Assembly: GCF_021353235.1 (NCBI RefSeq)
Contig: NZ_JAJTWT010000002.1
Coordinates: 310,001-374,000 of the forward strand
Length of the DNA stretch: 64,000 nt
DNA from: Pelomonas caseinilytica
Lineage (GTDB): Bacteria > Pseudomonadota > Gammaproteobacteria > Burkholderiales > Burkholderiaceae_C
Reading direction: 5' to 3'
The notes beneath the pieces are model-generated. The model was not told where the DNA came from and made no database searches. It saw only the letters and a list, made by a program, of their open reading frames with translations. This document shows, piece by piece, positions 1 through 64,000 of this stretch. How positions within the stretch are numbered: position 1 is the stretch's first letter; the number at the start of each line of letters is the position of its first letter. The translations under genes were made by a program, and so were the position numbers.

Positions 1-1529
1 ACGGCGGCAGGCTGGGCAGCTACGACGTCGCCGCCTACCTCCGCCTGGGCGACACCGACGGCCAGCGAGAGACCGTCACGGCCGATCAGCAGACCCTGCT
101 CGACACCGTGTTCGGCACCCACGCCAGCCTCGCGCCCGGGCACATGAACACGGGCTTCAAGGCCGTGGACGCCAATGCCGAGGTCGCCCGCGACAAGTTC
201 CGCCTGCGCGCCAGCTACAAGCTGCGCGACGACCTGCAGACGGGTGCCGGCGTGGCCGCCGCGCTGGACCCCGTCGGCCGCTACCGCATCGAGCGCGTCA
301 CTTCGGACCTGTCCTGGTCGGACATCGACCTCGGCCCCGACTGGCGCGGCACGCTGACCGCCAGCTATCTGAGCTATGCGCAGACCTTCAACGTGCCGCT
401 GCAGCTCTTCCCGCCGGGGGCTTTCGGCGGCAGCTTTCCGAACGGCATGCTGGGCGCGCCGAGCAGCTGGGAGCGCCAGCTGCGGCTGGCGGCCGTGGCC
501 TCCTACGGCGGCTTCAAGGGCCACAGCCTGCGCCTGGGCGCCGGGCATGACGACCTCGACATGTACCGCACGCGGGAGCTGAAGAACTTCACCATCATCG
601 CCAGCGGCCCGGCCGTCGGCCTGCCCGTGCCCACGGCCGACGGCCAGCTCCAGGAGTTCCCCGCCGCGGCCTCCTTCGCCGAGCCCCACCGCCGCCAGGT
701 CAGCTATGTCTACGTGCAGGACGAATGGGGCGTGGCCAAGGACTGGACGCTGACGGCCGGCCTGCGGCATGACCGCTACTCCGATTTCGGCAGCACCACC
801 AACCCGCGCGCCGCCCTGGTGTGGGATGCCAACCTCGACCTCACGGTGAAGCTGCTCTACGGGCGCGCCTTCCGTGCGCCGGCCTTCACCGAGCAGTACA
901 GCATCAACAACCCCGTCATCCGCGGCAATGCCGCCCTCCGGCCCGAGACCATCAGCACCTGGGAGGCGGCGTTCTCCTGGCAGGTGCAGGCGGACGCCCA
1001 GCTCAACCTGAGCCTGTTCCGCTACGACATGAAGAACATCATCCGCACCACCGACGCCGGCGGCGGCACCGCCCAGTTCAACAACATCGGCGCCCAGCAT
1101 GGCAATGGCGTTGAGCTGGAGGGCCTGTGGGACGCGACACGCAAGCTGCGCCTGAGCGGCAACCTGGCGCTGCAGCACTCCATCGAGGACATGACGGGCA
1201 CGGACGCCGGCTACGCGCCGCGCCTGCACTTCAACCTGCGGGCCGACTGGAGCCTGACGACCGGCTGGCGGCTCAGCGGCCAGGTCAACCACGTTGCCGA
1301 GCGCAAGCGCTCGGCCGGCGATGCGCGCGCGCCCATCCCTGACTACACGACGGCCGACCTGACGCTGCGCACGGCGGCCGGCAAGGACGGCTGGTCCTTC
1401 GCCGCCTCGGTGCGCAACCTCTTCAACGCCGATGCCCGCGAGCCCAGCATGGCGCCGGGCCTGGCCCTGCCCAACGACATCCCGCTGGCGCGGCGCTCAC
1501 TCTACGTTCAGCTCGCTTACCGCCTCTGA
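1..1529 (+). CDS. TonB-dependent outer-membrane receptor, C-terminal part (5' end outside window)
   Basis: The frame is open from base 3, so the start lies upstream of the window; about 508 residues are visible. The visible part is the beta-barrel of a TonB-dependent receptor: alternating aromatic/polar strands, the family-typical RAFRAPAFTEQYS followed by NNPVIRGNAALRPE in the middle, and closing strands ending in LYVQLAYRL. Plug and TonB box are not visible, so the substrate (siderophore, cobalamin, carbohydrate or other) cannot be told. The last 33 bases overlap the 3' end of the convergent P450 gene. There is no transporter or regulator next to it in the window. Confidence 0.9.
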   Translation, partial: GGRLGSYDVAAYLRLGDTDGQRETVTADQQTLLDTVFGTHASLAPGHMNTGFKAVDANAEVARDKFRLRASYKLRDDLQTGAGVAAALDPVGRYRIERVTSDLSWSDIDLGPDWRGTLTASYLSYAQTFNVPLQLFPPGAFGGSFPNGMLGAPSSWERQLRLAAVASYGGFKGHSLRLGAGHDDLDMYRTRELKNFTIIASGPAVGLPVPTADGQLQEFPAAASFAEPHRRQVSYVYVQDEWGVAKDWTLTAGLRHDRYSDFGSTTNPRAALVWDANLDLTVKLLYGRAFRAPAFTEQYSINNPVIRGNAALRPETISTWEAAFSWQVQADAQLNLSLFRYDMKNIIRTTDAGGGTAQFNNIGAQHGNGVELEGLWDATRKLRLSGNLALQHSIEDMTGTDAGYAPRLHFNLRADWSLTTGWRLSGQVNHVAERKRSAGDARAPIPDYTTADLTLRTAAGKDGWSFAASVRNLFNADAREPSMAPGLALPNDIPLARRSLYVQLAYRL

Positions 1530-2654
1530 CGTCTCGAACACCACCGGCAGGCTGCTGAAGCCGAAGAGCACGACCGACTGCAGCGGCTCGGCCGCCCTGC
1601 CCTCGTCCAGGCGCAGCTGGCCGAAGCGGCGCAGCAGCGTCGACAGCGCCACCCGCGCCTCCAGCCGGCCCAGGCCCGCGCCGAGGCAGTAGTGGATACC
1701 GTGGCCGAAGCTCAGGTGGCGGTTGGCCGTGCGGGTGATGTCGAAGCGGTCGGCATGCGGGAAGGCCGACTCGTCGCGGTTGCCCGAGGCGTTGAAGGTC
1801 ATGACCTGCTGGCCGGCCCGGATGAGCTGGCCGCCCAGCTCCACGTCGCGCGTCGCGCGGCGGGCGAAGAACTGGAAGGGCGTGTTGAAGCGCAGCGCCT
1901 CCTCGATGGCCGAGGGCAGCAGTTCCGGGTCGGCCTCGAGCTGGCGCAAGGCCTTGGGATGGGCCAGCAGCAGCTGCAGGGTGTTGCCGATGAGGTTGGT
2001 GGTGGTCTCGAAGCCGGCAATCAGCAGCAGGCGGCAGGTGCTGGCCACTTCCGGCAGCGTCAGCCGCTCGCCGTCGACCTCGGCGGCCAGCAGGCCGCTG
2101 ACGAGGTCGCCCGTGGGGTGGTCGCGCCGCGAGGCGATCAGCCGGGCCAGGTAGGCGTCGAGCTCGTCGACGGCCGCGACGAACTCGGGCGCGGGCACCT
2201 GACCCATGAGCTCCATCTCGGCCGCGCGGATGGCCGGGATGGACCACTGCTTGAACTTGTCGTGGTCGGCCGCCGGCAGGCCCAGCAGCTCGGCGATGAC
2301 GGTGACGGGCAGCGGGAAGGCCAGGTCCTTGACCAGGTCCATGCGGCCCGCGGCCTCGACGCGGTCGAGCAGGGCCTCGGTGATGGCCTGCACCTTGGGC
2401 TCCAGGTCGGCGATGACCTTGCTCGTGAAGGCCCGCGCCACCAGCCGGCGGAACTGGGTGTGCCGCGGCGGGTCCATGAAGACCATCATCTTGCCGTCCG
2501 ACAGGTCGGAGGAGAAGGTCTTGGCGTCGCCCAGCACCGTCTGGATGTCGTGGTAGCCGTAGACCTCCCAGACCTGGAGCGTGTCGTTGAAGTGCACCGG
2601 CGCCGTGGCGCGCATGTGGGCGTAGTGCGGATAGGGATCGATGTGCATGGTCAT
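1497..2654 (-). CDS. Cytochrome P450 monooxygenase
   Basis: A soluble bacterial class I P450 of 385 residues, slightly short but complete. Seen: I-helix oxygen-activation motif AGFETTT (about 213-219), the ExxR pair E252/R255, and the haem loop FGHGIHYCLG with ligand Cys323. It would oxidise a small molecule using an external ferredoxin and reductase; neither is encoded nearby. It is the last gene of a four-gene minus-strand run (ThDP enzyme, two citrate-synthase-fold proteins, P450), and its ATG overlaps the preceding stop codon in ATGA, so it is probably translationally coupled. The neighbours suggest it tailors a product made by that pathway (inference). The 3' end runs 33 bp into the end of the opposing TonB receptor gene. 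Confidence 0.95.
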   Translation of the reverse strand: MTMHIDPYPHYAHMRATAPVHFNDTLQVWEVYGYHDIQTVLGDAKTFSSDLSDGKMMVFMDPPRHTQFRRLVARAFTSKVIADLEPKVQAITEALLDRVEAAGRMDLVKDLAFPLPVTVIAELLGLPAADHDKFKQWSIPAIRAAEMELMGQVPAPEFVAAVDELDAYLARLIASRRDHPTGDLVSGLLAAEVDGERLTLPEVASTCRLLLIAGFETTTNLIGNTLQLLLAHPKALRQLEADPELLPSAIEEALRFNTPFQFFARRATRDVELGGQLIRAGQQVMTFNASGNRDESAFPHADRFDITRTANRHLSFGHGIHYCLGAGLGRLEARVALSTLLRRFGQLRLDEGRAAEPLQSVVLFGFSSLPVVFETSEAVSELNVE

Positions 2655-3466
2655 GGTTGTGTAGGCGTGGACGGCCAGCGGCGCGGCGCAGGCCCTTCGT
2701 AGGCGACGTGCTCGCAGGACAGCGGGAACACCGTGCCCGGCGCCCGCTCGGCCGCCTCGATGAAGCAGGGCGACATGCCGGCCATGAAGACCGGCACCTG
2801 GAAGTGGTGCATCTCCCCGGGCGAGAAGCCGAGGTCGGCGCACAGGGCCGACATCAGCGCGGCGTAGTTCATGCGCAGCTTGGGGCTGCGCGCGACCAGC
2901 AGCTGCTCGGCCTCGAGGGCGATGCGCAGATGCGGCCCGCCGTCGAGCTGCAGCTCCCGGGCGATGCCCAGCACCCAGGGCAGGCGCTCGTCGATGCTGG
3001 CGATGGGCCGGCCATAGCCGTAGATGCGTCCGCGGGCGAGTTCCGCCTCGATGAAATCGCCCAGCGCGCCGCCCGCATCGACGTGGGCGCGGGCGCGGAT
3101 GAAGAAGTCGATGCTGCTGACGTAGGGATGGCCGCCATAGATGGTGGCCTCGGACATGGCCAGCGCGGCGGCGATGCCCAGCGCCGGCGTGCTGCGCGCC
3201 GAGCCGGCGAGCGCCGCGGCGCGGTTGTTCCAGATGCGCGCATCGGGGTAGCTGGTGCAGACCCACAGCGCGTGCAGCAGCCTGACCTGGGCCGCGCCGT
3301 GATGGCGGCCGGTGATGCCCAGCACGTAGAGCGCCATCCAGTCCAGGTGGCGCAGCTCTGCATGCAGGTCCTGGCCGCGGAACACGGCCCGGCTGCCGAC
3401 GAAGGCCTGGCCCATGCGCGTGGCCATGCGGTCGACGCTGTCCAGCAATGCCTGCGGTCCCTTCAT
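2651..3466 (-). CDS. Citrate-synthase-fold protein (second of a pair), catalytic residues not conserved
   Basis: 271 residues starting at MKGPQALLDS; the frame is open further upstream, but this ATG overlaps the upstream stop (ATGA). The middle and C-terminal parts follow the order of citrate synthase: a stretch at about 100-116 (GIAAALAMSEATIYGGHP) matches the region ending in GPLHGGA, GYGRP (150-154) matches GFGHR, and LRMNYAALM (198-206) matches the NVDF segment. By this alignment all three residues used by citrate synthase are changed: first His to Tyr110, second His to Arg153, Asp to Ala202. It is also much shorter than the usual 370-430 residues. It may be a partner subunit, a non-catalytic protein, or an enzyme with different chemistry. 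Citrate synthase activity itself is unlikely. Confidence 0.8.
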   Translation of the reverse strand: MKGPQALLDSVDRMATRMGQAFVGSRAVFRGQDLHAELRHLDWMALYVLGITGRHHGAAQVRLLHALWVCTSYPDARIWNNRAAALAGSARSTPALGIAAALAMSEATIYGGHPYVSSIDFFIRARAHVDAGGALGDFIEAELARGRIYGYGRPIASIDERLPWVLGIARELQLDGGPHLRIALEAEQLLVARSPKLRMNYAALMSALCADLGFSPGEMHHFQVPVFMAGMSPCFIEAAERAPGTVFPLSCEHVAYEGPAPRRWPSTPTQP

Positions 3467-4266
3467 GACGGCGCTCCCGGGTCGTCCTGCAGGTCCAGGG
3501 CGAAGAAGGGAAAGGCCTTGTGCCCCAGTGCGCCCTGCTCCAGCGCATGCGCGGCGGCACCGGGCAGGCGCAGCAGCAGGTGCAGCATCTCGCCCTGTTC
3601 GGGCGTGAAGCCCAGGTCGACGAGGGCGGCAGCGGCCACGCCAGCCATGGACAGGCCGCGGCCCGCCGCCTGCTCCAGCGGCTCGCGGCTGTGCTGCAGC
3701 CAGGCCAGCACGGGCCAGTCGCCGAGGGAGGCCAGCACGGCCAGCGTGCGCCGCACGATGCCGCAGCTGCCGGTGGCATGGGCGTCGAAGCCCGGGGGGT
3801 GCTCGGCCTGCGGCCAGATGCCGGCCCGCTCCTCGGCGGGCGCGGCCAGCGCACGCTCCCAGGCGGCCGGGCTGCGCCCGCAGGCCTGGAAGAGCTGCAT
3901 CGCCGCCCAGACCTCGCGCGCACCGCCGCTGCGCCCGGCCCCAACCGACAGCGCCGCGATCAACGCCGAGGCCGAGGTCGAGCCGCCGACGCCGGCGCAC
4001 ATCGCGGCGTGCACCGCGGCATCGCGCGGCCCGGGGTTGGCCAGGGCCACGGCCAGCGCCTCCAGCAGCTGCGCCGCCGGCGCGCCCGGGGCCTCGCCGC
4101 GCAACAGCAGGTAGAGCATGTCCACCCAGCGCGCCTGGCCCAGCATGTCGCCGTAGACGTCATAGCCGTGGCAAAGCGCGCGCTGCGTGGCGAAGGCGTT
4201 GTCGGGCTCGGCCACCTCCTGCCAGATGCGCGTGCGGACCTGCCCACGGGGGGCTGCCGCCGTCAT
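3463..4266 (-). CDS. Citryl-CoA-lyase/citrate-synthase-fold protein (first of a pair)
   Basis: 267 residues, in the size range of the short citryl-CoA lyases of the citrate synthase superfamily. The segment at about 85-117 (HAAMCAGVGGSTSASALIAA, then GRSGGARE) matches the GPLHGGA region of the family, and RLPGAAAHALEQ (233-244) matches the C-terminal R-x-x-G-x-x-x-H-x-x-E signature. The first catalytic His position reads Ser113. GFDAH (159-163) keeps a His, shifted by one. The usual NVD aspartate region reads LSMAGVAAA, with no acid. ATG overlaps the ThDP gene stop, and its own stop overlaps the next citrate-synthase-like gene. The two short proteins may form one hetero-oligomeric enzyme doing a Claisen or retro-Claisen step on a CoA thioester (inference). 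Confidence 0.8.
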   Translation of the reverse strand: MTAAAPRGQVRTRIWQEVAEPDNAFATQRALCHGYDVYGDMLGQARWVDMLYLLLRGEAPGAPAAQLLEALAVALANPGPRDAAVHAAMCAGVGGSTSASALIAALSVGAGRSGGAREVWAAMQLFQACGRSPAAWERALAAPAEERAGIWPQAEHPPGFDAHATGSCGIVRRTLAVLASLGDWPVLAWLQHSREPLEQAAGRGLSMAGVAAAALVDLGFTPEQGEMLHLLLRLPGAAAHALEQGALGHKAFPFFALDLQDDPGAPS

Positions 4267-6182
4267 CGCGCCGTTCCCAGCGTCTTCATGCGCAGGTTCA
4301 TCGGCGGCACCTCTTCGCCGTCGATGCGCACGTCCAGCAGCGTCGGCCCGCGGCGCGACAGCAGGGCCGTGAAGTCCAGGGCGTCGAGGTCCTGCGTCGA
4401 GCGCACGACCACGCCCGGGATGCCCATGGCCTCGGCCATGGCGGCGAAATCGACCTTGGGCAGCTGGAAGCCGATGGGCTCGGCGCCCGCCAGGCGCTGG
4501 CCGTGCTTGACCATGCCCAGCGCGCCGTCGTTGAGCACCACGTAGAGCACCGGCAGGCCCAGTTCGGCGGCCACGGTGATCTCCTGGCCGTTCATCAGGT
4601 AGCTGCCATCGCCGGTGAGGCAGACGACGGGGCAGCGGCGGTTGGCCATGGCGATGCCGACCGCCGAGCCGATGGCCCAGCCCATGGGCGCGAAGTCCAT
4701 GGTCACGCGCAGCCAGCTGGAGTGGCGCACCCGGCGCTCCTGGCCCGCCGGCAGATAGGCGTTGCCCGGCATGCGCCCGCTGCGCTGGTCATGCGGCGCG
4801 AGGTAGTGCACGGCCCAGGCCGCGCTATTGCCGGCGTCGGCGACGAAGCGCGTCTGCGGCGGGCAGCGCTCGCCCAGCGCGGCCAGCAGGCGCTGCGGCT
4901 TGACCGGTGCCGAATCGCCGTGAAGGGCCTCGGGCCGGTCCACCATGGCCTCGTAGGCCTGGCGGCCGACCTGCGGGTGCAGGAAAGGCAGCAGGGCCGC
5001 CTCCTGCGGCGACGCCAGCAGCGCGGTCAACTGCTCGCACACCGACTTGATGTGGCCGCGCACATGCAGCCGCGCCATCGGGGAGCGCATCAGGTTCTCG
5101 TCGCTGTCGTCGACGTGGACGAGGCGGCTGTTCAACAGGGCCGTCGACCAGCCGCCGCTGTTGAACTCCCCGAAGCCGGTGCCCAGGGCGATGACGAGGT
5201 CGGGCTCGCCCGACAGCAGTTCGGCCGCGCTGGCATGGCCGCCGAAGCCGAAGACGCCGCGAAAGCGCGGATGCCGCGGATTGACGAAGCCCTTGCCGTC
5301 GGGCGTCGTGATGAAGCTGCCGTCGGTTCGCTGCACCAGTTGCATCAGGTCATTGGCCGCCTCGCCGCAGCCGTCGCCGATCAGCCAGACCGGCTGGCGG
5401 GCGGAGAACAGCAGCCGCGCGAGCTGGCGCACGGCAGGCAGGTCGACCAGGGCCGGCGCGCGGCGCAGCAGGCCGGCGAAGTCGGGGGTTTCCACGTCGC
5501 TTGAAAGTGGGGCACGCAGGATGTCCACGGGGATGGACAGGTGGCTCGGGCCGCTGGGCGAGCGCTGGGCCTGCATCAGCGCATTGAAGAGCTTCACCGG
5601 CAACTGCTCGGCATGCGAGACCAGCGAGTTGTAGCGGGTGCAGGGGCGGAACATCGCCATGGTGTTGATGCCCGTGCAGCTCGACTCCTGCAGCGCCCCC
5701 TTGCCGAAGTTCTTGATCGGCGGCTGGCCGGTCAGCACCAGCAAAGGCACGTTGTTGTCGTAGGCGCAGGCCACCCCGGTGATGAGGTTGGTGGCGCCCG
5801 GCCCCGAGGTGGCGATGCACACGCCCAGGCGGCCCGTCTCGCGGGCATAGCCGTCGGCCATGTAGGCGGCGCCCTGCTCGTTGCGGGCGACGATCGCCTG
5901 GGGGCCTCCGCGCCGGCCGCTGCGGGCCAGGGCGTTGTACAGCGGCTCGATGGCACCACCGGGCACGCCGAAGACATATTCGACGCCGAGGGCGGCCAGG
6001 GCATCGACGATGAGGTCGGCGGCGTCGCGGGCGGCGACGTTGCGGGACGACTCGAACGCCCCGGCAGGGAACGGGGCAAAGGCAGTATTGGATTCCACGT
6101 TTCGGCAGGCGATGGGATGCCGCGCGTGGAGCGGCGGCAAGGCGCTCTCGGAGCGCCTCGCACCTGCTGGTCCGCACGGCAT
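4263..6182 (-). CDS. Thiamine-diphosphate-dependent enzyme, acetolactate synthase-like
   Basis: 639 residues from the most upstream ATG. Seen: the N-terminal pyrimidine-binding domain with the catalytic Glu in VARNEQGAAYMADGYAR (E102), the SGPGATNL loop, a middle Rossmann-like domain, and the C-terminal ThDP/Mg motif beginning GDGSYLMNGQ (524-533) and ending LND. This is the acetolactate synthase/glyoxylate carboligase fold: decarboxylation of a 2-oxo acid and transfer of the activated aldehyde. No small regulatory subunit is adjacent, and the next genes are citrate-synthase-like and P450, so branched-chain amino-acid synthesis is unlikely. The first ~45 residues look unrelated to the family. 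A GTG at 6098 (611 residues) is a likelier start, and neither start has a clear Shine-Dalgarno site. Confidence 0.88.
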   Translation of the reverse strand: MPCGPAGARRSESALPPLHARHPIACRNVESNTAFAPFPAGAFESSRNVAARDAADLIVDALAALGVEYVFGVPGGAIEPLYNALARSGRRGGPQAIVARNEQGAAYMADGYARETGRLGVCIATSGPGATNLITGVACAYDNNVPLLVLTGQPPIKNFGKGALQESSCTGINTMAMFRPCTRYNSLVSHAEQLPVKLFNALMQAQRSPSGPSHLSIPVDILRAPLSSDVETPDFAGLLRRAPALVDLPAVRQLARLLFSARQPVWLIGDGCGEAANDLMQLVQRTDGSFITTPDGKGFVNPRHPRFRGVFGFGGHASAAELLSGEPDLVIALGTGFGEFNSGGWSTALLNSRLVHVDDSDENLMRSPMARLHVRGHIKSVCEQLTALLASPQEAALLPFLHPQVGRQAYEAMVDRPEALHGDSAPVKPQRLLAALGERCPPQTRFVADAGNSAAWAVHYLAPHDQRSGRMPGNAYLPAGQERRVRHSSWLRVTMDFAPMGWAIGSAVGIAMANRRCPVVCLTGDGSYLMNGQEITVAAELGLPVLYVVLNDGALGMVKHGQRLAGAEPIGFQLPKVDFAAMAEAMGIPGVVVRSTQDLDALDFTALLSRRGPTLLDVRIDGEEVPPMNLRMKTLGTAR

Positions 6183-6451
6183 CGGGATCTGGATCGAGCC
6201 ACATTCATGGCTCCCTATGGGCCGCGGACGCTGGTCCGCATTGGCCTCGTTCCCCCCTTTGGCGTGCGCTGGGGCACGTCAGCGCCCCGCCACATCTCGT
6301 CCGCGCATGAATGCGTTTGCAACTGCGCGATGGACGGAACTGTATCCATTTGAAACATCCGCGCATCCCCTCGAACGGGGGCAGGCGGACAGGGGTGCGA
6401 CGCCGTCGCTGTCAGCGTCGTGACAGCGTTATGAGCGTTGTCAGTTCGGCG
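6183..6451. other. Gene-free gap upstream of the ThDP operon
   Basis: 269 bp between two minus-strand genes. It must hold the promoter of the ThDP/citrate-synthase-like/P450 run and the 3' end of the small secreted-protein gene. Apart from the inverted repeat at 6407-6428 I see no convincing -35/-10 pair, no terminator with a T run, and no small ORF with a good start. Confidence 0.5.
6407..6428. promoter_or_regulatory. Perfect 8-bp inverted repeat with 6-bp spacer (operator candidate)
   Basis: CGCTGTCA, spacer GCGTCG, TGACAGCG: a perfect dyad with the TGTCA-N6-TGACA form typical of dimeric regulator sites. It lies about 225 bp upstream of the longest ThDP ORF start and 24 bp beyond the stop of the small secreted-protein gene. 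There is no T run on either strand, so it is not a standard terminator. No regulator gene is adjacent. Confidence 0.35.
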
Positions 6452-7039
6452 TCAGGGGCAGTGGACGAAGACGCCCTGCACGGTGCAGGCGCCCCGCGGG
6501 CCCAGCAGCGTCGGGCCGACGCGCACCAGGGTCGAGCCGTCGCTGGTGAGGCAGGTGGCCGCATTGCAGTGGCTCACGGTCACCGGCGGCTCGACGCGGG
6601 GCGCAGGCACGTTGACCGGCGGCAGCGGCGGCATGGCGACCTGGGGCGGCCGAGGCGGGGCCGACGGCAGCCGGCCCGGCGCGGCGGGCGCCAGCGGCAC
6701 CCAGCCGTGCTGCGACGGCGGCGGGGAGGTGACCTGCCCGCCCAGGCAGACGTCCGCCACACGCTGGCGCAGCGGCTGCAGCCGGGCGGCGGCGATCCGC
6801 TGCCGGTCGGCGCCGGCCGAGGCCGAGGCCGCGGACGCCGCCGTGGCGGGGGCGGACATCAGGGCCTCCTCGGCCTGGTCGAGCTGGCGCAAAGCCTCGC
6901 GGCAGGCGCGCGTGCCGGGCAGGTCCTCGGCCCGGGCCGAGGGCATCGCCAGCGCGCAGCCCGGCAGTGCGAGCAGCCAGCGCCCCCGGTGCGGGGACGG
7001 CTGGCGAGGCAGGCGGCCGGTGCTCATGACGGGCGCCAT
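6452..7039 (-). CDS. Small secreted proline-rich protein, function unknown
   Basis: 195 residues. The N-terminus (basic stretch, then WLLALPGCALAMPSARA) looks like a signal peptide. A helical part follows with the pair CREALRQLDQAEEAL and RQRVADVCLGG, then a Pro-rich linker (about 105-150) and a compact C-terminal part with three Cys (SHCNAATCLT and ACTVQGVFVHCP). The even spacing of Cys suggests periplasmic disulfides. I do not recognise a family. A second in-frame ATG at 7027 gives 191 residues and may be the true start. It stands alone between CorA and the ThDP run, with no visible functional link to either. Confidence 0.65.
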   Translation of the reverse strand: MAPVMSTGRLPRQPSPHRGRWLLALPGCALAMPSARAEDLPGTRACREALRQLDQAEEALMSAPATAASAASASAGADRQRIAAARLQPLRQRVADVCLGGQVTSPPPSQHGWVPLAPAAPGRLPSAPPRPPQVAMPPLPPVNVPAPRVEPPVTVSHCNAATCLTSDGSTLVRVGPTLLGPRGACTVQGVFVHCP

Positions 7040-7113
7040 CTTGCGCCCGCCTCGTCAGGCGCGGATGTAGGCCGCCACCTGGGCCGGGCGTCCGACGGCT
7101 CCGGACGGCCGCG

Positions 7114-8085
7114 TCACAGCCAGCCCAGGCGCTTGAAGCGCCAGTACAGCGCTCCGCTGACGAGGCCGATGGCACCCAGGGCCATGGGGTAGCCGAAGGC
7201 CCATTTCAGCTCGGGCATCTTCTCGAAGTTCATGCCCCAGATGCCGGCCAGCGCCGTGGAGGCCGCGAAGATGGCGGCCCAGGCGGCCAGGCGCTTGGTC
7301 ACCAGCGATTCGTCGATGGTGACGAGGGTGAGGTTGACCTGGGTCGCCGCGATGATGGTTTCACGGGCCGCGTCGATGCTGGCCTGGATGCGCACCAGGT
7401 GGTCGTAGACGTCGCGGAAATAGTCCTGCATGGCCTTGCACACCGCCGGCACGCGGCCACCGTGCAGCTTGGCCGTCACCTCCAGCAGCGGCGTGACCGC
7501 GTGGCGCAGCGTGGCCAGGCGCTGCTTCAGGGCGAACAGGCGCTGCACGACGGCCTGGCGGTCCTGCCCGGCCTGGAACATGGTCGCCTCGAGGTGCTCC
7601 AGCTCGGCCTCGACGGCATCGATGAGGGGGAAGTAGCGGTCCACCACCGCGTCCATCAAGGCATAGAACACGAAGCCCGGCCCGAGGCGCAGCAGGTGGG
7701 GCTCGCGCTCGGAGCGGTCACGCACGCCCAGGAAGCCGCGGTCGCTGCGATGGCGCACCGACACGACGAAGCGCGCGCCGACGAAGACGTGCACCTCGCC
7801 GACCTGCAGTTCGCCATCGGGGCCGGCGTCGAGCAGGTGCATGGCGGCGAACAGCATGTCGCCGTACTCCTCGACCTTGGGCCGCTGGTGGCCCTTGCGG
7901 GCGTCCTCGACGGCCAGCGGCGGCAGGTCCAGCTCGTGCTGCAGGCGGCCGAGTTCGTCGTCGGTCGGGTCGCGCAGGGCGATCCAGACGAAGCCCGACT
8001 GCCGCGCCAGGGCCTCGGAAACGCCGTCCAGGCCCGGTTCGGCCACGATGCGGCCATCGTCGTAAACGGCGCTGTTGATCAGCAT
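7114..8085 (-). CDS. corA: Magnesium/cobalt transporter CorA
   Basis: 323 residues, the usual CorA length. Cytoplasmic alpha/beta N-terminal domain, long helical neck (about 150-260), then two C-terminal membrane segments with the diagnostic GMN motif (284-286, in GIWGMNFEKMPEL) at the end of TM1, and a basic tail (RFKRLGWL). It would form a pentameric inner-membrane channel for Mg2+ and possibly Co2+ or Ni2+. The frame is open upstream to 8208, but the family starts at MLINSAVY, so 8085 was chosen. It lies 22 bp downstream of the riboflavin synthase stop and may be read with it. Confidence 0.95.
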   Translation of the reverse strand: MLINSAVYDDGRIVAEPGLDGVSEALARQSGFVWIALRDPTDDELGRLQHELDLPPLAVEDARKGHQRPKVEEYGDMLFAAMHLLDAGPDGELQVGEVHVFVGARFVVSVRHRSDRGFLGVRDRSEREPHLLRLGPGFVFYALMDAVVDRYFPLIDAVEAELEHLEATMFQAGQDRQAVVQRLFALKQRLATLRHAVTPLLEVTAKLHGGRVPAVCKAMQDYFRDVYDHLVRIQASIDAARETIIAATQVNLTLVTIDESLVTKRLAAWAAIFAASTALAGIWGMNFEKMPELKWAFGYPMALGAIGLVSGALYWRFKRLGWL

Positions 8086-8107
8086 GGCAGGCGGCCCGCG
8101 CCGGTCG

Positions 8108-8812
8108 TCAAGCCTTGGGCAGCACGAGCTGGGTGACGTCGATGCCGCGGTCGCGCGCGATCGCTTCAAGCACCGGCAGCAGGGCGCCGAGCTTTTCGTC
8201 GAGGGCATCGCGCACGGTGTCGACCACGACCTGGGTGCTGCGCTCGATCTCGATGTGCACGGCGTCGCCCACGGCCTTGTCGCCGAAGGTCGTCATGCGC
8301 AGGGTCTCGGGGATGAGCCAGACCTCGAACCAGCCCGAGCCGTCGCGCTCGCGCTGGGCCTCGGCCACGGTCAGGCTGCAGCCGTTGACGCCGATGTAGC
8401 CCTTGGCGAAGACATAGCGCATCCACGGCGCGGGCAGCGCGAAGCGGAGCACGCGGTTGTTGTCGGGCGTGCGGACCTCGGCGATGCGGGCCGACACGTC
8501 GACATGGCCCGACAGCGGGTGGCCGCCGATCTCGACGCCCTCCTTGGCCGCACGCTCGACGTTCAGGCCCGAGCCGACCGACAGGCCGCCCAGCGTCGTG
8601 AGCCTGAGCGTCTGGGCCATCACGTCGAAGCTGGCCGTGCCGGGCGCCGGGCGCTCGGTGACGGTGAGGCAGACGCCGTCGCAGGAGACGCTGGCGCCGA
8701 TGGCGAGGTCCTGGTCGAAGCCCTCGGGGAGCTTCAGGTGCAGGGTGTGCAGGCCCTCGCGGGCCTCGATGGATTCGACGCGGGCAACGCCCTGGACAAT
8801 ACCGGTGAACAT
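8108..8812 (-). CDS. ribE: Riboflavin synthase (alpha subunit family)
   Basis: 234 residues made of two homologous lumazine-binding barrels: MFTGIVQG opening the first, CDGVCLTVTE, GGHPLSGHVD, then KGYIGVNGCSLTV and LIPETLRMTT in the second. It dismutates two 6,7-dimethyl-8-ribityllumazine molecules to riboflavin. The sequence resembles the Escherichia coli type, with IGVNG in the second barrel. The protein is about 20 residues longer than usual at the C-terminus (a helical tail ending VTQLVLPKA). No other rib genes are nearby; corA follows at 22 bp. Confidence 0.93.
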   Translation of the reverse strand: MFTGIVQGVARVESIEAREGLHTLHLKLPEGFDQDLAIGASVSCDGVCLTVTERPAPGTASFDVMAQTLRLTTLGGLSVGSGLNVERAAKEGVEIGGHPLSGHVDVSARIAEVRTPDNNRVLRFALPAPWMRYVFAKGYIGVNGCSLTVAEAQRERDGSGWFEVWLIPETLRMTTFGDKAVGDAVHIEIERSTQVVVDTVRDALDEKLGALLPVLEAIARDRGIDVTQLVLPKA

Positions 8813-8821
8813 CGGGCCAGC

Positions 8822-10027
8822 TTACCAGCTGACCTCCCGGTCGGGCGTCGCGCCGATCTTGTGGATGGACAGGTCCGCGCCCTCGAACTCCTGCTCGGCG
8901 TCGAGCCTGAGGCCGACGACGGCCTTGATGGCGCCGTAGACCGCGAAGCCCCCGGCCAGGGCCCAGGCCACGCCGCCCAGCGTGCCGGCGAACTGCGCGC
9001 CCAGGCTCACGCCGCCGATGCCGCCCAGGGCCTTCTGGCCGAAGATGCCGCAGGCGATGCCGCCCCAGGCGCCGCACAGGCCGTGCAGGGGCCACACGCC
9101 CAGCACGTCGTCGATCTTCCAGCGGTTCTGCGTGAGGGTGAAGAACTGCACGAAGAGCCAGCCGGCCACGCCGCCGGTGACCAGGGCGCCCAACGGATGC
9201 ATGACGTCAGAACCCGCGCAGACGGCCACCAGGCCGGCCAGCGGCCCGTTGTAGGCGAAGCCCGGGTCGTTGCGGCCCAGCAGCACGGCCACCAGCGTGC
9301 CGCCCACCATGGCCATCAGCGAATTGACCGCGACCAGGCCCGACATCTTGTCCAGCGTCTGCGCGCTCATCACGTTGAAGCCGAACCAGCCCACCGTCAG
9401 CACCCAGGCGCCCAGGGCCAGGAAGGGGATGCTCGACGGCGGATGGGCGCTCATGGCGCCGTCCTTGCGGTAGCGGTTCATGCGCGGGCCCAGCAGCAGC
9501 ACGGCGGCCAGCCCGATCCAGCCGCCCACCGCATGGACGACGACGCTGCCGGCGAAATCGTGGAACTCGGCGCCCGTGGCCGCCTTCAGCCAGGCCTGCA
9601 TCCCGAAGGCCTGGTTCCAGGCGATGCCCTCGAAGAAGGGATAGACGAAGCCGACGATGACCGAGGTGGCCGCCAGCTGCGGGCCGAAGCGCGCCCGCTC
9701 GGCGATGCCACCCGAGACGATGGCCGGGATGGCCGCCGCGAAGGTCAGCAGGAAGAAGAACTTGACGAGCTCATAGCCGTTCTTCTGGGCCAGCGTCTCG
9801 GCGCCGGTGAAGAAGTGGGTGCCGTAGGCGATGAGGTAGCCGACGAGGAAATAGGCCAGGGTCGAGACGGCGAAATCCACCAGGATCTTCACCAGCGCAT
9901 TGACCTGGTTCTTCTTGCGCACGGTGCCCAGCTCAAGGAAGGCGAAGCCCGCATGCATGGCGAGCACCATGATGGCGCCCAGGAGGATGAAAAGCGCGTC
10001 CGCGCCTTGTTTGATCGATGACTCCAA
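8822..10027 (-). CDS. amtB: Ammonium transporter AmtB
   Basis: 401 residues with about 11 hydrophobic segments and Amt features: [31 protein letters not shown] with the pore His, and a second pore-His region at [12 protein letters not shown]. It conducts ammonium/ammonia into the cytoplasm. No GlnK gene is adjacent. Start choice: TTG at 10027 gives [13 protein letters not shown], the family's usual N-terminus, and GGAG lies 6 bp upstream. ATGs at 10066 and 10120 are in frame, but the 10120 one lies upstream of the sigma-54-like promoter at 10098-10112, which argues against it. Confidence 0.93.
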
Positions 10028-10097
10028 CGCTGTCTCCGGCCGCCGGCTCCCAGACTTGGGCGACATGCACCAAGCCGAACCAGCCCGCACCGAAATT

Positions 10098-10112
10098 GCA
10101 AGTTCGATGCCC
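10098..10112 (-). promoter_or_regulatory. Sigma-54-type promoter for amtB
   Basis: Read on the minus strand the site is GGGCAT-CGAAC-TTGC followed by AA. The invariant GG and GC are 10 bp apart as in the consensus TGGCAC-N5-TTGCA; the -12 half is perfect and the -24 half has two changes. Transcription would start near 10086, about 60 bp before the TTG start. amtB is a classic RpoN/NtrC target in proteobacteria. I did not find a convincing NtrC site. Confidence 0.55.
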
Positions 10113-10134
10113 GGTTTCAAGGCGCTCGCGCCGG

Positions 10135-10150
10135 CCTGGTCAGCACCAGG
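10135..10150. repeat. 6-bp inverted repeat downstream of the ArsC-family gene
   Basis: CCTGGT-CAGC-ACCAGG, a perfect short hairpin 10 bp past the stop of the ArsC/Spx-family gene and upstream of the amtB promoter. There is no T run, so termination is uncertain. Confidence 0.3.
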
Positions 10151-10159
10151 ATGCGGCGT

Positions 10160-10528
10160 TCAGCTCTTTTTTGGTGCGGTCAATGCACTCTTCTCGAACT
10201 CGTCCGCACTGAATCCGAGCGTCCATCGGCCGTCGGGCCAGTGCACGACCGGGCGCTTGATGACGCTGGGCTCCCTCATCATCAGGGCGATGGCGCCGCC
10301 GTCGTCGACGATGGCGGCCTTGGCCGCGTCGTCCAGCTTGCGCCAGGTGTTGCCGGCCCGGTTGACCAGCCGGTCGCGGCCGAAGGCCTGGAGCCAGGCC
10401 GGCAGCCATTCGGCCGGCACGCCCTGCTTCTTGAAGTCGTGGAAGGCCGCGTCGAGGCCGCACTCGGCCAGCCAGGCGCGGGCGCGCTTGACGGTGTCGC
10501 AGTTGGGAATGCCGTAGACGGTGATCAT
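10160..10528 (-). CDS. ArsC/Spx-family protein (YffB-like)
   Basis: 122 residues beginning [20 protein letters not shown]: a thioredoxin-fold N-terminus with a single Cys at position 10, as in the ArsC/Spx/YffB family, and the later VIKRPVV typical of the family. The CxxC second Cys is absent (NCDTV). It may act as a glutathione-dependent reductase or a Spx-like adaptor; neither can be decided from sequence. The frame is open far upstream, but homologues start here. Its start codon is only 24 bp from that of aat on the other strand. Confidence 0.85.
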
Positions 10529-10558
10529 GGGCCGCCACCGTACCATGCGGCCATGATC
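10523..10558. promoter_or_regulatory. Dyad covering both start codons of the divergent ArsC-family and aat genes
   Basis: GATCATGGGCCGC, 11 bp, then GCGGCCATGATC: nearly perfect inverted arms (one extra G in the left arm) that contain the initiation codons of both genes. With 24 bp between starts, each promoter must lie inside the other gene's coding region or overlap this dyad. Confidence 0.35.
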
Positions 10559-11290
10559 GACTGGCTTGACGAGGACTCCCTGGAATTCCCGCCGAGCCAC
10601 CGCGCGCTCGGCCCCGAGACCGACGCCCCCGGCCTGCTCGCCGCGGGTGGCAGCCTGAGCCCGCAGCGGCTGGAGGCCGCCTACCGGCGCGGCATCTTCC
10701 CGTGGTACGGCCCGGGCCAGCCGCCGCTGTGGTGGGCGCCCGACCCGCGCATGGTGCTGAAGACGGCCGACTTCAAGCTCTCGCGCTCGTTGCGCAAGAC
10801 GGTGCAGCGCTTCCGCCAGGCGCCCGGCTGCGAGATCCGCGTCGACCACGACCGCGCCGCCGTGCTGCGCGCCTGCGCCGAAGCGCCCCGCGAGGGCCAG
10901 GCCGGCACCTGGATCGTGCCCGAGCTGCAGGCCGCCTACCTCGCCTGGCCGGCCATGCACAGCGTCGAGACCTGGGTGGACGGCGAACTCGTCGGCGGCC
11001 TGTACGGCGTCAACCTCGGGCGCATGTTCTATGGCGAATCGATGTTCATGCGGCGTACCGACGCCTCCAAGATCGCCCTGTGCGCCCTGGTCTGTCTGTG
11101 CCGCGAATTCGGCATCCCCTGGATCGACTGCCAGCAGAACACCCGCCACCTCGCCTCCCTGGGGGCCGCCGAAATGCCGAGAAACGTGTTCGAAGCCCAC
11201 CTCGCCGCCCACGTGGGCGAGCCGTCGCCGGAGCCCTGGACCTATCATCGGGACCACTGGCACCACCTGCTGCCCCCGACCTCGACGTGA
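10553..11290 (+). CDS. aat: Leucyl/phenylalanyl-tRNA--protein transferase Aat
   Basis: 245 residues, usual length. Seen: [68 protein letters not shown] and [16 protein letters not shown], all signature blocks of the family. It adds Leu or Phe to N-terminal Arg/Lys of proteins and so creates N-degrons for ClpS/ClpAP. The start ATG follows directly the divergent ArsC-family gene. Its stop overlaps the GTG of bpt (GTGA), so the two aminoacyl transferases are translationally coupled. Confidence 0.96.
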
Positions 11291-12018
11291 CCCACCCCAA
11301 AGAACTGCCGCTCGCGCAGATCCAGTTCTATGCCACCGCCGCCTACCCGTGCAGCTACGTGGCAGGTCGCCAGGCGCGTTCGCAGGTCGCCACGCCCAGC
11401 CACCTGATCCACGCCGACGCCTATTCCAACCTCGTCGCGGCCGGCTTTCGCCGCAGCGGCCTGTTCACCTACCGGCCCTACTGCGACCAATGCCGCGCCT
11501 GCGTTCCGCTGCGCCTGCCGGTCGAACGCTTCCAGCCCAGCCGCAGCCAGAAGCGCGCCCTCAAGGCCCACCGCCACCTGCAGGCCAAGGTGATGCGCCT
11601 GGGCTATTCACCCGAGCACTACGCCCTGTACCTGCGCTACCAGGCGGGCCGCCACAGCGGCGGCGGCATGGACCACGACAGCGTCGACCAGTACACCCAG
11701 TTCCTGCTGCAAAGCCGCATCAACTCGCGCCTGGTGGAGTTCCGCGAACCCCAGCCCGACGGCAGCGCCCCGCTGCGCATGGTGTCCATCCTCGACATCC
11801 TCAGCGACGGCCTGTCGGCGGTCTACACCTTCTACGACCCCGACATCGAGGCCAGCTTCGGCACCTACGGCGTGCTGTGGCAGATCCAGCAGGCGCGCGA
11901 GCTCAAACTCAGCCACGTCTACCTGGGCTACTGGATCGAGGAGAGCCCCAAGATGGCCTACAAGGCCGGCTTCCGGCCGCACCAGATCCTGCGCAACGGC
12001 GTCTGGACGGACGCCTGA
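11287..12018 (+). CDS. bpt: Aspartate/glutamate leucyltransferase Bpt
   Basis: 243 residues from a GTG that overlaps the aat stop. Seen: [38 protein letters not shown] with clustered Cys, [14 protein letters not shown], and [24 protein letters not shown], the known Bpt/Ate1-like blocks. It transfers Leu to N-terminal Asp or Glu. The pairing with aat puts both bacterial N-end-rule transferases in one operon. Confidence 0.96.
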
Positions 12019-12028
12019 CGCCGGCCGC

Positions 12029-13303
12029 TCAAACCAAGACTTCCACGCAGGCCGGATGGCCGAGGAAGCCTTCGGGGCTGGCGCTGCGGCCGTAGGCACC
12101 GCTCTGGTAGATGACGGCCAGGTCGCCGACCTCGCCGCGGGCCATCTCCATGCGGTCGGCCAGCAGGTCCAGCGGCGTGCACAGCGGGCCGACCACGCTG
12201 GCCGGCTCGGTCGCCGCCCCGGTCGCTGCCTCTCGGCGGCCCTGGGGCTCGATGGAGGCAGGGTAGTTCTTGCGCAGCACCTGGCCGAAGTTGCCAGAGG
12301 CCGAGAGATGGTGGTGCAGGCCGCCGTCCGCCACCAGGAAGACCTGGCCGCGCGAGATCTTGCGGTCCACGATGCGGCAGACGTAGACGCCCGCCTCGCC
12401 GACGAAGTAGCGGCCCAGCTCGATGACCAGCCGGGCCTGCGGGAGATCGGCCTTGGCGCGGGCCTGCAGGGCTGCGAGGTTGGCGGCGATGGGCGCCAGC
12501 TCCAGCCGCGCCTCGCCGGGGAAGTAGGGGATGCCGAAGCCGCCGCCCAGGTTCAGGAACCGCACCGGCGCGGGCGCCGACTCCGCCAGTCTCAGGGCCA
12601 GCTCGTAGCTCTTGAGCTGCGCCTCGCAGATGGCCTCGGCCTTGAGGTTCTGCGAGCCGGCGAAGAGATGGAAGCCCTCAAAGGCCACGCCGTCGGCGGC
12701 CAGCCGGCCGACCTCGGCCAGCACCTCGGGCACCACCTCGGCATCGATGCCGAACTGCTTGGGCCCGCCGCTCATGCGCATGCCCGAGCCCTTGAGTTCG
12801 AAGTCGGGGTTCACGCGCAGGGCCACGCGCGCGGGCAGGCCCAGGCGCTGCGAGGCCGCGGCCAGCACGCGCAGCTCGCGGGCCGACTCCACGTTGACGA
12901 GCACGCCGGCCGCCACGGCCTGGCCCAGCTCGACGTCGCGCTTGCCGGGCCCGGCAAAGCTGATCTCGTGCGGATCGGCCCCGGCGTTCAGCGCCACCTG
13001 CAGTTCGCCGGCGGAGGCCACGTCGATGCCGTCCACCAGCCCGGCCATCAGCCCCACCAGGGCCGGCATGGGGTTGGCCTTCATCGCGTAGTGCAGCTCG
13101 ATGCCGGCAGGCAGGGCGGCACGCAGCTCATCGACGCGCGCCTTCAGCAGCCCGCGGTCGTAGGCGTAGAAGGGCGTCTGGCCGACGCGCTCGGCCAGCA
13201 CCGACAGGCGCTGGCCGCCGACGAGCAGCTCGCCGTGGGCGTCGCGAGGGAAGAGCACGGGCGCGTGCTCGAGGGCACGCTTGGGCGGAGTAGGTTCGCT
13301 CAT
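12029..13303 (-). CDS. PLP-dependent decarboxylase, exosortase A system-associated
   Basis: 424 residues of the group IV (alanine-racemase-fold) decarboxylases related to LysA. Seen: PLP lysine in ELHYAMKANP, the H-containing FEGFHLFAGSQ, the glycine loop LNLGGGFGIPYFPGE, ELGRYFVGEAGVYV, the CTPLD segment and the closing YQSGAYGRSASP. It presumably decarboxylates an amino acid held by the neighbouring ligase/ACP system. It matches the exosortase A-associated decarboxylase subfamily (TIGR03099 as I recall it). Its ATG overlaps the ligase stop. The convergent bpt gene ends 10 bp away. Confidence 0.9.
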   Translation of the reverse strand: MSEPTPPKRALEHAPVLFPRDAHGELLVGGQRLSVLAERVGQTPFYAYDRGLLKARVDELRAALPAGIELHYAMKANPMPALVGLMAGLVDGIDVASAGELQVALNAGADPHEISFAGPGKRDVELGQAVAAGVLVNVESARELRVLAAASQRLGLPARVALRVNPDFELKGSGMRMSGGPKQFGIDAEVVPEVLAEVGRLAADGVAFEGFHLFAGSQNLKAEAICEAQLKSYELALRLAESAPAPVRFLNLGGGFGIPYFPGEARLELAPIAANLAALQARAKADLPQARLVIELGRYFVGEAGVYVCRIVDRKISRGQVFLVADGGLHHHLSASGNFGQVLRKNYPASIEPQGRREAATGAATEPASVVGPLCTPLDLLADRMEMARGEVGDLAVIYQSGAYGRSASPEGFLGHPACVEVLV

Positions 13304-14889
13304 GCGGTGTGGCGCTCGACCCAGTCGGTCGAGAGGGTCTTGCGGTCGATCTTGCCGTTGGGGTTGCGCGGCAGCGGGCCAGGCCGGGCCTCGATGCCAT
13401 GGGGCACCATGTAGGCCGGCATGCGGGCCTTGCAGGCCGCCAGCAGGGCCGCAGCGTCGAGGTCGGCGGCGCCTTCGGGCGGTGTGGCGATGACCTGGAT
13501 GGCCTGGCCCAGGGTGTCGTGGTCCACCCCGAAGGCCACGCATTCGCCCACCAGGCCGGTGGCGTAGAGGATCTCCTCCACCTCCGTGGGGCTGACGCGG
13601 TAGCCCGAGGTCTTCATCATCTCGTCGCGGCGGCCGACGAAGTAGAGGAAGCCCTCGGCGTCGCGCCTGACCGTGTCGCCGGAGAACACGGCGAACTCCG
13701 GCAGCTGCAGGCCGGCCTCGCGGCCGCCGATGCCCACCGGCAGCGGCTTGTAGCGCTCGGCCGTCTTCTCGGCGTCGTTCCAGTAGCCCAGGCCGACGAG
13801 GGCGCCACGGTGCACCAGCTCGCCGGGCTCGTCGGGCGCGCATTCGCTGCCGTCCTCGCGCAGCACCAGGATCTCGGCGTTGGGAATGGCCTTGCCGATG
13901 GAGTCCGGCCGGCGGTCGACCTCCTCGGGCGGCAGGTAGGTGGATCGGAAGGCCTCGGTGAGGCCGTACATCAGAAAGGGCCTGGCCGACGGCACGCGGG
14001 CGCGCAGCAGGTCCAGCGTCGCGCGCGGCATGCGCCCGCCGGTGTTGGCGAAGTAGCGCAGGTGCTGGTCGATGGCGGCCGGCCAGTCGAGCTGGGTCAG
14101 CTGGATGTAGAGCGGCGGCACGGCCGTGAGGCCGGTGACCTTCTCGCGCTCCATGGCCTTGAGCACGTCGCGGGGCAGCAGGTAGTTCAGCAGCACGACG
14201 CGCGCGCCGCTGTGGAAGGCTGTGGTGAGCTGGCTGAAGCCGGCGTCGAAGGACAGCGGCAGGGCTGCCAGCAGCGTGTCGCTGGCGCGGTTGTCGAGGT
14301 AGCTCGCCACGCTCTTGCCGCCCGCCACCATGTTGCGGTGGGACAGCACCACGCCCTTGGGCCGGCCCGTGGAGCCGGAGGTGTAGAGGATGGCCGCCAT
14401 GTCGGTGTCGATGACGCGGTGGCCGGCGCGCGCGGGCGAGGCCAGCAGTGCGGCCCAGTCGTGCACCGGCACCGGGGCCGAGCCGCTCCCGCTCGTCAGC
14501 ACCACGTGGCGCAGCGACGGGCACTGCGTGAGCACCTCGCCGAGCTGGGCCAGCCGCTCGGGCGAGGTGACCAGCACGCGCACGTCGCAGTCGCGCACGA
14601 TGAAGCCGACCTGCTCGGGCTTGAGCAGCGGGTTCAGCGGCACGAAGACGCCGCCCGCCGCCGGCGCGCCGAAGCTGGCGACGACCGTCTCGAAGCGCTT
14701 TTCCAGGTAGATGGCGACACGCTCGCCGCGGGCCAGGCCGAGGTGCATCAGCCCGGCGGCAAAGCCGCGCACGGCGGCGTCGATCTCGCCATAACTCAGC
14801 GTCGAGCTGCCGTAGGTCAGGGCGGGGGCGTCGGGCGTGCGCTCGGCGGCAACGGCCACCAACTCGTTCAGCAGGGTCGATTCGGGCAT
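13300..14889 (-). CDS. AMP-forming acyl-CoA ligase, exosortase A system-associated
   Basis: 529 residues of the ANL superfamily: the AMP-binding P-loop AAILYTSGSTGRPKGV (about 180-195), the YGLTEAFRST motif, FSGDTVRRDAEGFLYFVGRRDEMMKTSG, and a C-terminal PNGKIDRKTL lysine. It activates a carboxylic acid as adenylate and loads it on CoA or on the divergently encoded acyl carrier protein. Start MPESTLLNEL was chosen over upstream codons because AGAGG lies about 10 bp before it. It heads a two-gene run with the decarboxylase and is divergent from the ACP/hydrolase run. Confidence 0.92.
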   Translation of the reverse strand: MPESTLLNELVAVAAERTPDAPALTYGSSTLSYGEIDAAVRGFAAGLMHLGLARGERVAIYLEKRFETVVASFGAPAAGGVFVPLNPLLKPEQVGFIVRDCDVRVLVTSPERLAQLGEVLTQCPSLRHVVLTSGSGSAPVPVHDWAALLASPARAGHRVIDTDMAAILYTSGSTGRPKGVVLSHRNMVAGGKSVASYLDNRASDTLLAALPLSFDAGFSQLTTAFHSGARVVLLNYLLPRDVLKAMEREKVTGLTAVPPLYIQLTQLDWPAAIDQHLRYFANTGGRMPRATLDLLRARVPSARPFLMYGLTEAFRSTYLPPEEVDRRPDSIGKAIPNAEILVLREDGSECAPDEPGELVHRGALVGLGYWNDAEKTAERYKPLPVGIGGREAGLQLPEFAVFSGDTVRRDAEGFLYFVGRRDEMMKTSGYRVSPTEVEEILYATGLVGECVAFGVDHDTLGQAIQVIATPPEGAADLDAAALLAACKARMPAYMVPHGIEARPGPLPRNPNGKIDRKTLSTDWVERHTA

Positions 14890-15035
14890 GTGGGCGCGGC
14901 CTCTGAGAGGGCGATAAGAGTGAAAAAAGTATCTCACGCGCCCCTGGGGCAAGGGGTGGCCGCCCCCGGAGCCGAGGGGGCGGCCCGCTAAACTGCCGCG
15001 CTCGATTTCCGGACGCCCGCAACAGGTTCCCCACG
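14890..15035. promoter_or_regulatory. Divergent promoter region with strong hairpin, ligase versus ACP
   Basis: 146 bp between divergent operons of the same module. It contains a perfect 10-bp inverted repeat, GGCCGCCCCC (14958-14967) and GGGGGCGGCC (14976-14985), 8-bp loop, without a T run. An AT-rich patch (GAGTGAAAAAAGTATCTC) on the ligase side and GCTAAACTG on the ACP side are the only plausible -10 regions. Confidence 0.35.
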
Positions 15036-15293
15036 ATGGATAACGCTCAAGTCCTCGGCCACGTGCAGAGGCTTCTCGACGACGTGCTCAGCCTGAACGG
15101 CCGCGCCAAGACCTTCACCCGCGACACCGCCCTGCTCGGCGCCCTGCCCGAGCTGGACTCGATGGCGGTGGTCAGCCTGATCACGGCGATGGAGGAACAG
15201 CTCGGCCTCGTCGTCGACGACGATGACATCGACGGCGACACCTTCGCCACGGTGGGCTCGCTGGCCGACTTCGTCGCGGCCCGGCTGGGTTGA
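15036..15293 (+). CDS. Acyl carrier protein, exosortase A system-associated
   Basis: 85 residues, acidic helical carrier protein. The phosphopantetheine site is Ser42 in ELDSMAVVSL (family form DSL). It would carry the acyl or aminoacyl group activated by the divergent ligase. Its stop overlaps the TTG start of the next hydrolase gene (TTGA). Not the fatty-acid ACP, which reads DSLD and sits with fab genes. Confidence 0.9.
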   Translation: MDNAQVLGHVQRLLDDVLSLNGRAKTFTRDTALLGALPELDSMAVVSLITAMEEQLGLVVDDDDIDGDTFATVGSLADFVAARLG

Positions 15294-16096
15294 TCCCGCA
15301 CCCCGACGTCTTCTTCCTGCCCGCCCCGGGCGGCGAGCAGCGCCTGTGCCTCTTCCACGCGCCACGGGGCACGCCCCGCGGCCGGGTGCTCTACCTGCAC
15401 CCGTTCGCCGAGGAGATGAACAAGTCCCGCCGCATGGCCGCCCTCGCCTGCCGTGCCCTGGCCGAGGCCGGGCATGCCGTGCTGCAGCTGGACCTGCGCG
15501 GCTGCGGCGACTCCTCGGCCGACTTCGGCGACGCGAGCTGGGCCGACTGGCAGGCCGACGTGCGCCTCGGTCTGGCCGAGCTGGAGGCCCGCGCCCCCGG
15601 CGACGCGCCGCTGTGGCTCTGGGGCCTGCGGGCCGGCTGCCTGCTCGCGGCGGCCGACTGGGGGCGGCCGGTCAACCATCTGTTCTGGCAGCCCATGGCC
15701 AGCGGCAAGCTGGCGCTGCAGCAGTTCCTGCGCCTGAAGCTGGCCGCCGAGATGGCCGGCGGCGCCGGCAAGGGGCTGATGGAGGCGATGAAGGCCGAGC
15801 TGGCGGCCGGCCGCCACGTCGAGGTGGCGGGCTACCGCGTCGGCGCAGGCCTGGCCGCCGGCCTCGAAGGCGCGCGGCTCGCGCCGTCGGGCACGCCCGG
15901 CCGCGTCGAATGGCTGGAGGTCAGCACCCGCGAGGATGCGACGCTCACACCGGCCAGCGAGCAGGCGGCCCAGGCCTGGCAGGACGCCGGCTGGTCGCTG
16001 CGTTCGCGCATCGTCGCGGGCCCGAGCTTCTGGGCCTCGGCCGAGATCGAACTCGCACCGGCGCTGATCGCCGCCACCGTGGAGGCGTTGTCGTGA
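15290..16096 (+). CDS. Alpha/beta hydrolase 2, exosortase A system-associated
   Basis: 268 residues, TTG start overlapping the ACP stop. Hydrolase fold: LYLHPFAEEMNKSRRMAA, then LQLDLRGCGDSSADFGDASWADWQADV and LWLWGLRAGCLLAA, where the nucleophile elbow reads G-L-R-A-G rather than GxSxG. So the usual serine is absent and the protein may not be a normal serine hydrolase. It fits the exosortase A-associated hydrolase 2 group (TIGR03101 as I recall). It overlaps the following hydrolase gene (GTGA). Confidence 0.85.
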   Translation: MIPHPDVFFLPAPGGEQRLCLFHAPRGTPRGRVLYLHPFAEEMNKSRRMAALACRALAEAGHAVLQLDLRGCGDSSADFGDASWADWQADVRLGLAELEARAPGDAPLWLWGLRAGCLLAAADWGRPVNHLFWQPMASGKLALQQFLRLKLAAEMAGGAGKGLMEAMKAELAAGRHVEVAGYRVGAGLAAGLEGARLAPSGTPGRVEWLEVSTREDATLTPASEQAAQAWQDAGWSLRSRIVAGPSFWASAEIELAPALIAATVEALS

Positions 16097-16950
16097 AGGA
16101 ATCGGTGTTCGCCATCGCCTGCGAAGGCCAACCGCTCGTGGGCATCCTGGCCGAGCCCGACGGCGATGCGTCCGAGGTCGGCGTGCTCATCGTCGTCGGC
16201 GGCCCGCAGTACCGCGTGGGCAGCCACCGGCAGTTCACCCTGCTAGCCCGCGACCTGGCCAAACACGGCTTCGCCGCCCTGCGCTTCGACTACCGCAGCA
16301 TGGGCGACAGCCCCGGCGAGGCGCGCGACTTCGAGGCCGTGGAGGCCGACATCGACGCGGCCATCACCGCCCTGCTCGCCGCGCGGCCGGCCCTGCGCCG
16401 CGTGGTGCTCTGGGGCCTGTGCGACGCCGCCTCGGCCGCCCTGCTCTACCTGGAATCGACCCGCGACCCCCGCGTGGCCGGCGTCGCCCTGCTCAACCCC
16501 TGGGTGCGCTCGGCCGCGAGCCTGGCCCAGGCCCACGTCAAGCACTACTACTGGCGGCGCCTGCGCGAGAAGGCGTTCTGGCTCAAGCTGCTGCGCGGCG
16601 GCGTGGGCCTCGCGGCCCTGCGCGGCCTGGGCGCCAACCTGCGCCTGGCGCGCGGCGCGGGCGCGCCGGCCGGGCCGCGCAGCTTCCAGGATCGCATGGC
16701 GGCCGGACTGAGCGGCTTCGGCGGGCCGGTGCTGCTGGTGCTCAGCGGCGACGACTACACTGCCCGCGAGTTCGTCGAACACTCGCGTTCGTCACCGTCC
16801 TGGCAGGGCCTGCTGGCCTCGCCACGCGTGGAACGCCACGAGCTGCCGACGGCCGACCACACCTTTTCCACCATCGCGGACCAGGACACCCAGAGCCGCC
16901 TGTGCCTGGACTGGTTGAGGACGCGATGCCTGACGCCGGACGCCACATGA
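16093..16950 (+). CDS. Alpha/beta hydrolase 1, exosortase A system-associated
   Basis: 285 residues, GTG start overlapping the previous stop. Features: VGVLIVVGGPQYRVGSHRQF (oxyanion region), ALRFDYRSMGDSPGE, and the nucleophile elbow LWGLCDAASAALL, where the G-x-C-x-A form offers Cys instead of Ser. A late Asp (LSGDDYT) and His (ADHTFS) complete a possible triad. It belongs with the ACP/ligase/decarboxylase module, matching exosortase A-associated hydrolase 1 (TIGR03100 as I recall). A thioesterase or acyltransferase role on the ACP is inferred. Confidence 0.87.
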   Translation: MKESVFAIACEGQPLVGILAEPDGDASEVGVLIVVGGPQYRVGSHRQFTLLARDLAKHGFAALRFDYRSMGDSPGEARDFEAVEADIDAAITALLAARPALRRVVLWGLCDAASAALLYLESTRDPRVAGVALLNPWVRSAASLAQAHVKHYYWRRLREKAFWLKLLRGGVGLAALRGLGANLRLARGAGAPAGPRSFQDRMAAGLSGFGGPVLLVLSGDDYTAREFVEHSRSSPSWQGLLASPRVERHELPTADHTFSTIADQDTQSRLCLDWLRTRCLTPDAT

Positions 16951-17675
16951 ACCTCCGTGTATCCGACCGCATGGGTCGCCTCGCCCTGATGCTGGCGCTC
17001 GCCGCGCTGGCGCCCGCCGTGCAGGCCGCGGGCCGCGCGCCAGCGCCCGAAGGCTGCGGCGAGACCCACAACCTCTACGGCCCCTTCGACTACCGGACCG
17101 CCCAGCCCCAGCAGCGCTTCATCGTCGAGAACGCCCACTTCACGCGCGGCGTGGAGACGCTGACCAAGGGCGCCACGGGCGCCTTCGGCGGCGACATCGC
17201 CTACACGCTGGCCGTCTTCCCCAACCACGCGCGCGCCATCCTGACGCTGGAGCGCCTGGTGGCCAAGGAGAAGAACGACTCGCCTCCCGGCGTGGACATG
17301 AGCATCGAGTGCTACTACGCACGGGGCATGAACTTCGCGCCGGACGACCTCGTCTTCCGGATGCTCTACGTGAACTTCCTGATCCACCGCGAACGCATCG
17401 ACGATGCGGAGCGCTTCCTGGACTACGTCGTCACCCAGGCCGGCGACAACGCGCTGACGCACTTCAACGCGGGTATGCTCTACGCGGACATGAAGCACTA
17501 CGACAAGGCGCTGGCCCAGGCCCATCGCGCCATGTCCATGGGCATGACGCGCACCGAGCTGCGCGACCGCCTCGCCGCCGTCGGACGCTGGCAGGAGCCG
17601 GAGCAGGCCGCCGCCCCCGACGCCGCGGCCTCCGCAGCCTCCGCGCCCGTGGCCGCCTCCCAGCCCGCCCGCTAG
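16947..17675 (+). CDS. Secreted TPR-like protein of the exosortase-associated module
   Basis: 242 residues. Signal peptide with hydrophobic core LALMLALAALAPAVQAAG, then PEGCGETHNLYGPFDYRT, and helical repeats (about 100-205, for example DALTHFNAGMLYADMKHYDKALAQAHRA-like stretch near 175-195), ending in an Ala/Pro-rich tail. Probably periplasmic and protein-binding. ATG overlaps the hydrolase 1 stop, so it is in the same operon. Exact partner unknown. Confidence 0.8.
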   Translation: MNLRVSDRMGRLALMLALAALAPAVQAAGRAPAPEGCGETHNLYGPFDYRTAQPQQRFIVENAHFTRGVETLTKGATGAFGGDIAYTLAVFPNHARAILTLERLVAKEKNDSPPGVDMSIECYYARGMNFAPDDLVFRMLYVNFLIHRERIDDAERFLDYVVTQAGDNALTHFNAGMLYADMKHYDKALAQAHRAMSMGMTRTELRDRLAAVGRWQEPEQAAAPDAAASAASAPVAASQPAR

Positions 17676-17684
17676 CCGCCGCCC

Positions 17685-18602
17685 ATGCCCCGCGTCAACA
17701 TCGTCGTTCCCGCCTACAACGCCGAAGCCTTCATCGCCGAGACCGTGCGCTCGGCCCTGGCCCAGACCTTCACCGACCTGCAGGTCACCGTCATCGACGA
17801 CGGCTCCAGCGACGCCACCGCCGCGCGCGCGGCCCAGGACGACCCGCGCGTGCGGGTCATCTCGCAGGAGAACCGCGGCATGTCCCGCTCGCGCAACCGG
17901 GGCATGGCCGAGGTGGATTCCGAATTCGTCGCCCTGCTGGACGCCGACGACCTCTGGCACCCCGAAAAGCTGCGCCTGCAGCTGCAGGCCCTGCAGAGCC
18001 GGCCCGACCACGACTTCTGCTACACGGCCTTCGACGTCTGGCATGGCGAACCCCGGCCGGCCTATTTCAGCGAGCCGCGCGACGGCCGCGTCGACGAGAG
18101 CCTGTCGGGCTGGATCTACCCCCGCCTCATCCTCGACAACCATGCCCTGCCCTCCTCGGTGGTCTGGCGGCGCAGTGCCTGGGACCGCATGGGCGGCTTC
18201 CTGACCGACGACCAGAAAACCGACGATTGGGAATACCTGGTGCGCGCCAGCACCCAGCACCGCTTCATCCGCCTGGCCGAGTCCTTCGTGCTGTACCGGC
18301 AGCATCCAGTCTCGCTGTCGCGCCGCATCGCGCCCGTCAACAGCACCGAGCTGATGCGCGCCGACCTGATCCGCCGCTTCGGCATGAGCGCGCCGCCCGG
18401 CCACGACGTGGACCCGCAGGCGCTGCGCCGCTTCCAGCACCGCGGCTGGTGCAACTTCGCCGACTCGCACGTCGCCAAGGGCGACCTGGGGCTGGGCCTC
18501 AAGACCTTCGCCCACCTGCTGGCCACGGGCCCCTACCGCGGCGCCACCCTGACCAAGATGGGCAAGTCCCTCGTGCGCCGCTGGGTGCCGCGCCACGACT
18601 GA
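17685..18602 (+). CDS. Glycosyltransferase family 2
   Basis: 305 residues. GT-A fold: VNIVVPAYNAEAFIAETVRSAL at the N-terminus, VIDDGSSD, and the metal-binding LLDADDLWHP (about 85-94). The second half (TDDQKTDDWEYLVRASTQHR) holds the general base region. No transmembrane segment. It transfers a sugar from a nucleotide donor to a glycan or lipid-linked acceptor. Last gene of the ACP-to-glycosyltransferase run, 9 bp after the TPR gene. Confidence 0.92.
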   Translation: MPRVNIVVPAYNAEAFIAETVRSALAQTFTDLQVTVIDDGSSDATAARAAQDDPRVRVISQENRGMSRSRNRGMAEVDSEFVALLDADDLWHPEKLRLQLQALQSRPDHDFCYTAFDVWHGEPRPAYFSEPRDGRVDESLSGWIYPRLILDNHALPSSVVWRRSAWDRMGGFLTDDQKTDDWEYLVRASTQHRFIRLAESFVLYRQHPVSLSRRIAPVNSTELMRADLIRRFGMSAPPGHDVDPQALRRFQHRGWCNFADSHVAKGDLGLGLKTFAHLLATGPYRGATLTKMGKSLVRRWVPRHD

Positions 18603-18691
18603 GGCTTCGTCTCAGCGATCCGTTCCGCTTTGGCGGCACCCGCGACGGATGAAACGAATACAGAGGTTTTGATCTCGGCGGATCCACCGCA
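18603..18691. other. Convergent intergenic gap
   Basis: 89 bp between two convergent genes. A weak inverted repeat, GATCCGT (18616-18622) against ACGGATG-like sequence 22 bp later, could pair, but no T-rich tail follows on either strand. No terminator can be called with confidence. Confidence 0.3.
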
Positions 18692-19798
18692 CTACGCGCG
18701 AGCCAGCACCTCACGGTAGACCTGGAAGTGCTTCTCGACGCTGCTGCGCCACGAGAAGCACCGGGCCCAGCGCATGCCGGCCTCGGCTCGCTCGGCCCGC
18801 ACCGCCGCCGGCAGAGCGAGGACTTCCTTCAGCGAAGCCAGCCAGGCGTCGAAGTCCTGGGGTTCGTTCGTCCAGGCCAGCGGGCCGACGAGGTCCACCA
18901 GGCTGCTCACCGGGCTGAACAGCACCGGCGTGCCCGCCGCCTGGGCCTCCACGGCCGGGAAGCCGAAGCCCTCGTACAGCGTCGGGTAGACGGCTGCCTG
19001 GGCGCCGCGGTACAGGCTCACGAGCTCGCAGTCCTCCAGGAAGGGCGCGAAATGCACCCGCCCGCGCAGCACCTCGGGGATGCGGTCCAGCGGCGCCGTG
19101 CCGGCCCCGAAGCCGCAGCCCACCAGGTGGAGGTCGTCCCGCCCGCAGCGGGCCAGCAGCTCCATGGCCCAGTCAAAGCGCTTGCGCGGCTGGGCGCCGC
19201 CCAGATAGACGAGGTAGGGCGCGTCGCCGAGGGCCTGGGCCAGCGCCGCCGGCAGCGGAGCGCGCTCCTCGCTGAAGAACTCGTCGGCGATGCCGTGCGA
19301 GATGACCGTCAGCCGGTCGGCCAGGAAGGGCCAGCGCGCCACGATGTCGCGCCGGGAGGACTCGCTGATCGTGATGACGTGGGCACAGCGCCGCAGGGCG
19401 ATCTTCTGGATGTCGTGGAGGTAGAAGCGGTCCAGGCCGCGCGTGTCCTCCTCCCAGGGCACCGTGTCGTGGATGGTGACGATGGTGGGAATGGGCTGCC
19501 AGATGGGCGCGGTGTTCTCCGCGCAATGCAGGATCTGCGCGCCGGACTGCCGCAGCCGCATCGGCAGGCCGATCTGTTCCCAGAGGTGGAAGCGGTCGCC
19601 GCGGAACTCGAACACCTCCGCGCGGCCCAGCAGCGGTTCGGGCACGCGAAACGGCAGCGCCGGGTCGTGGCCGTAGGCCGTCCAGCGGATGTGGTCGGCG
19701 GCCCGGGCGTTGCGCAGGATCTCCTGCACGTAGCGGCCGGTGCCGCGCAGATGCCGCACGTTGAGGGTGCGGGCGACCATGGCGACATGCAGGTTCAT
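18692..19798 (-). CDS. Glycosyltransferase family 4 (GT-B)
   Basis: 368 residues. GT-B fold: N-terminal donor-independent domain with HLRGTGRYVQEIL, a hinge, and the C-terminal nucleotide-sugar site PTLYEGFGFPAVEAQAAGTPV, the E-x7-E motif of family 4. The internal ITISESSRRDI and VISHGI are typical of the family. Its ATG overlaps the stop of the GMC oxidoreductase gene, placing it third in an epimerase-oxidoreductase-glycosyltransferase run. Confidence 0.92.
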   Translation of the reverse strand: MNLHVAMVARTLNVRHLRGTGRYVQEILRNARAADHIRWTAYGHDPALPFRVPEPLLGRAEVFEFRGDRFHLWEQIGLPMRLRQSGAQILHCAENTAPIWQPIPTIVTIHDTVPWEEDTRGLDRFYLHDIQKIALRRCAHVITISESSRRDIVARWPFLADRLTVISHGIADEFFSEERAPLPAALAQALGDAPYLVYLGGAQPRKRFDWAMELLARCGRDDLHLVGCGFGAGTAPLDRIPEVLRGRVHFAPFLEDCELVSLYRGAQAAVYPTLYEGFGFPAVEAQAAGTPVLFSPVSSLVDLVGPLAWTNEPQDFDAWLASLKEVLALPAAVRAERAEAGMRWARCFSWRSSVEKHFQVYREVLARA

Positions 19799-21231
19799 GG
19801 CTGGGATGAGGCTCGAGGCGCGGCGGCCGGTCGTCCGCGCAGATGGGCCGCCAGGCGCAGGGCCAGGGCGGCGATGGTGAGGCCCGTGTTGGCGATGCCG
19901 CTGGCCGGGATGAGGGCGCCGTCGCAGACGTAGAGGTTGGCCATGCCGTGCACCCGCCCGTCGACGTCGCAGGCGCCGGCCGTGGCATCGGCCGACAGCC
20001 GGGCCGTGCCCGAGTGGTGGGCCGCCGAGCGCAGGTCGCCCTGCCAGCCGCTGAAGATGCGGGCGCTGCGCGTCACCGGCGCCAGCCAGGCCAGCACGTC
20101 CTGCACGGCCTGGTCCATGTGGTCGCGGAAGGCCTGCGGCAGCGTCCAGCAGCGCACGCCGGCCTCGCCGGCACCGTCCTGTGCAGGCTGGCTCCACACC
20201 GAGCGCTCCGGCGCCGTGGGCATCTGCGCGCACAGCAGCAGGGTGTAGTGCCGCGTCGGCAGGTGGATGCCGAACTTGAAGGACAGGATGTCGAGGATGT
20301 CGTCCCAGTGCTTGAAGAGCCTGGCGTAGTGCAGCGGGTTCCAGGGGTTGCGGCGCAGGTCGTTGAGCACGCTGCCGACCTGCTCACGCCGGCTGGCGCG
20401 GTAGTAGTTGGCCGCGGGCCGCAGCTGGAAGGACATGTGCAGCCCCGCGCGCTTGACGACCAGGGGCAGGCGCAGGTTGCCGTCCGTGCCGGGCACGCGG
20501 TAGTTCCACAGCCGGTACAGCGGCACCGTCACCTCGACCTCGCCGACGAAGGTCATGGGATGGTCCTCGTAGTGCGCGCCGGCATGGACCGCGCCGGGCA
20601 GCGGCAGGTGCCGGGCCAGCTTCTGCAGCAGCACCGGCGTGCCCAGGCCGCCGGCAGCGAGGACGAAGACATCGCCCTCGACGCGGCGCCGCTCGCCGCC
20701 CTCCTCCACCGTCAGGGCAGCGAGCGCGCCGCCATCGCCCAGCTCGAAGTCGACCACGTTGCCCCGCACGACCTCCACGCGCCCCTGGAGCTGCAGCGAG
20801 GTCCAGAGGTTGCGCGGCCAGCGCGGGTAGTACAGGCCCTGCATCAGGCCGGGCGGCAGGCCGAGTTCGCGGTAGCGCTGGCGCAGCCGCTCGATGGCCT
20901 CGCGGACGTGGGCCAGCGGGGTGTCCGCCAGCAGCTCGAAGGCCTGGGCGTAGAAGGGATCGAGCTCGGCCTTGGGAAAGGGCCAGTGCGCCGCGAAGAT
21001 CTCCTCGTCGATCTCGATCAGCCCGTTGTGCCAGAGCTGGGTCGAGCCCCCGAGGCCGGCGCCGACGTGGGGCTGGGTGACGGCCGGCAGGCCCACGTCG
21101 ACGACGGGGTAGCGCGGGTCCTCGACCTCGGCGCCGCGCTCGACGATGACGACGTCGTGGGTCGGCAGCAGCGCGTGGGCCAGCATGCAGCCGCCCAGGC
21201 CCGCGCCGACGATGACGGCGCGGGGCTTCAT
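19795..21231 (-). CDS. GMC-type FAD-dependent oxidoreductase
   Basis: 478 residues. Dinucleotide-binding AVIVGAGLGGCMLAHAL at the N-terminus, GGSTQLWHNG as substrate/FAD contact, and the C-terminal GMC block HHSGTARLS followed by LYVCDGALIPASGIANTGLTI. It oxidises an alcohol (sugar or polyol-like). Being between an epimerase and a glycosyltransferase, it probably acts on a sugar or sugar-linked group; the substrate cannot be named. Overlaps both neighbours by 4 bp. Confidence 0.88.
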   Translation of the reverse strand: MKPRAVIVGAGLGGCMLAHALLPTHDVVIVERGAEVEDPRYPVVDVGLPAVTQPHVGAGLGGSTQLWHNGLIEIDEEIFAAHWPFPKAELDPFYAQAFELLADTPLAHVREAIERLRQRYRELGLPPGLMQGLYYPRWPRNLWTSLQLQGRVEVVRGNVVDFELGDGGALAALTVEEGGERRRVEGDVFVLAAGGLGTPVLLQKLARHLPLPGAVHAGAHYEDHPMTFVGEVEVTVPLYRLWNYRVPGTDGNLRLPLVVKRAGLHMSFQLRPAANYYRASRREQVGSVLNDLRRNPWNPLHYARLFKHWDDILDILSFKFGIHLPTRHYTLLLCAQMPTAPERSVWSQPAQDGAGEAGVRCWTLPQAFRDHMDQAVQDVLAWLAPVTRSARIFSGWQGDLRSAAHHSGTARLSADATAGACDVDGRVHGMANLYVCDGALIPASGIANTGLTIAALALRLAAHLRGRPAAAPRASSQP

Positions 21232-22265
21232 CGCGCCGCGTCGGCGTGGGCGCGCAGCCAGTCGCGCGTCAGGGCGACGCCCTGCGGGAAGTCGACGCGG
21301 GGCGCCCAGCCGAGCAGTCGCCTGGCCTTCTCGTTGGAGAAGGCGATGGGGAAGGTCTCTCGCATGACGCGGCCGAGCGGCGGCCAGGGCGCCACCGGCG
21401 GCTGCCAGCCGGCCAGGCGCTTGAGCTTGCGCCACACCCGCGCCGGGATGCCGCCGACCGGCTCGGGCGGATGCTCGGCCCAGTAGCGCTTCGCATCGGC
21501 GGCAGACAGGTCGACGAACCGCGGCGCCGGCTCGACCTGCGCCGCGAAGGCGCGTATGAATTCGCCCCAGGTGATGGCCCGGTCGGCCGTGACGAACATC
21601 GCCTCGCCCAGGGCCTCGTCGCGCACCAGAGCCGCCTCGATGGCGTCGCAGACGTCGTCCACGAAGACGGCGTTGCACAGGCCGCTTCCGCCGTCGAACA
21701 ACGTCACCTCGCCGGCGCGCGCCTGGGCCAGGACCTGGCGCTCGAAATGACCGCCCAGCCCGTAGACCACCGTCGGCCGCAGGATGACCACCGACAGGTC
21801 GCCGCGGTCGTGGGCCGCCTGCACGATCTCCTCCTGCTCGGCCTTGGAGTCGGAATAGGGCTCGCCATAACGGCCGATGCGGGCGGCGGCCTCATGCGCC
21901 GCCTCGGGCCCGGGCGCCGGGCCGTGGACGGACATGGTGCTGATGTGCACGAAGCGGCGCACCTGCTGCCGCACGGCCGCCTCGACGAGATGGCGCGTCG
22001 CCTGCGGCCCGCGGTCGCCGTGGGCGAGGTGGATGACGGTGTCGCAGCCCTGCAGCGCGGACGCGAGGCTCTGCGGCTCGAGCAGGTCGGCGGCCACCGC
22101 CGCACCGCCGCCGGCCCGCATGGCCGCGGCCGCCGCCGGGCTGCGTACCAGCGCGACGTGCTGCGGGCCGCCGTGCTCCACCAGGCGCTCGCGCAACCGG
22201 CCGCCGATGTAGCCGGAGGCTCCGGTGATGAGGCATCGGGCGGGGCGCGCTGGGTTGGCTGTCAT
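21228..22265 (-). CDS. NAD-dependent epimerase/dehydratase (SDR family)
   Basis: 345 residues, extended SDR: GxxGxxG in LITGASGYIGGRL near the start, the YxxxK pair in GEPYSDSKAEQEE, the conserved ILRPTVVYGLGGH block and VFVDDVCDAI. It likely modifies a nucleotide sugar or a lipid-linked sugar. The frame is open to 22391, but the GxxGxxG spacing favours the ATG at 22265. First gene of a three-gene minus-strand run. Confidence 0.88.
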   Translation of the reverse strand: MTANPARPARCLITGASGYIGGRLRERLVEHGGPQHVALVRSPAAAAAMRAGGGAAVAADLLEPQSLASALQGCDTVIHLAHGDRGPQATRHLVEAAVRQQVRRFVHISTMSVHGPAPGPEAAHEAAARIGRYGEPYSDSKAEQEEIVQAAHDRGDLSVVILRPTVVYGLGGHFERQVLAQARAGEVTLFDGGSGLCNAVFVDDVCDAIEAALVRDEALGEAMFVTADRAITWGEFIRAFAAQVEPAPRFVDLSAADAKRYWAEHPPEPVGGIPARVWRKLKRLAGWQPPVAPWPPLGRVMRETFPIAFSNEKARRLLGWAPRVDFPQGVALTRDWLRAHADAAR

Positions 22266-22295
22266 TGGATTCAGACGAGAAAACCTGGAGGGAAA

Positions 22296-22311
22296 GGCCG
22301 GTCGACCGGCC
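22296..22311. repeat. Perfect 16-bp palindrome upstream of the epimerase gene
   Basis: GGCCGGTCGACCGGCC, fully self-complementary, 30 bp before the epimerase ATG. Followed at once by further GGCCGG units (22318-22326 and 22335-22342). It could be an operator or a 5'-UTR hairpin. Confidence 0.5.
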
Positions 22312-22347
22312 ATCCTGGCCGGCCGGCACCGCAGCGGCCGGCATGCA

Positions 22348-22365
22348 GCGCGGCCCGGGCCGCGC
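22348..22365. repeat. Perfect 18-bp palindrome in the same control region
   Basis: GCGCGGCCCGGGCCGCGC, fully self-complementary, 83 bp before the epimerase start. In very GC-rich DNA such words are less rare, but two perfect ones within 70 bp of a divergent promoter stand out. Confidence 0.45.
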
Positions 22366-22596
22366 GCAAGTCCTTCATCATAGGGGAGCACCTGGACGCC
22401 CCAGAGCGGGCGAACTGCTCAATCGCGGGGGGCCGCCCGGCCTGCGGCCGAAAAACCCGGCACTACACTGCAGCGCCTCCCAATCCCGCCGTCGCCCGCG
22501 CGACTCCGTCGAGACGCCATGCCAGCGCCTGACAGCCCGCGCCATCGCGCCCCGCTCGGCGCGGCCTCCGGCAGGCGCCCACAGAACGAGTCCGTC

Positions 22597-23580
22597 ATGC
22601 CCGCGCACATCGCCGTCATCATCTGCACCTGGAACCGTGTCGACGTGCTCGCCGAGACCCTGACGAGCCTCGCCCAGGTGCGCGCGCCGGCGGGCGTGCC
22701 GGTCGATGTGCTGGTGGTGGACAACAACTCCCGCGACACCACCCAGGACCATCTCAAGGCCCGCCAGGCCGACTGGCCGCTGGGCCGGCTGCATGCGCTG
22801 TTCGAACCCCGCCAGGGCAAGCAGTTCGCACTGAACCGTGGCATCGCCTACGCCAAGGAACTCGGCTGCACCCTCATCGCCTTCACGGACGACGACGTCT
22901 TCTTCCCGGCCGACTGGCTGGAGGCCGTGCTGGCCGCCATGGAGGACGGGCCCGAACGACCGGCGCTGGCCGGCGGCAAGACGCGCGTCACCTGGCCGGG
23001 CGGCGAGCCCCCGCCCTGGTACCACCGCAACATGGGCGCCATCGTCGCGGAAGTCGACATCGGCGACCAGCGGCTGTGCCCGCCGCCGCCCGGCTACTCG
23101 CCGGCCGGCACCAACCTGCTGACCCGCATCGACCTCTTCGACCGCGTCGGCGGTTTTTCGGAGACGCACTTCCGCCACATGGACTACGAGTTCGGCCAGC
23201 GCGTGGCGGCGCGCGGCGAATGCGTGGCCTACGTGCCCTCGGTCTCGGTCGTGGCCCCGGTGGACCCGGCCATCGTCACGCAGCGCTACTTCCGGCGCTG
23301 GTCGCTGAAGGCCGGCATCTCGCCCTGGAAGGACATGGCCCCCGGCGTGCGTCATCTCGCGTGGGTGCCGCTGTGGCTGTACCGCCAGATGGTGCAGGAC
23401 GCCCTGGCCTGGCTGGTGGCGCCGCTGCGCGGCGAGCCGCCGGCGGACCGCTTCCTGCGCGAGTTGCGCCTGTGGCGGGCCTGGGGCACGGTCGCCAGCC
23501 GCTGGATGTCCAGGCTGCGGCCCGCCGCCTATCCCGCCTGGGTGGAAGCGCGCTCCCAGAAGCGCCAGAACGTCTATTGA
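22597..23580 (+). CDS. Glycosyltransferase family 2
   Basis: 327 residues from MPAHIAVIICTWNR. GT-A fold: LVVDNNSRDTT and the metal site IAFTDDDVFFPADWLEAV (about 100-115). The middle has the acceptor-side SPAGTNLLTRIDLFDRVGGF and HMDYEFGQRVA. The C-terminus is more hydrophobic (LAWVPLWLYRQMVQDALAWL) and may lie on the membrane. First gene of a plus-strand run running to 31115. Confidence 0.92.
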   Translation: MPAHIAVIICTWNRVDVLAETLTSLAQVRAPAGVPVDVLVVDNNSRDTTQDHLKARQADWPLGRLHALFEPRQGKQFALNRGIAYAKELGCTLIAFTDDDVFFPADWLEAVLAAMEDGPERPALAGGKTRVTWPGGEPPPWYHRNMGAIVAEVDIGDQRLCPPPPGYSPAGTNLLTRIDLFDRVGGFSETHFRHMDYEFGQRVAARGECVAYVPSVSVVAPVDPAIVTQRYFRRWSLKAGISPWKDMAPGVRHLAWVPLWLYRQMVQDALAWLVAPLRGEPPADRFLRELRLWRAWGTVASRWMSRLRPAAYPAWVEARSQKRQNVY

Positions 23581-23581
23581 G

Positions 23582-24634
23582 ATGCCGTTCGTCCTGCTCC
23601 CCCACCAGGCCAACGGCAACATCTACATCCGCGAACTGGGCCGGGCCTACGCGGCGCTGGGCTGGACGCCGATCTACGGCCCCGAGAACCTGCTCGAGGG
23701 CAACATCCGCCCGGACCTGCTCCATATGCACTGGCCCGAGGAGTTCTACCGCTGGCGCGGCGAAGGCAGCACCGCGGCCCGGGCCGAGCACTTCCTGGCC
23801 CGCCTGGAGGAGCTGAAGCGCGCCGGCGTGCCCATGGTCTGGACGGTGCACAACCTCGCCCCCCACGACATCGCCGACGCCGAGGTCGACGCGCGGGTCT
23901 ACCGCGCCGTCATCGAGGCCGCCGACGCCATCCACCACCACTGCGGCTGCTCCATCGAGGCCCTGGCCGGCCGCTACGCGGTGCCGGCCGGCAAGCCGCA
24001 GTTCGTGCAGGCCCACGGCCACTACTTCTCCTACCCCAACACCATCGGCCGCGACGAGGCCCGGCGCGAGCTCGGCATTCCGGCGGACGCCCGCGTCTTC
24101 CTGCAGTTCGGCCAGATCCGCGGCTACAAGGGCCTGAACCTGCTGCTGGCCGCCTTCGACCGGCTCCAGCTCGACCGCAAGTTCCTGCTCGTGGCCGGCC
24201 TGTACACGCCGCCGACCGGGCCCGGCGCCCTGCGCGACCGGCTGCGCCTGGCCTGGCGCAAGCGCACCGCGCGCGACTTCCTGCTGCACGGCCGCCCCAT
24301 CGACTCCGACCGCATCCAGGTCTACATGAACGCGGCGGACTGCGTCGTGCTCAGCCACACGGCGGGGCTCAACTCGGGCGTGGCGGTGCTGGGCATGAGC
24401 TTCGGGCGCATCGTCGTCGGGCCGCGGCTGGGCTGCATCGGCGAGACCCTGGGCGGCGAACACAACGTCAGCTACCCGGCCGGCGACGTCGATGCCCTGT
24501 GCGAGGCCATGCGGACGGCGATGGCGCGGCCCGACCCCGCCGCCGACGGCGCGGCCAACCGCCGGGCCTGCGAGGCCTGGCAGTGGACGTCCATCGCCAG
24601 CGCGGCGCTGAGCCATGCCGGCCTGGCGGCCTGA
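23582..24634 (+). CDS. Glycosyltransferase (GT-B, group 1-like)
   Basis: 350 residues. N-terminal segment MPFVLLPHQANGNIYIRELGRAY, LLHMHWPEEF, the VWTVHNLAPHD motif, then the C-terminal donor half with FGQIRGYKGLNLLLAAF and AADCVVLSH. The classical E-x7-E is replaced by SHTAGLNSGVAVLGMSFG, so the retaining mechanism site is unusual. Starts 2 bp after the previous stop. A role in exopolysaccharide assembly is inferred from neighbours. Confidence 0.85.
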   Translation: MPFVLLPHQANGNIYIRELGRAYAALGWTPIYGPENLLEGNIRPDLLHMHWPEEFYRWRGEGSTAARAEHFLARLEELKRAGVPMVWTVHNLAPHDIADAEVDARVYRAVIEAADAIHHHCGCSIEALAGRYAVPAGKPQFVQAHGHYFSYPNTIGRDEARRELGIPADARVFLQFGQIRGYKGLNLLLAAFDRLQLDRKFLLVAGLYTPPTGPGALRDRLRLAWRKRTARDFLLHGRPIDSDRIQVYMNAADCVVLSHTAGLNSGVAVLGMSFGRIVVGPRLGCIGETLGGEHNVSYPAGDVDALCEAMRTAMARPDPAADGAANRRACEAWQWTSIASAALSHAGLAA

Positions 24635-24638
24635 CCCC

Positions 24639-26114
24639 ATGTCCACGATGACCCAGACCGCCACCCCATCCGCCCGCCGCGCCGTCCTGTTCGCTTTCGC
24701 CCAGCGCTACTTCTCGTTCGCTCTTCAGCTGGGCACGTCCATCGTCATGGCACGGCTGCTGACGCCGCAGGAGACCGGCATCTTCTCGCTCGCGGCCACG
24801 GCCGTGGCCATCGGCGGCATCGTGCGCGAGTTCGGCATCGGCGACTACATCGTCAGCCAGAAGGAGATGACGCCCGAGAAGGTGCGCGCCGCCTTCACCG
24901 TGACCATCGGCGTGGCGTGGAGCATCGCCCTCGTCATCGCCCTGGCCGCCTACCCGCTCGCCGCGGCCTATCACGAGCCCGGCGTCGCGCACGTGATGCA
25001 CATCCTGTGCCTGAACTTCATGCTGCTGCCCCTCGGGGCGACCGCCCTGGCGATGCTCGTCAAGGAACTGAAGTTCGACACCGTCTTCGTCATCCAGGCC
25101 GCCTCGGCCCTCATCGGCGCCGCGGTCACGGTCGTCTGCGCCCTCAAGGGCTTCAGCTACACCAGCCCGGCCTGGGGGTCGGTGGCCAGCATCGTCACGA
25201 CCTTCGCCCTGCTGCTGGTGATGCAGCCCCATGCCGTCATGATGCGTCCGGGCCTCGGGAACCTGCGCCACGTGCTCAAGTTCGGCGGGCAGAACACCAT
25301 GTCCCGCCTCGTCGAGGGCATCTCTACGCGCGCCGACGACTTCATCATCAGCGGCATGCTGGGCTTCCACAGCAGCGGCATCCTGAGCAAGTCCAACAGC
25401 CTGAACGCGGGCTTCTACACCTTCTTCGCCTCGGCCGTCGTCAGCGTGGCCTCGCCGCTGATGGCCCGCGCCCGGCATGCCGAACGCGACATCTTCGAGG
25501 ACTACCGCCGCGTCACCCTGCTGATGGCCGCCGTGCAGTGGCTGTTCTTCGGCCTCATGGGCATCTGCGCCCACGAGATCATCCTGCTGCTGTTCGGGCC
25601 GGCCTGGCTGGAGGCCGTGCCCATCCTGCAGATCGGCGCCATCCAGGGCCTGATCTATTCGCCCTTCATGCTCTGCACGCCGCTGCTCACCGCCTACGGC
25701 GCCATGGGCGCGCAGCTGCGCGTCAACCTGGTGTTCGGCGTGACGCTGGCGACCTGCCTCGTCGTGGGCGCCATGCACAGCCTGGTGGCGGCCGCGGCGC
25801 TGTCGGTGCTGGCCCACGTCGTGCGCCTGCTGCTGCTGGCCGCTGCGGCGCACCGGCTTTGCGGCATCTCCACCATGGCCATCGTCCGCGGCATGGGGCC
25901 CACGGCCGTCATCGGCCTGGGCGCCGCCGCGGCCGCCTGGGCAGGCCGCTCGCTGGCCCTGTGGCTGCAGCTGCCGCTGGTCCTCAACCTGGCCCTGGCC
26001 ATGGGCTGCGGCGCCCTCGCCTGCCTGGCCCTCGCCGTGGTGTTCAAGCATCCGCTGGCCCTCGAACTGAACAAGCTGCGCCGCAGGCGCGCAACCGCTA
26101 CCGGCACGCCATGA
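24639..26114 (+). CDS. Polysaccharide flippase (Wzx-like, MOP superfamily)
   Basis: 491 residues, very hydrophobic with about 12-14 membrane segments spread over the length. N-terminal region RRAVLFAFAQRYFSFALQLGTS with ARLLTPQETGIFSLA is typical of oligosaccharide flippases. It would move the lipid-linked repeat unit across the inner membrane. ATG at 24639 chosen because it lies after the preceding stop; a TTG-type extension to 24615 would overlap. Its stop overlaps the next ATG. Confidence 0.92.
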   Translation: MSTMTQTATPSARRAVLFAFAQRYFSFALQLGTSIVMARLLTPQETGIFSLAATAVAIGGIVREFGIGDYIVSQKEMTPEKVRAAFTVTIGVAWSIALVIALAAYPLAAAYHEPGVAHVMHILCLNFMLLPLGATALAMLVKELKFDTVFVIQAASALIGAAVTVVCALKGFSYTSPAWGSVASIVTTFALLLVMQPHAVMMRPGLGNLRHVLKFGGQNTMSRLVEGISTRADDFIISGMLGFHSSGILSKSNSLNAGFYTFFASAVVSVASPLMARARHAERDIFEDYRRVTLLMAAVQWLFFGLMGICAHEIILLLFGPAWLEAVPILQIGAIQGLIYSPFMLCTPLLTAYGAMGAQLRVNLVFGVTLATCLVVGAMHSLVAAAALSVLAHVVRLLLLAAAAHRLCGISTMAIVRGMGPTAVIGLGAAAAAWAGRSLALWLQLPLVLNLALAMGCGALACLALAVVFKHPLALELNKLRRRRATATGTP

Positions 26115-27184
26115 AACCCGAAGTCATCGCGCTCTACCTGCCCCAGTACCACCCGATCAAGGAAAACGACGAGTGGTGGGAGCCCGGCTTCACCGAGTGG
26201 ACCAACGTCACCAAGGCCAAGCCCCTCTACCGCGGGCACTACCAGCCCAACCTGCCCTCGGAGCTGGGCCTGTACGACCTGCGCGTACCCGAGGCCCGCG
26301 AGGCCCAGGCGGCGCTGGCCAAGGCGCATTCCGTCGCCGCCTTCTGCTACTACCACTACTGGTTCGGCCACGGCCGGCGCCTGCTGGAGCGCCCGCTCGA
26401 CGAAGTGCTGGCCAGCGGCAAGCCCGACTTTCCCTTCATGGTCTGTTGGGCCAACCAGACCTGGTCGGGCGTCTGGCATGGCCTGGACAAGCGCATCCTG
26501 GCCGAACAGCTCTACCCGGGGCCTGAGGACGAGAAGGCCCACTTCGAGACCCTGCTGCCCGCCTTCCGCGACCGGCGCTATCTGCGCGTGAAGGGCAAGC
26601 CCGTCTTCATGGTCTACGCACCGGACGAGTTGCCCGACCCGGTCGCCTTCACCTCGCACTGGCGCCGGCTGGCCGAGCAGGCCGGCCTGCCCGGCCTGTA
26701 CCTGCTGGCCGAGCACCGCGATCCCTTCTGGGATGCCCGCGCCAAGGGCTTCGACGCCTTCGTGCTCAAGCCCAGCTTCCTGCGCCGCCGCACCTGGACG
26801 CCCTGGTCCCAGCCCATCGCCAAGATCCGCAACAAGATCCTCGACTGGCTGGGCCGGCCCTCGGTGTTCGACTACGAAGCCCAGCAGCCCTATCTGCTGC
26901 CCGACCAGGCCTCGCCGCTGGCCATTCCCTGCGTGCTGCCCAACTGGGACAACACGCCGCGCAGCGGTCCGCGCGGCGTCGTGCTGGAGAACTCCACGCC
27001 GCAGAAGTTCGGTGCCGCGCTGGACCGGGCCCTGTCGCTGTGGCGCCGCCGTGAGCGCGAGGACGACTTCCTCTTCATCAAGTCCTGGAACGAATGGGCC
27101 GAAGGCAACCACCTGGAGCCGGGCCGCCGCTGGGGCCGGGCCTATCTCGAGGTGCTCGACGCCAAGGTCAAGGCCAGCGGCTGA
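26111..27184 (+). CDS. WbsX-like/glycoside hydrolase family 99-like protein
   Basis: 357 residues. N-terminal IALYLPQYHPIKENDEWW and GFTEWTNVTKAKPLYRGHYQP, then FCYYHYWFGHGRRLLERP and the C-terminal FLFIKSWNEWAEGNHLEP block: the full signature of the WbsX family found in O-antigen and capsule loci. It is thought to be an endo-type glycan enzyme or transferase, but its exact activity is not established. Overlaps the flippase gene by 4 bp. Confidence 0.9.
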   Translation: MKPEVIALYLPQYHPIKENDEWWEPGFTEWTNVTKAKPLYRGHYQPNLPSELGLYDLRVPEAREAQAALAKAHSVAAFCYYHYWFGHGRRLLERPLDEVLASGKPDFPFMVCWANQTWSGVWHGLDKRILAEQLYPGPEDEKAHFETLLPAFRDRRYLRVKGKPVFMVYAPDELPDPVAFTSHWRRLAEQAGLPGLYLLAEHRDPFWDARAKGFDAFVLKPSFLRRRTWTPWSQPIAKIRNKILDWLGRPSVFDYEAQQPYLLPDQASPLAIPCVLPNWDNTPRSGPRGVVLENSTPQKFGAALDRALSLWRRREREDDFLFIKSWNEWAEGNHLEPGRRWGRAYLEVLDAKVKASG

Positions 27185-27235
27185 ACGCTGCCGCAAGCAC
27201 GCCATGTCCCTCCACTCCCTCGACGCACACCCCCG

Positions 27236-29422
27236 ATGAACGCTGGCCTGCAGTGGTACCTGCAAACGCTGGACCCCGCCCAGGGCCTCGGCCCGCTGCG
27301 CGCCGACTGGGACCGCCTGAACACCCGGCTGATGGCCGGCCACGGCATGCTGGATGGCGCCTTCGTCGACGCCATGCTGCGCCACTTCGGCACGGGCGGC
27401 GTGCTGCTGGCGCGCGCCGTTCGCGACGGCGAGACGGTGGCCATGCTGCTGCTGAACCGGCAGACGCGCGGCCTGGGCGTGTGGTCGAGCTACCTGCCGG
27501 CGCAGACACAGATCGGCCCCACCCTCATTCCCGCGGGGCTGGACCTGCGCGGCCTGTTCGCCGCCCTGCCCGGCTACGCCAGCGAACTCGACCTGCTGTG
27601 CAACGACCCGCGTTTCGGCGACCTGCGCGAGCTGCCCGTGCGGGCCGTGGGCAGCCTGCCGCATGCGCTGACCATGAGCGTCGCCCTGAAGGGCGCGTTC
27701 GACGACTACTGGGCACAGCGCCCGCGCAAGCTCATCCAGAACATGCGTCGCTACCTGCGGCGGCTGCAGTCCGAACCCACGCCCGAGCGCCTGGACATCG
27801 TCGGCGACCCGGCCGCCATGCCCGCGGCGGTGGCGCGTTATGCGGCGCTGGAAAGCCGCGGCTGGAAGGGCCGCGAGGGCACGGCCGTCGCCAGCGACAA
27901 CCCCCAGGGGCGCTTCTACGCCGAGGTGATGGGCGATTTCGCCGCGCGGGGGGAGGCCCTGGTCTACGAGCTGTGGCTGGGCGAAGACCTGCTCGCCTCC
28001 CGCATGCTGCTGATCCGCGCCGGCATGGTCGTGATGCTCAAGACCTCGTTCGACGAGAACTTCGAGCGCTTCGCCCCCGGCCGCGTGCTGCTGCTGCGCA
28101 CGCTGGAGGACCTGTTCACGCGCCTGCCCGGCGGCGTCGTGGAGTTCTACACCAACGCCGAGCCCGACCTGCTGGCCTGGTCGACCTCGCAGCGCTGGAT
28201 CAACCACGTCAGCCTTTACCGCCACAGCGGCCTGCCGGCCCTCTACGGCCTGCTGCGCCGCGGCACCCGGGGCTTGCTGAGGCGCGGCAAGCGGCCGGTC
28301 GACGCCGACACGATGGCCCACCGCAGCGGCGCCAGCATCGAGGCCTATGCCGGCGTCGGCGAGCTGCCGGCCGATGCCGTGGCGCTGATGAGCCGCGCCG
28401 AGCAGCAGCGCGTCGAGTTCGGCGCCGACTGGTATGCCAACCTCGTGGAGACCGTCTATGCCCACGAGCCGGCGGGGGCCAGCGTGCGTTTCCTCGTGCT
28501 GCGCCGCCAGGGCCGCGTGCTCGCCGTGCTGCCGGTGGTGACCCAGCGCAGCGGCCTCGGGCGCGAGGTGAGCGCCCTGTCCAACTTCTACACCGCCATC
28601 TACGCGCCAGCGCTGGAGGACGACCTCGACGCCGACGACCTGCTGCCGCTCACTCGCGCCCTGCGCCGCGACAGCGGCCGGGCCGCGGCCTACCGCTTCG
28701 CGCCCATGGACCCGCAGTCGCGCGAGTTCGCCCTGCTCAAGCGCGCCCTGGCCCTGGCCGGCCTGAGCACGCATGCCTACTTCGCCTTCGGCAACTGGTT
28801 CGAGCCCGTCCGCCAGGACTGGGCCGGCTACCTGAAGGAGCGCAGCAGCAAGATGCGCAACACCATCAAGCGCATGGGCAAGCGCTTCGCCCAGGAGGGC
28901 GGCACGCTGGAGATCGTGCAGGGCGGCGAGCGCCTGGAGGCCGGCATCGCGGCCTTCCAGTCGGTGTACGCCAACAGCTGGAAGAACGCCGAGCCCTACC
29001 CCGACTTCGTCCCCGGCCTGGCCCGCCTGTGCGCCCGGCGCGGCTGGCTGCGCCTGGGCATCGCCTGGCTGGACGGCGTGCCGACGGCGGCCCAGCTCTG
29101 GATCACCGCCCACGGCCGCGCCAACATCGTCAAGGTGGCCTACGACGAGCGCTTCAAGGCGCTCACCTCGGGCACCCTCGTGACCGCCCTGCTGATGGAA
29201 TACGCCCTCGACACCGACCGCGTGACCGAGGTCGACTACCTCATCGGCGACGACCCCTACAAGGCCACCTGGATGAGCGAGCGCCGCGAGCGCTTCGGCC
29301 TGGTCGCCTACGACCCGCTGACCCTGCGCGGCCTCATCGGCCTGGCCCGCCAGGCCGTGGGCGAGACCTGGCGCCGCCTGCGCCCCAAACCCGCGCCCCG
29401 GCCCGACAATCCGCCCGCCTGA
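27236..29422 (+). CDS. Tandem GNAT/CelD-like acetyltransferase (two domains in one chain)
   Basis: 728 residues, twice the normal length. Two copies of the CelD/FemAB-like GNAT unit: residues about 1-365 (key block FDDYWAQRPRKLIQNMRRYL at about 160, then ARYAALESRGWKGREG) and about 385-715 (block WAGYLKERSSKMRNTIKRMG, then SVYANSWKNAEPYPDF and VDYLIGDDPYKATWMSERRE). The two halves share the order of motifs but are clearly diverged; the second looks closer to the standard family. Likely acylates an amino sugar or an amino-acid linked glycan (inference). It lies in the glycan run before the asparagine-synthase homologue. Confidence 0.85.
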   Translation: MNAGLQWYLQTLDPAQGLGPLRADWDRLNTRLMAGHGMLDGAFVDAMLRHFGTGGVLLARAVRDGETVAMLLLNRQTRGLGVWSSYLPAQTQIGPTLIPAGLDLRGLFAALPGYASELDLLCNDPRFGDLRELPVRAVGSLPHALTMSVALKGAFDDYWAQRPRKLIQNMRRYLRRLQSEPTPERLDIVGDPAAMPAAVARYAALESRGWKGREGTAVASDNPQGRFYAEVMGDFAARGEALVYELWLGEDLLASRMLLIRAGMVVMLKTSFDENFERFAPGRVLLLRTLEDLFTRLPGGVVEFYTNAEPDLLAWSTSQRWINHVSLYRHSGLPALYGLLRRGTRGLLRRGKRPVDADTMAHRSGASIEAYAGVGELPADAVALMSRAEQQRVEFGADWYANLVETVYAHEPAGASVRFLVLRRQGRVLAVLPVVTQRSGLGREVSALSNFYTAIYAPALEDDLDADDLLPLTRALRRDSGRAAAYRFAPMDPQSREFALLKRALALAGLSTHAYFAFGNWFEPVRQDWAGYLKERSSKMRNTIKRMGKRFAQEGGTLEIVQGGERLEAGIAAFQSVYANSWKNAEPYPDFVPGLARLCARRGWLRLGIAWLDGVPTAAQLWITAHGRANIVKVAYDERFKALTSGTLVTALLMEYALDTDRVTEVDYLIGDDPYKATWMSERRERFGLVAYDPLTLRGLIGLARQAVGETWRRLRPKPAPRPDNPPA

Positions 29423-29441
29423 ATCCCGAGCGACGACCCAG

Positions 29442-31115
29442 ATGCAAGCCCACGACCTGCCGCCCGACACGCCCTTCGCCTCCGGCACCCCGCGCTTCGC
29501 CGCCCCGGCTCCCGACGCCCTGCAGTCCTGGCGCCAGGCCTATGCCGCCAAGGGCGTCGCCTGCGCGGCCGACGTGGGCGGCGAGTTCGCCGTGGCCCTG
29601 GACCTGCCCGGCGGCGGCGCCTACCTCGCCGTGGACCGCTTCGCGGTGCACAGCCTGTGCTACGCCGTGCACGACGGCCGCCTGCACTACGCCACGCGCG
29701 CCGACGTGCTGGCCCGCCGGCTGGGCATCCGCGACATCGACCCGCAGGCCATCTTCAACTACCTCTTCCATCACTGCATCCCCTCGCCGCGCACCATCTA
29801 CGCCGGCATCCTGCGCCTGCCTCCGGCCCACTACGCGCGCTTCGAGAACGGCCAGCTCACCGTCGCCCCCTACTGGACGGCCCGCTTCGACGAGCTGGCC
29901 CAGCCGAGCTTCGACGCCCTGCGCGAGGAGTTCCGCGGCATCCTGCGCACCGCCGTCAAGGAGCGCCTGGACGGCGCCGGCCAGACGGCCTGCTTCCTCA
30001 GCGGCGGCACCGACAGCTCCACCGTCTGCGGCCTGCTGGGCGAGGCCACGGGCCGCGCACCGGCGAGTTATTCCATCGGCTTCGAGGCCGAGGGCTACGA
30101 CGAGATGGCCTACGCCCGCATCGCCGCCAAGGCCTTCGGCGCCCAGCACCACGAGTACTACGTGACGCCGGCCGACCTCGTCAAGGCCATCCCCGACGTG
30201 GCGGCCCACTACGACCAGCCCTTCGGCAACTCCTCGGCCGTGCCGGCCTTCTACTGCGCGAGCAAGGCCCGCGCCGACGGCTACACCCGCATGCTGGCGG
30301 GCGACGGCGGCGACGAGCTCTTCGGCGGCAACACCCGCTACGCCAAGGAGAGGGTCTTCCACGTCTACAGCCAGATCCCGTCGCCGCTGCGCGCCGGCGT
30401 GCTGCATCCGCTGTTCATGAACCCGGTCACCGGCAGCATCCCGCTGCTCAAGAAGGGCACCAGCTACATCCGCCAGGCCCGCGTGCCCATGCCCGACCGC
30501 ATGCAGAGCTACAACCTGCTGGACCGCCTCGGCCTCGCGGACGTGCTGACGCCGGCCTTCCTCGCCGCCGTGGACACCGATGCCCCGCGCCAGCACCAGC
30601 GCGCCACCTGGGCCGCCGGCCCGCACGACGCCAGCCTCGTCAACCAGATGCTCGCCTTCGACTGGCGCTACACCCTGGCCGAGAACGACCTGCCCAAGGT
30701 CGTCGGCACCACGGCCATGGCCGGCGTGGACGTGAGCTTCCCGCTGCTGGACACACGGCTGCTGGACTTCTCCCTCAAGCTGCCCACGAGCTACAAGCTC
30801 AAGGGCCTGAAGCTGCGCTGGTTCTTCAAGGAAGCCCTGCGCGGCTTCCTGCCCGACGAGATCCTCACCAAGAAGAAGCACGGCTTCGGCCTGCCCTTCG
30901 GCCCCTGGGCCGTCAAGGACGCGGCCCTCAACGCCCTGGCGGCCGAGTCGCTGCGCGGCGTGGTCGCCCGCGGCCTGGTGCGTGCCGACTTCGTCGAAAG
31001 CCTGCTGACGCGCCGCCTCAAGGAGCACGCCGGCTACTACGGCGAGATGGTGTGGATCCTGATGATGCTGGAGCAGTGGCTGCGCCGGCATGCGCCGGAC
31101 TACCGGCTGGCCTGA
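29442..31115 (+). CDS. Asparagine-synthase-like protein lacking the glutaminase cysteine
   Basis: 557 residues. C-terminal synthetase domain intact: ATP-binding PP-loop CFLSGGTDSSTV (SGGTDSS at 187-193), MLAGDGGDELFGGNTRY, and PLLDTRLLDFSLKLP. The N-terminal glutaminase-like part (YLAVDRFAVHSLCYAV at 61-76, then IPSPRTIYAGILRLPPAH) remains but the protein starts MQAHDLPP, with no Cys2 nucleophile, so glutamine cannot be hydrolysed in the normal way. It may use free ammonia or form an amide/adenylate on a sugar acid or amino sugar. Different from the complete amidotransferase at 40036. Confidence 0.88.
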   Translation: MQAHDLPPDTPFASGTPRFAAPAPDALQSWRQAYAAKGVACAADVGGEFAVALDLPGGGAYLAVDRFAVHSLCYAVHDGRLHYATRADVLARRLGIRDIDPQAIFNYLFHHCIPSPRTIYAGILRLPPAHYARFENGQLTVAPYWTARFDELAQPSFDALREEFRGILRTAVKERLDGAGQTACFLSGGTDSSTVCGLLGEATGRAPASYSIGFEAEGYDEMAYARIAAKAFGAQHHEYYVTPADLVKAIPDVAAHYDQPFGNSSAVPAFYCASKARADGYTRMLAGDGGDELFGGNTRYAKERVFHVYSQIPSPLRAGVLHPLFMNPVTGSIPLLKKGTSYIRQARVPMPDRMQSYNLLDRLGLADVLTPAFLAAVDTDAPRQHQRATWAAGPHDASLVNQMLAFDWRYTLAENDLPKVVGTTAMAGVDVSFPLLDTRLLDFSLKLPTSYKLKGLKLRWFFKEALRGFLPDEILTKKKHGFGLPFGPWAVKDAALNALAAESLRGVVARGLVRADFVESLLTRRLKEHAGYYGEMVWILMMLEQWLRRHAPDYRLA

Positions 31116-31130
31116 CCCTGGGCCCGGGCC

Positions 31131-32231
31131 TCAGGCAGCCAGGGCCCGCGCCAGCGCCGCGACGACCTCGTCCTGCTGGGCGTCGGTGAGGTCGGCGCTC
31201 ATGGGCAGGCTCATCACGCGCCGCGCCGCGGCGATGCTGTGGGGGCAGGCGTCCGCCTCGGCGTAGCGCGCGTAGGCGGGCTGGTGATGCAGCGGGCGCG
31301 GGTAGTGCACGGCGGTCGGGATGCCGGCCTGCTTCAGGCGCGCCTGCACCGCCTCGCGGTCGTCCACGAAGACGGTGTACTGGGCCCAGACGCAGTCGCG
31401 GTCCTCGCGCACGGCCAGCAGCTGCAGCGCCGGCACCGCCGCCTGCAGCTTGCGCCGGTAGGCCTCACCCAGCTGCAGCCGGCGGGCGATCTCCCACTCG
31501 AAGCGGTCCAGCTTGCCCAGCACGACGGCGCATTGCAGCGTGTCCATGCGCCCACCCACGCCCAGCCGCGTGTGCAGGTAGCGCTGGCTCTGGCCATGCG
31601 TGCGGATCTCGCGGCAGGCCTGGGCGAGGCGGTCGTCGCTGGTGAAGATGGCGCCGCCGTCGCCATAGCAGCCCAGGGGCTTGCTCGGGAAGAAGCTGGT
31701 ACAGCCGAAGGTCGAGAGGTTGCAGCTCTTCCTGGAGCCGTAGCTCGCGCCGAAACTCTGCGCCGCGTCCTCGATGACGGCCAGGCCGTGGCGGGCGGCG
31801 ACGGCGTTGATGGCGTCCATGTCGGCCACCTGGCCGTACAGGCTCACCGGCATGACGGCACGGGTGCGCGGCGTGATGGCGGCCTCGACGAGACGGGCAT
31901 CGAGGTTGGCCGTGTCGGGCTCGATGTCGACGAAGACCGGCACGCCGCCGGCCAGCACGATCATCTCGGCCGTGGCGGCGAAGGTGAAGGGGCTGGTGAC
32001 GACCTCGTCACCGGGCTGCAGGTCCAGGGCCATCAGCGCGATGAGCAGGGCCTCGGTGCCGCTGGCCACGCTGATGCAGTGGCGGGCGCCGGTGTAGGCG
32101 CACAGCGCGGCCTCCATCTCCTTCACCTCGGGGCCGAGGATGTACTGGCCATGGTCCAGCACCTTCTGGATGCGGGCGTTGATGTTGTCGCGCAGGGCCG
32201 CGTACTGGCTCTTGAGGTCGATGAAGTCCAT
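31131..32231 (-). CDS. DegT/DnrJ-family aminotransferase, WbpE/WlbC-like
   Basis: 366 residues. PLP enzyme with SGTEALLIALMALDLQPGDEV, the IEDAAQSFGASY block, and the Schiff-base lysine K184 in FFPSKPLGCYGDGG. The tight similarity in these blocks to WbpE/WlbC suggests it aminates UDP-3-keto-GlcNAcA. Last gene of a minus-strand set with an acetyltransferase (32243) and a Gfo/Idh oxidoreductase (32866), the WbpB/D partners. It is convergent with the asparagine-synthase homologue, 15 bp away. Confidence 0.92.
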   Translation of the reverse strand: MDFIDLKSQYAALRDNINARIQKVLDHGQYILGPEVKEMEAALCAYTGARHCISVASGTEALLIALMALDLQPGDEVVTSPFTFAATAEMIVLAGGVPVFVDIEPDTANLDARLVEAAITPRTRAVMPVSLYGQVADMDAINAVAARHGLAVIEDAAQSFGASYGSRKSCNLSTFGCTSFFPSKPLGCYGDGGAIFTSDDRLAQACREIRTHGQSQRYLHTRLGVGGRMDTLQCAVVLGKLDRFEWEIARRLQLGEAYRRKLQAAVPALQLLAVREDRDCVWAQYTVFVDDREAVQARLKQAGIPTAVHYPRPLHHQPAYARYAEADACPHSIAAARRVMSLPMSADLTDAQQDEVVAALARALAA

Positions 32232-32242
32232 GCGGTGTCGAT

Positions 32243-32866
32243 TCAGAACGTGCCCGGAGGCGCTTGGATGTCCGTCAGTTCAAGCTGACCGGTACGCGCC
32301 ACCAGCCGATACACCTCGTGGGTCGTGGGGCACTGAGCGTAGACGATGTCGGCCCCCGGAGGCGGCTTCACCGGCAGCGGCAGGCGCTCGCCGTGCCGGC
32401 TCATCCACCCGATCTGCCGCGCCGGCACGCCCACCATCAGGGCGAAGTCGGGCACGTCGCGGTTGACGACAGCCCCGGCGCCGACGAAGGCGTGGCGGCC
32501 GATGGTCGTGCCGCAGACGATGGTGCAGTTCGCGCCCAGCGTCGCCCCCTGGCGCACGAGGGTGCGGCGGTACTCGTCCTTGCGGGCGACGGCCGAGCGC
32601 GGGTTGTAGACGTTGGTGAACACCATGCTCGGGCCGCAGAAGACGTCGTCCTCCAGCGTGACGGCGTCGTAGACCGACACGTTGTTCTGGATCTTGACGT
32701 TGTCGCCGATGCTCACGTCGTTGCCGACGTAGACGTTCTGGCCGAAGGAGCAGCTCCGGCCGATGCGCGCGCCGGCCGAGATGTGCACGAAGTGCCAGAC
32801 CCGGCAGCCGTCGCCGAGCTGGGCGCCTTCGTCGACGATGGCGCTGGGGTGGATGGTGGTGGTCAT
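32243..32866 (-). CDS. Hexapeptide-repeat N-acetyltransferase, WbpD/WlbB-like
   Basis: 207 residues. Left-handed beta-helix repeats run from the N-terminus ([20 protein letters not shown], then [20 protein letters not shown]) to about residue 150, with [11 protein letters not shown] and [13 protein letters not shown] as family signatures; the tail is extra. It would acetylate the 3-amino group of UDP-GlcNAc3NA. The stop of the upstream oxidoreductase and this ATG share one base (TGATG). The aminotransferase follows 11 bp on. Confidence 0.92.
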
Positions 32867-33936
32867 CAGTAGTTGAGCGGCAGGTTCACGCGCTTGCCGT
32901 CGCGGGCGCTCATGTACATGGCGATCAGCAGCTCCAGCGACTTCAGGCCCTCGCGGCCGTCGGTCTCGGCCTGGGCCTCGCCGCGCAGCGTGCGGATGAC
33001 GTTGTCGTAGTAGAGCGGATGGCCGAAGCCGTAGACGGAGGTGGTCTGGTAGCTGGCGTCGTCGATGAGGGCATCCATCTCGTGCGGCGTGTCGAACTGC
33101 CAGTGCTGGATCTCGTTGACCGCCAGGCCGCCGACGCGCACCGTGCCCTTCTCGCCCAGCAGGGTGATGGAGCCTTCGTAGTTCTTCGGGTAGGTCAGCA
33201 TGCTGACGTTGACCGTGCCCATGGCGCCGTTGCGCCATTTCAGCGCCGCCACGCCGCTGTCCTCGACCTCGATGTTGCGGGCCAGGGTGCCGGTGTAGGC
33301 CATGACGCTCTCCACCGGCCCGCAGATCCAGTCCAGCAGGTCGACGTAGTGGCTGGCCTGGTTCATGAAGGCGCCGCCGTCGAACTCCCAGGTGCCGCGC
33401 CACTCGGCGCTGTCGTAGTAGGCCTGCGGGCGGCTCCAGAAGACGTTGACCGCAACGTTGTAGAGCCGGCCAAAGCGGCCTTCGGCCACCGCGCGCTTGA
33501 GCAGCTGCAGCGTGGGGTTGCGGCGGTTCTGCTTGACGACGAAGAGGCGCACGCCGGCGTCGTCGCAGGCCTTGACCATGGCCAGGCCGTCCTGCCAGCG
33601 CGTGGCCATGGGCTTTTCGGTCATCACGTCGAGGCCGGCGCGCGCGGCCTCGATGGCCTGACGCGGGTGCAGGCCGCTGGGCGTGGCGAGCACGGCGCAG
33701 TCGATGCCGAGCTGGCCCTGGGCGGCGAGCAGTTCGGCCAGCGAGGCGAAGCCGCGGGCCCCGGTCTTGGCCACCGCCGCCTGCAGGGCGGCCGGGTCGG
33801 TGTCGCAGACGGCCACGAGTTCGGCACGCTCGGCGTGCTTGCGGACCGCCTCCATGTGGTTCTGGGCGATGCGGCCGCAGCCGATCAGCGCGAAGCGCAC
33901 GCGGCGGCCGGTGACGGGGGGACGGGACTGTTGCAT
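32866..33936 (-). CDS. Gfo/Idh/MocA-family oxidoreductase, WbpB-like
   Basis: 356 residues. N-terminal Rossmann [19 protein letters not shown], the EKP motif in [14 protein letters not shown], and the C-terminal half with [17 protein letters not shown]. WbpB-type enzymes oxidise UDP-GlcNAcA at C3, using 2-oxoglutarate to recycle NAD. It forms a unit with the acetyltransferase and aminotransferase downstream. 73 bp separates it from the deacetylase gene upstream. Confidence 0.9.
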
Positions 33937-34009
33937 GCGGGTCGGCGGGAAAGCAGGGAGGCGGCCCGCATTGTCCGCCGCCCGGCGGGCGCTCCGGGTC
34001 GCCCGCCCG

Positions 34010-34969
34010 TCAATTCGACAGGTTGCGCACCAGCCTCAGGCCGAACTTGAGCCGGCCCCGGTCCCAGGGCGTGAAGCGGGGGATCTGGAAGACGTCGTCG
34101 CCGCGGCGGGCGGTGGCCCAGCGCGTGGACACGGCGGCGTCGAAGCCCAGCTCGCGCACGATGCCGGGGTGGACCTCGGGCAGGTAGTCGGTGCCCGGCT
34201 TGCCGTTCGGGTAGGCGAAGAGGCCGACCTTCTCGCCCAGCAGGGCCTGCAGCGCATCGCGGCTGCGCTCGATCTCGTCGGCAGCCTCGCGCGGCGCCAA
34301 CGTGGCGAGGATGGGATGGCTGACGGTGTGGGCGCCGATCTGCATGCCGGCGTCGCGCAGGGCCTTCACCTGGGCGCTCGTCATCATCAGGTCGCCGGGC
34401 GGCGCGACCTCGGCACGCGCGGCGATGGCGTCCACGCAGGCGACCCGCGGCTCGGGCGGCAGGTATTTGACGCGGCCGATCAGCCGGCCCAGCGCCTCGC
34501 GGCGGCTGGCGGTGTCGCCCAGCGGATGCCGGCCGAGGTCCTGGCCCTGGCCGTCCACCAGGCCGCGCAGGTCCAGCTCGGGCCGCGCGCTGCGGCGCAC
34601 AGACTCGATCAGCGTGTCGTTCCACATGCGCCCGCCGTCCAGGAAGCCCGTGGCGACGAAGAAGCTGCAGGGCAGCCCGTGCCGGCGCAGCAGCGGCAGG
34701 GCCACGTCGTGGTTGTCGGCATAGCCGTCGTCGAAGCTCAGCGCCGCGGCGCGTGCCGGCAGGCTGCCCTCGGCCAGGCGGCGGGCGGCCTCGTCCAGCG
34801 GCAGCACGTTGAACCACGACCCGACCCAGCCCAGCAGCTCGTCGAAGCGGGCGGCGTCGACCTCGTCGGGAAAGAGCGGGTCGGGCTCGCGCAGCACGCG
34901 GTGGAAGATGAGCACGTTCAGGCGCGCACGCGCACCCGCCGGTGACAACAGGCTGAACAGCGGTTTCAT
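34010..34969 (-). CDS. Polysaccharide deacetylase (NodB fold)
   Basis: 319 residues. Motif 1 in ALSFDDGYADNHDVAL, motif 2 in IGAHTVSHPILATL (H-x3-H type), and the later LFAYPNGKPGTDY. No signal peptide, so probably cytoplasmic or membrane-peripheral. It would remove N-acetyl groups from the polymer or a precursor. ATG overlaps the stop of the ligase-like gene. Confidence 0.9.
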   Translation of the reverse strand: MKPLFSLLSPAGARARLNVLIFHRVLREPDPLFPDEVDAARFDELLGWVGSWFNVLPLDEAARRLAEGSLPARAAALSFDDGYADNHDVALPLLRRHGLPCSFFVATGFLDGGRMWNDTLIESVRRSARPELDLRGLVDGQGQDLGRHPLGDTASRREALGRLIGRVKYLPPEPRVACVDAIAARAEVAPPGDLMMTSAQVKALRDAGMQIGAHTVSHPILATLAPREAADEIERSRDALQALLGEKVGLFAYPNGKPGTDYLPEVHPGIVRELGFDAAVSTRWATARRGDDVFQIPRFTPWDRGRLKFGLRLVRNLSN

Positions 34970-36285
34970 GGCAGCAGGGGGGCCCGGTTCTTCTTCTGGA
35001 AGCGCTTCTTGAGGAAGTCGGGCCAGTAGACGACCGGCTCCGCCTTCTCCTTCAGCCACTCCTTGCGGTCCAGCCAGCGCCGGCCGAGGACGGCGAGGAT
35101 GAGCAGGTTGTACGGGAAGTCCCAGTAGCTCAGGCTCAGGAAGGCCCCGCCCACGGCATAGCCGGCCAGGCTCACCTGCAGCATGCCGCCGAGGTCGGAC
35201 AGCCACTGCGTCTCGGGCTGCTTCCTGCCCTGCTTGCGCAGGTAGCCGCCGGTGAACCACACCATGGTGAACAGCGTCAGGAACAGGAAGAGCCCGACGA
35301 AGCCCTGCTCGCCCATCACCATGAAGTAGATGCTGTGGGCGGCGTGCACGTTCAGGGGGTCGGGGCCGTAGATGACGAAGATGGGTGCCGTCCAGATGTA
35401 GAAGCCGCCGCCGAAGAAGTTGGACTTGGCCAGGTTCCAGGCCATGCCCCAGGCGTTGATGCGGCCCATGGCGGACTCGTCCTGCTGGTAGGTCTTGATG
35501 GTGTTCATGCGCTCCCACCATTCGGCCGGCATGACCGACAGCAGCGCCACCGCCACGACCACCATCACCACCGCGCCCACGACCTTGTTCTTGCCGCGCC
35601 ACCACAGCACCAGGGCCATGGCCGCGATGGCCAGCAGGGCGCCACGCGAATGGCTGCCCAGGGCTGCCATGGCCATCAGCACCATGCAGACCGTCATGGT
35701 CGTCTTGGCCCACTTGGCGGTCATCTGCATCTGCAGGAAGCGCATCAACGGGATGGTCATGACGATGGCCAGCGCCACCTCGTTGTTGCCCTCGATGTAG
35801 GTGTTCTCGGGGCCCCAGACCTTGTAGCTGCCGCCGGTCAGCACCGTGAAGGCACCGCCCTTGACGCCGAAGAAGCCGATGGAGATCACCAGCACCCAGG
35901 TCAGCAGCATCATGTGGCGCTTGCTGTGCAGCAGCACCATGGCCACGAGGATCATCAGGTCGATCTTCATGACCCGCTTCCACAGGTCGAAGCTGTCGTC
36001 GAAGAGCATGGAGAAGGGCAGCGTGATGCACATCCAGGCCATGAAGAGCATCAGCGTGATGCCCTCGCGGCTCTGCGAGTAGTCGCGCCTGTCCTTGGTG
36101 GCGAACAGGCCGATCAGCGTCGCGCCGCCCACGGCCGCGGCGAAGGGCATGTCGCGCAGCGCCCAGCTGAGCTGGTGGGGGTTCATGATGCTGAGCCAGG
36201 TCCAGCCCAGGATGCCGATCCACGGCCGGCGGAAGGCCTGGACGAAGATCCAGCCGAGGATGACCAGCAGGACGAGGTCACGCAT
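34966..36285 (-). CDS. O-antigen-ligase-like membrane protein, exosortase A system-associated
   Basis: 439 residues with about 10-12 hydrophobic segments and an O-antigen-ligase/Wzy-type central loop (WWERMNTIKTYQQDESAMGR, then HAAHSIYFMVMGEQG). It fits the putative O-glycosylation ligase of exosortase A loci (TIGR03097 as I recall it). It may polymerise or transfer the glycan in the periplasm. Start MRDLVLLVIL at 36285 chosen: GGAGG lies 7 bp upstream. Overlaps the glycosyltransferase gene end by 8 bp. Confidence 0.9.
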   Translation of the reverse strand: MRDLVLLVILGWIFVQAFRRPWIGILGWTWLSIMNPHQLSWALRDMPFAAAVGGATLIGLFATKDRRDYSQSREGITLMLFMAWMCITLPFSMLFDDSFDLWKRVMKIDLMILVAMVLLHSKRHMMLLTWVLVISIGFFGVKGGAFTVLTGGSYKVWGPENTYIEGNNEVALAIVMTIPLMRFLQMQMTAKWAKTTMTVCMVLMAMAALGSHSRGALLAIAAMALVLWWRGKNKVVGAVVMVVVAVALLSVMPAEWWERMNTIKTYQQDESAMGRINAWGMAWNLAKSNFFGGGFYIWTAPIFVIYGPDPLNVHAAHSIYFMVMGEQGFVGLFLFLTLFTMVWFTGGYLRKQGRKQPETQWLSDLGGMLQVSLAGYAVGGAFLSLSYWDFPYNLLILAVLGRRWLDRKEWLKEKAEPVVYWPDFLKKRFQKKNRAPLLP

Positions 36286-37480
36286 GGGAGACACCTCCGG
36301 CCAGGTCCCGCATCAGCGACGCGAGTTGCGCGGCACTGCGGGCCCAGGAGAAATTGAGGGCGAACTGCCGGATGGCAGCCCGGTCGGGGTCGCGCGGCAG
36401 CCAGCGGCGCAGCGCCTCGGCGATGGCGGCGGCCGAGCGCTCGGCCAGCAGTTCGCCGGCCGCGGGCGCGCCCTCCAGCACCTCCGGGATGCCGCCCACC
36501 GCCGTCGCCAGCACCGGCGTGCCGCAGGCCAGGGCCTCCAGCAGTGCATTGGGCAGGCCCTCGCGGCTGGAGGGCAGCAGGAAGAGGTCGGCCGCGGCAT
36601 ACCAGGTGCCGAGGTCGGCATTGGCCACGGCGCCCAGCAGCCGCACGCGGCCCGCCAGGCCGAGGCGCTCGATCTGCGCCTGCAGCCCGGCGCGCTCGGG
36701 GCCTTCGCCGGCGATCACCAGCTGCAGGCCGGGCCAGTCCTGCGACAGCGCGTGGACCGCGTCGACGATCAGCGCATGGCCCTTGAGTTCGAGCAGGTTG
36801 CCCACGCTCAGCAGCAGCGGTGCGGAGGCATCCAGCCCGAGGGCGGCCCGGGCCGCGCCGCGGTCCTGCGGCGCGAAGCGGTCCAGGTCGACGCCGTTGC
36901 GGATGACGTGCAGCTTGCGATCCGGCACGCCCCATCCGCGCAGGATGTCCACCAGGGCCTGGCTGACGCCGACGCAGGCGCCGGCCTGCTCGCAGGCGTC
37001 CAGCATGCGGCGCCGGGCGAGCGGGTCCTGGCCGATGAGATTGAGGTCCGAACCCCGCGCGGTGATCATCAGCGGCTTGCCGTAGCGCCGCGCAAGCTGG
37101 GCGGCGGCCACGCCGTCGGGGTAGAAGTAGTGGGCGTCGATCAGGTCGAACTCCAGGCCGTGGCGGTCGATCCACCGGGCCGAGGCGCGGGCCATGGCGT
37201 CGGGCTGCCAGCGCATGCCCACCTTGGGCAGCATCAGGTAGCGCGGATGGCCGACCGGCTGGCCCTGCCAGTCCTCGCGGCGCGGCGTGCGCGCCCAGGC
37301 GGCGTACTCGCCAAAGGCCGGCGACGTGACCGGGAACCAGGGCACGGGGGCGATCACGTCGGCGTCGATGTCATGGCGACGGCGCAGTTCGCGCAGCCGG
37401 GCCGCGACGAAGAGCCCGTGGTGCGGCCGGGCGCTGCTGGGGAAGAGCGACGAGAAGGTCAGCAGCTTCAAGCGCTTCAC
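36278..37480 (-). CDS. Glycosyltransferase family 4
   Basis: 400 residues, GTG start overlapping the next gene's stop (GTGA). GT-B: LFPSSARPHHGLFVAARL, DAHYFYPDGVAAAQLARRYG, HVIRNGVDLDRF, and the donor site PSSREGLPNALLEALACGTPV with E-x7-E. Member of the long exopolysaccharide run; adds one sugar of the repeat unit (inference). Confidence 0.93.
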   Translation of the reverse strand: MKRLKLLTFSSLFPSSARPHHGLFVAARLRELRRRHDIDADVIAPVPWFPVTSPAFGEYAAWARTPRREDWQGQPVGHPRYLMLPKVGMRWQPDAMARASARWIDRHGLEFDLIDAHYFYPDGVAAAQLARRYGKPLMITARGSDLNLIGQDPLARRRMLDACEQAGACVGVSQALVDILRGWGVPDRKLHVIRNGVDLDRFAPQDRGAARAALGLDASAPLLLSVGNLLELKGHALIVDAVHALSQDWPGLQLVIAGEGPERAGLQAQIERLGLAGRVRLLGAVANADLGTWYAAADLFLLPSSREGLPNALLEALACGTPVLATAVGGIPEVLEGAPAAGELLAERSAAAIAEALRRWLPRDPDRAAIRQFALNFSWARSAAQLASLMRDLAGGVSHA

Positions 37481-38694
37481 GCCGCCCCCGCGGCCTGGGC
37501 GGCCTCGGCCAGGATGCCGCCGAAGACCTCGGCCGCGACGCGGTGGCCAAAGCGCGCCTCCACCAGCTCGCGCGCCGCCCGCGACAGCGCCAGGCGCAGC
37601 TCGGCGTCGGCCAGCAGCCTGAGCGTGGCCTCGGCCAGCGCCTCGGCGCCATCGGCGCGCAGGAAGTGGGTGCCGTCCTCGACGTCCAGCCCCTCGATGC
37701 CGATGGTGGTGGACACCACCGGCAGGCCCATGGCCATGGCCTCGAAGGCCTTGATGCGCGTGCCCCCGCCCACCCTCAGCGGGATGACGAAGGCCTGGGC
37801 GTCGCGGGCATGGTCGCGCACGTCGTCGACGAAGCCGGTGAAGCTCACGCCGGGCAGGTTGCGCTGCACCAGCGAGGCGGGCGGGTTCTTGCCGACGACG
37901 CGCAGCCGGGCACCCGGCACCGCGGCGCGCACCCGCGGCCACACCTCCTCGATGTAGAAGCGGATGCCGTCGACATTGGCTTCCCAGTCCATGGAGCCGG
38001 TGAAGACGACGGTGGGTTCGCCGGCCGCCGGGGCCTGCCAGGAGAAGAAGTCCAGGTCGACGCCGGTCGGGATGGCGCGCGCCGTGCGCAGGCCGTCGTT
38101 CTTCTCGAACATCCGCGCGTCGCGCTCGGAGACGGTGACGACGCGCGTGAAGCCGGCCAGGGCCTCGCGCTCGAAGCGGCGCATCTTGGCGGCCTGCGAG
38201 GCCCAGAGCCAGCGCAGCGGCGCGCTCGCCGCCGTCTTGGCATGGCGCTCGAAGATCTCGGCCTCGACGTTGTGCGTGAAGCAGACCGTGGCGCCCTCCA
38301 GGCCGCGCGGACGCAGCACCGCGGCGTGCACGAAGTCGAAGACGACCACGTCGAAGCGCTCGGCGGCCAGGGCCTGCTCCACCGCGGCGAGGGCGGCCGG
38401 CGTGCGGTCGGCGGCGACGTTGATGGGCAGCGAGGACAGCAGGTCGGGCGCGCGCTGCCAGCGTGGCCGCGGCGGGCTCGGCGCCCAGCCGACGAAGCGG
38501 TGGCACAGCCGGTCGAGCTCGCCCTGCCACTGGGCCTGCTGCGAGGCCGTGGCCGGCGACAGCAGCGTGATGTCGAAGCGGCCGCTTTCCTTGAGGCCGC
38601 GCAGGATGTTGCCCGTGCGGATCTTCCCGCCGGCATCGGCCGGGAAGAGGAAGACCGGCGAGACGAACGCGACCTTCAAGGGGCCTGGCTTCAC
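37477..38694 (-). CDS. Glycosyltransferase (TIGR03087-like paralogue)
   Basis: 405 residues. N-terminal FVSPVFLFPADAGGKIRTGNIL and C-terminal FTGSMDWEANVDGIRFYIEEV, IPLRVGGGTRIKAFEAMAMG. The FTGSMDW block is shared with the glycosyltransferase at 46172 (FTGAMDYWPNVD), so the two look like diverged paralogues of the exosortase A-associated glycosyltransferase group. Overlaps its neighbours by 4 bp on both sides. Confidence 0.9.
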   Translation of the reverse strand: MKPGPLKVAFVSPVFLFPADAGGKIRTGNILRGLKESGRFDITLLSPATASQQAQWQGELDRLCHRFVGWAPSPPRPRWQRAPDLLSSLPINVAADRTPAALAAVEQALAAERFDVVVFDFVHAAVLRPRGLEGATVCFTHNVEAEIFERHAKTAASAPLRWLWASQAAKMRRFEREALAGFTRVVTVSERDARMFEKNDGLRTARAIPTGVDLDFFSWQAPAAGEPTVVFTGSMDWEANVDGIRFYIEEVWPRVRAAVPGARLRVVGKNPPASLVQRNLPGVSFTGFVDDVRDHARDAQAFVIPLRVGGGTRIKAFEAMAMGLPVVSTTIGIEGLDVEDGTHFLRADGAEALAEATLRLLADAELRLALSRAARELVEARFGHRVAAEVFGGILAEAAQAAGAA

Positions 38695-40007
38695 CAGCAG
38701 ATGCCCTCGTAGGCCGCGAAGCCCGCGTCGCGCAGGTCGGCATAACCGTTCAGGTCCACGACGCGGGCGCCCTTGGCGAGGGCGACGATGCGCTGGCGGG
38801 TCTCGGCGTCGGCGTGGCCCACGACGACGATCTCGGCGCGCGCGAGCGCGGCGTCGGGCGTCTCCTGCAGCAGCCGGTCGAGGTGGGGGATCTCGCGGTC
38901 GATGTATTCCTTGTTCTTGCCCAGCAGCCGCGCGACCTTGACGAACTTGTCGTAGATGGCGAGGTCGAAGCCCTTGCCGAGCAGGCGCTCGGCCAGCACC
39001 ACGAGGGGCGAGTCGCGCAGGTCGTCGGTGCCGGGCTTGAAGGCCAGGCCGAACAGGGCCACCGGCTTGCGGCCGGCCGCAGCAACGAGGTCATAGGCGC
39101 GGCCGATGTGGGCCTCGTTGCTGTCCAGCAGGGAGCCGAGCACGGGGATGTCGACGCCGCGCTCGCGGGCGATGGTGAGGAAGCCCTTGACCTCCTTGGG
39201 CAGGCAGGAGCCGCCGAAGGCGAAGCCCGGCCGCAGATAGGCCTTGGAGATGTTGAGCTGGGTGTCGCGGCAGAACAGCTCCAGCACGTCGCGCGAGTCC
39301 AGGCCGGTTTCCTTCAGCACGGCGCCGGCCTCGTTGGCAAAGACGATCTTCAGCGCATGGAAGACGTTGCACAGGTACTTCACCGACTCGGCCACGCCCA
39401 CGTCGGCCGCGACGAAGTTGCCCGGCACGCCGGCGTACAGGCGCTTCATGACCTCCACGCCCGCTTCGTCGAGGCTGCCGACGATGGTCTGCGGCGGCTT
39501 GTGGAAGTCGGCGACCGAAGAACCTTCGCGGAGGAACTCGGGGTTGAAGACCAGCGAGAGCCGGTCGCCGATGCGGCGGCCCGCGGCCTTCTCCAGCAAC
39601 GGGGCGATGCGGACACGGGTGGTGCCGGGCGCCACGGTGCTGCGGATGACCAGGGTGTGGGGGCCATCCTTGCGGGCGATCTCGGCGCCGATCTGGCCCA
39701 CCACCGCGTCGAGCGCGGTCAGGTCAGGCATGTAGTTGGGCAGGGCCGGCGTGGCCACGGAGATCAGCGAGATCTCGGTGTCGCGCACGGCGGCGGCAAC
39801 GTCGGCGGTGGCCGTCAGCCGGCCGGCCTTGACGGCGGCGGCGATCAGCTCCTCGATGCCCTCCTCCACCACGGGCGACTGGCCGGAGGCGATGAGCTCG
39901 ACCTTGAGCGGGTTGATGTCCACGCCCACCACCTCGTGGCCGAGTTCGGGCAGGCAGGCGCAGGACACCGCGCCGACGTAGCCGAGACCGAAAACCGAAA
40001 CCTTCAT
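38691..40007 (-). CDS. UDP-glucose/GDP-mannose dehydrogenase family, AlgD-like
   Basis: 438 residues: N-terminal NAD domain VSVFGLGYVGAVSCACL, the central helix, catalytic Cys268 in FAFGGSCLPKEVKGFL, and the C-terminal UDP/GDP-binding domain with FGLAFKPGTDDLRDSP. The catalytic-loop form is closest to GDP-mannose 6-dehydrogenase (AlgD), giving GDP-mannuronate; UDP-glucose dehydrogenase is the alternative. It would supply a uronic acid for the polymer. Confidence 0.88.
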   Translation of the reverse strand: MKVSVFGLGYVGAVSCACLPELGHEVVGVDINPLKVELIASGQSPVVEEGIEELIAAAVKAGRLTATADVAAAVRDTEISLISVATPALPNYMPDLTALDAVVGQIGAEIARKDGPHTLVIRSTVAPGTTRVRIAPLLEKAAGRRIGDRLSLVFNPEFLREGSSVADFHKPPQTIVGSLDEAGVEVMKRLYAGVPGNFVAADVGVAESVKYLCNVFHALKIVFANEAGAVLKETGLDSRDVLELFCRDTQLNISKAYLRPGFAFGGSCLPKEVKGFLTIARERGVDIPVLGSLLDSNEAHIGRAYDLVAAAGRKPVALFGLAFKPGTDDLRDSPLVVLAERLLGKGFDLAIYDKFVKVARLLGKNKEYIDREIPHLDRLLQETPDAALARAEIVVVGHADAETRQRIVALAKGARVVDLNGYADLRDAGFAAYEGICW

Positions 40008-40035
40008 GTTGTCCCTTTGATCCTGTGGAATGACT

Positions 40036-41955
40036 TCAGGCGGCGGCGCGCGCGGTCGCGGCGCCCAGGCCCGCGTTGCGCAGGAAGGCGTCGAACATCA
40101 GCAGCGCCCACAGCGGCTGGGCATGGTCCATGGCGCCGCGCTCGTGCTGGTCCAGCAGCCGGGCGATGGTGGCGGGGTTGAACCAGCCCGTCTGGGCGAG
40201 GGCGCCCTGCTGCAGGGCCTGGCGCGTCTGCTCGCGCAGGGGGCCGCGCAGCCAGCGCGCCAGCGGCACGGCGAAGCCCATCTTGGGCCGGTAGAGCACG
40301 TCGTGCGGCAGCATGGGCTCCAGCGCCTTCTTGAAGATGTACTTGCCCTCGGGGCCGCGCAGCTTGAGGTCGGACGGCAGCGTGGCGATCCACTCGACGA
40401 AGGGATGGTCCATCAGCGGCTCGCGCACCTCCAGGCTGTGGGCCATGCTGGCGCGGTCGACCTTGGTGTTGATGTCGCCGGGCAGGTAGGTGTGGATGTC
40501 GAGGTACTGGATGAGGGCCAGCGGGTCGTCGGTGCCGGCGCGACGGGCGTGGTGGTGGAAGACCTCGCTGGCATGCCAGCCCTGCAGGTCGCGCTTGAAG
40601 CCGTCGCTGAAGAGCTGCTGGCGCAGCGGGTCGCGCACCAGGCCCATGGTGTTGAAGTAGGCGTCGACCGAGTTGCGGGCGATGGCCTGGAAGGTGGTCT
40701 TGGCACGGAAGACGCGCGGCGCCCAGTCGGCCTTGGGGTAGACGCGGGCGAGCGGCCCGAACACGCCACGGCGCAGGGCGAGCGGGAAGGCGCGGCGCAT
40801 GCGCTCTTCCATCATGTGCAGGCGGTAGCGGCGGTAGCCGCCCAGGCTCTCGTCGCCGCCGTCGCCCGACAGCGCCACCGTCACATGCTTGCGCGCCAGC
40901 TGGCAGACCCGGTAGGTGGGAATGGCCGAGGAGTCCGCGTAGGGCTCGTCGTAGAGGTGGGCCAGCAGGTCGACGAGGCCGAAGTCGTCGCTGGAGACGG
41001 TCTCGGTGCGGTGGTTGGTGTGGTAGCGATCCGCCACCATCTGGGCGAACTCGGTCTCGTTGAACTTGGGGTCGTCGAAGCCGATGGAGCAGGTGTTGAC
41101 CGGCTGGCCGTCGAGCTGCGCCATGGCCGCCACCACGGCACTCGAGTCCACGCCGCCGGAGAGGAAGGCGCCGAGCGGCACCTCGGCCTTCAGGCGCAGC
41201 TTGACGGACTCGGTCAGGCGCCGGCGCAGCTCCTCGGCGGCCTCTTCCTCGCCGATCTTGGCGTCCAGCGTGAACTTGACGTCCCAGTAGCGCTGCGGCT
41301 CACCCAGGGGCTGGCCGCGCTTGACGAGCAGGCGGTGGCCCGGCGCCAGCTTCTGGGCGTGGCGGTAGATGGTCCAGGGGTCGGGCACGTAGCCCAGCGC
41401 GAAATAAGCCTCGACGGCGCGCGGGTCGATCTCCTGGCGCAGGCCGCCGTGGGCCATCAGGCTCTTGAGCTCGGAGCCGAAGAGCAGCCAGCCGTCTTCC
41501 GTGACGGCGTAGTGCAGCGGCTTCACGCCCATGCGGTCGCGCGCCATGAAGAGGCAGTCGCGGCGGCGGTCGTGGATCATGAAGGCGAACATGCCGCGCA
41601 GGTGGTGCACGCAGTCCTCGCCCCAGTGCTCCCAGGCGCGCACGATGGCTTCCGAATCGCTCTTGGTGCGGAACACATAGCCGTGGCCGCGCAGCTCGTC
41701 CATCAGCTCGAGGTAGTTGTAGACCTCGCCGTTGAAGACCAGGGCCACCGACTTGTCGTCGTTGAAGATGGGCTGCTGGCCGGTGGCGATGTCGATGACC
41801 GAGAGCCGCCGGTGGCCGAAGCCGACGCCCGGCTCGATGTGCAGGTCACCCTCATCCGGCCCGCGGTGGTGCTGGGACTCGTTCATCCGGTGCAGGCGCT
41901 CGCGCTCCGGGAGGCGCTGGCCGCGGGTGTCGAACAGACCGGTGATGCCGCACAT
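40036..41955 (-). CDS. Asparagine-synthase-type amidotransferase, exosortase A system-associated
   Basis: 639 residues. Complete class II glutaminase: Cys2 in MCGITGLFDTRG, HHRGPDEGD, and VALVFNGEVYNYLELMDEL. Synthetase PP-loop AFLSGGVDSSAV, then ALSGDGGDESLGGY. Long form, as in TIGR03108 (as I recall it). It probably amidates a uronic acid or aminates a precursor in the exopolysaccharide, using glutamine. Upstream gap of 191 bp suggests its own promoter. Confidence 0.94.
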   Translation of the reverse strand: MCGITGLFDTRGQRLPERERLHRMNESQHHRGPDEGDLHIEPGVGFGHRRLSVIDIATGQQPIFNDDKSVALVFNGEVYNYLELMDELRGHGYVFRTKSDSEAIVRAWEHWGEDCVHHLRGMFAFMIHDRRRDCLFMARDRMGVKPLHYAVTEDGWLLFGSELKSLMAHGGLRQEIDPRAVEAYFALGYVPDPWTIYRHAQKLAPGHRLLVKRGQPLGEPQRYWDVKFTLDAKIGEEEAAEELRRRLTESVKLRLKAEVPLGAFLSGGVDSSAVVAAMAQLDGQPVNTCSIGFDDPKFNETEFAQMVADRYHTNHRTETVSSDDFGLVDLLAHLYDEPYADSSAIPTYRVCQLARKHVTVALSGDGGDESLGGYRRYRLHMMEERMRRAFPLALRRGVFGPLARVYPKADWAPRVFRAKTTFQAIARNSVDAYFNTMGLVRDPLRQQLFSDGFKRDLQGWHASEVFHHHARRAGTDDPLALIQYLDIHTYLPGDINTKVDRASMAHSLEVREPLMDHPFVEWIATLPSDLKLRGPEGKYIFKKALEPMLPHDVLYRPKMGFAVPLARWLRGPLREQTRQALQQGALAQTGWFNPATIARLLDQHERGAMDHAQPLWALLMFDAFLRNAGLGAATARAAA

Positions 41956-42084
41956 GGGTTGGACCTGGTTCAGCCAATCGATGGAAGGGTCCGCGCCGGC
42001 CCGGGGCCTCTAACGCGGGTAAAGGCGGATTCTTACCGAGCTTGGTGTCGCCGCCGGCGGCCAGCCGGTGCCAGCGTGATCTGG

Positions 42085-42118
42085 GGCACGTCTTGCCCCC
42101 CTGTCCAGGGGATGTGCC
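42085..42118. repeat. Hairpin-forming sequence upstream of the amidotransferase gene
   Basis: GGCAC (42085-42089) pairs with GTGCC (42114-42118), and inside CCCC (42097-42100) pairs with GGGG (42108-42111) around a 7-base loop. In the 191-bp gap between two minus-strand genes; there is no T tail, so it is more likely a leader structure than a terminator. Confidence 0.35.
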
Positions 42119-42146
42119 GCCGGCATTGCGACGGAACGCGGCGCGT

Positions 42147-43291
42147 TCAGCGGGCAGGCGCCGAGGCGTACAGCGCGCCGTAGGCCGAGACCATGGTGTC
42201 GAGGCTGAACTCGGCGCGGGCCCGCGCCAGCGAGGCCTCGGCCAGGCGGGCGCGCAGCGGCGCGTCGCCCACGAGGCGCGCCAGGGCCGCGGCCAGGGCG
42301 GCGCTGTCGCGAGCGGGCACGAGCAGGCCGTTGCCACCTTCGCCCGACTGCACCAGCTCAGGGTTGCCGCCCACGTCCGTCGCCACGGGCGCGCAGCCGC
42401 AGGCCATGGCCTCCAGCAGGGTGTTGCTGATGCCTTCGGCCTGCGAGGGCAGCGCGAAGACGTCGAACTGAGGCAGCAGGGCCGCCACGTCGCCGCGGTC
42501 GCCGGGCAGCCAGGCCTGGCCGGCCGCGCCGGCCTCGGCGAGCCGTGCGCGTGCAGCCTCCAGCAGCGGGCCGCCGCCCAGCATGGCCAGGCGCAGGCGC
42601 GGCCAGTCGGCGGGGCGCAGTTCGCGCAGGCGCAGGAAGGCGTCGACGAGGTTGAGCGGGTCCTTGACGGCCTGCATGCGGCCGACCGCGCCGACGACGA
42701 GGTGCTCGCCGCGGCGGTAGGGCCAGTCCGGCGGCGCCTCGGCCCCGGGCTTGAAGCGCTGGGTGTCGACGCCGTTGCAGATGCGCTGCACGCGAGCCGG
42801 CGCGAAGCCCACCGGACCGGTCAGGTAGGTCTCGATGGCCCTGGACAGCGCGACGAAGCGGTGCACGCCCGTCCCGTAGATGCGGCGCAGCCGCTGGTTG
42901 GCGCGGTTGACGCCGCCGAGGTCGCCCACGTCCCAGCCATGCTCGCTGTGCACGCGCAGCGGCACACGGGCGGCCCAGGCCGGCAGCTGGAATTCCATGG
43001 CGCCGAGGTTGCGCGTGTGCACGACGGCCGGGCGCAGCTCGCGCAGCAGCCGGTAGACGCGCGGGTAGAGCCACAGCCCCTGCCCCGGCGGCTTCTCCAG
43101 GGCGATGAAGCGGGTGCCGGGCGCCTTGACGCGTTCCTTGAAGGCGGTGATCTGGGTCACCGCCACCACCGCATGCCGGAAGGCCGGCAGGTGGTTGATG
43201 AGGTTGACGACGCCGTTCTCCAGCCCGCCGGTGTCGAAGCGGTGCAGCAGGTGGACGACCAGGGGCCGTCCGTCTTCACCGCCCGTCGCGG

Positions 43292-43295
<4 letters not shown>
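42147..43295 (-). CDS. Glycosyltransferase, PEP-CTERM/XrtA-associated (TIGR03088-like)
   Basis: 382 residues, GTG start overlapping the previous stop. N-terminal VVHLLHRFDTGGLENGVVNLIN, HTRNLGAMEFQLPAW, and the donor site LPSQAEGISNTLLEAMACGCAPV with E-x7-E. The N-terminal block with HRFxxGGLENGVVNLIN is the mark of the exosortase-associated sugar transferase group. Acts in exopolysaccharide assembly. Confidence 0.93.
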
Positions 43296-44572
<1,277 letters not shown>

Positions 44573-44615
44573 GGATAGGTTCTCGTTGCTGTGAATGTGG
44601 AATCGCGCGTGATTG

Positions 44616-46175
44616 TCAACGCTGGGGCGGATCGCCGCGGTCGCGGACCCCACGCAAAGCGGTGTCCAGCGTGGCCCAGTTCGCATGCACGAAATCACGC
44701 AGCAGGGCGTCGTCCGGGCCCGCCGCGGCCTTGTCGGCGTAGACGAGCACGACGGCCGCGTCGTCGCCCTGCCCCAGCAGGCTGCGCCAGGCGCCGTAGA
44801 CCTTGGCCTGCCAGTCGCTGGTGAAGGGGCGGCCGTTGATCCAGTAGACCTGCCAGACACGCAGGCGCGGCGCCTGGCTGCCGTCGCCGCTGACGCGGTT
44901 CAGGGCCTGGCCGCGCAACTCGGCGGTGCGCCAGGGCTGGCCGTCGACCTCGGCACGGCCGGCGGCGGTGCGGGCCCATTCCTTGTCTTCCTCGACGTTG
45001 ACGAGGTCGTTGACCGAAGTGACGAGCTGGCGGCCGTAGCGCTGGTCGCGGTAGTAGCCGATGAACAGGCCCACCGGGGCGCCGCGTGCCACCGGCTCGA
45101 AGCGGCCGTGCAGGGAAGAGGCGGCGTTCATGAAATGCGGCTGCCAGCGCGTCATGGGCTCGGCGGACCAGGTCCAGCCCGGCAGGGCCGGCGCGGCGAG
45201 CAGGGGCGTGCCGTGCGCACCGGCTCGCGCAGCCTGGGCGCGCAGCGCGGGCGGGGCGGCGACCAGCAGCAGGGCGGCCACCAGGATGGCCGCGGCGCGC
45301 GGCCCCGGTGCGCGGGAGAGGGGCTCCGGCGGCGGCGCGGGGATGGGGGCGGCGTCGGGGTCGGCCCAGCGCGAGCCGATCATGAACATGGCCAGCATGA
45401 TCAGGCCGAAGAAGACCCAGCCGTAGATGATGTGGTCCACCCCCACGGCCAGCTTGTTGCCCGAGAGGTGGCCCAGCATGACGATCATGTAGGCGCGCAG
45501 CCAGTTGGCCACCAGGGGCGTGACGATGGCGACGCCGACGAAGGCCCAGCGCTTGCGGGGGCTCTGGTAGTTCAGGTAGGCGAACAGGGTGCCGACCATG
45601 ACCGAGGCCATCAGGTAGCGGATGCCGCTGCAGGCCTGCACCACCGACCACGACCCCGAAGGAATGATGAACTGCAGCGCTTCCCGGAACACCGGGATGC
45701 CGCTGGCGCGCAGGGCGATGACGGTGAAGTCGGCCGTGCGCTCCATCAGCCAGGGCGTCAGGAAGTCGCCGAAGGGCACGGCGAAGAAGAGGAAGCCCAG
45801 CGGGAAGGCGATGCGGCGCGCGGCCTCCGTGCCGAGCAGGGCCGGCACCAGGGCCACGGCCATGCCGAGCAGGGCGAACTGCGTGGCCGAGTTGGCCGCG
45901 GCGAGGTCGCCCGCCAGCCACAACAGGCCCAGCGGCGGCAGCAGCCACAGCCAGAGCGGGGCCGCGCGCGGCGTGAGCGGGGCCAGGTCGGCCCGGCGGC
46001 GCCAGACCAGCCAGGCCGAGATGGGCGGCACGACCCAGGCATGGGCGAAGGTCTCGGAGCGGTTCCAGATCTCGACCATGGCCGCGCCGGTCGAGAAGTA
46101 CAGCGCCGCCAGCAGCGACCAGGCCAGGGCCAGGCCGAGCAGGGGCAGTCGCCAGGCGGTGGGCAGATGGATCAC
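44616..46175 (-). CDS. xrtA: Exosortase A with fused EpsI domain
   Basis: 519 residues, GTG start overlapping the previous stop, with GGAGG just upstream. N-terminal exosortase: about 8 membrane segments, catalytic Cys182 in VVQACSGIRYL, Arg227 in ANWLRAYMIVML and His248 in GVDHIIYGW. C-terminal periplasmic EpsI domain (about 310-519). It cuts PEP-CTERM proteins and, by analogy with sortases, hands them to an acceptor at the membrane. The PEP-CTERM gene at 57652 is a candidate substrate. Fusion of XrtA and EpsI is known in this family. Confidence 0.96.
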   Translation of the reverse strand: MIHLPTAWRLPLLGLALAWSLLAALYFSTGAAMVEIWNRSETFAHAWVVPPISAWLVWRRRADLAPLTPRAAPLWLWLLPPLGLLWLAGDLAAANSATQFALLGMAVALVPALLGTEAARRIAFPLGFLFFAVPFGDFLTPWLMERTADFTVIALRASGIPVFREALQFIIPSGSWSVVQACSGIRYLMASVMVGTLFAYLNYQSPRKRWAFVGVAIVTPLVANWLRAYMIVMLGHLSGNKLAVGVDHIIYGWVFFGLIMLAMFMIGSRWADPDAAPIPAPPPEPLSRAPGPRAAAILVAALLLVAAPPALRAQAARAGAHGTPLLAAPALPGWTWSAEPMTRWQPHFMNAASSLHGRFEPVARGAPVGLFIGYYRDQRYGRQLVTSVNDLVNVEEDKEWARTAAGRAEVDGQPWRTAELRGQALNRVSGDGSQAPRLRVWQVYWINGRPFTSDWQAKVYGAWRSLLGQGDDAAVVLVYADKAAAGPDDALLRDFVHANWATLDTALRGVRDRGDPPQR

Positions 46176-47365
46176 GCGGCCTCCAGGTGACGGTCCAGGC
46201 CGGCCAGGTGGGCATCCCAGCTGTAGCCGTCGACGACGAACTCGCGGGCGCTGCGGCCGGCGGCGTCGGCGGCGGCCCGGTCTGCAAGCCACGCACCGAC
46301 GCGTTCGACATAGGCCGACGCGTCGTCGGCCGGCTGCAGGCCCGGCTGGGGCTGGGCCGTGATGGCGCGCACGCAGTCGCCCGCGGCCACGACCGGCCGC
46401 GCCATGGCCATGGCCTCCAGCACCTTGTTCTGGATGCCGCGCGCCAGGCGCAGCGGCGCGACGACGGCGGCGGCGTGCTGCAGCCAGGGCCGCACGTCGG
46501 CCACCGTGCCGGTGACGTTGACGGCCTCGCCCGCCAGGGCCTGCACGGCCGGCGCCGGGCTGCGGCCGACGATGTGAAAGCGCAGCGCGGGAAAGCGCTC
46601 GCGCAGCGCGGGCAGCATCTCACGGGCGAACCAGCTCACCGCGTCGACGTTGGGCCAGTAGTCCATGGCGCCGGTGAAGACGAGCGGCAGCTCCCCCGCG
46701 GCGAACGGACTGGCCCGCGCCGGATCGGGCGCGAAGAAGTCGGCATCCACGCCGTTGCCGAGGGCGGCCAGGCGCAGCGGCTGGCCGGGGCTGAGCTCGC
46801 GGAACAACGCCACCTCGTGGTCGGTGACGAAGAAGCTGCAGGCCGCCTCGCGCGCCACGCGCTGCTCGAAGCCCAGCAGCTTGGCCGACTCGCGGCGGTA
46901 CAGCCACGACATCGGCCAGGCATGCTCGGGGGCATAGTCGCGCCACTTGGCGGAGTCGACGTCGACGAAGTCGACCAGCGTCTTCACGCCCTTGAGGCCG
47001 GCGGCGTACTGGGCCATCACGCCGCTGAAGACGACGACGGCATCGAAGCCGACGCGGGCCGCGGCCTCGTCCACCCAGGCCTGCAGGCCGGCGTCGCGGT
47101 AATAGGGCAGGCTCAGGGCCTCGCCGCTGAGCAGGCCGCGCAGGCTCGCCAGCTTGGCCGTGCGCGGGTTCAGGCGCACGGCATGCAACCCCGCGCAGAG
47201 TTCGCGCACGCGCGGCAGGTGGACCTCGTCGTCGGGGTCGTCGATGAAGGTGCCGAGATGGACTTCGTGCCGCGCCGCCAGGTGCTTGAGCAGGTGGTAG
47301 GAGCGCACCTTGTCGCCCTTGTTGGGCGGATAGGGCAGGCGGTGGACGAGGTAGAGCAGCTTCAT
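46172..47365 (-). CDS. Glycosyltransferase, PEP-CTERM/XrtA-associated (TIGR03087-like)
   Basis: 397 residues. N-terminal LLYLVHRLPYPPNKGDKVRSYHLL, DFVDVDSAKWRDYA, and C-terminal FTGAMDYWPNVDAVSWF with PLRLARGIQNKVLEAMAM. These blocks mark the exosortase A-associated glycosyltransferase group. It adds a sugar to the exopolysaccharide repeat (inference). Stop overlaps the xrtA GTG. Confidence 0.94.
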   Translation of the reverse strand: MKLLYLVHRLPYPPNKGDKVRSYHLLKHLAARHEVHLGTFIDDPDDEVHLPRVRELCAGLHAVRLNPRTAKLASLRGLLSGEALSLPYYRDAGLQAWVDEAAARVGFDAVVVFSGVMAQYAAGLKGVKTLVDFVDVDSAKWRDYAPEHAWPMSWLYRRESAKLLGFEQRVAREAACSFFVTDHEVALFRELSPGQPLRLAALGNGVDADFFAPDPARASPFAAGELPLVFTGAMDYWPNVDAVSWFAREMLPALRERFPALRFHIVGRSPAPAVQALAGEAVNVTGTVADVRPWLQHAAAVVAPLRLARGIQNKVLEAMAMARPVVAAGDCVRAITAQPQPGLQPADDASAYVERVGAWLADRAAADAAGRSAREFVVDGYSWDAHLAGLDRHLEAA

Positions 47366-47375
47366 GCCGGCGCTC

Positions 47376-48425
47376 TCAGCCCAGGTTCTTGACGATGAAG
47401 GGGCCGAGCCAGTTGGCCACGCCGATGGGCAGCTTGCGCCAGGTCTTGATGAGGAACTGGTACTTGGGGTTGTTGGGGTTGTTCTGGGGAATGGCGTCCC
47501 GCTTGAACAGCCGGTACTCGTAGGACAGCGGCTGCGGCTCGAAGCCCCAGTTCTTCTTGAAGGCGTAGGGGCCGGTGCCCTGCTTGCTGCGGCCGTAGTC
47601 GAAGACCTTGAGGCCACGGGCGCAGGCGCGCCGCATCAGCTCCCAGTACTTGAAATCGTTCGCGGCCAGGTCCCGCGCCGCTTCGTCGTCGCCGGCGTAG
47701 TAGGGCAGGCATTCGTCGCGGAAGTAGAAGGTCAGCACCGTGGACAGCGGCTTGCCGTCGGGGGCGGTGACGGTGAGCACCTCGGCATCGGCGCCGAATT
47801 CGTCCAGCAGGGCCTGGAAGTACTTCTTGGGCATGGCCGGCGTGCCGTGGCGGTGCACGTTGTCGGCGTAGAGGTCGAAGAAGCGGTCGACGTTGGGGTC
47901 GATCTGCGCGCGCAGTTCGTTCTTGATGCCTTTGCGCACCATGGCCCGCTGCTTGCGCGGAATGGCGAGCATGTTGGCTTCCTCGTCGGGCAGGATCTCC
48001 TTGCGGAAGGTGACGTAGAGGTCCTGGCGCGGCCAGTCGGGGTGGCGGGCGCTGCCGAGGTAGCGGTATTCGAGATGCTCGGCGCCCTGCCCTCGCGCGA
48101 TCTTCTCGGCCTCGGCCTCCAGCGCCGCGGCGGCCTCGTCGTTCAGCGCCGCCACGCCGCCGTAGACGGCGAAGGGCAGGCTGGCCACCGAATGGCCGAA
48201 GAGCCGGCTCTTGACCTCGGCCAGCGGCAGCACGCCTTCGATGGCGCCGTCGCGCTCGGCGTAGAGAAAGAAGCCCCGATGGCCGAAGACCGACTCGATG
48301 ATGCGCAGCCAGCCGCTGCGATGGAAGAAGGTGGCCTGGGGGCAGGACTGCACGAAGGCGTCCCAGCGCGTGGACGCAGCCTGGTCTTGCGCGGCGAGGC
48401 GCGCAATGCGGATCGGTGCACTCAT
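47376..48425 (-). CDS. FemAB-related protein, PEP-CTERM/XrtA-associated
   Basis: 349 residues. GNAT fold of the FemAB type: FFHRSGWLRIIESVFGHRG, YGGVAALNDEAAAALEAEA, the VRKGIKNEL stretch and DFKYWELMRRACARG with FDYGRSKQGTGPYAFKKNWG. Likely transfers an amino acid or acyl group to the glycan or to a lipid-linked precursor. Stop of the deacetylase gene is directly adjacent (no overlap). Confidence 0.93.
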   Translation of the reverse strand: MSAPIRIARLAAQDQAASTRWDAFVQSCPQATFFHRSGWLRIIESVFGHRGFFLYAERDGAIEGVLPLAEVKSRLFGHSVASLPFAVYGGVAALNDEAAAALEAEAEKIARGQGAEHLEYRYLGSARHPDWPRQDLYVTFRKEILPDEEANMLAIPRKQRAMVRKGIKNELRAQIDPNVDRFFDLYADNVHRHGTPAMPKKYFQALLDEFGADAEVLTVTAPDGKPLSTVLTFYFRDECLPYYAGDDEAARDLAANDFKYWELMRRACARGLKVFDYGRSKQGTGPYAFKKNWGFEPQPLSYEYRLFKRDAIPQNNPNNPKYQFLIKTWRKLPIGVANWLGPFIVKNLG

Positions 48426-49319
48426 CTAGGCGGGGCTCAGCGAGGGCGCGGGCACGCGCGGGCTGGCCTCGCGGCCCAGGAAGATGTCGTCCATGCGGCC
48501 CCAGCGGAAGTCGCCGAGCAGCCGCACGATGCGGCCCTGGGTGCGAGCGATGTTGACGTAATGGCGGAAGCGCGTCTTGGCGTCGATGCCGGCCACGCGG
48601 GGCTGGTCGGGGTCGATCTCCCAGGGATGGAAGTAGAAGACCGCCGGCTCGCCGTCGACCTCGTTGACGCGGCGGATCATCCAGCGCGACAACGCATAGG
48701 GCAGCAGCCGGAAATAGCCGCCGCCGCTGCTGGGCAGGTTGCGCGAGCCCATGCGCAGCGTCGTCACCGGGATCTCGAGCAGGCCCTCGCGCACCGGGTA
48801 GGCGAAGCGCGGCGAGTCCGGCATGCCGTAGTGGTCGTGGGCGATGGGGTAGACACTGCTGGAGTAGCGGTAGCCGGCATCGCGCAGCACGTCGAAGGCC
48901 CAGAGGTTGCCCTTGCCGATGGAGAAGCTGGGCGCGCGATAGCCCACGACCGGCACGCCGCCGAGATCCTCGAGCAGCTTCTTGGCGCTGGCGATGTCCT
49001 GCAGGAAGGCCGCGGGGCTGAGGTCGCTGGCACGCTCGTGGCCGTAGCCGTGGCTGGCCAGCTCGTGGCCGCCGGCCACGATGGCCTTGACGACCTGCGG
49101 ATAGCGCTCGGCGATCCAGCCGAGGGTGAAGAAGGTGGCCTTCACCTGTTGTTCGGCCAGCAGCGCGAGGATGGCGTCGACGTTGCGCTCGACGCGGCAC
49201 TCCAGGCCGTTCCAGTCCTCGCGGCGGATGTAGGGCGCAAAGGCCGAGACCTGGAAGTAGTCCTCCACGTCGATGCTCATCGCATTGCGCAGGGCCGGGG
49301 TCGGGGTGGGCATCAGCAT
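48426..49319 (-). CDS. Polysaccharide deacetylase, DUF3473 type, XrtA-associated
   Basis: 297 residues. NodB fold with MSIDVEDYFQVSAFAP near the start (motif 1, D-V-E-D), HELASHGYGHE (motif 2, H-x3-H) and YRAPSFSIGKGN, then FYFHPWEIDPDQPR in the C-terminal DUF3473 part. It deacetylates amino sugars of the polymer. ATG at 49319; a later Met at residue 14 (MSIDVED) is the other possible start. Part of the core XrtA run. Confidence 0.94.
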   Translation of the reverse strand: MLMPTPTPALRNAMSIDVEDYFQVSAFAPYIRREDWNGLECRVERNVDAILALLAEQQVKATFFTLGWIAERYPQVVKAIVAGGHELASHGYGHERASDLSPAAFLQDIASAKKLLEDLGGVPVVGYRAPSFSIGKGNLWAFDVLRDAGYRYSSSVYPIAHDHYGMPDSPRFAYPVREGLLEIPVTTLRMGSRNLPSSGGGYFRLLPYALSRWMIRRVNEVDGEPAVFYFHPWEIDPDQPRVAGIDAKTRFRHYVNIARTQGRIVRLLGDFRWGRMDDIFLGREASPRVPAPSLSPA

Positions 49320-49332
49320 GGCCAGCGTCCTG

Positions 49333-50430
49333 TCATTGCTGCTTGACGGCGTCCACCAGCTTCTGCAGCAGCGCCAGCGTCTGCAGGTTGATGCGCTCCA
49401 GGCGCATCATGCTGCGCTCCAGGCGTTGCAGGCGGTCGGTATGGTGGTCGGCACTCAGCGCCGCGATCTCGGACGACAGGCCCTCCACCTCGGCGACGCT
49501 CATCTTCAGCTTGTTCACGTCCAGGGCACCCGGGGCGCTGTCCAGGGCGCCGGGGCGGCTGTCGGGCAGGCGCGCGGGCACGCTGTCGAGCGGGCTGACG
49601 TCGCTGTGGCGCGGCACCTCGCTCTCCTGGGCGATGTCGCGCAGCACCTCCTTCACGTCGGCCAGCGTCAGGTGGGTGCGGCCCTGCATGAAGCCCAGCA
49701 GCAGCAGGCGGTCGCACAGGCGGTTGATGCGGCGCGGGATGCCGTTGCTGGCCTTGTGGATGGCCGGGAAGGCGTCGTGGTCGAAGGTGGGCTTGCCGGT
49801 GGAGCCCGCGCACTTCAGGCGGTGCTCCATGTAGCGCTGGGTCTCGTCCTCGTCCAGCGGGCCGATGTGGCAGGTGGCCGCGACGCGCTGGCGGAACTGC
49901 TCCATTTCGGGCTTCTGCAGGATGCCGCGGAACTCGGGCTGGCCGACCAGGAACGTCTGCAGCAGCGACTGGTTGGCGAACTGGAAGTTGGAGAGCATGC
50001 GCAGCTCCTCCACCGCACGCGGCGTGAGGTTCTGGGCCTCGTCGACGATGAGCAGGCAGCGCTTGCCCTGGGTCACCTGGTTGACGAAGAAGGCCTCCAG
50101 CGTCATCAGCAGCTCGGACTTGGGCGCGTCCTTCACGCGCACGCCGAAGGCGGCGCCCACCATGCGCAGCGTGTCCTCGGCATCGAGCTGGGTCGTCACG
50201 ACGTTGCCGATGACGACATTGCTGCGGTTCAGGCTGTCGAGCAGGCCGCGCAGCAGCGTCGTCTTGCCGGCGCCGATCTCGCCGGTGATGACGATGAAGC
50301 CGTCGTTGCGCAGCACGCCGTAGTCCAGGTAGGCCTTGGCCCGGCGATGCTGCTTGCTGCCGTAGTAGAAGTTCGGGTCCGGGCTGAGCTGAAAGGGCTT
50401 GCTGCTCAGGCCGTAGAAGGCTTCGTACAT
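49333..50430 (-). CDS. XrtA-associated AAA+ ATPase (GspA/ExeA-like)
   Basis: 365 residues from MYEAFYGLSSKPFQLSPDP. Walker A GEIGAGKT (50-57), Walker B CLLIVDEAQNLTPRAVEEL, then a C-terminal helical tail with coiled-coil character (about 310-360). The family is associated with general-secretion-like assembly (TIGR03015 as I recall it). The N-terminal extension up to 50556 reads through the intergenic repeat and is not part of the gene. Confidence 0.93.
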   Translation of the reverse strand: MYEAFYGLSSKPFQLSPDPNFYYGSKQHRRAKAYLDYGVLRNDGFIVITGEIGAGKTTLLRGLLDSLNRSNVVIGNVVTTQLDAEDTLRMVGAAFGVRVKDAPKSELLMTLEAFFVNQVTQGKRCLLIVDEAQNLTPRAVEELRMLSNFQFANQSLLQTFLVGQPEFRGILQKPEMEQFRQRVAATCHIGPLDEDETQRYMEHRLKCAGSTGKPTFDHDAFPAIHKASNGIPRRINRLCDRLLLLGFMQGRTHLTLADVKEVLRDIAQESEVPRHSDVSPLDSVPARLPDSRPGALDSAPGALDVNKLKMSVAEVEGLSSEIAALSADHHTDRLQRLERSMMRLERINLQTLALLQKLVDAVKQQ

Positions 50431-50471
50431 GTCAGTTGTCCATAGCGCTACGCAACACCCACAGTTGATGA

Positions 50472-50584
50472 AACCCGGGTATTGCGGGCCGAGCGCTGGG
50501 CCGCTCCCGAGCCGGCCCGCGCTGGCGATGTGCTTGCGGCTCAATGCCGCAAGCATCGCCGTCCCCGCGGGGGACCGACCGGAC
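50472..50584. repeat. Structured intergenic repeat, copy A
   Basis: A 113-bp block about 90 % identical by eye to 53197-53310. Hairpins: GCGGGCCG (50484-50491) with CGGCCCGC (50513-50520) around a 21-base loop that contains AGCG/CGCT, and GCTTGCGGC (50532-50540) with GCCGCAAGC (50546-50554), both perfect. It lies between the barrel gene stop and the ATPase start, in the leader of the ATPase gene. Confidence 0.75.
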
Positions 50585-50630
50585 TCGCTCGCGTTCAGCG
50601 ATGCGAGGGTGGGCGAGGGGCTGTTTCACT

Positions 50631-52196
50631 TCAGAACAGTTGCGTCAGGTTGGCGTAGACCGCATTCTCGGAGTAGGACGTGGTGCCGGCGAAGCGGCTG
50701 TGGCGCCCTCCGAGCATCACGTTCAAACGCGTGCCGAGGCGGGCGTTCCAGTTGGCGGTGAGGCTGGTCAGCCTGGCGGAAGGGGTGCCGGCGTCGCCCG
50801 TCGTCTCCTGGCGCGAGGCCGTCAGCGAGGCGCTGGACGAGGGCGTCAGCTGGTGGCTGCCCGTGAGCGAATACGAGCGCTGCTCCACGTGGGCGGTGTT
50901 GGCGAGGTCGCCCTGGTTCAGGTTGCTGCCCAGGCGGCTGGTGACCGAGCGGCTGACCTGGGCGGCCAGCGTGGTGCGGGCGCCCTGGAGCGTGATGCTG
51001 GCAAGCTGGCTGTGCAGCCGGCTCGGCCCCGTGGACAGGAAGCCCAGCGCCGCCGGGGCGTCGGGCGAGATGCCCTGCGCCTGCAGGAAGGCGCGCACCA
51101 GCACGTCGCGCTTGACCGGGTCGGGTTCCAGCGAGGCGAACATCAGGAAGAACTGGTCGTAGTTGCTGCGCACGCCGCCGGTGGCGCCGGTGTTGCCCAG
51201 CATGGTGGAGACGGTGTCGGACAGCCGCCAGACCGAGCGCGACATGCGGTGCTCGAAGGTCAGGCCGTGGCTGTTGCCATAGTTGTGGCGCTGCCAGTCG
51301 CCGTTGACGCGGGTGCGCGCCGTCGGCGTCCATTGGCCGGTGACGCCGCCGGTGACGCCGCTCTGCGAGCTGCCGCCGAGGAAGTCGTTGCGCTCGCGGC
51401 CGGCGTTGGCCGTGAAGAACCAGTCGGGGTCGGGGCGATAGTTCAGGCCACCGGTCATCGTCGAGCTGCGGTTGGAGGCCGCCGAGGACGACTTGACCTC
51501 CTGGGTGCTGGCGCGCAGCCACCAGGCCAGCAGGCCGCCGTTGAGCTGGTTGACGACGAGGGAGCCGCCGGTGGCGCGGCTGTCGCCGAGGCTGCTGCCG
51601 CGCACTTCGGTGCGGCTGAAATCACCCCGCAGGTCGAAGCTGGCCAGCCCGCCCAGCTGGCCGTGCAGCAGCGGCGACACGCTCAGCGTGCCGGTCTCGT
51701 GCTGGTTGGAATTGGCGAGGTTGGAAATCGCGCCTTGGGACCCCAGGGTCGGCGTGCTCTGCAGGCCGAAGGCCGAAGCGTTCTGCTGGCCGATGCTGGC
51801 GCGCATGTCGACGAAGAGGGTGCGGCTGATCAGCTCGGCCTGGCCGCTTGCCGAGAGCGAGTTCTGCACCCGCGAGGGCTGGTCGGACTTGATGTAGGCG
51901 ATGCCGTTGAGCGAATAGTCCAGCGTGCCGCGCACAGCGCCGCCGGTGCTCCTGATGGTGATGCCGGGCGACACGGTGGTGATGAGCGCCGCATCCTTGT
52001 TCCGGTCCGACAGGGTGAGGTTGTCCGTCCAGGTCTCCATCACGGTCAGGCGGGGCTGGATGGAGGTGCCCCCGCCCTGGCCCGCCGCAACGGCGAGACG
52101 GGCATCCTGGGCATGCGCGGCCATCGCGCAAACGGCGATGGCGAGCGCGAGCGCGAGGCAGCGCGGCTCAGCTCTGCGCCGAGTCATTGCCACCAT
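50631..52196 (-). CDS. Outer-membrane beta-barrel protein, PEP-CTERM/XrtA-associated
   Basis: 521 residues from the ATG at 52196; ATG at 52187 is equally possible. Signal peptide (CLALALAIAVCAMAAHAQ, cleavage AHA-Q). The rest is amphipathic beta strands with Ser/Thr/Asn-rich loops and ends in an aromatic (NLTQLF), as expected of a barrel. It fits TIGR03016. It may serve as an exopolysaccharide pore. The 5' end overlaps the last ~29 bp of the kinase gene, just past the Tyr-Gly repeat. Confidence 0.9.
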   Translation of the reverse strand: MVAMTRRRAEPRCLALALAIAVCAMAAHAQDARLAVAAGQGGGTSIQPRLTVMETWTDNLTLSDRNKDAALITTVSPGITIRSTGGAVRGTLDYSLNGIAYIKSDQPSRVQNSLSASGQAELISRTLFVDMRASIGQQNASAFGLQSTPTLGSQGAISNLANSNQHETGTLSVSPLLHGQLGGLASFDLRGDFSRTEVRGSSLGDSRATGGSLVVNQLNGGLLAWWLRASTQEVKSSSAASNRSSTMTGGLNYRPDPDWFFTANAGRERNDFLGGSSQSGVTGGVTGQWTPTARTRVNGDWQRHNYGNSHGLTFEHRMSRSVWRLSDTVSTMLGNTGATGGVRSNYDQFFLMFASLEPDPVKRDVLVRAFLQAQGISPDAPAALGFLSTGPSRLHSQLASITLQGARTTLAAQVSRSVTSRLGSNLNQGDLANTAHVEQRSYSLTGSHQLTPSSSASLTASRQETTGDAGTPSARLTSLTANWNARLGTRLNVMLGGRHSRFAGTTSYSENAVYANLTQLF

Positions 52197-53154
52197 ATCC
52201 GTAGCCGTAACCGTAACCGTAGCCGTAGCCATACCCATAGCCGTATCCGCCCGCGGCGTTGGGGCTGGCCTGGTTGAGCAGCATCATCTTGACCGGGCAG
52301 GTCTCGATGGTGGCGAGGGCCTGCTGGACGGCGCTCTGCGGCGTCTTCTCGGCATGGACGACGACGATGATCTGACCCATGTGGGAAGCCAGCACGCGCG
52401 ATTCCGTCGTCAGCAGCAGCGGCGGGGAGTCGAAGATGATGATGCGATCGGGGTAGCGCTTGGCCATGTCGTCGAGCAGGTGGCTCATGGCATCGCTGGC
52501 CAGCAGCTCGGTGGCGCGCGGATGCGGCGTGCCACTGGGCAGGATGGTCAGCTTCTCGACGTTGGTGCGCAGCAGCACCTCGGACATGTCGACGCGCTCC
52601 TCCAGAACGTCGAGCAGGCCGGGCCCCTGCGGCAGGCCGAGCATGCGCAGCACCGAAGGCCTGGCCACGTCGGCGTCGACCAGCATGACGGTGTTGTCCA
52701 GTTCGGCGGCGATGCTCAGCGCCAGGTTGATGGACGTGAAGCTCTTGCCCTCGCCGGCCAGTGCGCTGGTCACCATCAGCAGATTGGCATGGTTGATGGT
52801 GGCGGCGCCCTTGCCCATCGCGTTCTTGATCAGCGGACGCTTGATCACGCGGTACTGGTCGCCCGTGTGCGAGCGCGGCATGTGCGGCATCAGGAAGCCC
52901 TGGGCCGCCAGCGCGACGACGTCGAGCTCGACGCGCTTGGATGAGATGTTGGCGCCGTCACCCTGCACCGACAGGCCGACCTTGGGCGGAGCCTCGGCGG
53001 CAACGGGGGCGGCCACAACGGGTGCGGCAGCCGGCGTGGCCGGCACGGCGGCCGGGGGCGTGCCGGGCACGACCTGCTCGTCGCCGGGGAGCACCACGCC
53101 GGCCTGGCGCAGTTGCTCGAGCCGCTGGGCGGCCTGTTCGATCAAGCTCGTCAT
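52168..53154 (-). CDS. Bacterial tyrosine autokinase, XrtA-associated, with Tyr-Gly tail
   Basis: 328 residues. Walker A ALAGEGKS (131-138), Walker A' VMLVDADVARPS (156-167), Walker B IIIFDSPPLL: BY-kinase catalytic core. The C-terminus ends in nine Tyr alternating with Gly, then GNDSAQS. Such Tyr clusters are autophosphorylation sites. It pairs with the chain-length protein encoded upstream. An N-terminal Ala/Pro-rich linker (30-56) precedes the kinase core. TIGR03018 group (as I recall). Confidence 0.95.
   Translation of the reverse strand: MTSLIEQAAQRLEQLRQAGVVLPGDEQVVPGTPPAAVPATPAAAPVVAAPVAAEAPPKVGLSVQGDGANISSKRVELDVVALAAQGFLMPHMPRSHTGDQYRVIKRPLIKNAMGKGAATINHANLLMVTSALAGEGKSFTSINLALSIAAELDNTVMLVDADVARPSVLRMLGLPQGPGLLDVLEERVDMSEVLLRTNVEKLTILPSGTPHPRATELLASDAMSHLLDDMAKRYPDRIIIFDSPPLLLTTESRVLASHMGQIIVVVHAEKTPQSAVQQALATIETCPVKMMLLNQASPNAAGGYGYGYGYGYGYGYGYGYGGNDSAQS
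52195..52245 (-). repeat. Hexameric tandem repeat coding for (Tyr-Gly)n
   Basis: Nine TAY-GGN units in a row. Codon variation (TAC/TAT, GGC/GGT/GGA/GGG) shows the array is not freshly expanded, but slippage is possible. In another frame the same DNA lies just upstream of the start of the outer-membrane barrel gene. Confidence 0.85.
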
Positions 53155-53196
53155 GTCAGATATCCATTCCGCGTGCGCGGCACCCACGACGCATGC

Positions 53197-53310
53197 AACC
53201 GGGGTATTGCGGGCCGAGCGCTGGGCCGTTCCCGAGCCGGCCCGCGTTGGCGATGTGCGCGCGGCTCGACGCCGCAAGCATCGCCGTCCCCACGGGGGCT
53301 GAGGCCGGAC
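53197..53310. repeat. Structured intergenic repeat, copy B
   Basis: 114-bp block matching copy A. The first hairpin (GCGGGCCG with CGGCCCGC) is kept, the second is weaker (GCGGC with GCCGC plus mismatches). It lies between the chain-length gene stop and the kinase start, the same kind of position as copy A. Confidence 0.75.
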
Positions 53311-53383
53311 ACGGCAAGTCCTGTGGACTCGCCGTGCCTGCTGAAGGGCAGCCGCTCTGTCGGCTGCGCGGTCTGCAAGACCG
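53311..53383. repeat. Three consecutive hairpins beside repeat copy B
   Basis: Stem 1: 53311-53321 with 53325-53335 (11 bp, one mismatch, loop TGT). Stem 2: GCAGCCG (53348-53354) with CGGCTGC (53361-53367). Stem 3: CGGTC (53369-53373) with GACCG (53379-53383). They are absent from copy A, where the two blocks flanking them are close together. Confidence 0.6.
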
Positions 53384-53438
53384 ACTGGACTTGCCGGCGT
53401 TCAGCCGGAGCGAGACCGGGCGAGGGGCTTGCTTCATG

Positions 53439-55028
53439 TCAGATCACCTGCCGGCTGAGTTGCACGGCCAGCACCGTGAGCGCGATGGCGAACATCACCA
53501 ACAGCCCTCCGGCACCTGCGGAAAAACGGATCAGGTCGACGCGCTGGCGGGCCCGGTCAGCGTCGGTCACCAGGCGGGTCACCACGCCGAGGATGGGGAG
53601 CTCGACGCGGGCGCGCAGGTCGTCAGCATCGTGGAAGACCGGCCTGAGCTGGCTGGCCGCGAAGGTCGTGAACACGCCCACGCCCAGGGCCGCCGCCATG
53701 GCGCCGGCCAGCAGCAGCAGGCGGTTGGGCGCGACTGGCTTGGGGTTGGCGCGCGGCGGGTCGATGACGCGGAAGTCCGCCACGCCGGAGGCCACGTCGA
53801 GCTCGCCCGAGATGGAGGCCTGCTCGCGCCGCTGCACCAGTTCCTCGTAGTTGCGCTTGTGGATGGCGTAGTCGCGGTTGAGCTGGGCCGCCTCGGCTTC
53901 GATCTGGGGCGCCGTCTTCAGCGCCGCCAGGGCCTGGGCATAACGGCCCGAATACTCGTCAACACGGGCTCGCAGCGAGGCGACCTGCACCTCGGTCGTC
54001 GCCAGGATGCGGGTCAGCTCCTGCGAGGCCAGCGAGCCGGAGCTCTGGCCCACGGCGACCGTCGGCGTGTTCATGGCGGCCTTGCGCAGTTCGGCCTGCT
54101 CGCGCTTGCGCTGCTCCTCGAGGTCCTTGATGAGCTTGCGGGTGGCGATGATGTCCGGGTGCTGGTCGGTGTAGCGCTGCAGCAGGGCGTCGAGGTTGCG
54201 GCGCTGGTCGGCCAGGCGGGCGTCCAGCTCGGGCGTGGCGACGTTGGTGCTGGACTCCTGCAACAGGCTCTGCGTCGTCGTCTGGGCGCCACCGCGGGCC
54301 TTCTCGGCTTCGAGCTGGGCCTTGGCAGCGTCGCGGGCATTCACGGCCTCGCGGTATTCGAGGCGGGCGCGCTCGAGCTGGCCGCTCAGTTCGGAAATAT
54401 GGGCCGCGGCATCCTTGCCGTCGCCGGACATGTTGGACAGGTTCTTGAGGCGGAATTCCTTCAGCCGCGTCTCGGCCTCCTCGAGCTTGGCCTCGTAGGC
54501 CTTGATCTGCTCGTTGATGAAGGTGGCGGCCGTCGAGGTGTCCTTGCGCGAGGCGCCGAGGCTGGACTCGACGAAGATGGACACCAGGGACTGCACGACG
54601 CGCTTGGCCGTCTCGGGGTCGCTGTCGCGGTAGCCGAGGATGTAGAGGTTGTCGCGTCCGCTGCTCTGGATGGACAGGTTGCTGGTCACCGTCTCGATGG
54701 TGGCCTCCTGCTGCGCCTTGGACTGGTTCTTTAGGTCCAGGTCGGCCATGCGGACGAGCTTCTCGACGTTGGGCCGGCTGATCAGCGTGCGGCTGAGCAT
54801 CGTCACCTGCTGCTCTACGTTGGGCTGCACCGCCAGGCCCGACATCAGCGGCTTGAGGATGGACTGGGTGTCCACGTAGATGCGGGCGCTGGCCTCGTAG
54901 CGATCAGGCAGCACGAACACGACCACGGCGCCGACGATGCCGGCCACCCAGGCCACGACCAGGCCCACCCAGCGGTATTTCCACATCCGCCGGACGATGA
55001 TCAGCAACTGGGCAATCAGCAATTCCAT
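53439..55028 (-). CDS. Exopolysaccharide chain-length determinant (Wzz/PCP family), XrtA-associated
   Basis: 529 residues from MELLIAQLLIIVRRM. TM1 about 20-42, a periplasmic domain with long coiled coil (about 170-400, with FRLKNLSNMSG and LQRYTDQHPDIIATRKLI), and the C-terminal PPRANPKPVAP before TM2 (about 435-460). A further hydrophobic C-terminal stretch follows. It regulates polymer length together with the BY-kinase. A TTG 6 bp upstream is another possible start. TIGR03007 (as I recall). Confidence 0.95.
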   Translation of the reverse strand: MELLIAQLLIIVRRMWKYRWVGLVVAWVAGIVGAVVVFVLPDRYEASARIYVDTQSILKPLMSGLAVQPNVEQQVTMLSRTLISRPNVEKLVRMADLDLKNQSKAQQEATIETVTSNLSIQSSGRDNLYILGYRDSDPETAKRVVQSLVSIFVESSLGASRKDTSTAATFINEQIKAYEAKLEEAETRLKEFRLKNLSNMSGDGKDAAAHISELSGQLERARLEYREAVNARDAAKAQLEAEKARGGAQTTTQSLLQESSTNVATPELDARLADQRRNLDALLQRYTDQHPDIIATRKLIKDLEEQRKREQAELRKAAMNTPTVAVGQSSGSLASQELTRILATTEVQVASLRARVDEYSGRYAQALAALKTAPQIEAEAAQLNRDYAIHKRNYEELVQRREQASISGELDVASGVADFRVIDPPRANPKPVAPNRLLLLAGAMAAALGVGVFTTFAASQLRPVFHDADDLRARVELPILGVVTRLVTDADRARQRVDLIRFSAGAGGLLVMFAIALTVLAVQLSRQVI

Positions 55029-55088
55029 CGACAACGGTCTCGTTCAGATCAACAGGGAAGAAAGGCCGCATCGCGCGGCCTCGCGAGC

Positions 55089-55718
55089 TCAGAACCAGCT
55101 CTGGGGAATGATCAGGATGTCGCCCGGCCGCATCTCGACATTGGCCGAAACGTCACCGCGCTTGATCAGATCCTTCAGGCGCACCGAATACTGCTTGTTG
55201 CCCTCGGAGGTGCGCAGGATGGTGGCATCGTTGCCGGCCGCGAAATCGGTGAGGCCGCCGACGGCGATCATGACGTCGAGCACAGTCATCTTCTGCTTGA
55301 ACGGCAGGGCCTGGGGCTTGGCCGCCTCGCCCACCACGCGGATCTGCTCGGTGTAGGGACCGACGAAGTTGGTCACGATGACCGTCACGACCGGGTCGCG
55401 CACGTACTTGCCGAGCGCCTTCTCGATCTCGCGGGCCACCTGCACGGGCGTGCGCCCCTGCACGAGCAGCTCTTCCACGAGCGGGGCGGAGATCTTGCCG
55501 TCGGGCCGCACGGGCACGGACATGGACAACTCGGGGTTGCGCCAGACCTGCACGCTCAGGTTGTCACCGGCACCGATGATGTAGCTGTAGTCGTCCAGGG
55601 CGACGCTGGCCGGCGCGGGAGTCGCCGAACGGGTCGTCGCGCAGGCCGACAGCAGCAGGGCCAGGCCCGCCACCATCAGGGATTTGCAGCGCCACATCAG
55701 GCGGGCGTCAAAGCTCAT
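55089..55718 (-). CDS. Exopolysaccharide export lipoprotein (OPX/Wza-like), XrtA-associated
   Basis: 209 residues. Lipobox LLLSAC (Cys at about 26), then the poly-saccharide-export domain with YIIGAGDNLSVQVWRNPELS, VRPDGKISAPLV, and the SLBB-like VRVVGEAAKPQALPFKQ-type segment. It forms the periplasmic/outer-membrane export channel. GGAGGGG lies 5-6 bp before the ATG, a strong ribosome site. First gene of the long minus-strand exopolysaccharide run (55718 down to 31131). Confidence 0.95.
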   Translation of the reverse strand: MSFDARLMWRCKSLMVAGLALLLSACATTRSATPAPASVALDDYSYIIGAGDNLSVQVWRNPELSMSVPVRPDGKISAPLVEELLVQGRTPVQVAREIEKALGKYVRDPVVTVIVTNFVGPYTEQIRVVGEAAKPQALPFKQKMTVLDVMIAVGGLTDFAAGNDATILRTSEGNKQYSVRLKDLIKRGDVSANVEMRPGDILIIPQSWF

Positions 55719-55888
55719 GTCGATTCCCCTCCAAGCCAAAGCTCCATACACTCTTGTTCGCACGGCGAAAGAGCCGCGCACACCCGAGCGCCACCGGGCG
55801 CCGGCGAAGCGGTCATGATGCCATACGCCCACATGCACTATCACCCACAAACCGCACCATCGAACGCCAGACAGGCGGCGCAAACGCC
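55719..55888. promoter_or_regulatory. Divergent intergenic region, export gene versus flavoprotein
   Basis: 170 bp. It must drive the exopolysaccharide run on the minus strand and the flavoprotein on the plus strand. I see no sigma-54 match and no clear -35/-10 pair. On the minus side GTATGG at about 55746-55751 is the only loose -10 candidate. Confidence 0.3.
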
Positions 55889-57574
55889 GTGCTGACCGAA
55901 AGCGCGAACGGCGTCACGAATGCTCTGCAGCATTGGGAAACCGCGCTCGGCAGGGACCGCGTCCTGACGGGGCAGGCCGTCCAGCGGTATCTTGCCGACA
56001 CGGGCGGGTCCATCAGGCAGGTCCCCGCCTGCCTGCTCATCAAGCAGGCGGATGAAGTGGGTGCATGCCTGCGCATTGCACAACAACATCGCGTTCGCGT
56101 GTACCCCATAAGCACGGGACGCAACTGGGGCTACGGCACCGCCCTGCCCTCTGCCGACGGCTGCGTGCTGCTCGATCTTTCGCAGATGCGGCAGATCCTC
56201 GACTTCGACCCCGTCCTCGGCGTCGTGACGGTCGAACCCGGCGTCACCCAGGGCCAGTTGGCCGAATTCCTCAAGGCCAAGGGCGCCGCCTTCCTCGTCC
56301 CCACCACCGGAGCGGGCCCCAGCACCAGCCTGCTCGCCAATGCGCTGGAGCGCGGCTACGGCATCACGCCCATCGTCGACCACTGCTCGGCCGTCACGGA
56401 CATCGAGGCCGTGCTGCCCGATGGCAGTGTGCACCGCTCGCTGCTGAGCCGGCTGGGCGGCCGCGAGGTGGCCAGGCTCTATCGCTGGAACGTCGGCCCC
56501 CATCTGAACGGCCTCTTCGCCCAGAGCGGCCTGGGCGTCGTGACGCGGATGACGCTGCAGCTCGCGCGGCGCCCCCAGGCGGTCAAGGCCTGCCTGTTCG
56601 GCCTGCGCAGCGACGCCGACCTGGCGCCGGCGGTCGAAGCCATCCGCACGGCCATGGGCACCCTCGGCGGCCTGGTGGGCGGCATCAACCTGATGAACCA
56701 GCGCCGCGTGCTGAGCATGACGGCACCCGATCAGATGAAGGGCCTGTCGGAGGCCGAACTGCGCGAGCTCGGCCGCAAGCACCGGGTCGACGCCTGGACC
56801 GGCTTCGCGACGCTCTACGGCACCCGCCGGACGCTCAAGGCGGCGCAGGCGGAGCTCAAGGCCTTGCTGGGGCCGGTCGGGCGCCGCATGCTGTTCGTCT
56901 CGCCCGGCCGGGCCCGCATGCTGCATGGCATTGCGAGCCGGCTGCCGATCGGCGGCCTCGCGCGACTGACGGGCACGCTGAATTCCTCGCTGCAGCTCGT
57001 CGACGGCGAACCCAACGAGACCGCACTGCCGCTGGCCTATTCGCTCGGCACGCCCGCCCCCAAGAACCAGCCCATGGACCCGGCGCGCGACGGCTGTGGG
57101 CTGCTCTGGTACGCCCCCCTGGTGCCGATGCGCGGCCAGGACGTCGTCGACTTCGTCGGCATGGCCAGCGCCATCACCCCCGACTTCGGCATCGAGCCGC
57201 TGATCACCCTGACCACCCAGGGCGGCTCGCTGTTCGACAGCACCGTGCCCCTGCGCTTCGACCGCTCGTCCGCCGATGCGGTGGCCCAGGCCCACGCCTG
57301 CTATGACGCGCTCTTCCAGGCCGGCCGCGAACGCGGCTGGCTGCCCTATCGCTTCGGCATCGACAGCATGAAATGGCTGGCGAGCGCCGAGCCGGACGAT
57401 GCGCAACTGAACCGCCGCATCCGGGAAAACCTGGACCCCGCAGGCATCCTCTCCCCCGGCCGCTACGCCGAGCAAGGCCCCGAGACCCCTGTCGGAGTTC
57501 TTTACACCCAGGCCGGCGCCGCTCGGGCGGGCAGCGGAGAAATTCAGGAAATCTCCAGCGGATCAACCACTTAG
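55889..57574 (+). CDS. FAD-binding oxidase, vanillyl-alcohol-oxidase type
   Basis: 561 residues from a GTG; the frame is open to 55754 but no better start is seen. FAD-binding PCMH fold: PISTGRNWGYGTALP (about 75-90), LDLSQMRQILDFDPVLGVVTVEPGVT, and the C-terminal ENLDPAGILSPGRY. Similar to 4-cresol dehydrogenase/vanillyl-alcohol oxidase. It oxidises a phenol, alcohol or other small substrate. No partner cytochrome is nearby. Lies between the exopolysaccharide run and the PEP-CTERM gene. Confidence 0.85.
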   Translation: MLTESANGVTNALQHWETALGRDRVLTGQAVQRYLADTGGSIRQVPACLLIKQADEVGACLRIAQQHRVRVYPISTGRNWGYGTALPSADGCVLLDLSQMRQILDFDPVLGVVTVEPGVTQGQLAEFLKAKGAAFLVPTTGAGPSTSLLANALERGYGITPIVDHCSAVTDIEAVLPDGSVHRSLLSRLGGREVARLYRWNVGPHLNGLFAQSGLGVVTRMTLQLARRPQAVKACLFGLRSDADLAPAVEAIRTAMGTLGGLVGGINLMNQRRVLSMTAPDQMKGLSEAELRELGRKHRVDAWTGFATLYGTRRTLKAAQAELKALLGPVGRRMLFVSPGRARMLHGIASRLPIGGLARLTGTLNSSLQLVDGEPNETALPLAYSLGTPAPKNQPMDPARDGCGLLWYAPLVPMRGQDVVDFVGMASAITPDFGIEPLITLTTQGGSLFDSTVPLRFDRSSADAVAQAHACYDALFQAGRERGWLPYRFGIDSMKWLASAEPDDAQLNRRIRENLDPAGILSPGRYAEQGPETPVGVLYTQAGAARAGSGEIQEISSGSTT

Positions 57575-57591
57575 ACAACACCCAACCAACC

Positions 57592-57606
57592 TGGCACGGG
57601 AGCTGC
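57592..57606 (+). promoter_or_regulatory. Sigma-54-type promoter for the PEP-CTERM gene
   Basis: TGGCAC-GGGAG-CTGC followed by TTTA. The -24 element is perfect (TGGCAC, then G), spacing between GG and GC is 10 bp as required, and only the first base of the -12 TTGC is changed. Start of transcription would be near 57617, 35 bp before the ATG. Exosortase A systems are known to be linked to PrsK/PrsR and RpoN. Confidence 0.7.
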
Positions 57607-57651
57607 TTTATGTGGAGCGTTCGCAATCTCTCACGCTCAACTGGAGAATTC

Positions 57652-58587
57652 ATGATGAAGCTCTCGCGCCTCTTCACCGCAGCGGCCACCGTTCTGGCGA
57701 TGGGCAGCGCCCTGGCCTCGCCGATCGCCCTGCAACCCGGCCCGGTCTACGTCCAGTTCAACAACATGGAACAAGCCGGCCTGATCAACACCAGCGGCTT
57801 CGCCAACACCTACCTGGGCAAGCTGGACGGTGCTGATCGCAGCCTGACCACCGGCAGCAACGAGTTCAACTGGGGCGTGTTCAACGTCAGCTCCGTGCAG
57901 GCTGGCGGCGTCGCCACCGACCACACGGACATCTCCGGCGGCACGACCTACTTCGCCGACGGCCTGTCGGGCGGCCAGATCCACGGCATCTTCTACGGCT
58001 TCCAGCTGAACTGCGCCAACCCCGTGGGTTGCACCAAGCTGACCGGCGGCTACATCGACCTGTACTGGACCGATGGCAACGGCCTGATCACCAACTCCGA
58101 CCTGAACGGCAACTACAGCTTCGCGAACCGCACTGGCTTCAACCAGATGGGCAAGTTCACGGCTGGCACGCTGCTGGCTCGCCTGGGCTACCAGGCCGGC
58201 GCCATCACCGGCGACACGACCACCACGGTCACCAGCTCGGTCGACCCGCTGAACTTCAGCGGCGTGGGTCTGGCTGACGGCTTCGCCAGCGTCATGGACG
58301 TGAACGGCGACGGCGTCATCGACGCTGCCGACGGTGCCTGGGCCAGCGTGCTGGACAGCAACTGGTTCTACACCGACCCCACGGGCACCGGTGCCATCGC
58401 CAAGCGTGACCTGCGCTTCAGCACCTTCTATCAGAACCTCGACAAGTGGGACAACGGCCCCGCCGTCCAAGGCCTGCGCAGCAACGACCCCGCCCGCGCC
58501 TTCGCCCTGCCCGAGCCGGGTTCGGTGACGCTGGTTGGCCTGGCCCTCCTGGGCCTGGGCGCTGCCCGCCGCCGCCGTCAAGGCTGA
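57652..58587 (+). CDS. PEP-CTERM sorting-domain protein, XrtA substrate
   Basis: 311 residues. Signal peptide (SRLFTAAATVLAMGSALAS), a mature part rich in Thr, Asn, Gly with two Cys (FQLNCANPVGCTK), a calcium-type loop DVNGDGVID (216-224) of the dockerin/EF kind, and the C-terminal PEP-CTERM signal: PEP (287-289), hydrophobic stretch, then ARRRRQG. Exported, held at the membrane and cut by XrtA. SD GGAG precedes; two ATGs in a row make either start possible. Preceded by a sigma-54-like promoter and followed by a terminator, so a single-gene unit. Confidence 0.95.
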   Translation: MMKLSRLFTAAATVLAMGSALASPIALQPGPVYVQFNNMEQAGLINTSGFANTYLGKLDGADRSLTTGSNEFNWGVFNVSSVQAGGVATDHTDISGGTTYFADGLSGGQIHGIFYGFQLNCANPVGCTKLTGGYIDLYWTDGNGLITNSDLNGNYSFANRTGFNQMGKFTAGTLLARLGYQAGAITGDTTTTVTSSVDPLNFSGVGLADGFASVMDVNGDGVIDAADGAWASVLDSNWFYTDPTGTGAIAKRDLRFSTFYQNLDKWDNGPAVQGLRSNDPARAFALPEPGSVTLVGLALLGLGAARRRRQG

Positions 58588-58630
58588 TCGCCAGCTGATC
58601 TCGCCCGGACCCGCGCCGGGCGACATGCAA

Positions 58631-58665
58631 AGCGGCACCCTCGGGTGCCGCTTTTGTTTTGTTTT
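58631..58665 (+). terminator. Rho-independent terminator after the PEP-CTERM gene
   Basis: Stem AGCGGCACCC (58631-58640) with GGGTGCCGCT (58643-58652), perfect 10 bp, followed by TTTTGTTTTGTTTT. It ends the PEP-CTERM transcript, 44 bp after the stop codon. The only strong intrinsic terminator I see in the window. Confidence 0.92.
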
Positions 58666-58713
58666 GGCCGGTCCGCTGCCTTGGTAGCACCGCAGCAGCG
58701 GCGCCGCGCCCGC

Positions 58714-59562
58714 TCAAAGTGCCGGGAACAGCCAGCGCAAACCGTCGAAATCCTTTTTGGCCTGGGCCGACAAAGGCAGGGGCGAAACCAGCCCAGCCGC
58801 ATCCGCAACGGCTCCGGCGGCGGCAGGCGGCAGGCGGTGCACCTGGTAAAGCGGGAGGATTCTCGAACGCAGATGCTGGCCCTCGGCCAAACCCGCCCGC
58901 GTGAATTCGCCCGACATCTCCTCGAGCGTCCACGACGCCATCAGCGACTGTGTCGAATCGAGGTTGAAAACCGGCGCCGCCTCCGGCGTGAAGATTTCGG
59001 GGAAACGCCTGGCGCTCTCCAGCGAGCGGGGGCGGGCGTGGTCGAAGACCCAGACCGCAGCCCCATCGCGCCGACGTATGCAGTGGATCTCTGCCAGGCA
59101 CCGCGCCAGATGCTCGAGCGCCGGCAGGTGATGCAGGGAAAACACCGAACTGACCAGCGATACCGGCTCGCGCATCAAGCGGGAAAAGTCGGTCATGTCG
59201 CCTTGCCAGATTTCGACGCGCTCGCTCAATCCCTTTTGGGCCAGCAGTTGCCGGCCCTGCAGAACCATGCGTTCGGCGAGTTCGATGCCGACGATCTTGA
59301 GGTCGGGCCTGACCTGCGCCAGGTGGGCGATGAACTGGGCCGACCCGCTGCCGAGGTCGACGACTCTGCCGCCTTCAGGCACCATGGCGGCAATGGCCAT
59401 GGCGTTGAAGTGATACAGGCCCACGAGGTATTTCTCGCCGGCCTCGTGGAAGGCCGCCACCTGGGCCGCATCGTTCATCTGCTCAGATTCGGGGGTTCTT
59501 TGCAGCGTGCGGGCCATGCCATGCTCACGCACCAGCAGTTGCAGCAATTTGATGGGCTTCAA
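58714..59562 (-). CDS. SAM-dependent methyltransferase, class I
   Basis: 282 residues from a TTG with AAAGGA six bases upstream. Rossmann motif I VVDLGSGSAQFIAHL, motif II region IVGIELAERM, and VSSVFSLHHLPALEHLARCLAEI. The substrate is unknown. A longer start (59637) would put its ATG on the same four bases (CATG) as the start of the opposing gene, so the TTG is preferred. Faces away from the membrane protein at 59636. Confidence 0.85.
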   Translation of the reverse strand: MKPIKLLQLLVREHGMARTLQRTPESEQMNDAAQVAAFHEAGEKYLVGLYHFNAMAIAAMVPEGGRVVDLGSGSAQFIAHLAQVRPDLKIVGIELAERMVLQGRQLLAQKGLSERVEIWQGDMTDFSRLMREPVSLVSSVFSLHHLPALEHLARCLAEIHCIRRRDGAAVWVFDHARPRSLESARRFPEIFTPEAAPVFNLDSTQSLMASWTLEEMSGEFTRAGLAEGQHLRSRILPLYQVHRLPPAAAGAVADAAGLVSPLPLSAQAKKDFDGLRWLFPAL

Positions 59563-59635
59563 TTGCAGTCCTTTCCATGCGCCGTGGGTTTTCGTCGATA
59601 TTGCGAGCCTGGCGCATCCTGACTTGACCTGAACC

Positions 59636-60310
59636 ATGCAACAGATTCGATTCGATCAGCGCTGGAGGATTCTGGCGCAACTCCCGCTGACCCTGATCAT
59701 CCTGGTCTGGGCGCCAAGCAATCTCGCCCGCGTGCTCGCCCTGCTGGTGTGCTGGGCCCTGACGTTTGGCCGCCTGAGCCGGGGCGAGCTGGTTTTCGCC
59801 GCGATCATCTGCGTTTTCTTTACCGGGATGAACGCCGCGTCGCTGAAAGCCGGCATTTTTTCCTTCACCCAGCCCGACGTCCTGGCCCAGCCCTACTTCG
59901 AGCTGCTGATGTGGGGTTTCTACGTCCTGCACACGATCCGCCTGCTCGGCCCGGCCGCGCCGAAATTCGAGCCCCGCTGGATCGTGCCGCTCACGGTGCT
60001 GTATTCGGCCTGCTTCGCGGCCCTCGGCGGCGGCTGGCCGCTGTTGATCGGCTCGGGCATCCTGCTGCTGGCCGGCCTGGCCCGCTTCCACGAACCGCGC
60101 GATCTGCTCTACACGGGTTATTTCATCGCCATGGGGGCCGCCTTCGAGTACACCGGTGTGCATGCGGGCCTGTGGCAGTACCCTGACCCGCCGCTGGGCG
60201 GCGTGCCGCCGTGGTTCGTGACGCTGTGGGGCGGCGTGGGTTTCCTGCTGCACCGCCTGGCGCTGCCGCTGCTGCAGCGCTTCGGCGTCTACCCTGCCCG
60301 CACCGACTGA
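59636..60310 (+). CDS. Multipass membrane protein (DUF817-like), function unknown
   Basis: 224 residues with about 7-8 hydrophobic helices. Weakly like DUF817-type proteins: LWQYPDPPLGGVPPWFVTLWGG (about 178-200) recalls the GxW-x-Y stretch of that family. No charged motif pointing to a transporter. Its ATG lies 73 bp from the methyltransferase TTG on the other strand, so the promoters overlap. No functional link is evident. Confidence 0.75.
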   Translation: MQQIRFDQRWRILAQLPLTLIILVWAPSNLARVLALLVCWALTFGRLSRGELVFAAIICVFFTGMNAASLKAGIFSFTQPDVLAQPYFELLMWGFYVLHTIRLLGPAAPKFEPRWIVPLTVLYSACFAALGGGWPLLIGSGILLLAGLARFHEPRDLLYTGYFIAMGAAFEYTGVHAGLWQYPDPPLGGVPPWFVTLWGGVGFLLHRLALPLLQRFGVYPARTD

Positions 60311-60326
60311 CGGCCGGGCCGCGCCC

Positions 60327-61115
60327 TCAGTTCCCTTCCAGCAGCCCCGTCGTGCGCAGCCAGCCCACGGGCACGGCATAGGTGATGCCGCTGGGCGAGC
60401 TGAGGGCATATTCGCGGCTGGCCTTCACGATGCCGCTGCTGACCACGCCCACCACCCGCCCCGAGGCGATGTCCAGCAGCGGCCCGCCGCTGTTGCCGGG
60501 ATAGGCCGTCATGTCGAGCTGATAGACCTCGAGCCGGCCCTGGCGCAGTTGCGCGATGGCACGTTCGTTCAGGCCCGCGGCGCGGTTGGCCGGCGGCACC
60601 ATGGCCGTCCGCGCCGCGACCATGCCGCGATGGGCCACCGGGCTGAAGCCGAGGGCGCCGCCGAGCGGGAAGCCGATGGTCAGGACGGACTCCCCCTCCC
60701 GCACGGTGTCGCCCGCCGCGAGCTGCAGCGCGGGAACCGGCGGACCGTCGAAGCGCAGGATGGCCAGGTCGCGCGGCACGTCCTTGTTGACCGAGGTGAC
60801 GTTGCGCTGCTCCCAGCCAGTGCTCGTCCTGACCTGGACGGACAGTTTCCGCTCGGCGGTGGCGCTCATCTCCAGCTGCACGACGTGGGCACAGGTGACG
60901 AGGGTGTTGCCGTCGCGGACGGCGAAGCCGGTGCCGAAGAAGGTGAAGCGGGGGCTGTCGGTCTCCGCGTAGCTGCCCACCAGCGCGATGGAGGGTTTGA
61001 TCCGGGCGATGAGGTCCGGCACCTCCTCGGCCCGCAGGGGCAGCACACCGGTCCCGCCCACGGCAGCGGCTGCGGCCGCACGGACCACACTGCGGCGCGA
61101 AAGACCTGGCTTCAC
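60327..61115 (-). CDS. Trypsin-like serine protease with Tat signal
   Basis: 262 residues, GTG start overlapping the previous stop. Twin-arginine motif SRRSVV at 6-11 followed by an Ala-rich core, so probably exported folded by Tat. Chymotrypsin fold of the S1/DegP type: His77 in VTCAHVV, Asp116 in VPRDLAIL, Ser209 in YPGNSGGPLL. No PDZ domain follows, unlike DegP. Translationally coupled to the FeeM-PilZ gene; possible role in processing surface proteins (inference). Confidence 0.92.
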   Translation of the reverse strand: MKPGLSRRSVVRAAAAAAVGGTGVLPLRAEEVPDLIARIKPSIALVGSYAETDSPRFTFFGTGFAVRDGNTLVTCAHVVQLEMSATAERKLSVQVRTSTGWEQRNVTSVNKDVPRDLAILRFDGPPVPALQLAAGDTVREGESVLTIGFPLGGALGFSPVAHRGMVAARTAMVPPANRAAGLNERAIAQLRQGRLEVYQLDMTAYPGNSGGPLLDIASGRVVGVVSSGIVKASREYALSSPSGITYAVPVGWLRTTGLLEGN

Positions 61116-62392
61116 AGTTCGGTCCCCGTCTGCAGGGTTTCGAGCGCGCCCACGCAGCGGCGCCAGGTGCTGTCCGGCTCCTGGAGCTGGAAGCCGTAGA
61201 AGAACTCGTTGGCCGCGTGATGCTCGCGCACCGGCCGAACCCGCATCCGCGACGACTCCTCCGCGCCGAGCTCGACGATGGCGTCGCCCGGCTGGCCGAG
61301 CGGGATGGGCGACTGCGAGCTGACCTGGAAGCCGGTCAGCGAGATCTCGATCACCGTGACGGCATAGGAGTGGACCTGACCTTCGGACTCGAAGCGGATC
61401 TCCGCCGGGCAGCGCAGCGAGAACCGCTGGTGTCGCCGCATGACGGGCGCCACCTGGGCCTTCTCGCTGAGCAGGGGCAGCACGGAGCGGTATTCGGGCT
61501 GGTCGTAGATGGACCACAGCAGTGCCCGGCGGCGGTCGTCCAGCGAGTCGAAGACCTGGCAGCGCTCGTTGAAGAAGTAGTTCAGCGTCGCCGGCGTGAG
61601 GACGGGATCGTTGGTGGTGTAGTAGCGGCGCCGCGGCAGCTTGATGTTGGGCAGGCGGCGGGAGACGAAGTAGTCGTAGAGGTTCTTGCGCGGGCGCTTG
61701 TCCCCGTAGACACGGCGGAAGATCTCGGGCGCGCGCTGGAGGTCCAGCGTCGCGCCGACGGCCGGCGCGCCGTTGGCGAAGTCGTAGCGGTCGACGACGT
61801 TCTCCTGCAGCCGCTCGAAGAAGAGCAGCGATTCGTAGAGCTCGATCTTGTCGGGGTTGACGGCGATGACGAGATGGCGCGTGTCGAAGTACTGGGTGCA
61901 GTACTCGTACATGAACTTCATCAGCGGGAACAGGATGGCTCCGCCCGTCGCCCGGAAGTCCGGATGCACGGCCAGCGCCGAGATCTCGGCGATGTGGCCG
62001 GGCTGCGCCCGCAGCTCGCTGATGTCGAACACCGACTGCAGCGGAAAGCCGAAGACGCCGTCGCGGATCATGGACATGGTGCCGACGACCCGTCCGTCGT
62101 ACTTGGCGCACAGCGTCGTCGTCGTGGGCAGGGCGTGGTAGATGGTCACGCGCAGGCCCGAGGGCGCGGGCTTCATGAAGCCGCTGGCGACGTAGGCGTC
62201 ATGCAGGATGCGGAAGCAGTCCTCCAGCTCCTCGCGGGTGTCGGCCACCTTGAGCTCCAGCCGCGAGTCCGGCGCCGGGTCGCAATCGATCATGGCGCGG
62301 TAGATCGCGTGCCGCAGGTCGCGCGGCAGGCGAGCGAAGGCGTTCCGCAGGAACTGGCGGAATCGCTTCTTGGCGCTTGATTTGCGGATCAT
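61112..62392 (-). CDS. FeeM-like N-acyl amino acid synthase fused to a PilZ domain
   Basis: 426 residues. N-terminal acyl-HSL-synthase-like GNAT of the FeeM type (about 40-250): RILHDAYVASGFMKP, VGTMSMIRDGVFGFPLQSVF, EISALAVHPDFRATGGAILFPLMKF. C-terminal PilZ domain with RRHQR (319-323, R-x3-R) and EISLTG (349-354; D/NxSxxG form with Glu in the first place). It may join a fatty acyl group to an amino acid, with control by c-di-GMP. Next to an exosortase locus, matching the acyltransferase type seen with PEP-CTERM systems. Confidence 0.85.
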   Translation of the reverse strand: MIRKSSAKKRFRQFLRNAFARLPRDLRHAIYRAMIDCDPAPDSRLELKVADTREELEDCFRILHDAYVASGFMKPAPSGLRVTIYHALPTTTTLCAKYDGRVVGTMSMIRDGVFGFPLQSVFDISELRAQPGHIAEISALAVHPDFRATGGAILFPLMKFMYEYCTQYFDTRHLVIAVNPDKIELYESLLFFERLQENVVDRYDFANGAPAVGATLDLQRAPEIFRRVYGDKRPRKNLYDYFVSRRLPNIKLPRRRYYTTNDPVLTPATLNYFFNERCQVFDSLDDRRRALLWSIYDQPEYRSVLPLLSEKAQVAPVMRRHQRFSLRCPAEIRFESEGQVHSYAVTVIEISLTGFQVSSQSPIPLGQPGDAIVELGAEESSRMRVRPVREHHAANEFFYGFQLQEPDSTWRRCVGALETLQTGTEL

Positions 62393-62411
62393 CTGCCGCC
62401 CCTGGCCATCC

Positions 62412-64000
62412 TCACAACGATTGCAACAGCCGCTGCACGTCGGCCTGTCCGGAGAACTTCTTGCCCATGGCCGCCAGCGTCTTCAACTGTTCGCGAGCGG
62501 CGTCCTTGTTGCCGGCCTGGATCTGGTACTCGGCCATGTGGAGCCGATGTTCGGGCTCGTTGGGGTCCAAGGCAAGCAGTTGCGTCTGGGTCGCCACAGC
62601 CTTGTCCGCCTGCTTGTTGGCGGCATAGGCGCGCGCGAGCGTATCCAGGAAACTCGGCACGTTGGGCGAAAGCTTGAGGGCACGCTGCGCCAGGTCGATG
62701 GCTTCGGGCTTGCCCTGCAGCTGATAGACCCAGGCAAGGTTGTTGAGCAGCACCGGCAGGTCGGGCGCGCCCTTGAGGGCGTCGGTGTAGCGCTGCGCGG
62801 CTTCGTCGAGGTCCTTGCGGGCCAGCGCGTTGTCACCCAGGAAGAGCTGCATCTTCAATTCGTGGGGATGCGCGGCCAGCCATTCGCTCTCGAACTTGGC
62901 GGCGTCGCGGGCACGCCCGCCGCCCTGGTAGGCGCTGTACAGGCGCACCGCGACGTCGCCGTCAGGGCGCAGTGAGAGCGCCTTGGCATAGGCCGTCGCG
63001 GCGCCGTTCCAGTTCTTCTGCAGGGCCAGCAGGTTGCCCTCGAGGATCCAGCTCTGCGGCGTGCCCGGCTCGAGCTTGCGGACCTCGTTGACCTCGGCAC
63101 GCGCCTCGTCGAAGCGACCGGCGCCGGCCAGCATGCCCACCAGCATCGCGTGGGCCGGCACGTATTCGGGACGCACGGCGGTCGCGCGCTTGAGGCTGGC
63201 GATGGCGCTGGGTGCGTCCTTGACGGCGATGTAGAGGCCCGCGAGCTTCATGTGCGGCAGCGGCGAGCGCGGCTGCAGGGTGGCCGCCTTCTGGAAATTC
63301 TGCTTGGCCTGGTTGAGGTCGCCGGCGCCCTGCTGCGCCTGGCCGAGCAGGTCGTAGAAGCGCGGATCGTCGGGAAACTGCGCGGCGCCGTCCGTCGCCA
63401 CGTTGAGGGCGGCCTTGTAGTCGCGCCCCGCGAGGTGGAAGTCGGCCAGCGCCAGGCGCGGCAGCGCATCGTTGGGATGCAGCTTGATGGCCTCCTCCAC
63501 CGCCTTGCGCTCGTCCTCGCGGCTCAGGCCCATCTGGCGCTTGAGGCCGATCACGGCGAGGCGGGCCTGGGCGCTGCCCGGGTCGACCTTGAGCAGCTTC
63601 TCCAGCCGGGCCAGGCCGTCCGCGGGTTTCTTGTCCTTCACGTCCAGCTCGGCCAGGGCCTGGGCGGCCGGCAGATGGCTGGGCCGGCGCTGCAAGGCGG
63701 CCTCCAGGGCGGCGCGCGCCTGGGCGGTGTCGCCGCGGGCGAGAGCCAACTGGGCCCGCAGCATGGGCGCCTCGACACCCTTGGGCAGCTTCTTGTCTAG
63801 GGCGTCGATGGCCTGCTGGGCGCGTGCCAGGTCGCCCCGGCGCAGATAGACCGAGATGAGCTCCATGTCGGCGCGCGGCTCGCGGTCCTGGGCCGCGATG
63901 CGCGCCAGTTCCTCGACACCCTGCTCCTCGCGGCCCAGCTCCAGCCGCGCAACGGCGAGGGCCGTGCGGCCGCGGTAGTCCTTGGGGTCGGCGGCCACCG
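62412..64000 (-). CDS. prsT: TPR-repeat protein, PrsT-like (5' part outside window)
   Basis: About 529 residues visible; the frame is open to the window edge, so the start and N-terminus are missing. About 14 tetratricopeptide repeats of 34 residues (for example the ARLEKLLKVDPGSAQARLAV and AKQNFQKAATLQPRSPLP units). It fits the PEP-CTERM system TPR lipoprotein PrsT (TIGR02917 as I recall). Usually a lipoprotein of the system, but the lipobox is not visible here. The 19-bp gap to the FeeM-PilZ gene suggests co-transcription. Confidence 0.9.
   Translation of the reverse strand, partial: VAADPKDYRGRTALAVARLELGREEQGVEELARIAAQDREPRADMELISVYLRRGDLARAQQAIDALDKKLPKGVEAPMLRAQLALARGDTAQARAALEAALQRRPSHLPAAQALAELDVKDKKPADGLARLEKLLKVDPGSAQARLAVIGLKRQMGLSREDERKAVEEAIKLHPNDALPRLALADFHLAGRDYKAALNVATDGAAQFPDDPRFYDLLGQAQQGAGDLNQAKQNFQKAATLQPRSPLPHMKLAGLYIAVKDAPSAIASLKRATAVRPEYVPAHAMLVGMLAGAGRFDEARAEVNEVRKLEPGTPQSWILEGNLLALQKNWNGAATAYAKALSLRPDGDVAVRLYSAYQGGGRARDAAKFESEWLAAHPHELKMQLFLGDNALARKDLDEAAQRYTDALKGAPDLPVLLNNLAWVYQLQGKPEAIDLAQRALKLSPNVPSFLDTLARAYAANKQADKAVATQTQLLALDPNEPEHRLHMAEYQIQAGNKDAAREQLKTLAAMGKKFSGQADVQRLLQSL

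Follow-up and report, generated by a model that had tools for sequence, protein, structure and literature searches.

A dispersed structured repeat in a family of Burkholderiales whose copies in tight operon gaps favour a frame joining the neighbouring genes

Two hairpin-forming blocks in a polysaccharide operon of Pelomonas caseinilytica belong to a high-copy repeat with covarying hairpins, which shows presence or absence at orthologous sites (insertion polymorphism) and, within the samples covered, occurs almost exclusively in one GTDB family of Burkholderiales. A statistical comparison of frames shows that copies lying in tight operon gaps favour the frame in which a mini-ORF runs from the upstream stop codon to the downstream start codon. 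The blocks are probably a dispersed, non-autonomous structured repeat of the REP/MITE type that is tolerated or used in operons by keeping translational coupling. Positions below are those of the window, i.e., the whole stretch of 64,000 nt that was analysed.

Both copies sit in a minus-strand XrtA/PEP-CTERM polysaccharide operon, ahead of the ATPase and tyrosine kinase genes. Genes were called with a simple codon-model caller trained on this genome. Copy A with its tail fills the whole stop-to-start gap of 200 nt (50431..50630, minus strand) between the PEP-CTERM-associated outer-membrane protein gene upstream (TIGR03016; 50631..52124, minus strand, start from our own gene caller) and the XrtA/PEP-CTERM-associated ATPase gene downstream (TIGR03015; 49333..50430, minus strand). 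Copy B with its tail likewise fills a gap of 284 nt (53155..53438, minus strand) between the XrtA polysaccharide chain-length determinant gene (TIGR03007; 53439..55028, minus strand, start also from our own caller) and the XrtA-associated tyrosine autokinase gene (TIGR03018; 52168..53154, minus strand). The original prediction had placed the copies between a stop codon and the start of a P-loop NTPase gene. Their position ahead of the ATPase and kinase starts stands, with the strand of the genes corrected to minus; because the genes are on that strand, the copies lie past the upstream gene's stop and before the NTPase start. The sequence GGGCGAGGGGCT, thought to lie just before the upstream stop, is in fact past the stop and within the repeat. 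Read in gene sense, AGCCCCTCGCCC forms the 5′ part of the repeat and lies 8 nt past the upstream stop in copy A and 9 nt past it in copy B.

A BLAST search of the window with a 166-nt copy A query bears out the two copies of about 90 % identity that had been predicted, with 91.5 % identity over 106 nt (E 3e-39), copy B being the sole other strong match in the window. A second match in the copy B region is a 51-nt piece at 53379-53429 (80 %), and the remaining window matches are all 39 nt or shorter with E 0.002 or worse. Since the alignment splits into the 106 nt and the 51-nt piece, copy B carries an extra segment in its middle, unaligned to copy A (53299..53378, minus strand); the two operon gaps differ by 84 nt, equal to 28 codons. 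The ~113 bp ascribed to the repeat is too short: its core is ~140 nt (GCCCC...GGCCCGC; 50484..50621, minus strand, in copy A), which is the part kept between genera, and full copies with the tail measure ~200 nt. The best conserved module is the 37-nt hairpin h4 (50484..50520, minus strand), which is common to a short form of the repeat found in other genera. Hairpin h3 (50532..50554, minus strand), with the 9-bp stem GCTTGCGGC/GCCGCAAGC, covaries between copies and is missing from the short form. Both stems are perfect in copy A, as had been read from the sequence; the 8-bp stem is perfect in copy B as well, and the 9-bp stem is imperfect there. The sequence ATCTGACATGA is present on both flanks of copy B.

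The proposal of a genome-wide REP-like family was upheld. All 40 of the candidates scored, from a total of 200 in the P. caseinilytica genome, match the repeat, and it is present in 20/20 genomes of the genus. Among 200 family genomes 75 have the short form, which is nearly missing from the order-wide sample; in all, 56 genera are positive. The genes upstream of the copies are many and unrelated, and the repeat is not tied to ATPase or kinase genes. No match to Rfam 15 at the gathering score was detected in the window, and of the two weak matches (E up to 10) in 49500-55000 neither overlaps the copies. The copy A query had no match at E 1e-5 in 72,556 plasmid records or in 50,697 phage records, and one exact variant of the 37-nt hairpin had none in viral contigs. 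No description of the repeat was found in the open-access literature, where a search by repeat sequence strings gave as its sole match one string in a herpesvirus paper.

At the ATPase site the repeat is missing in 15 of 17 close relatives, and in two relatives (L043 and L055) the stop and start codons are 1 nt apart. At the kinase site it is present in 0/17; here the stop and start are 1 nt apart in 16 relatives, and one of the 17 was unmatched by the search pattern. An empty site is likewise known for the short form (G217 against G109). An RNA element that sets the stoichiometry of the two NTPases, the second possibility originally put forward, is not supported, given the variety of genes that the copies follow and the lack of the repeat in most of the 17 relatives. 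As judged from sequence, a local effect on the coupling of neighbouring genes is plausible, as something the repeat would do in whichever operon it occurs.

The repeat folds strongly (z -3.8). Over 58 selected copies, both partners vary in 19 of the 42 pairs and 96.9 % of cells are paired; none of 500 shuffles reaches 19/42, and slid controls are far lower. The stems thus covary, which was the check originally suggested, and the lack of covariation named there as a refutation does not apply. The near-invariant 37-nt hairpin shows no double change in the same 58 copies. A by-eye count of pair cells for strand polarity gave about 19 G-U versus 31 A-C.

Placement in the P. caseinilytica genome was assessed with 37 copies scoring above 90 bits, made up of the 30 best hits together with copies from sampled stretches and from the window. 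Of the 37, 35 come after a gene that has the same reading direction, with the upstream stop within 7 nt of the first position of the profile in 33. As background, CTGA sites that are either non-coding or a stop codon represent a stop codon in 291/808 cases (36 %), so the stop-codon adjacency of the long form is far above expectation. In 11/37 copies the flanking genes are convergent and coupling plays no part. The short form is in the opposite orientation between co-directional genes in 33/40 test copies, and in 27 of 34 its distance to the start codon is exactly 4 nt. The long form is therefore found in sense at gene ends and the short form in antisense, mostly 4 nt from start codons. A few copies fall within called genes or ORFs, and one (L394) constitutes an in-frame extension of a gene.

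Copies in tight operon gaps often contain a bridging mini-ORF that opens at the upstream stop codon (ATGA or TGA-N-RTG) and closes at the downstream start codon. The mini-ORF of copy A (50432..50629, minus strand) has a GTG 1 nt past the upstream TGA, 65 codons, and a terminal TGA with 1 nt between it and the ATPase ATG; that of copy B (53156..53437, minus strand) has an ATG 1 nt past the upstream TGA, 93 codons, and a terminal TGA with 1 nt between it and the kinase ATG. Mononucleotide and dinucleotide ORF shuffles are uninformative about frame, and for this reason 1 or 2 nt were added to each gap and the bridged gaps recounted. In the discovery gaps 36/65 are bridged in the native frame, as against 9 after the addition of 1 nt and 8 after 2 nt. 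Copies fetched later as a test gave 32/45, as against 3 and 5, although these are high-scoring BLAST hits picked from a small number of genomes, seven belonging to one genus and three to the genus of the window, and so are not mutually independent. The antisense short-form test copies alone are bridged in 24/30, with 3 and 4 after the shifts (p 6e-7), and 18 of these 30 gaps display an ATGA overlap at both ends. Gaps that are not bridged (29/65 discovery, 13/45 test) are without the two-ended stop/start junction. It should be noted that gaps free of the repeat also favour the native frame (24/178, versus 12 and 6 after the shifts). Conditioned on frame, the dinucleotide-shuffle control has 9/21 bridged versus 8.3 expected in the P. 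caseinilytica genome, and elsewhere 22/39 versus 12.8 and 13/18 versus 9.7.

Translational coupling depends on distance, and about 20 nt almost abolishes it, according to PMC10666635. A ribosome that finishes the upstream gene would reinitiate at the mini-ORF, translate through the hairpins, and then reinitiate on the next gene. Coupling would thereby be kept, and possibly tuned, across a spacer of 80-200 nt that is expected to destroy it. Because the mini-ORF runs from stop to start, the repeat may lodge between operon genes without uncoupling their translation.

Other explanations should also be considered. A structured repeat that is simply selfish or neutral, left at gene ends since insertions elsewhere do harm and with open frames as a by-product of GC richness, is unlikely. 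It would fit the copies between convergent genes, the frequent lack of stops in GC-rich sequence, the nearly equal bridging of own-genome shuffles once frame is given, and the lean of repeat-free gaps to the native frame; but the preference for the native over the shifted frames is stronger than in other gaps in both the discovery and test sets, and the two-ended ATGA overlaps and the excess of stop-codon adjacency also speak against it. A transcript stabiliser or insulating hairpin acting past stop codons would explain why the long form begins right after them, convergent genes included, and agrees with the strong folding and the covarying stems. The oppositely oriented short form at start codons argues against such a 3′-end RNA element, which leaves the frame preference unexplained as well, and we regard it as improbable. 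Least probable of all is that the copies are multiplied genes for genuine small proteins. In one genus 18/23 short-form bridging ORFs do have one frame in common and close with a sequence like RAERRAAPKPARxPSGDRP...EG, but 5/23 lie in other frames, the long form is read from the opposite strand, and variability is not concentrated at third codon positions (0.027 versus 0.068 and 0.031, in 32 of 37 copies). A conserved peptide is rejected on the other-frame ORFs and the codon positions, and the encoded peptide is probably not the selected product.

REP sequences and BIMEs are palindromic repeats in which one end of a 20-40 bp palindrome is tagged with GTAG or CGTC. The present repeat is also small, palindromic, high-copy and mostly intergenic, near or overlapping coding regions, and REPs are described as often close to coding regions (PMC3733652). 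A Y1_Tnp match above the family cut-off is present in 20/20 genus genomes, a point in favour of mobilisation by a RAYT (Y1 tyrosine transposase). However, among the 31 Y1 loci read (of 40 matches listed) only one is flanked by the repeat, a chance-like density, and Y1 is not commoner in repeat-bearing family genomes (50/75) than in those without the repeat (97/125). Repeat arrays occur in a genome without a Y1 match (G214), and those arrays that were read are head-to-tail. On inspection neither tag is seen at the consensus ends GCCCCTCG and CGGCCCGC, and the unit is 80-200 nt with several hairpins. A RAYT origin is thus unsupported and very unlikely, and the frame bridging two genes is a further difference from REPs and BIMEs. 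No clear terminal inverted repeats are apparent on inspection of the ends of the 80-nt consensus, and a search confined to Y1 found no parent transposase. The sequence AGTCATGAAC flanks one short copy on both sides, with an empty site elsewhere. A 9-10 nt target-site duplication looked good on two sites, but over 37 copies the match between flanks is only weakly above chance (p 0.024).

In being small, non-autonomous and polymorphic for insertion the repeat resembles MITEs; as far as inspection and the Y1 search go, it is set apart by the want of clear terminal inverted repeats and of a parent transposase. Chunjie, a MITE, is reported inside an operon whose structure is undisturbed (PMC10969869). 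Rickettsia palindromic elements are palindromic repeats translated within ORFs (PMC10969869 and PMC3733652), a likeness to the present repeat; they sit in frame inside genes, whereas here there is mostly a separate mini-ORF between two genes. The ends of the mini-ORFs have the same short overlaps or 1-nt distances as termination-reinitiation sites (ATGA or TGATG), with 1 nt on each side in the window copies. The intermediate ORF is here supplied by a dispersed repeat for which coupling is predicted, and not by a cellular gene.

The usual view of repeats of the REP type is that they are DNA sites or 3′-end hairpins. A wider reading, offered tentatively and with somewhat less than even confidence, is that this repeat, spread through the bacterial family, is a portable coupling cassette, which would enter overlapping stop/start junctions of operons preferentially, hand ribosomes on by a mini-ORF in either orientation and in short or long form, and tune the hand-over by its hairpins. 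If this is true, a repeat that is read by ribosomes and keeps coupling would explain the tolerance of dense operons for insertions, and a single genome would offer a large set of natural variants of the one coupling element. The repeat is also relevant to the distance that a terminating ribosome can cover until it has to restart.

Copies A and B, the two hairpin repeats, lie on the minus strand inside an XrtA/PEP-CTERM polysaccharide cluster. The order is export protein, chain-length protein (TIGR03007), copy B, tyrosine autokinase (TIGR03018), outer-membrane protein (TIGR03016), copy A, ATPase (TIGR03015), deacetylase and FemAB-like protein, with exosortase A farther along; the nearest named records of the ATPase protein are mostly from Pelomonas, Roseateles or Burkholderiales assemblies. 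The source genome holds at least 40 copies, as all 40 that were scored among 200 BLAST candidates match. In sampled stretches totalling 0.8 Mb, a profile made from 30 copies matched 23 pieces, spread over about 21 places, with the window's two copies not included. Full copies have the layout (C)TGA-RRTGAAAC-N-GCCCC... core ...GTTTCAT-hairpin-GGACAACTGA, and the outer parts are missing from other copies. A second repeat-like sequence, containing CACAGAGGCACAGAGG / CACAGAGGCACGGAG, is found directly right of two copies (loci L009 and L023), and elsewhere behind a stop codon, after TGAAAC (L128 near 10801).

The repeat was found in 20/20 genomes searched of the genus. With the long form as query 52/200 family genomes match, many in the 37-nt hairpin only; the short form, which lacks hairpin h3, matches 75/200, representing 56/141 genera. 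Only three of 200 genomes in an order-wide sample match, namely the source genome and two with weak 44-50-nt matches. Three family genomes, G214, G145 and G172, contain head-to-tail arrays, whose units measure about 89, 127 and 154 nt.

For covariation, 58 long-form copies from several genera were picked via the 37-nt hairpin and then aligned. The RNAalifold structure, taken from the same alignment on which covariation was scored, has 42 pairs, 19 of them with double-sided changes; 96.9 % of cells are paired, compared with 30-47 % in slid controls, and none of 500 shuffles reached the observed values. Strong covariation is seen in helices 2, 4 and 5 (hairpin h1 and both parts of h3); helices 6 and 7, which form the 37-nt hairpin, hardly vary and show zero double changes. 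Copy A folds on the gene strand (z -3.8) and on the opposite strand (z -3.0), so the data fit selection on either strand, whether as RNA or as single-stranded DNA.

Placement was read for 37 source-genome copies above 90 bits, which comprise the 30 best hits together with copies from sampled stretches and the window. The 5′ end adjoins a same-sense gene in 35 of these, and in 33 of the 35 the upstream stop is at most 7 nt from the first position of the profile; copy B, with its extra segment, is one of the two that lie beyond. When just the copies from sampled stretches and the window are counted, 15/16 have a same-sense upstream gene and 13/16 a stop within 7 nt. As background, stop codons account for 291/808 CTGA sites that are either non-coding or stop codons. 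On the 3′ side the neighbor is a co-directional gene in 24 copies and a convergent gene in 11, and two copies are reversed.

The short form is reversed in orientation, and its GCCCC end is mostly 4 nt from a start codon. Forty short copies were later collected from seven genomes of a single genus: 33 are antisense between co-directional genes, and the others are three between convergent genes, two sense, one divergent and one inside a called gene. In this set 27/34 distances to the start codon are exactly 4 nt. Nine further regions from the window's genus contain three short copies, all antisense (L387 from the source genome, L391 and L394), and one long copy (L390); a pattern search found no hairpin in five of the nine. 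In L391 (minus strand, around 1155-1330) the short copy is bordered by a direct duplication, imperfect and about 36 nt long (CAGGTGATTTC...), which is possibly a trace of its arrival. In L394, around 620-1285, a long ORF, presumably a KdsC-like phosphatase, is extended at its 3′ end by the short copy, in frame, and terminates at the next gene with an ATGA.

Orthologous sites are polymorphic. Of 17 close relatives read at the ATPase junction, two (L045 and L049) carry the repeat. Stop and start are 1 nt apart in L043 and L055 and 4 and 7 nt apart in L056 and L057, and in 11 relatives a repeat-free spacer of 80-86 nt separates them (L041, L042, L044, L046-L048 and L050-L054, just before locus position 10001). 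No copy is present at the kinase junction in any of the 17, where the spacing is 1 nt in 16, L057 not being matched by the pattern. In another genus, a short copy in G109 is absent from the same site of G217. In G217 the two genes overlap by ATGA, and in G109 ATGA flanks the insert on both sides; a third genome, G220, has an unrelated spacer at this site.

The gap occupied by copy A is bridged by a mini-ORF of 65 codons, whose GTG lies 1 nt past the upstream TGA and whose own TGA lies 1 nt before the ATPase ATG. Copy B has a 93-codon mini-ORF with the same 1-nt distances despite its extra sequence, the two gaps differing by 84 nt, a whole number of codons. This extra sequence, about 80 nt (window 53299-53378), leaves the frame open.

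Bridging was counted in operon gaps of 60-230 nt, so that the 284-nt gap of copy B is outside the count, and was scored in the native gap and again with 1 or 2 extra nt placed in its middle. Discovery gaps were bridged natively in 36/65 cases, vs 9 and 8 when shifted (source genome, sense 8/11, antisense 1/1; other genera, sense 17/36, antisense 10/17); gaps without the repeat gave 24/178, 12 and 6. Test copies fetched after this result gave 32/45, 3 and 5. By class, these were 24/30 (shifted 3 and 4) for short-form antisense, 1/2 (0 and 0) for short-form sense, and 6/12 (0 and 1) sense and 1/1 (0 and 0) antisense in the window's genus. Ten repeat-free gaps from the same loci as the short-form test gave 2 native and 0 shifted. 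An alternative method of locating the repeat gave 8/11 (2, 3) sense and 1/1 (0, 0) antisense in the source genome, and 19/41 (6, 3) and 10/17 (0, 3) in other genera. The ATGA overlap is at both ORF ends in 18/30 short-form test gaps, and 23/30 have the length class needed for it. When gap interiors were shuffled with the frame left as is, bridging was 9/21 vs 8.3 expected for source-genome sense copies, and 22/39 vs 12.8 (sense) and 13/18 vs 9.7 (antisense) in other genera. Openness is thus only moderately above chance once the frame fits, so most of the signal lies in the frame.

The peptide itself does not look selected: mini-ORFs are distributed 18, 3 and 2 of 23 by frame, and third codon positions are no more variable than the other two (32 of 37 copies). 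At the ATPase junction, 11 of the 13 relatives with a spacer have a bridging mini-ORF, the exceptions being L046 and L047. Two of the 11 contain the repeat; the other nine (L041, L042, L044, L048 and L050-L054) have 25-27 codons and middles without evident similarity. Shifted versions were bridged in 1/26. Most relatives thus seem to retain a translated spacer at this junction even as its sequence changes.

PMC10666635 describes termination-reinitiation as almost abolished by gaps of about 20 nt. The mini-ORF could restore ribosome hand-over between genes, and the hairpins, opened as a ribosome moves through them, may hide or uncover the start site that follows. Since some copies lie between convergent genes, coupling cannot be the whole story, and the element is possibly a selfish repeat that its host simply tolerates well. 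Direct repeats flank copy B (ATCTGACATGA) and the G109 short copy (AGTCATGAAC) and suggest target duplication; over 37 copies the flank match reaches only p 0.024. Each of the 20 genus genomes has a match above the family cut-off to Y1_Tnp, the RAYT-kind transposase domain (L031, at G000:C23:648793-649119, and L161-L181). In the loci and family genomes compared, Y1 transposases are neither near copies nor associated with presence of the repeat.

No Rfam family and no description in the open-access literature searched were found. The nearest precedents (PMC10969869 and PMC3733652) are REPs that supply stop codons and RPEs that are translated within genes. The structure, copy number, site polymorphism, placement and frame preference of the present repeat are demonstrated here, and its proposed functional role would be a twist on those precedents.
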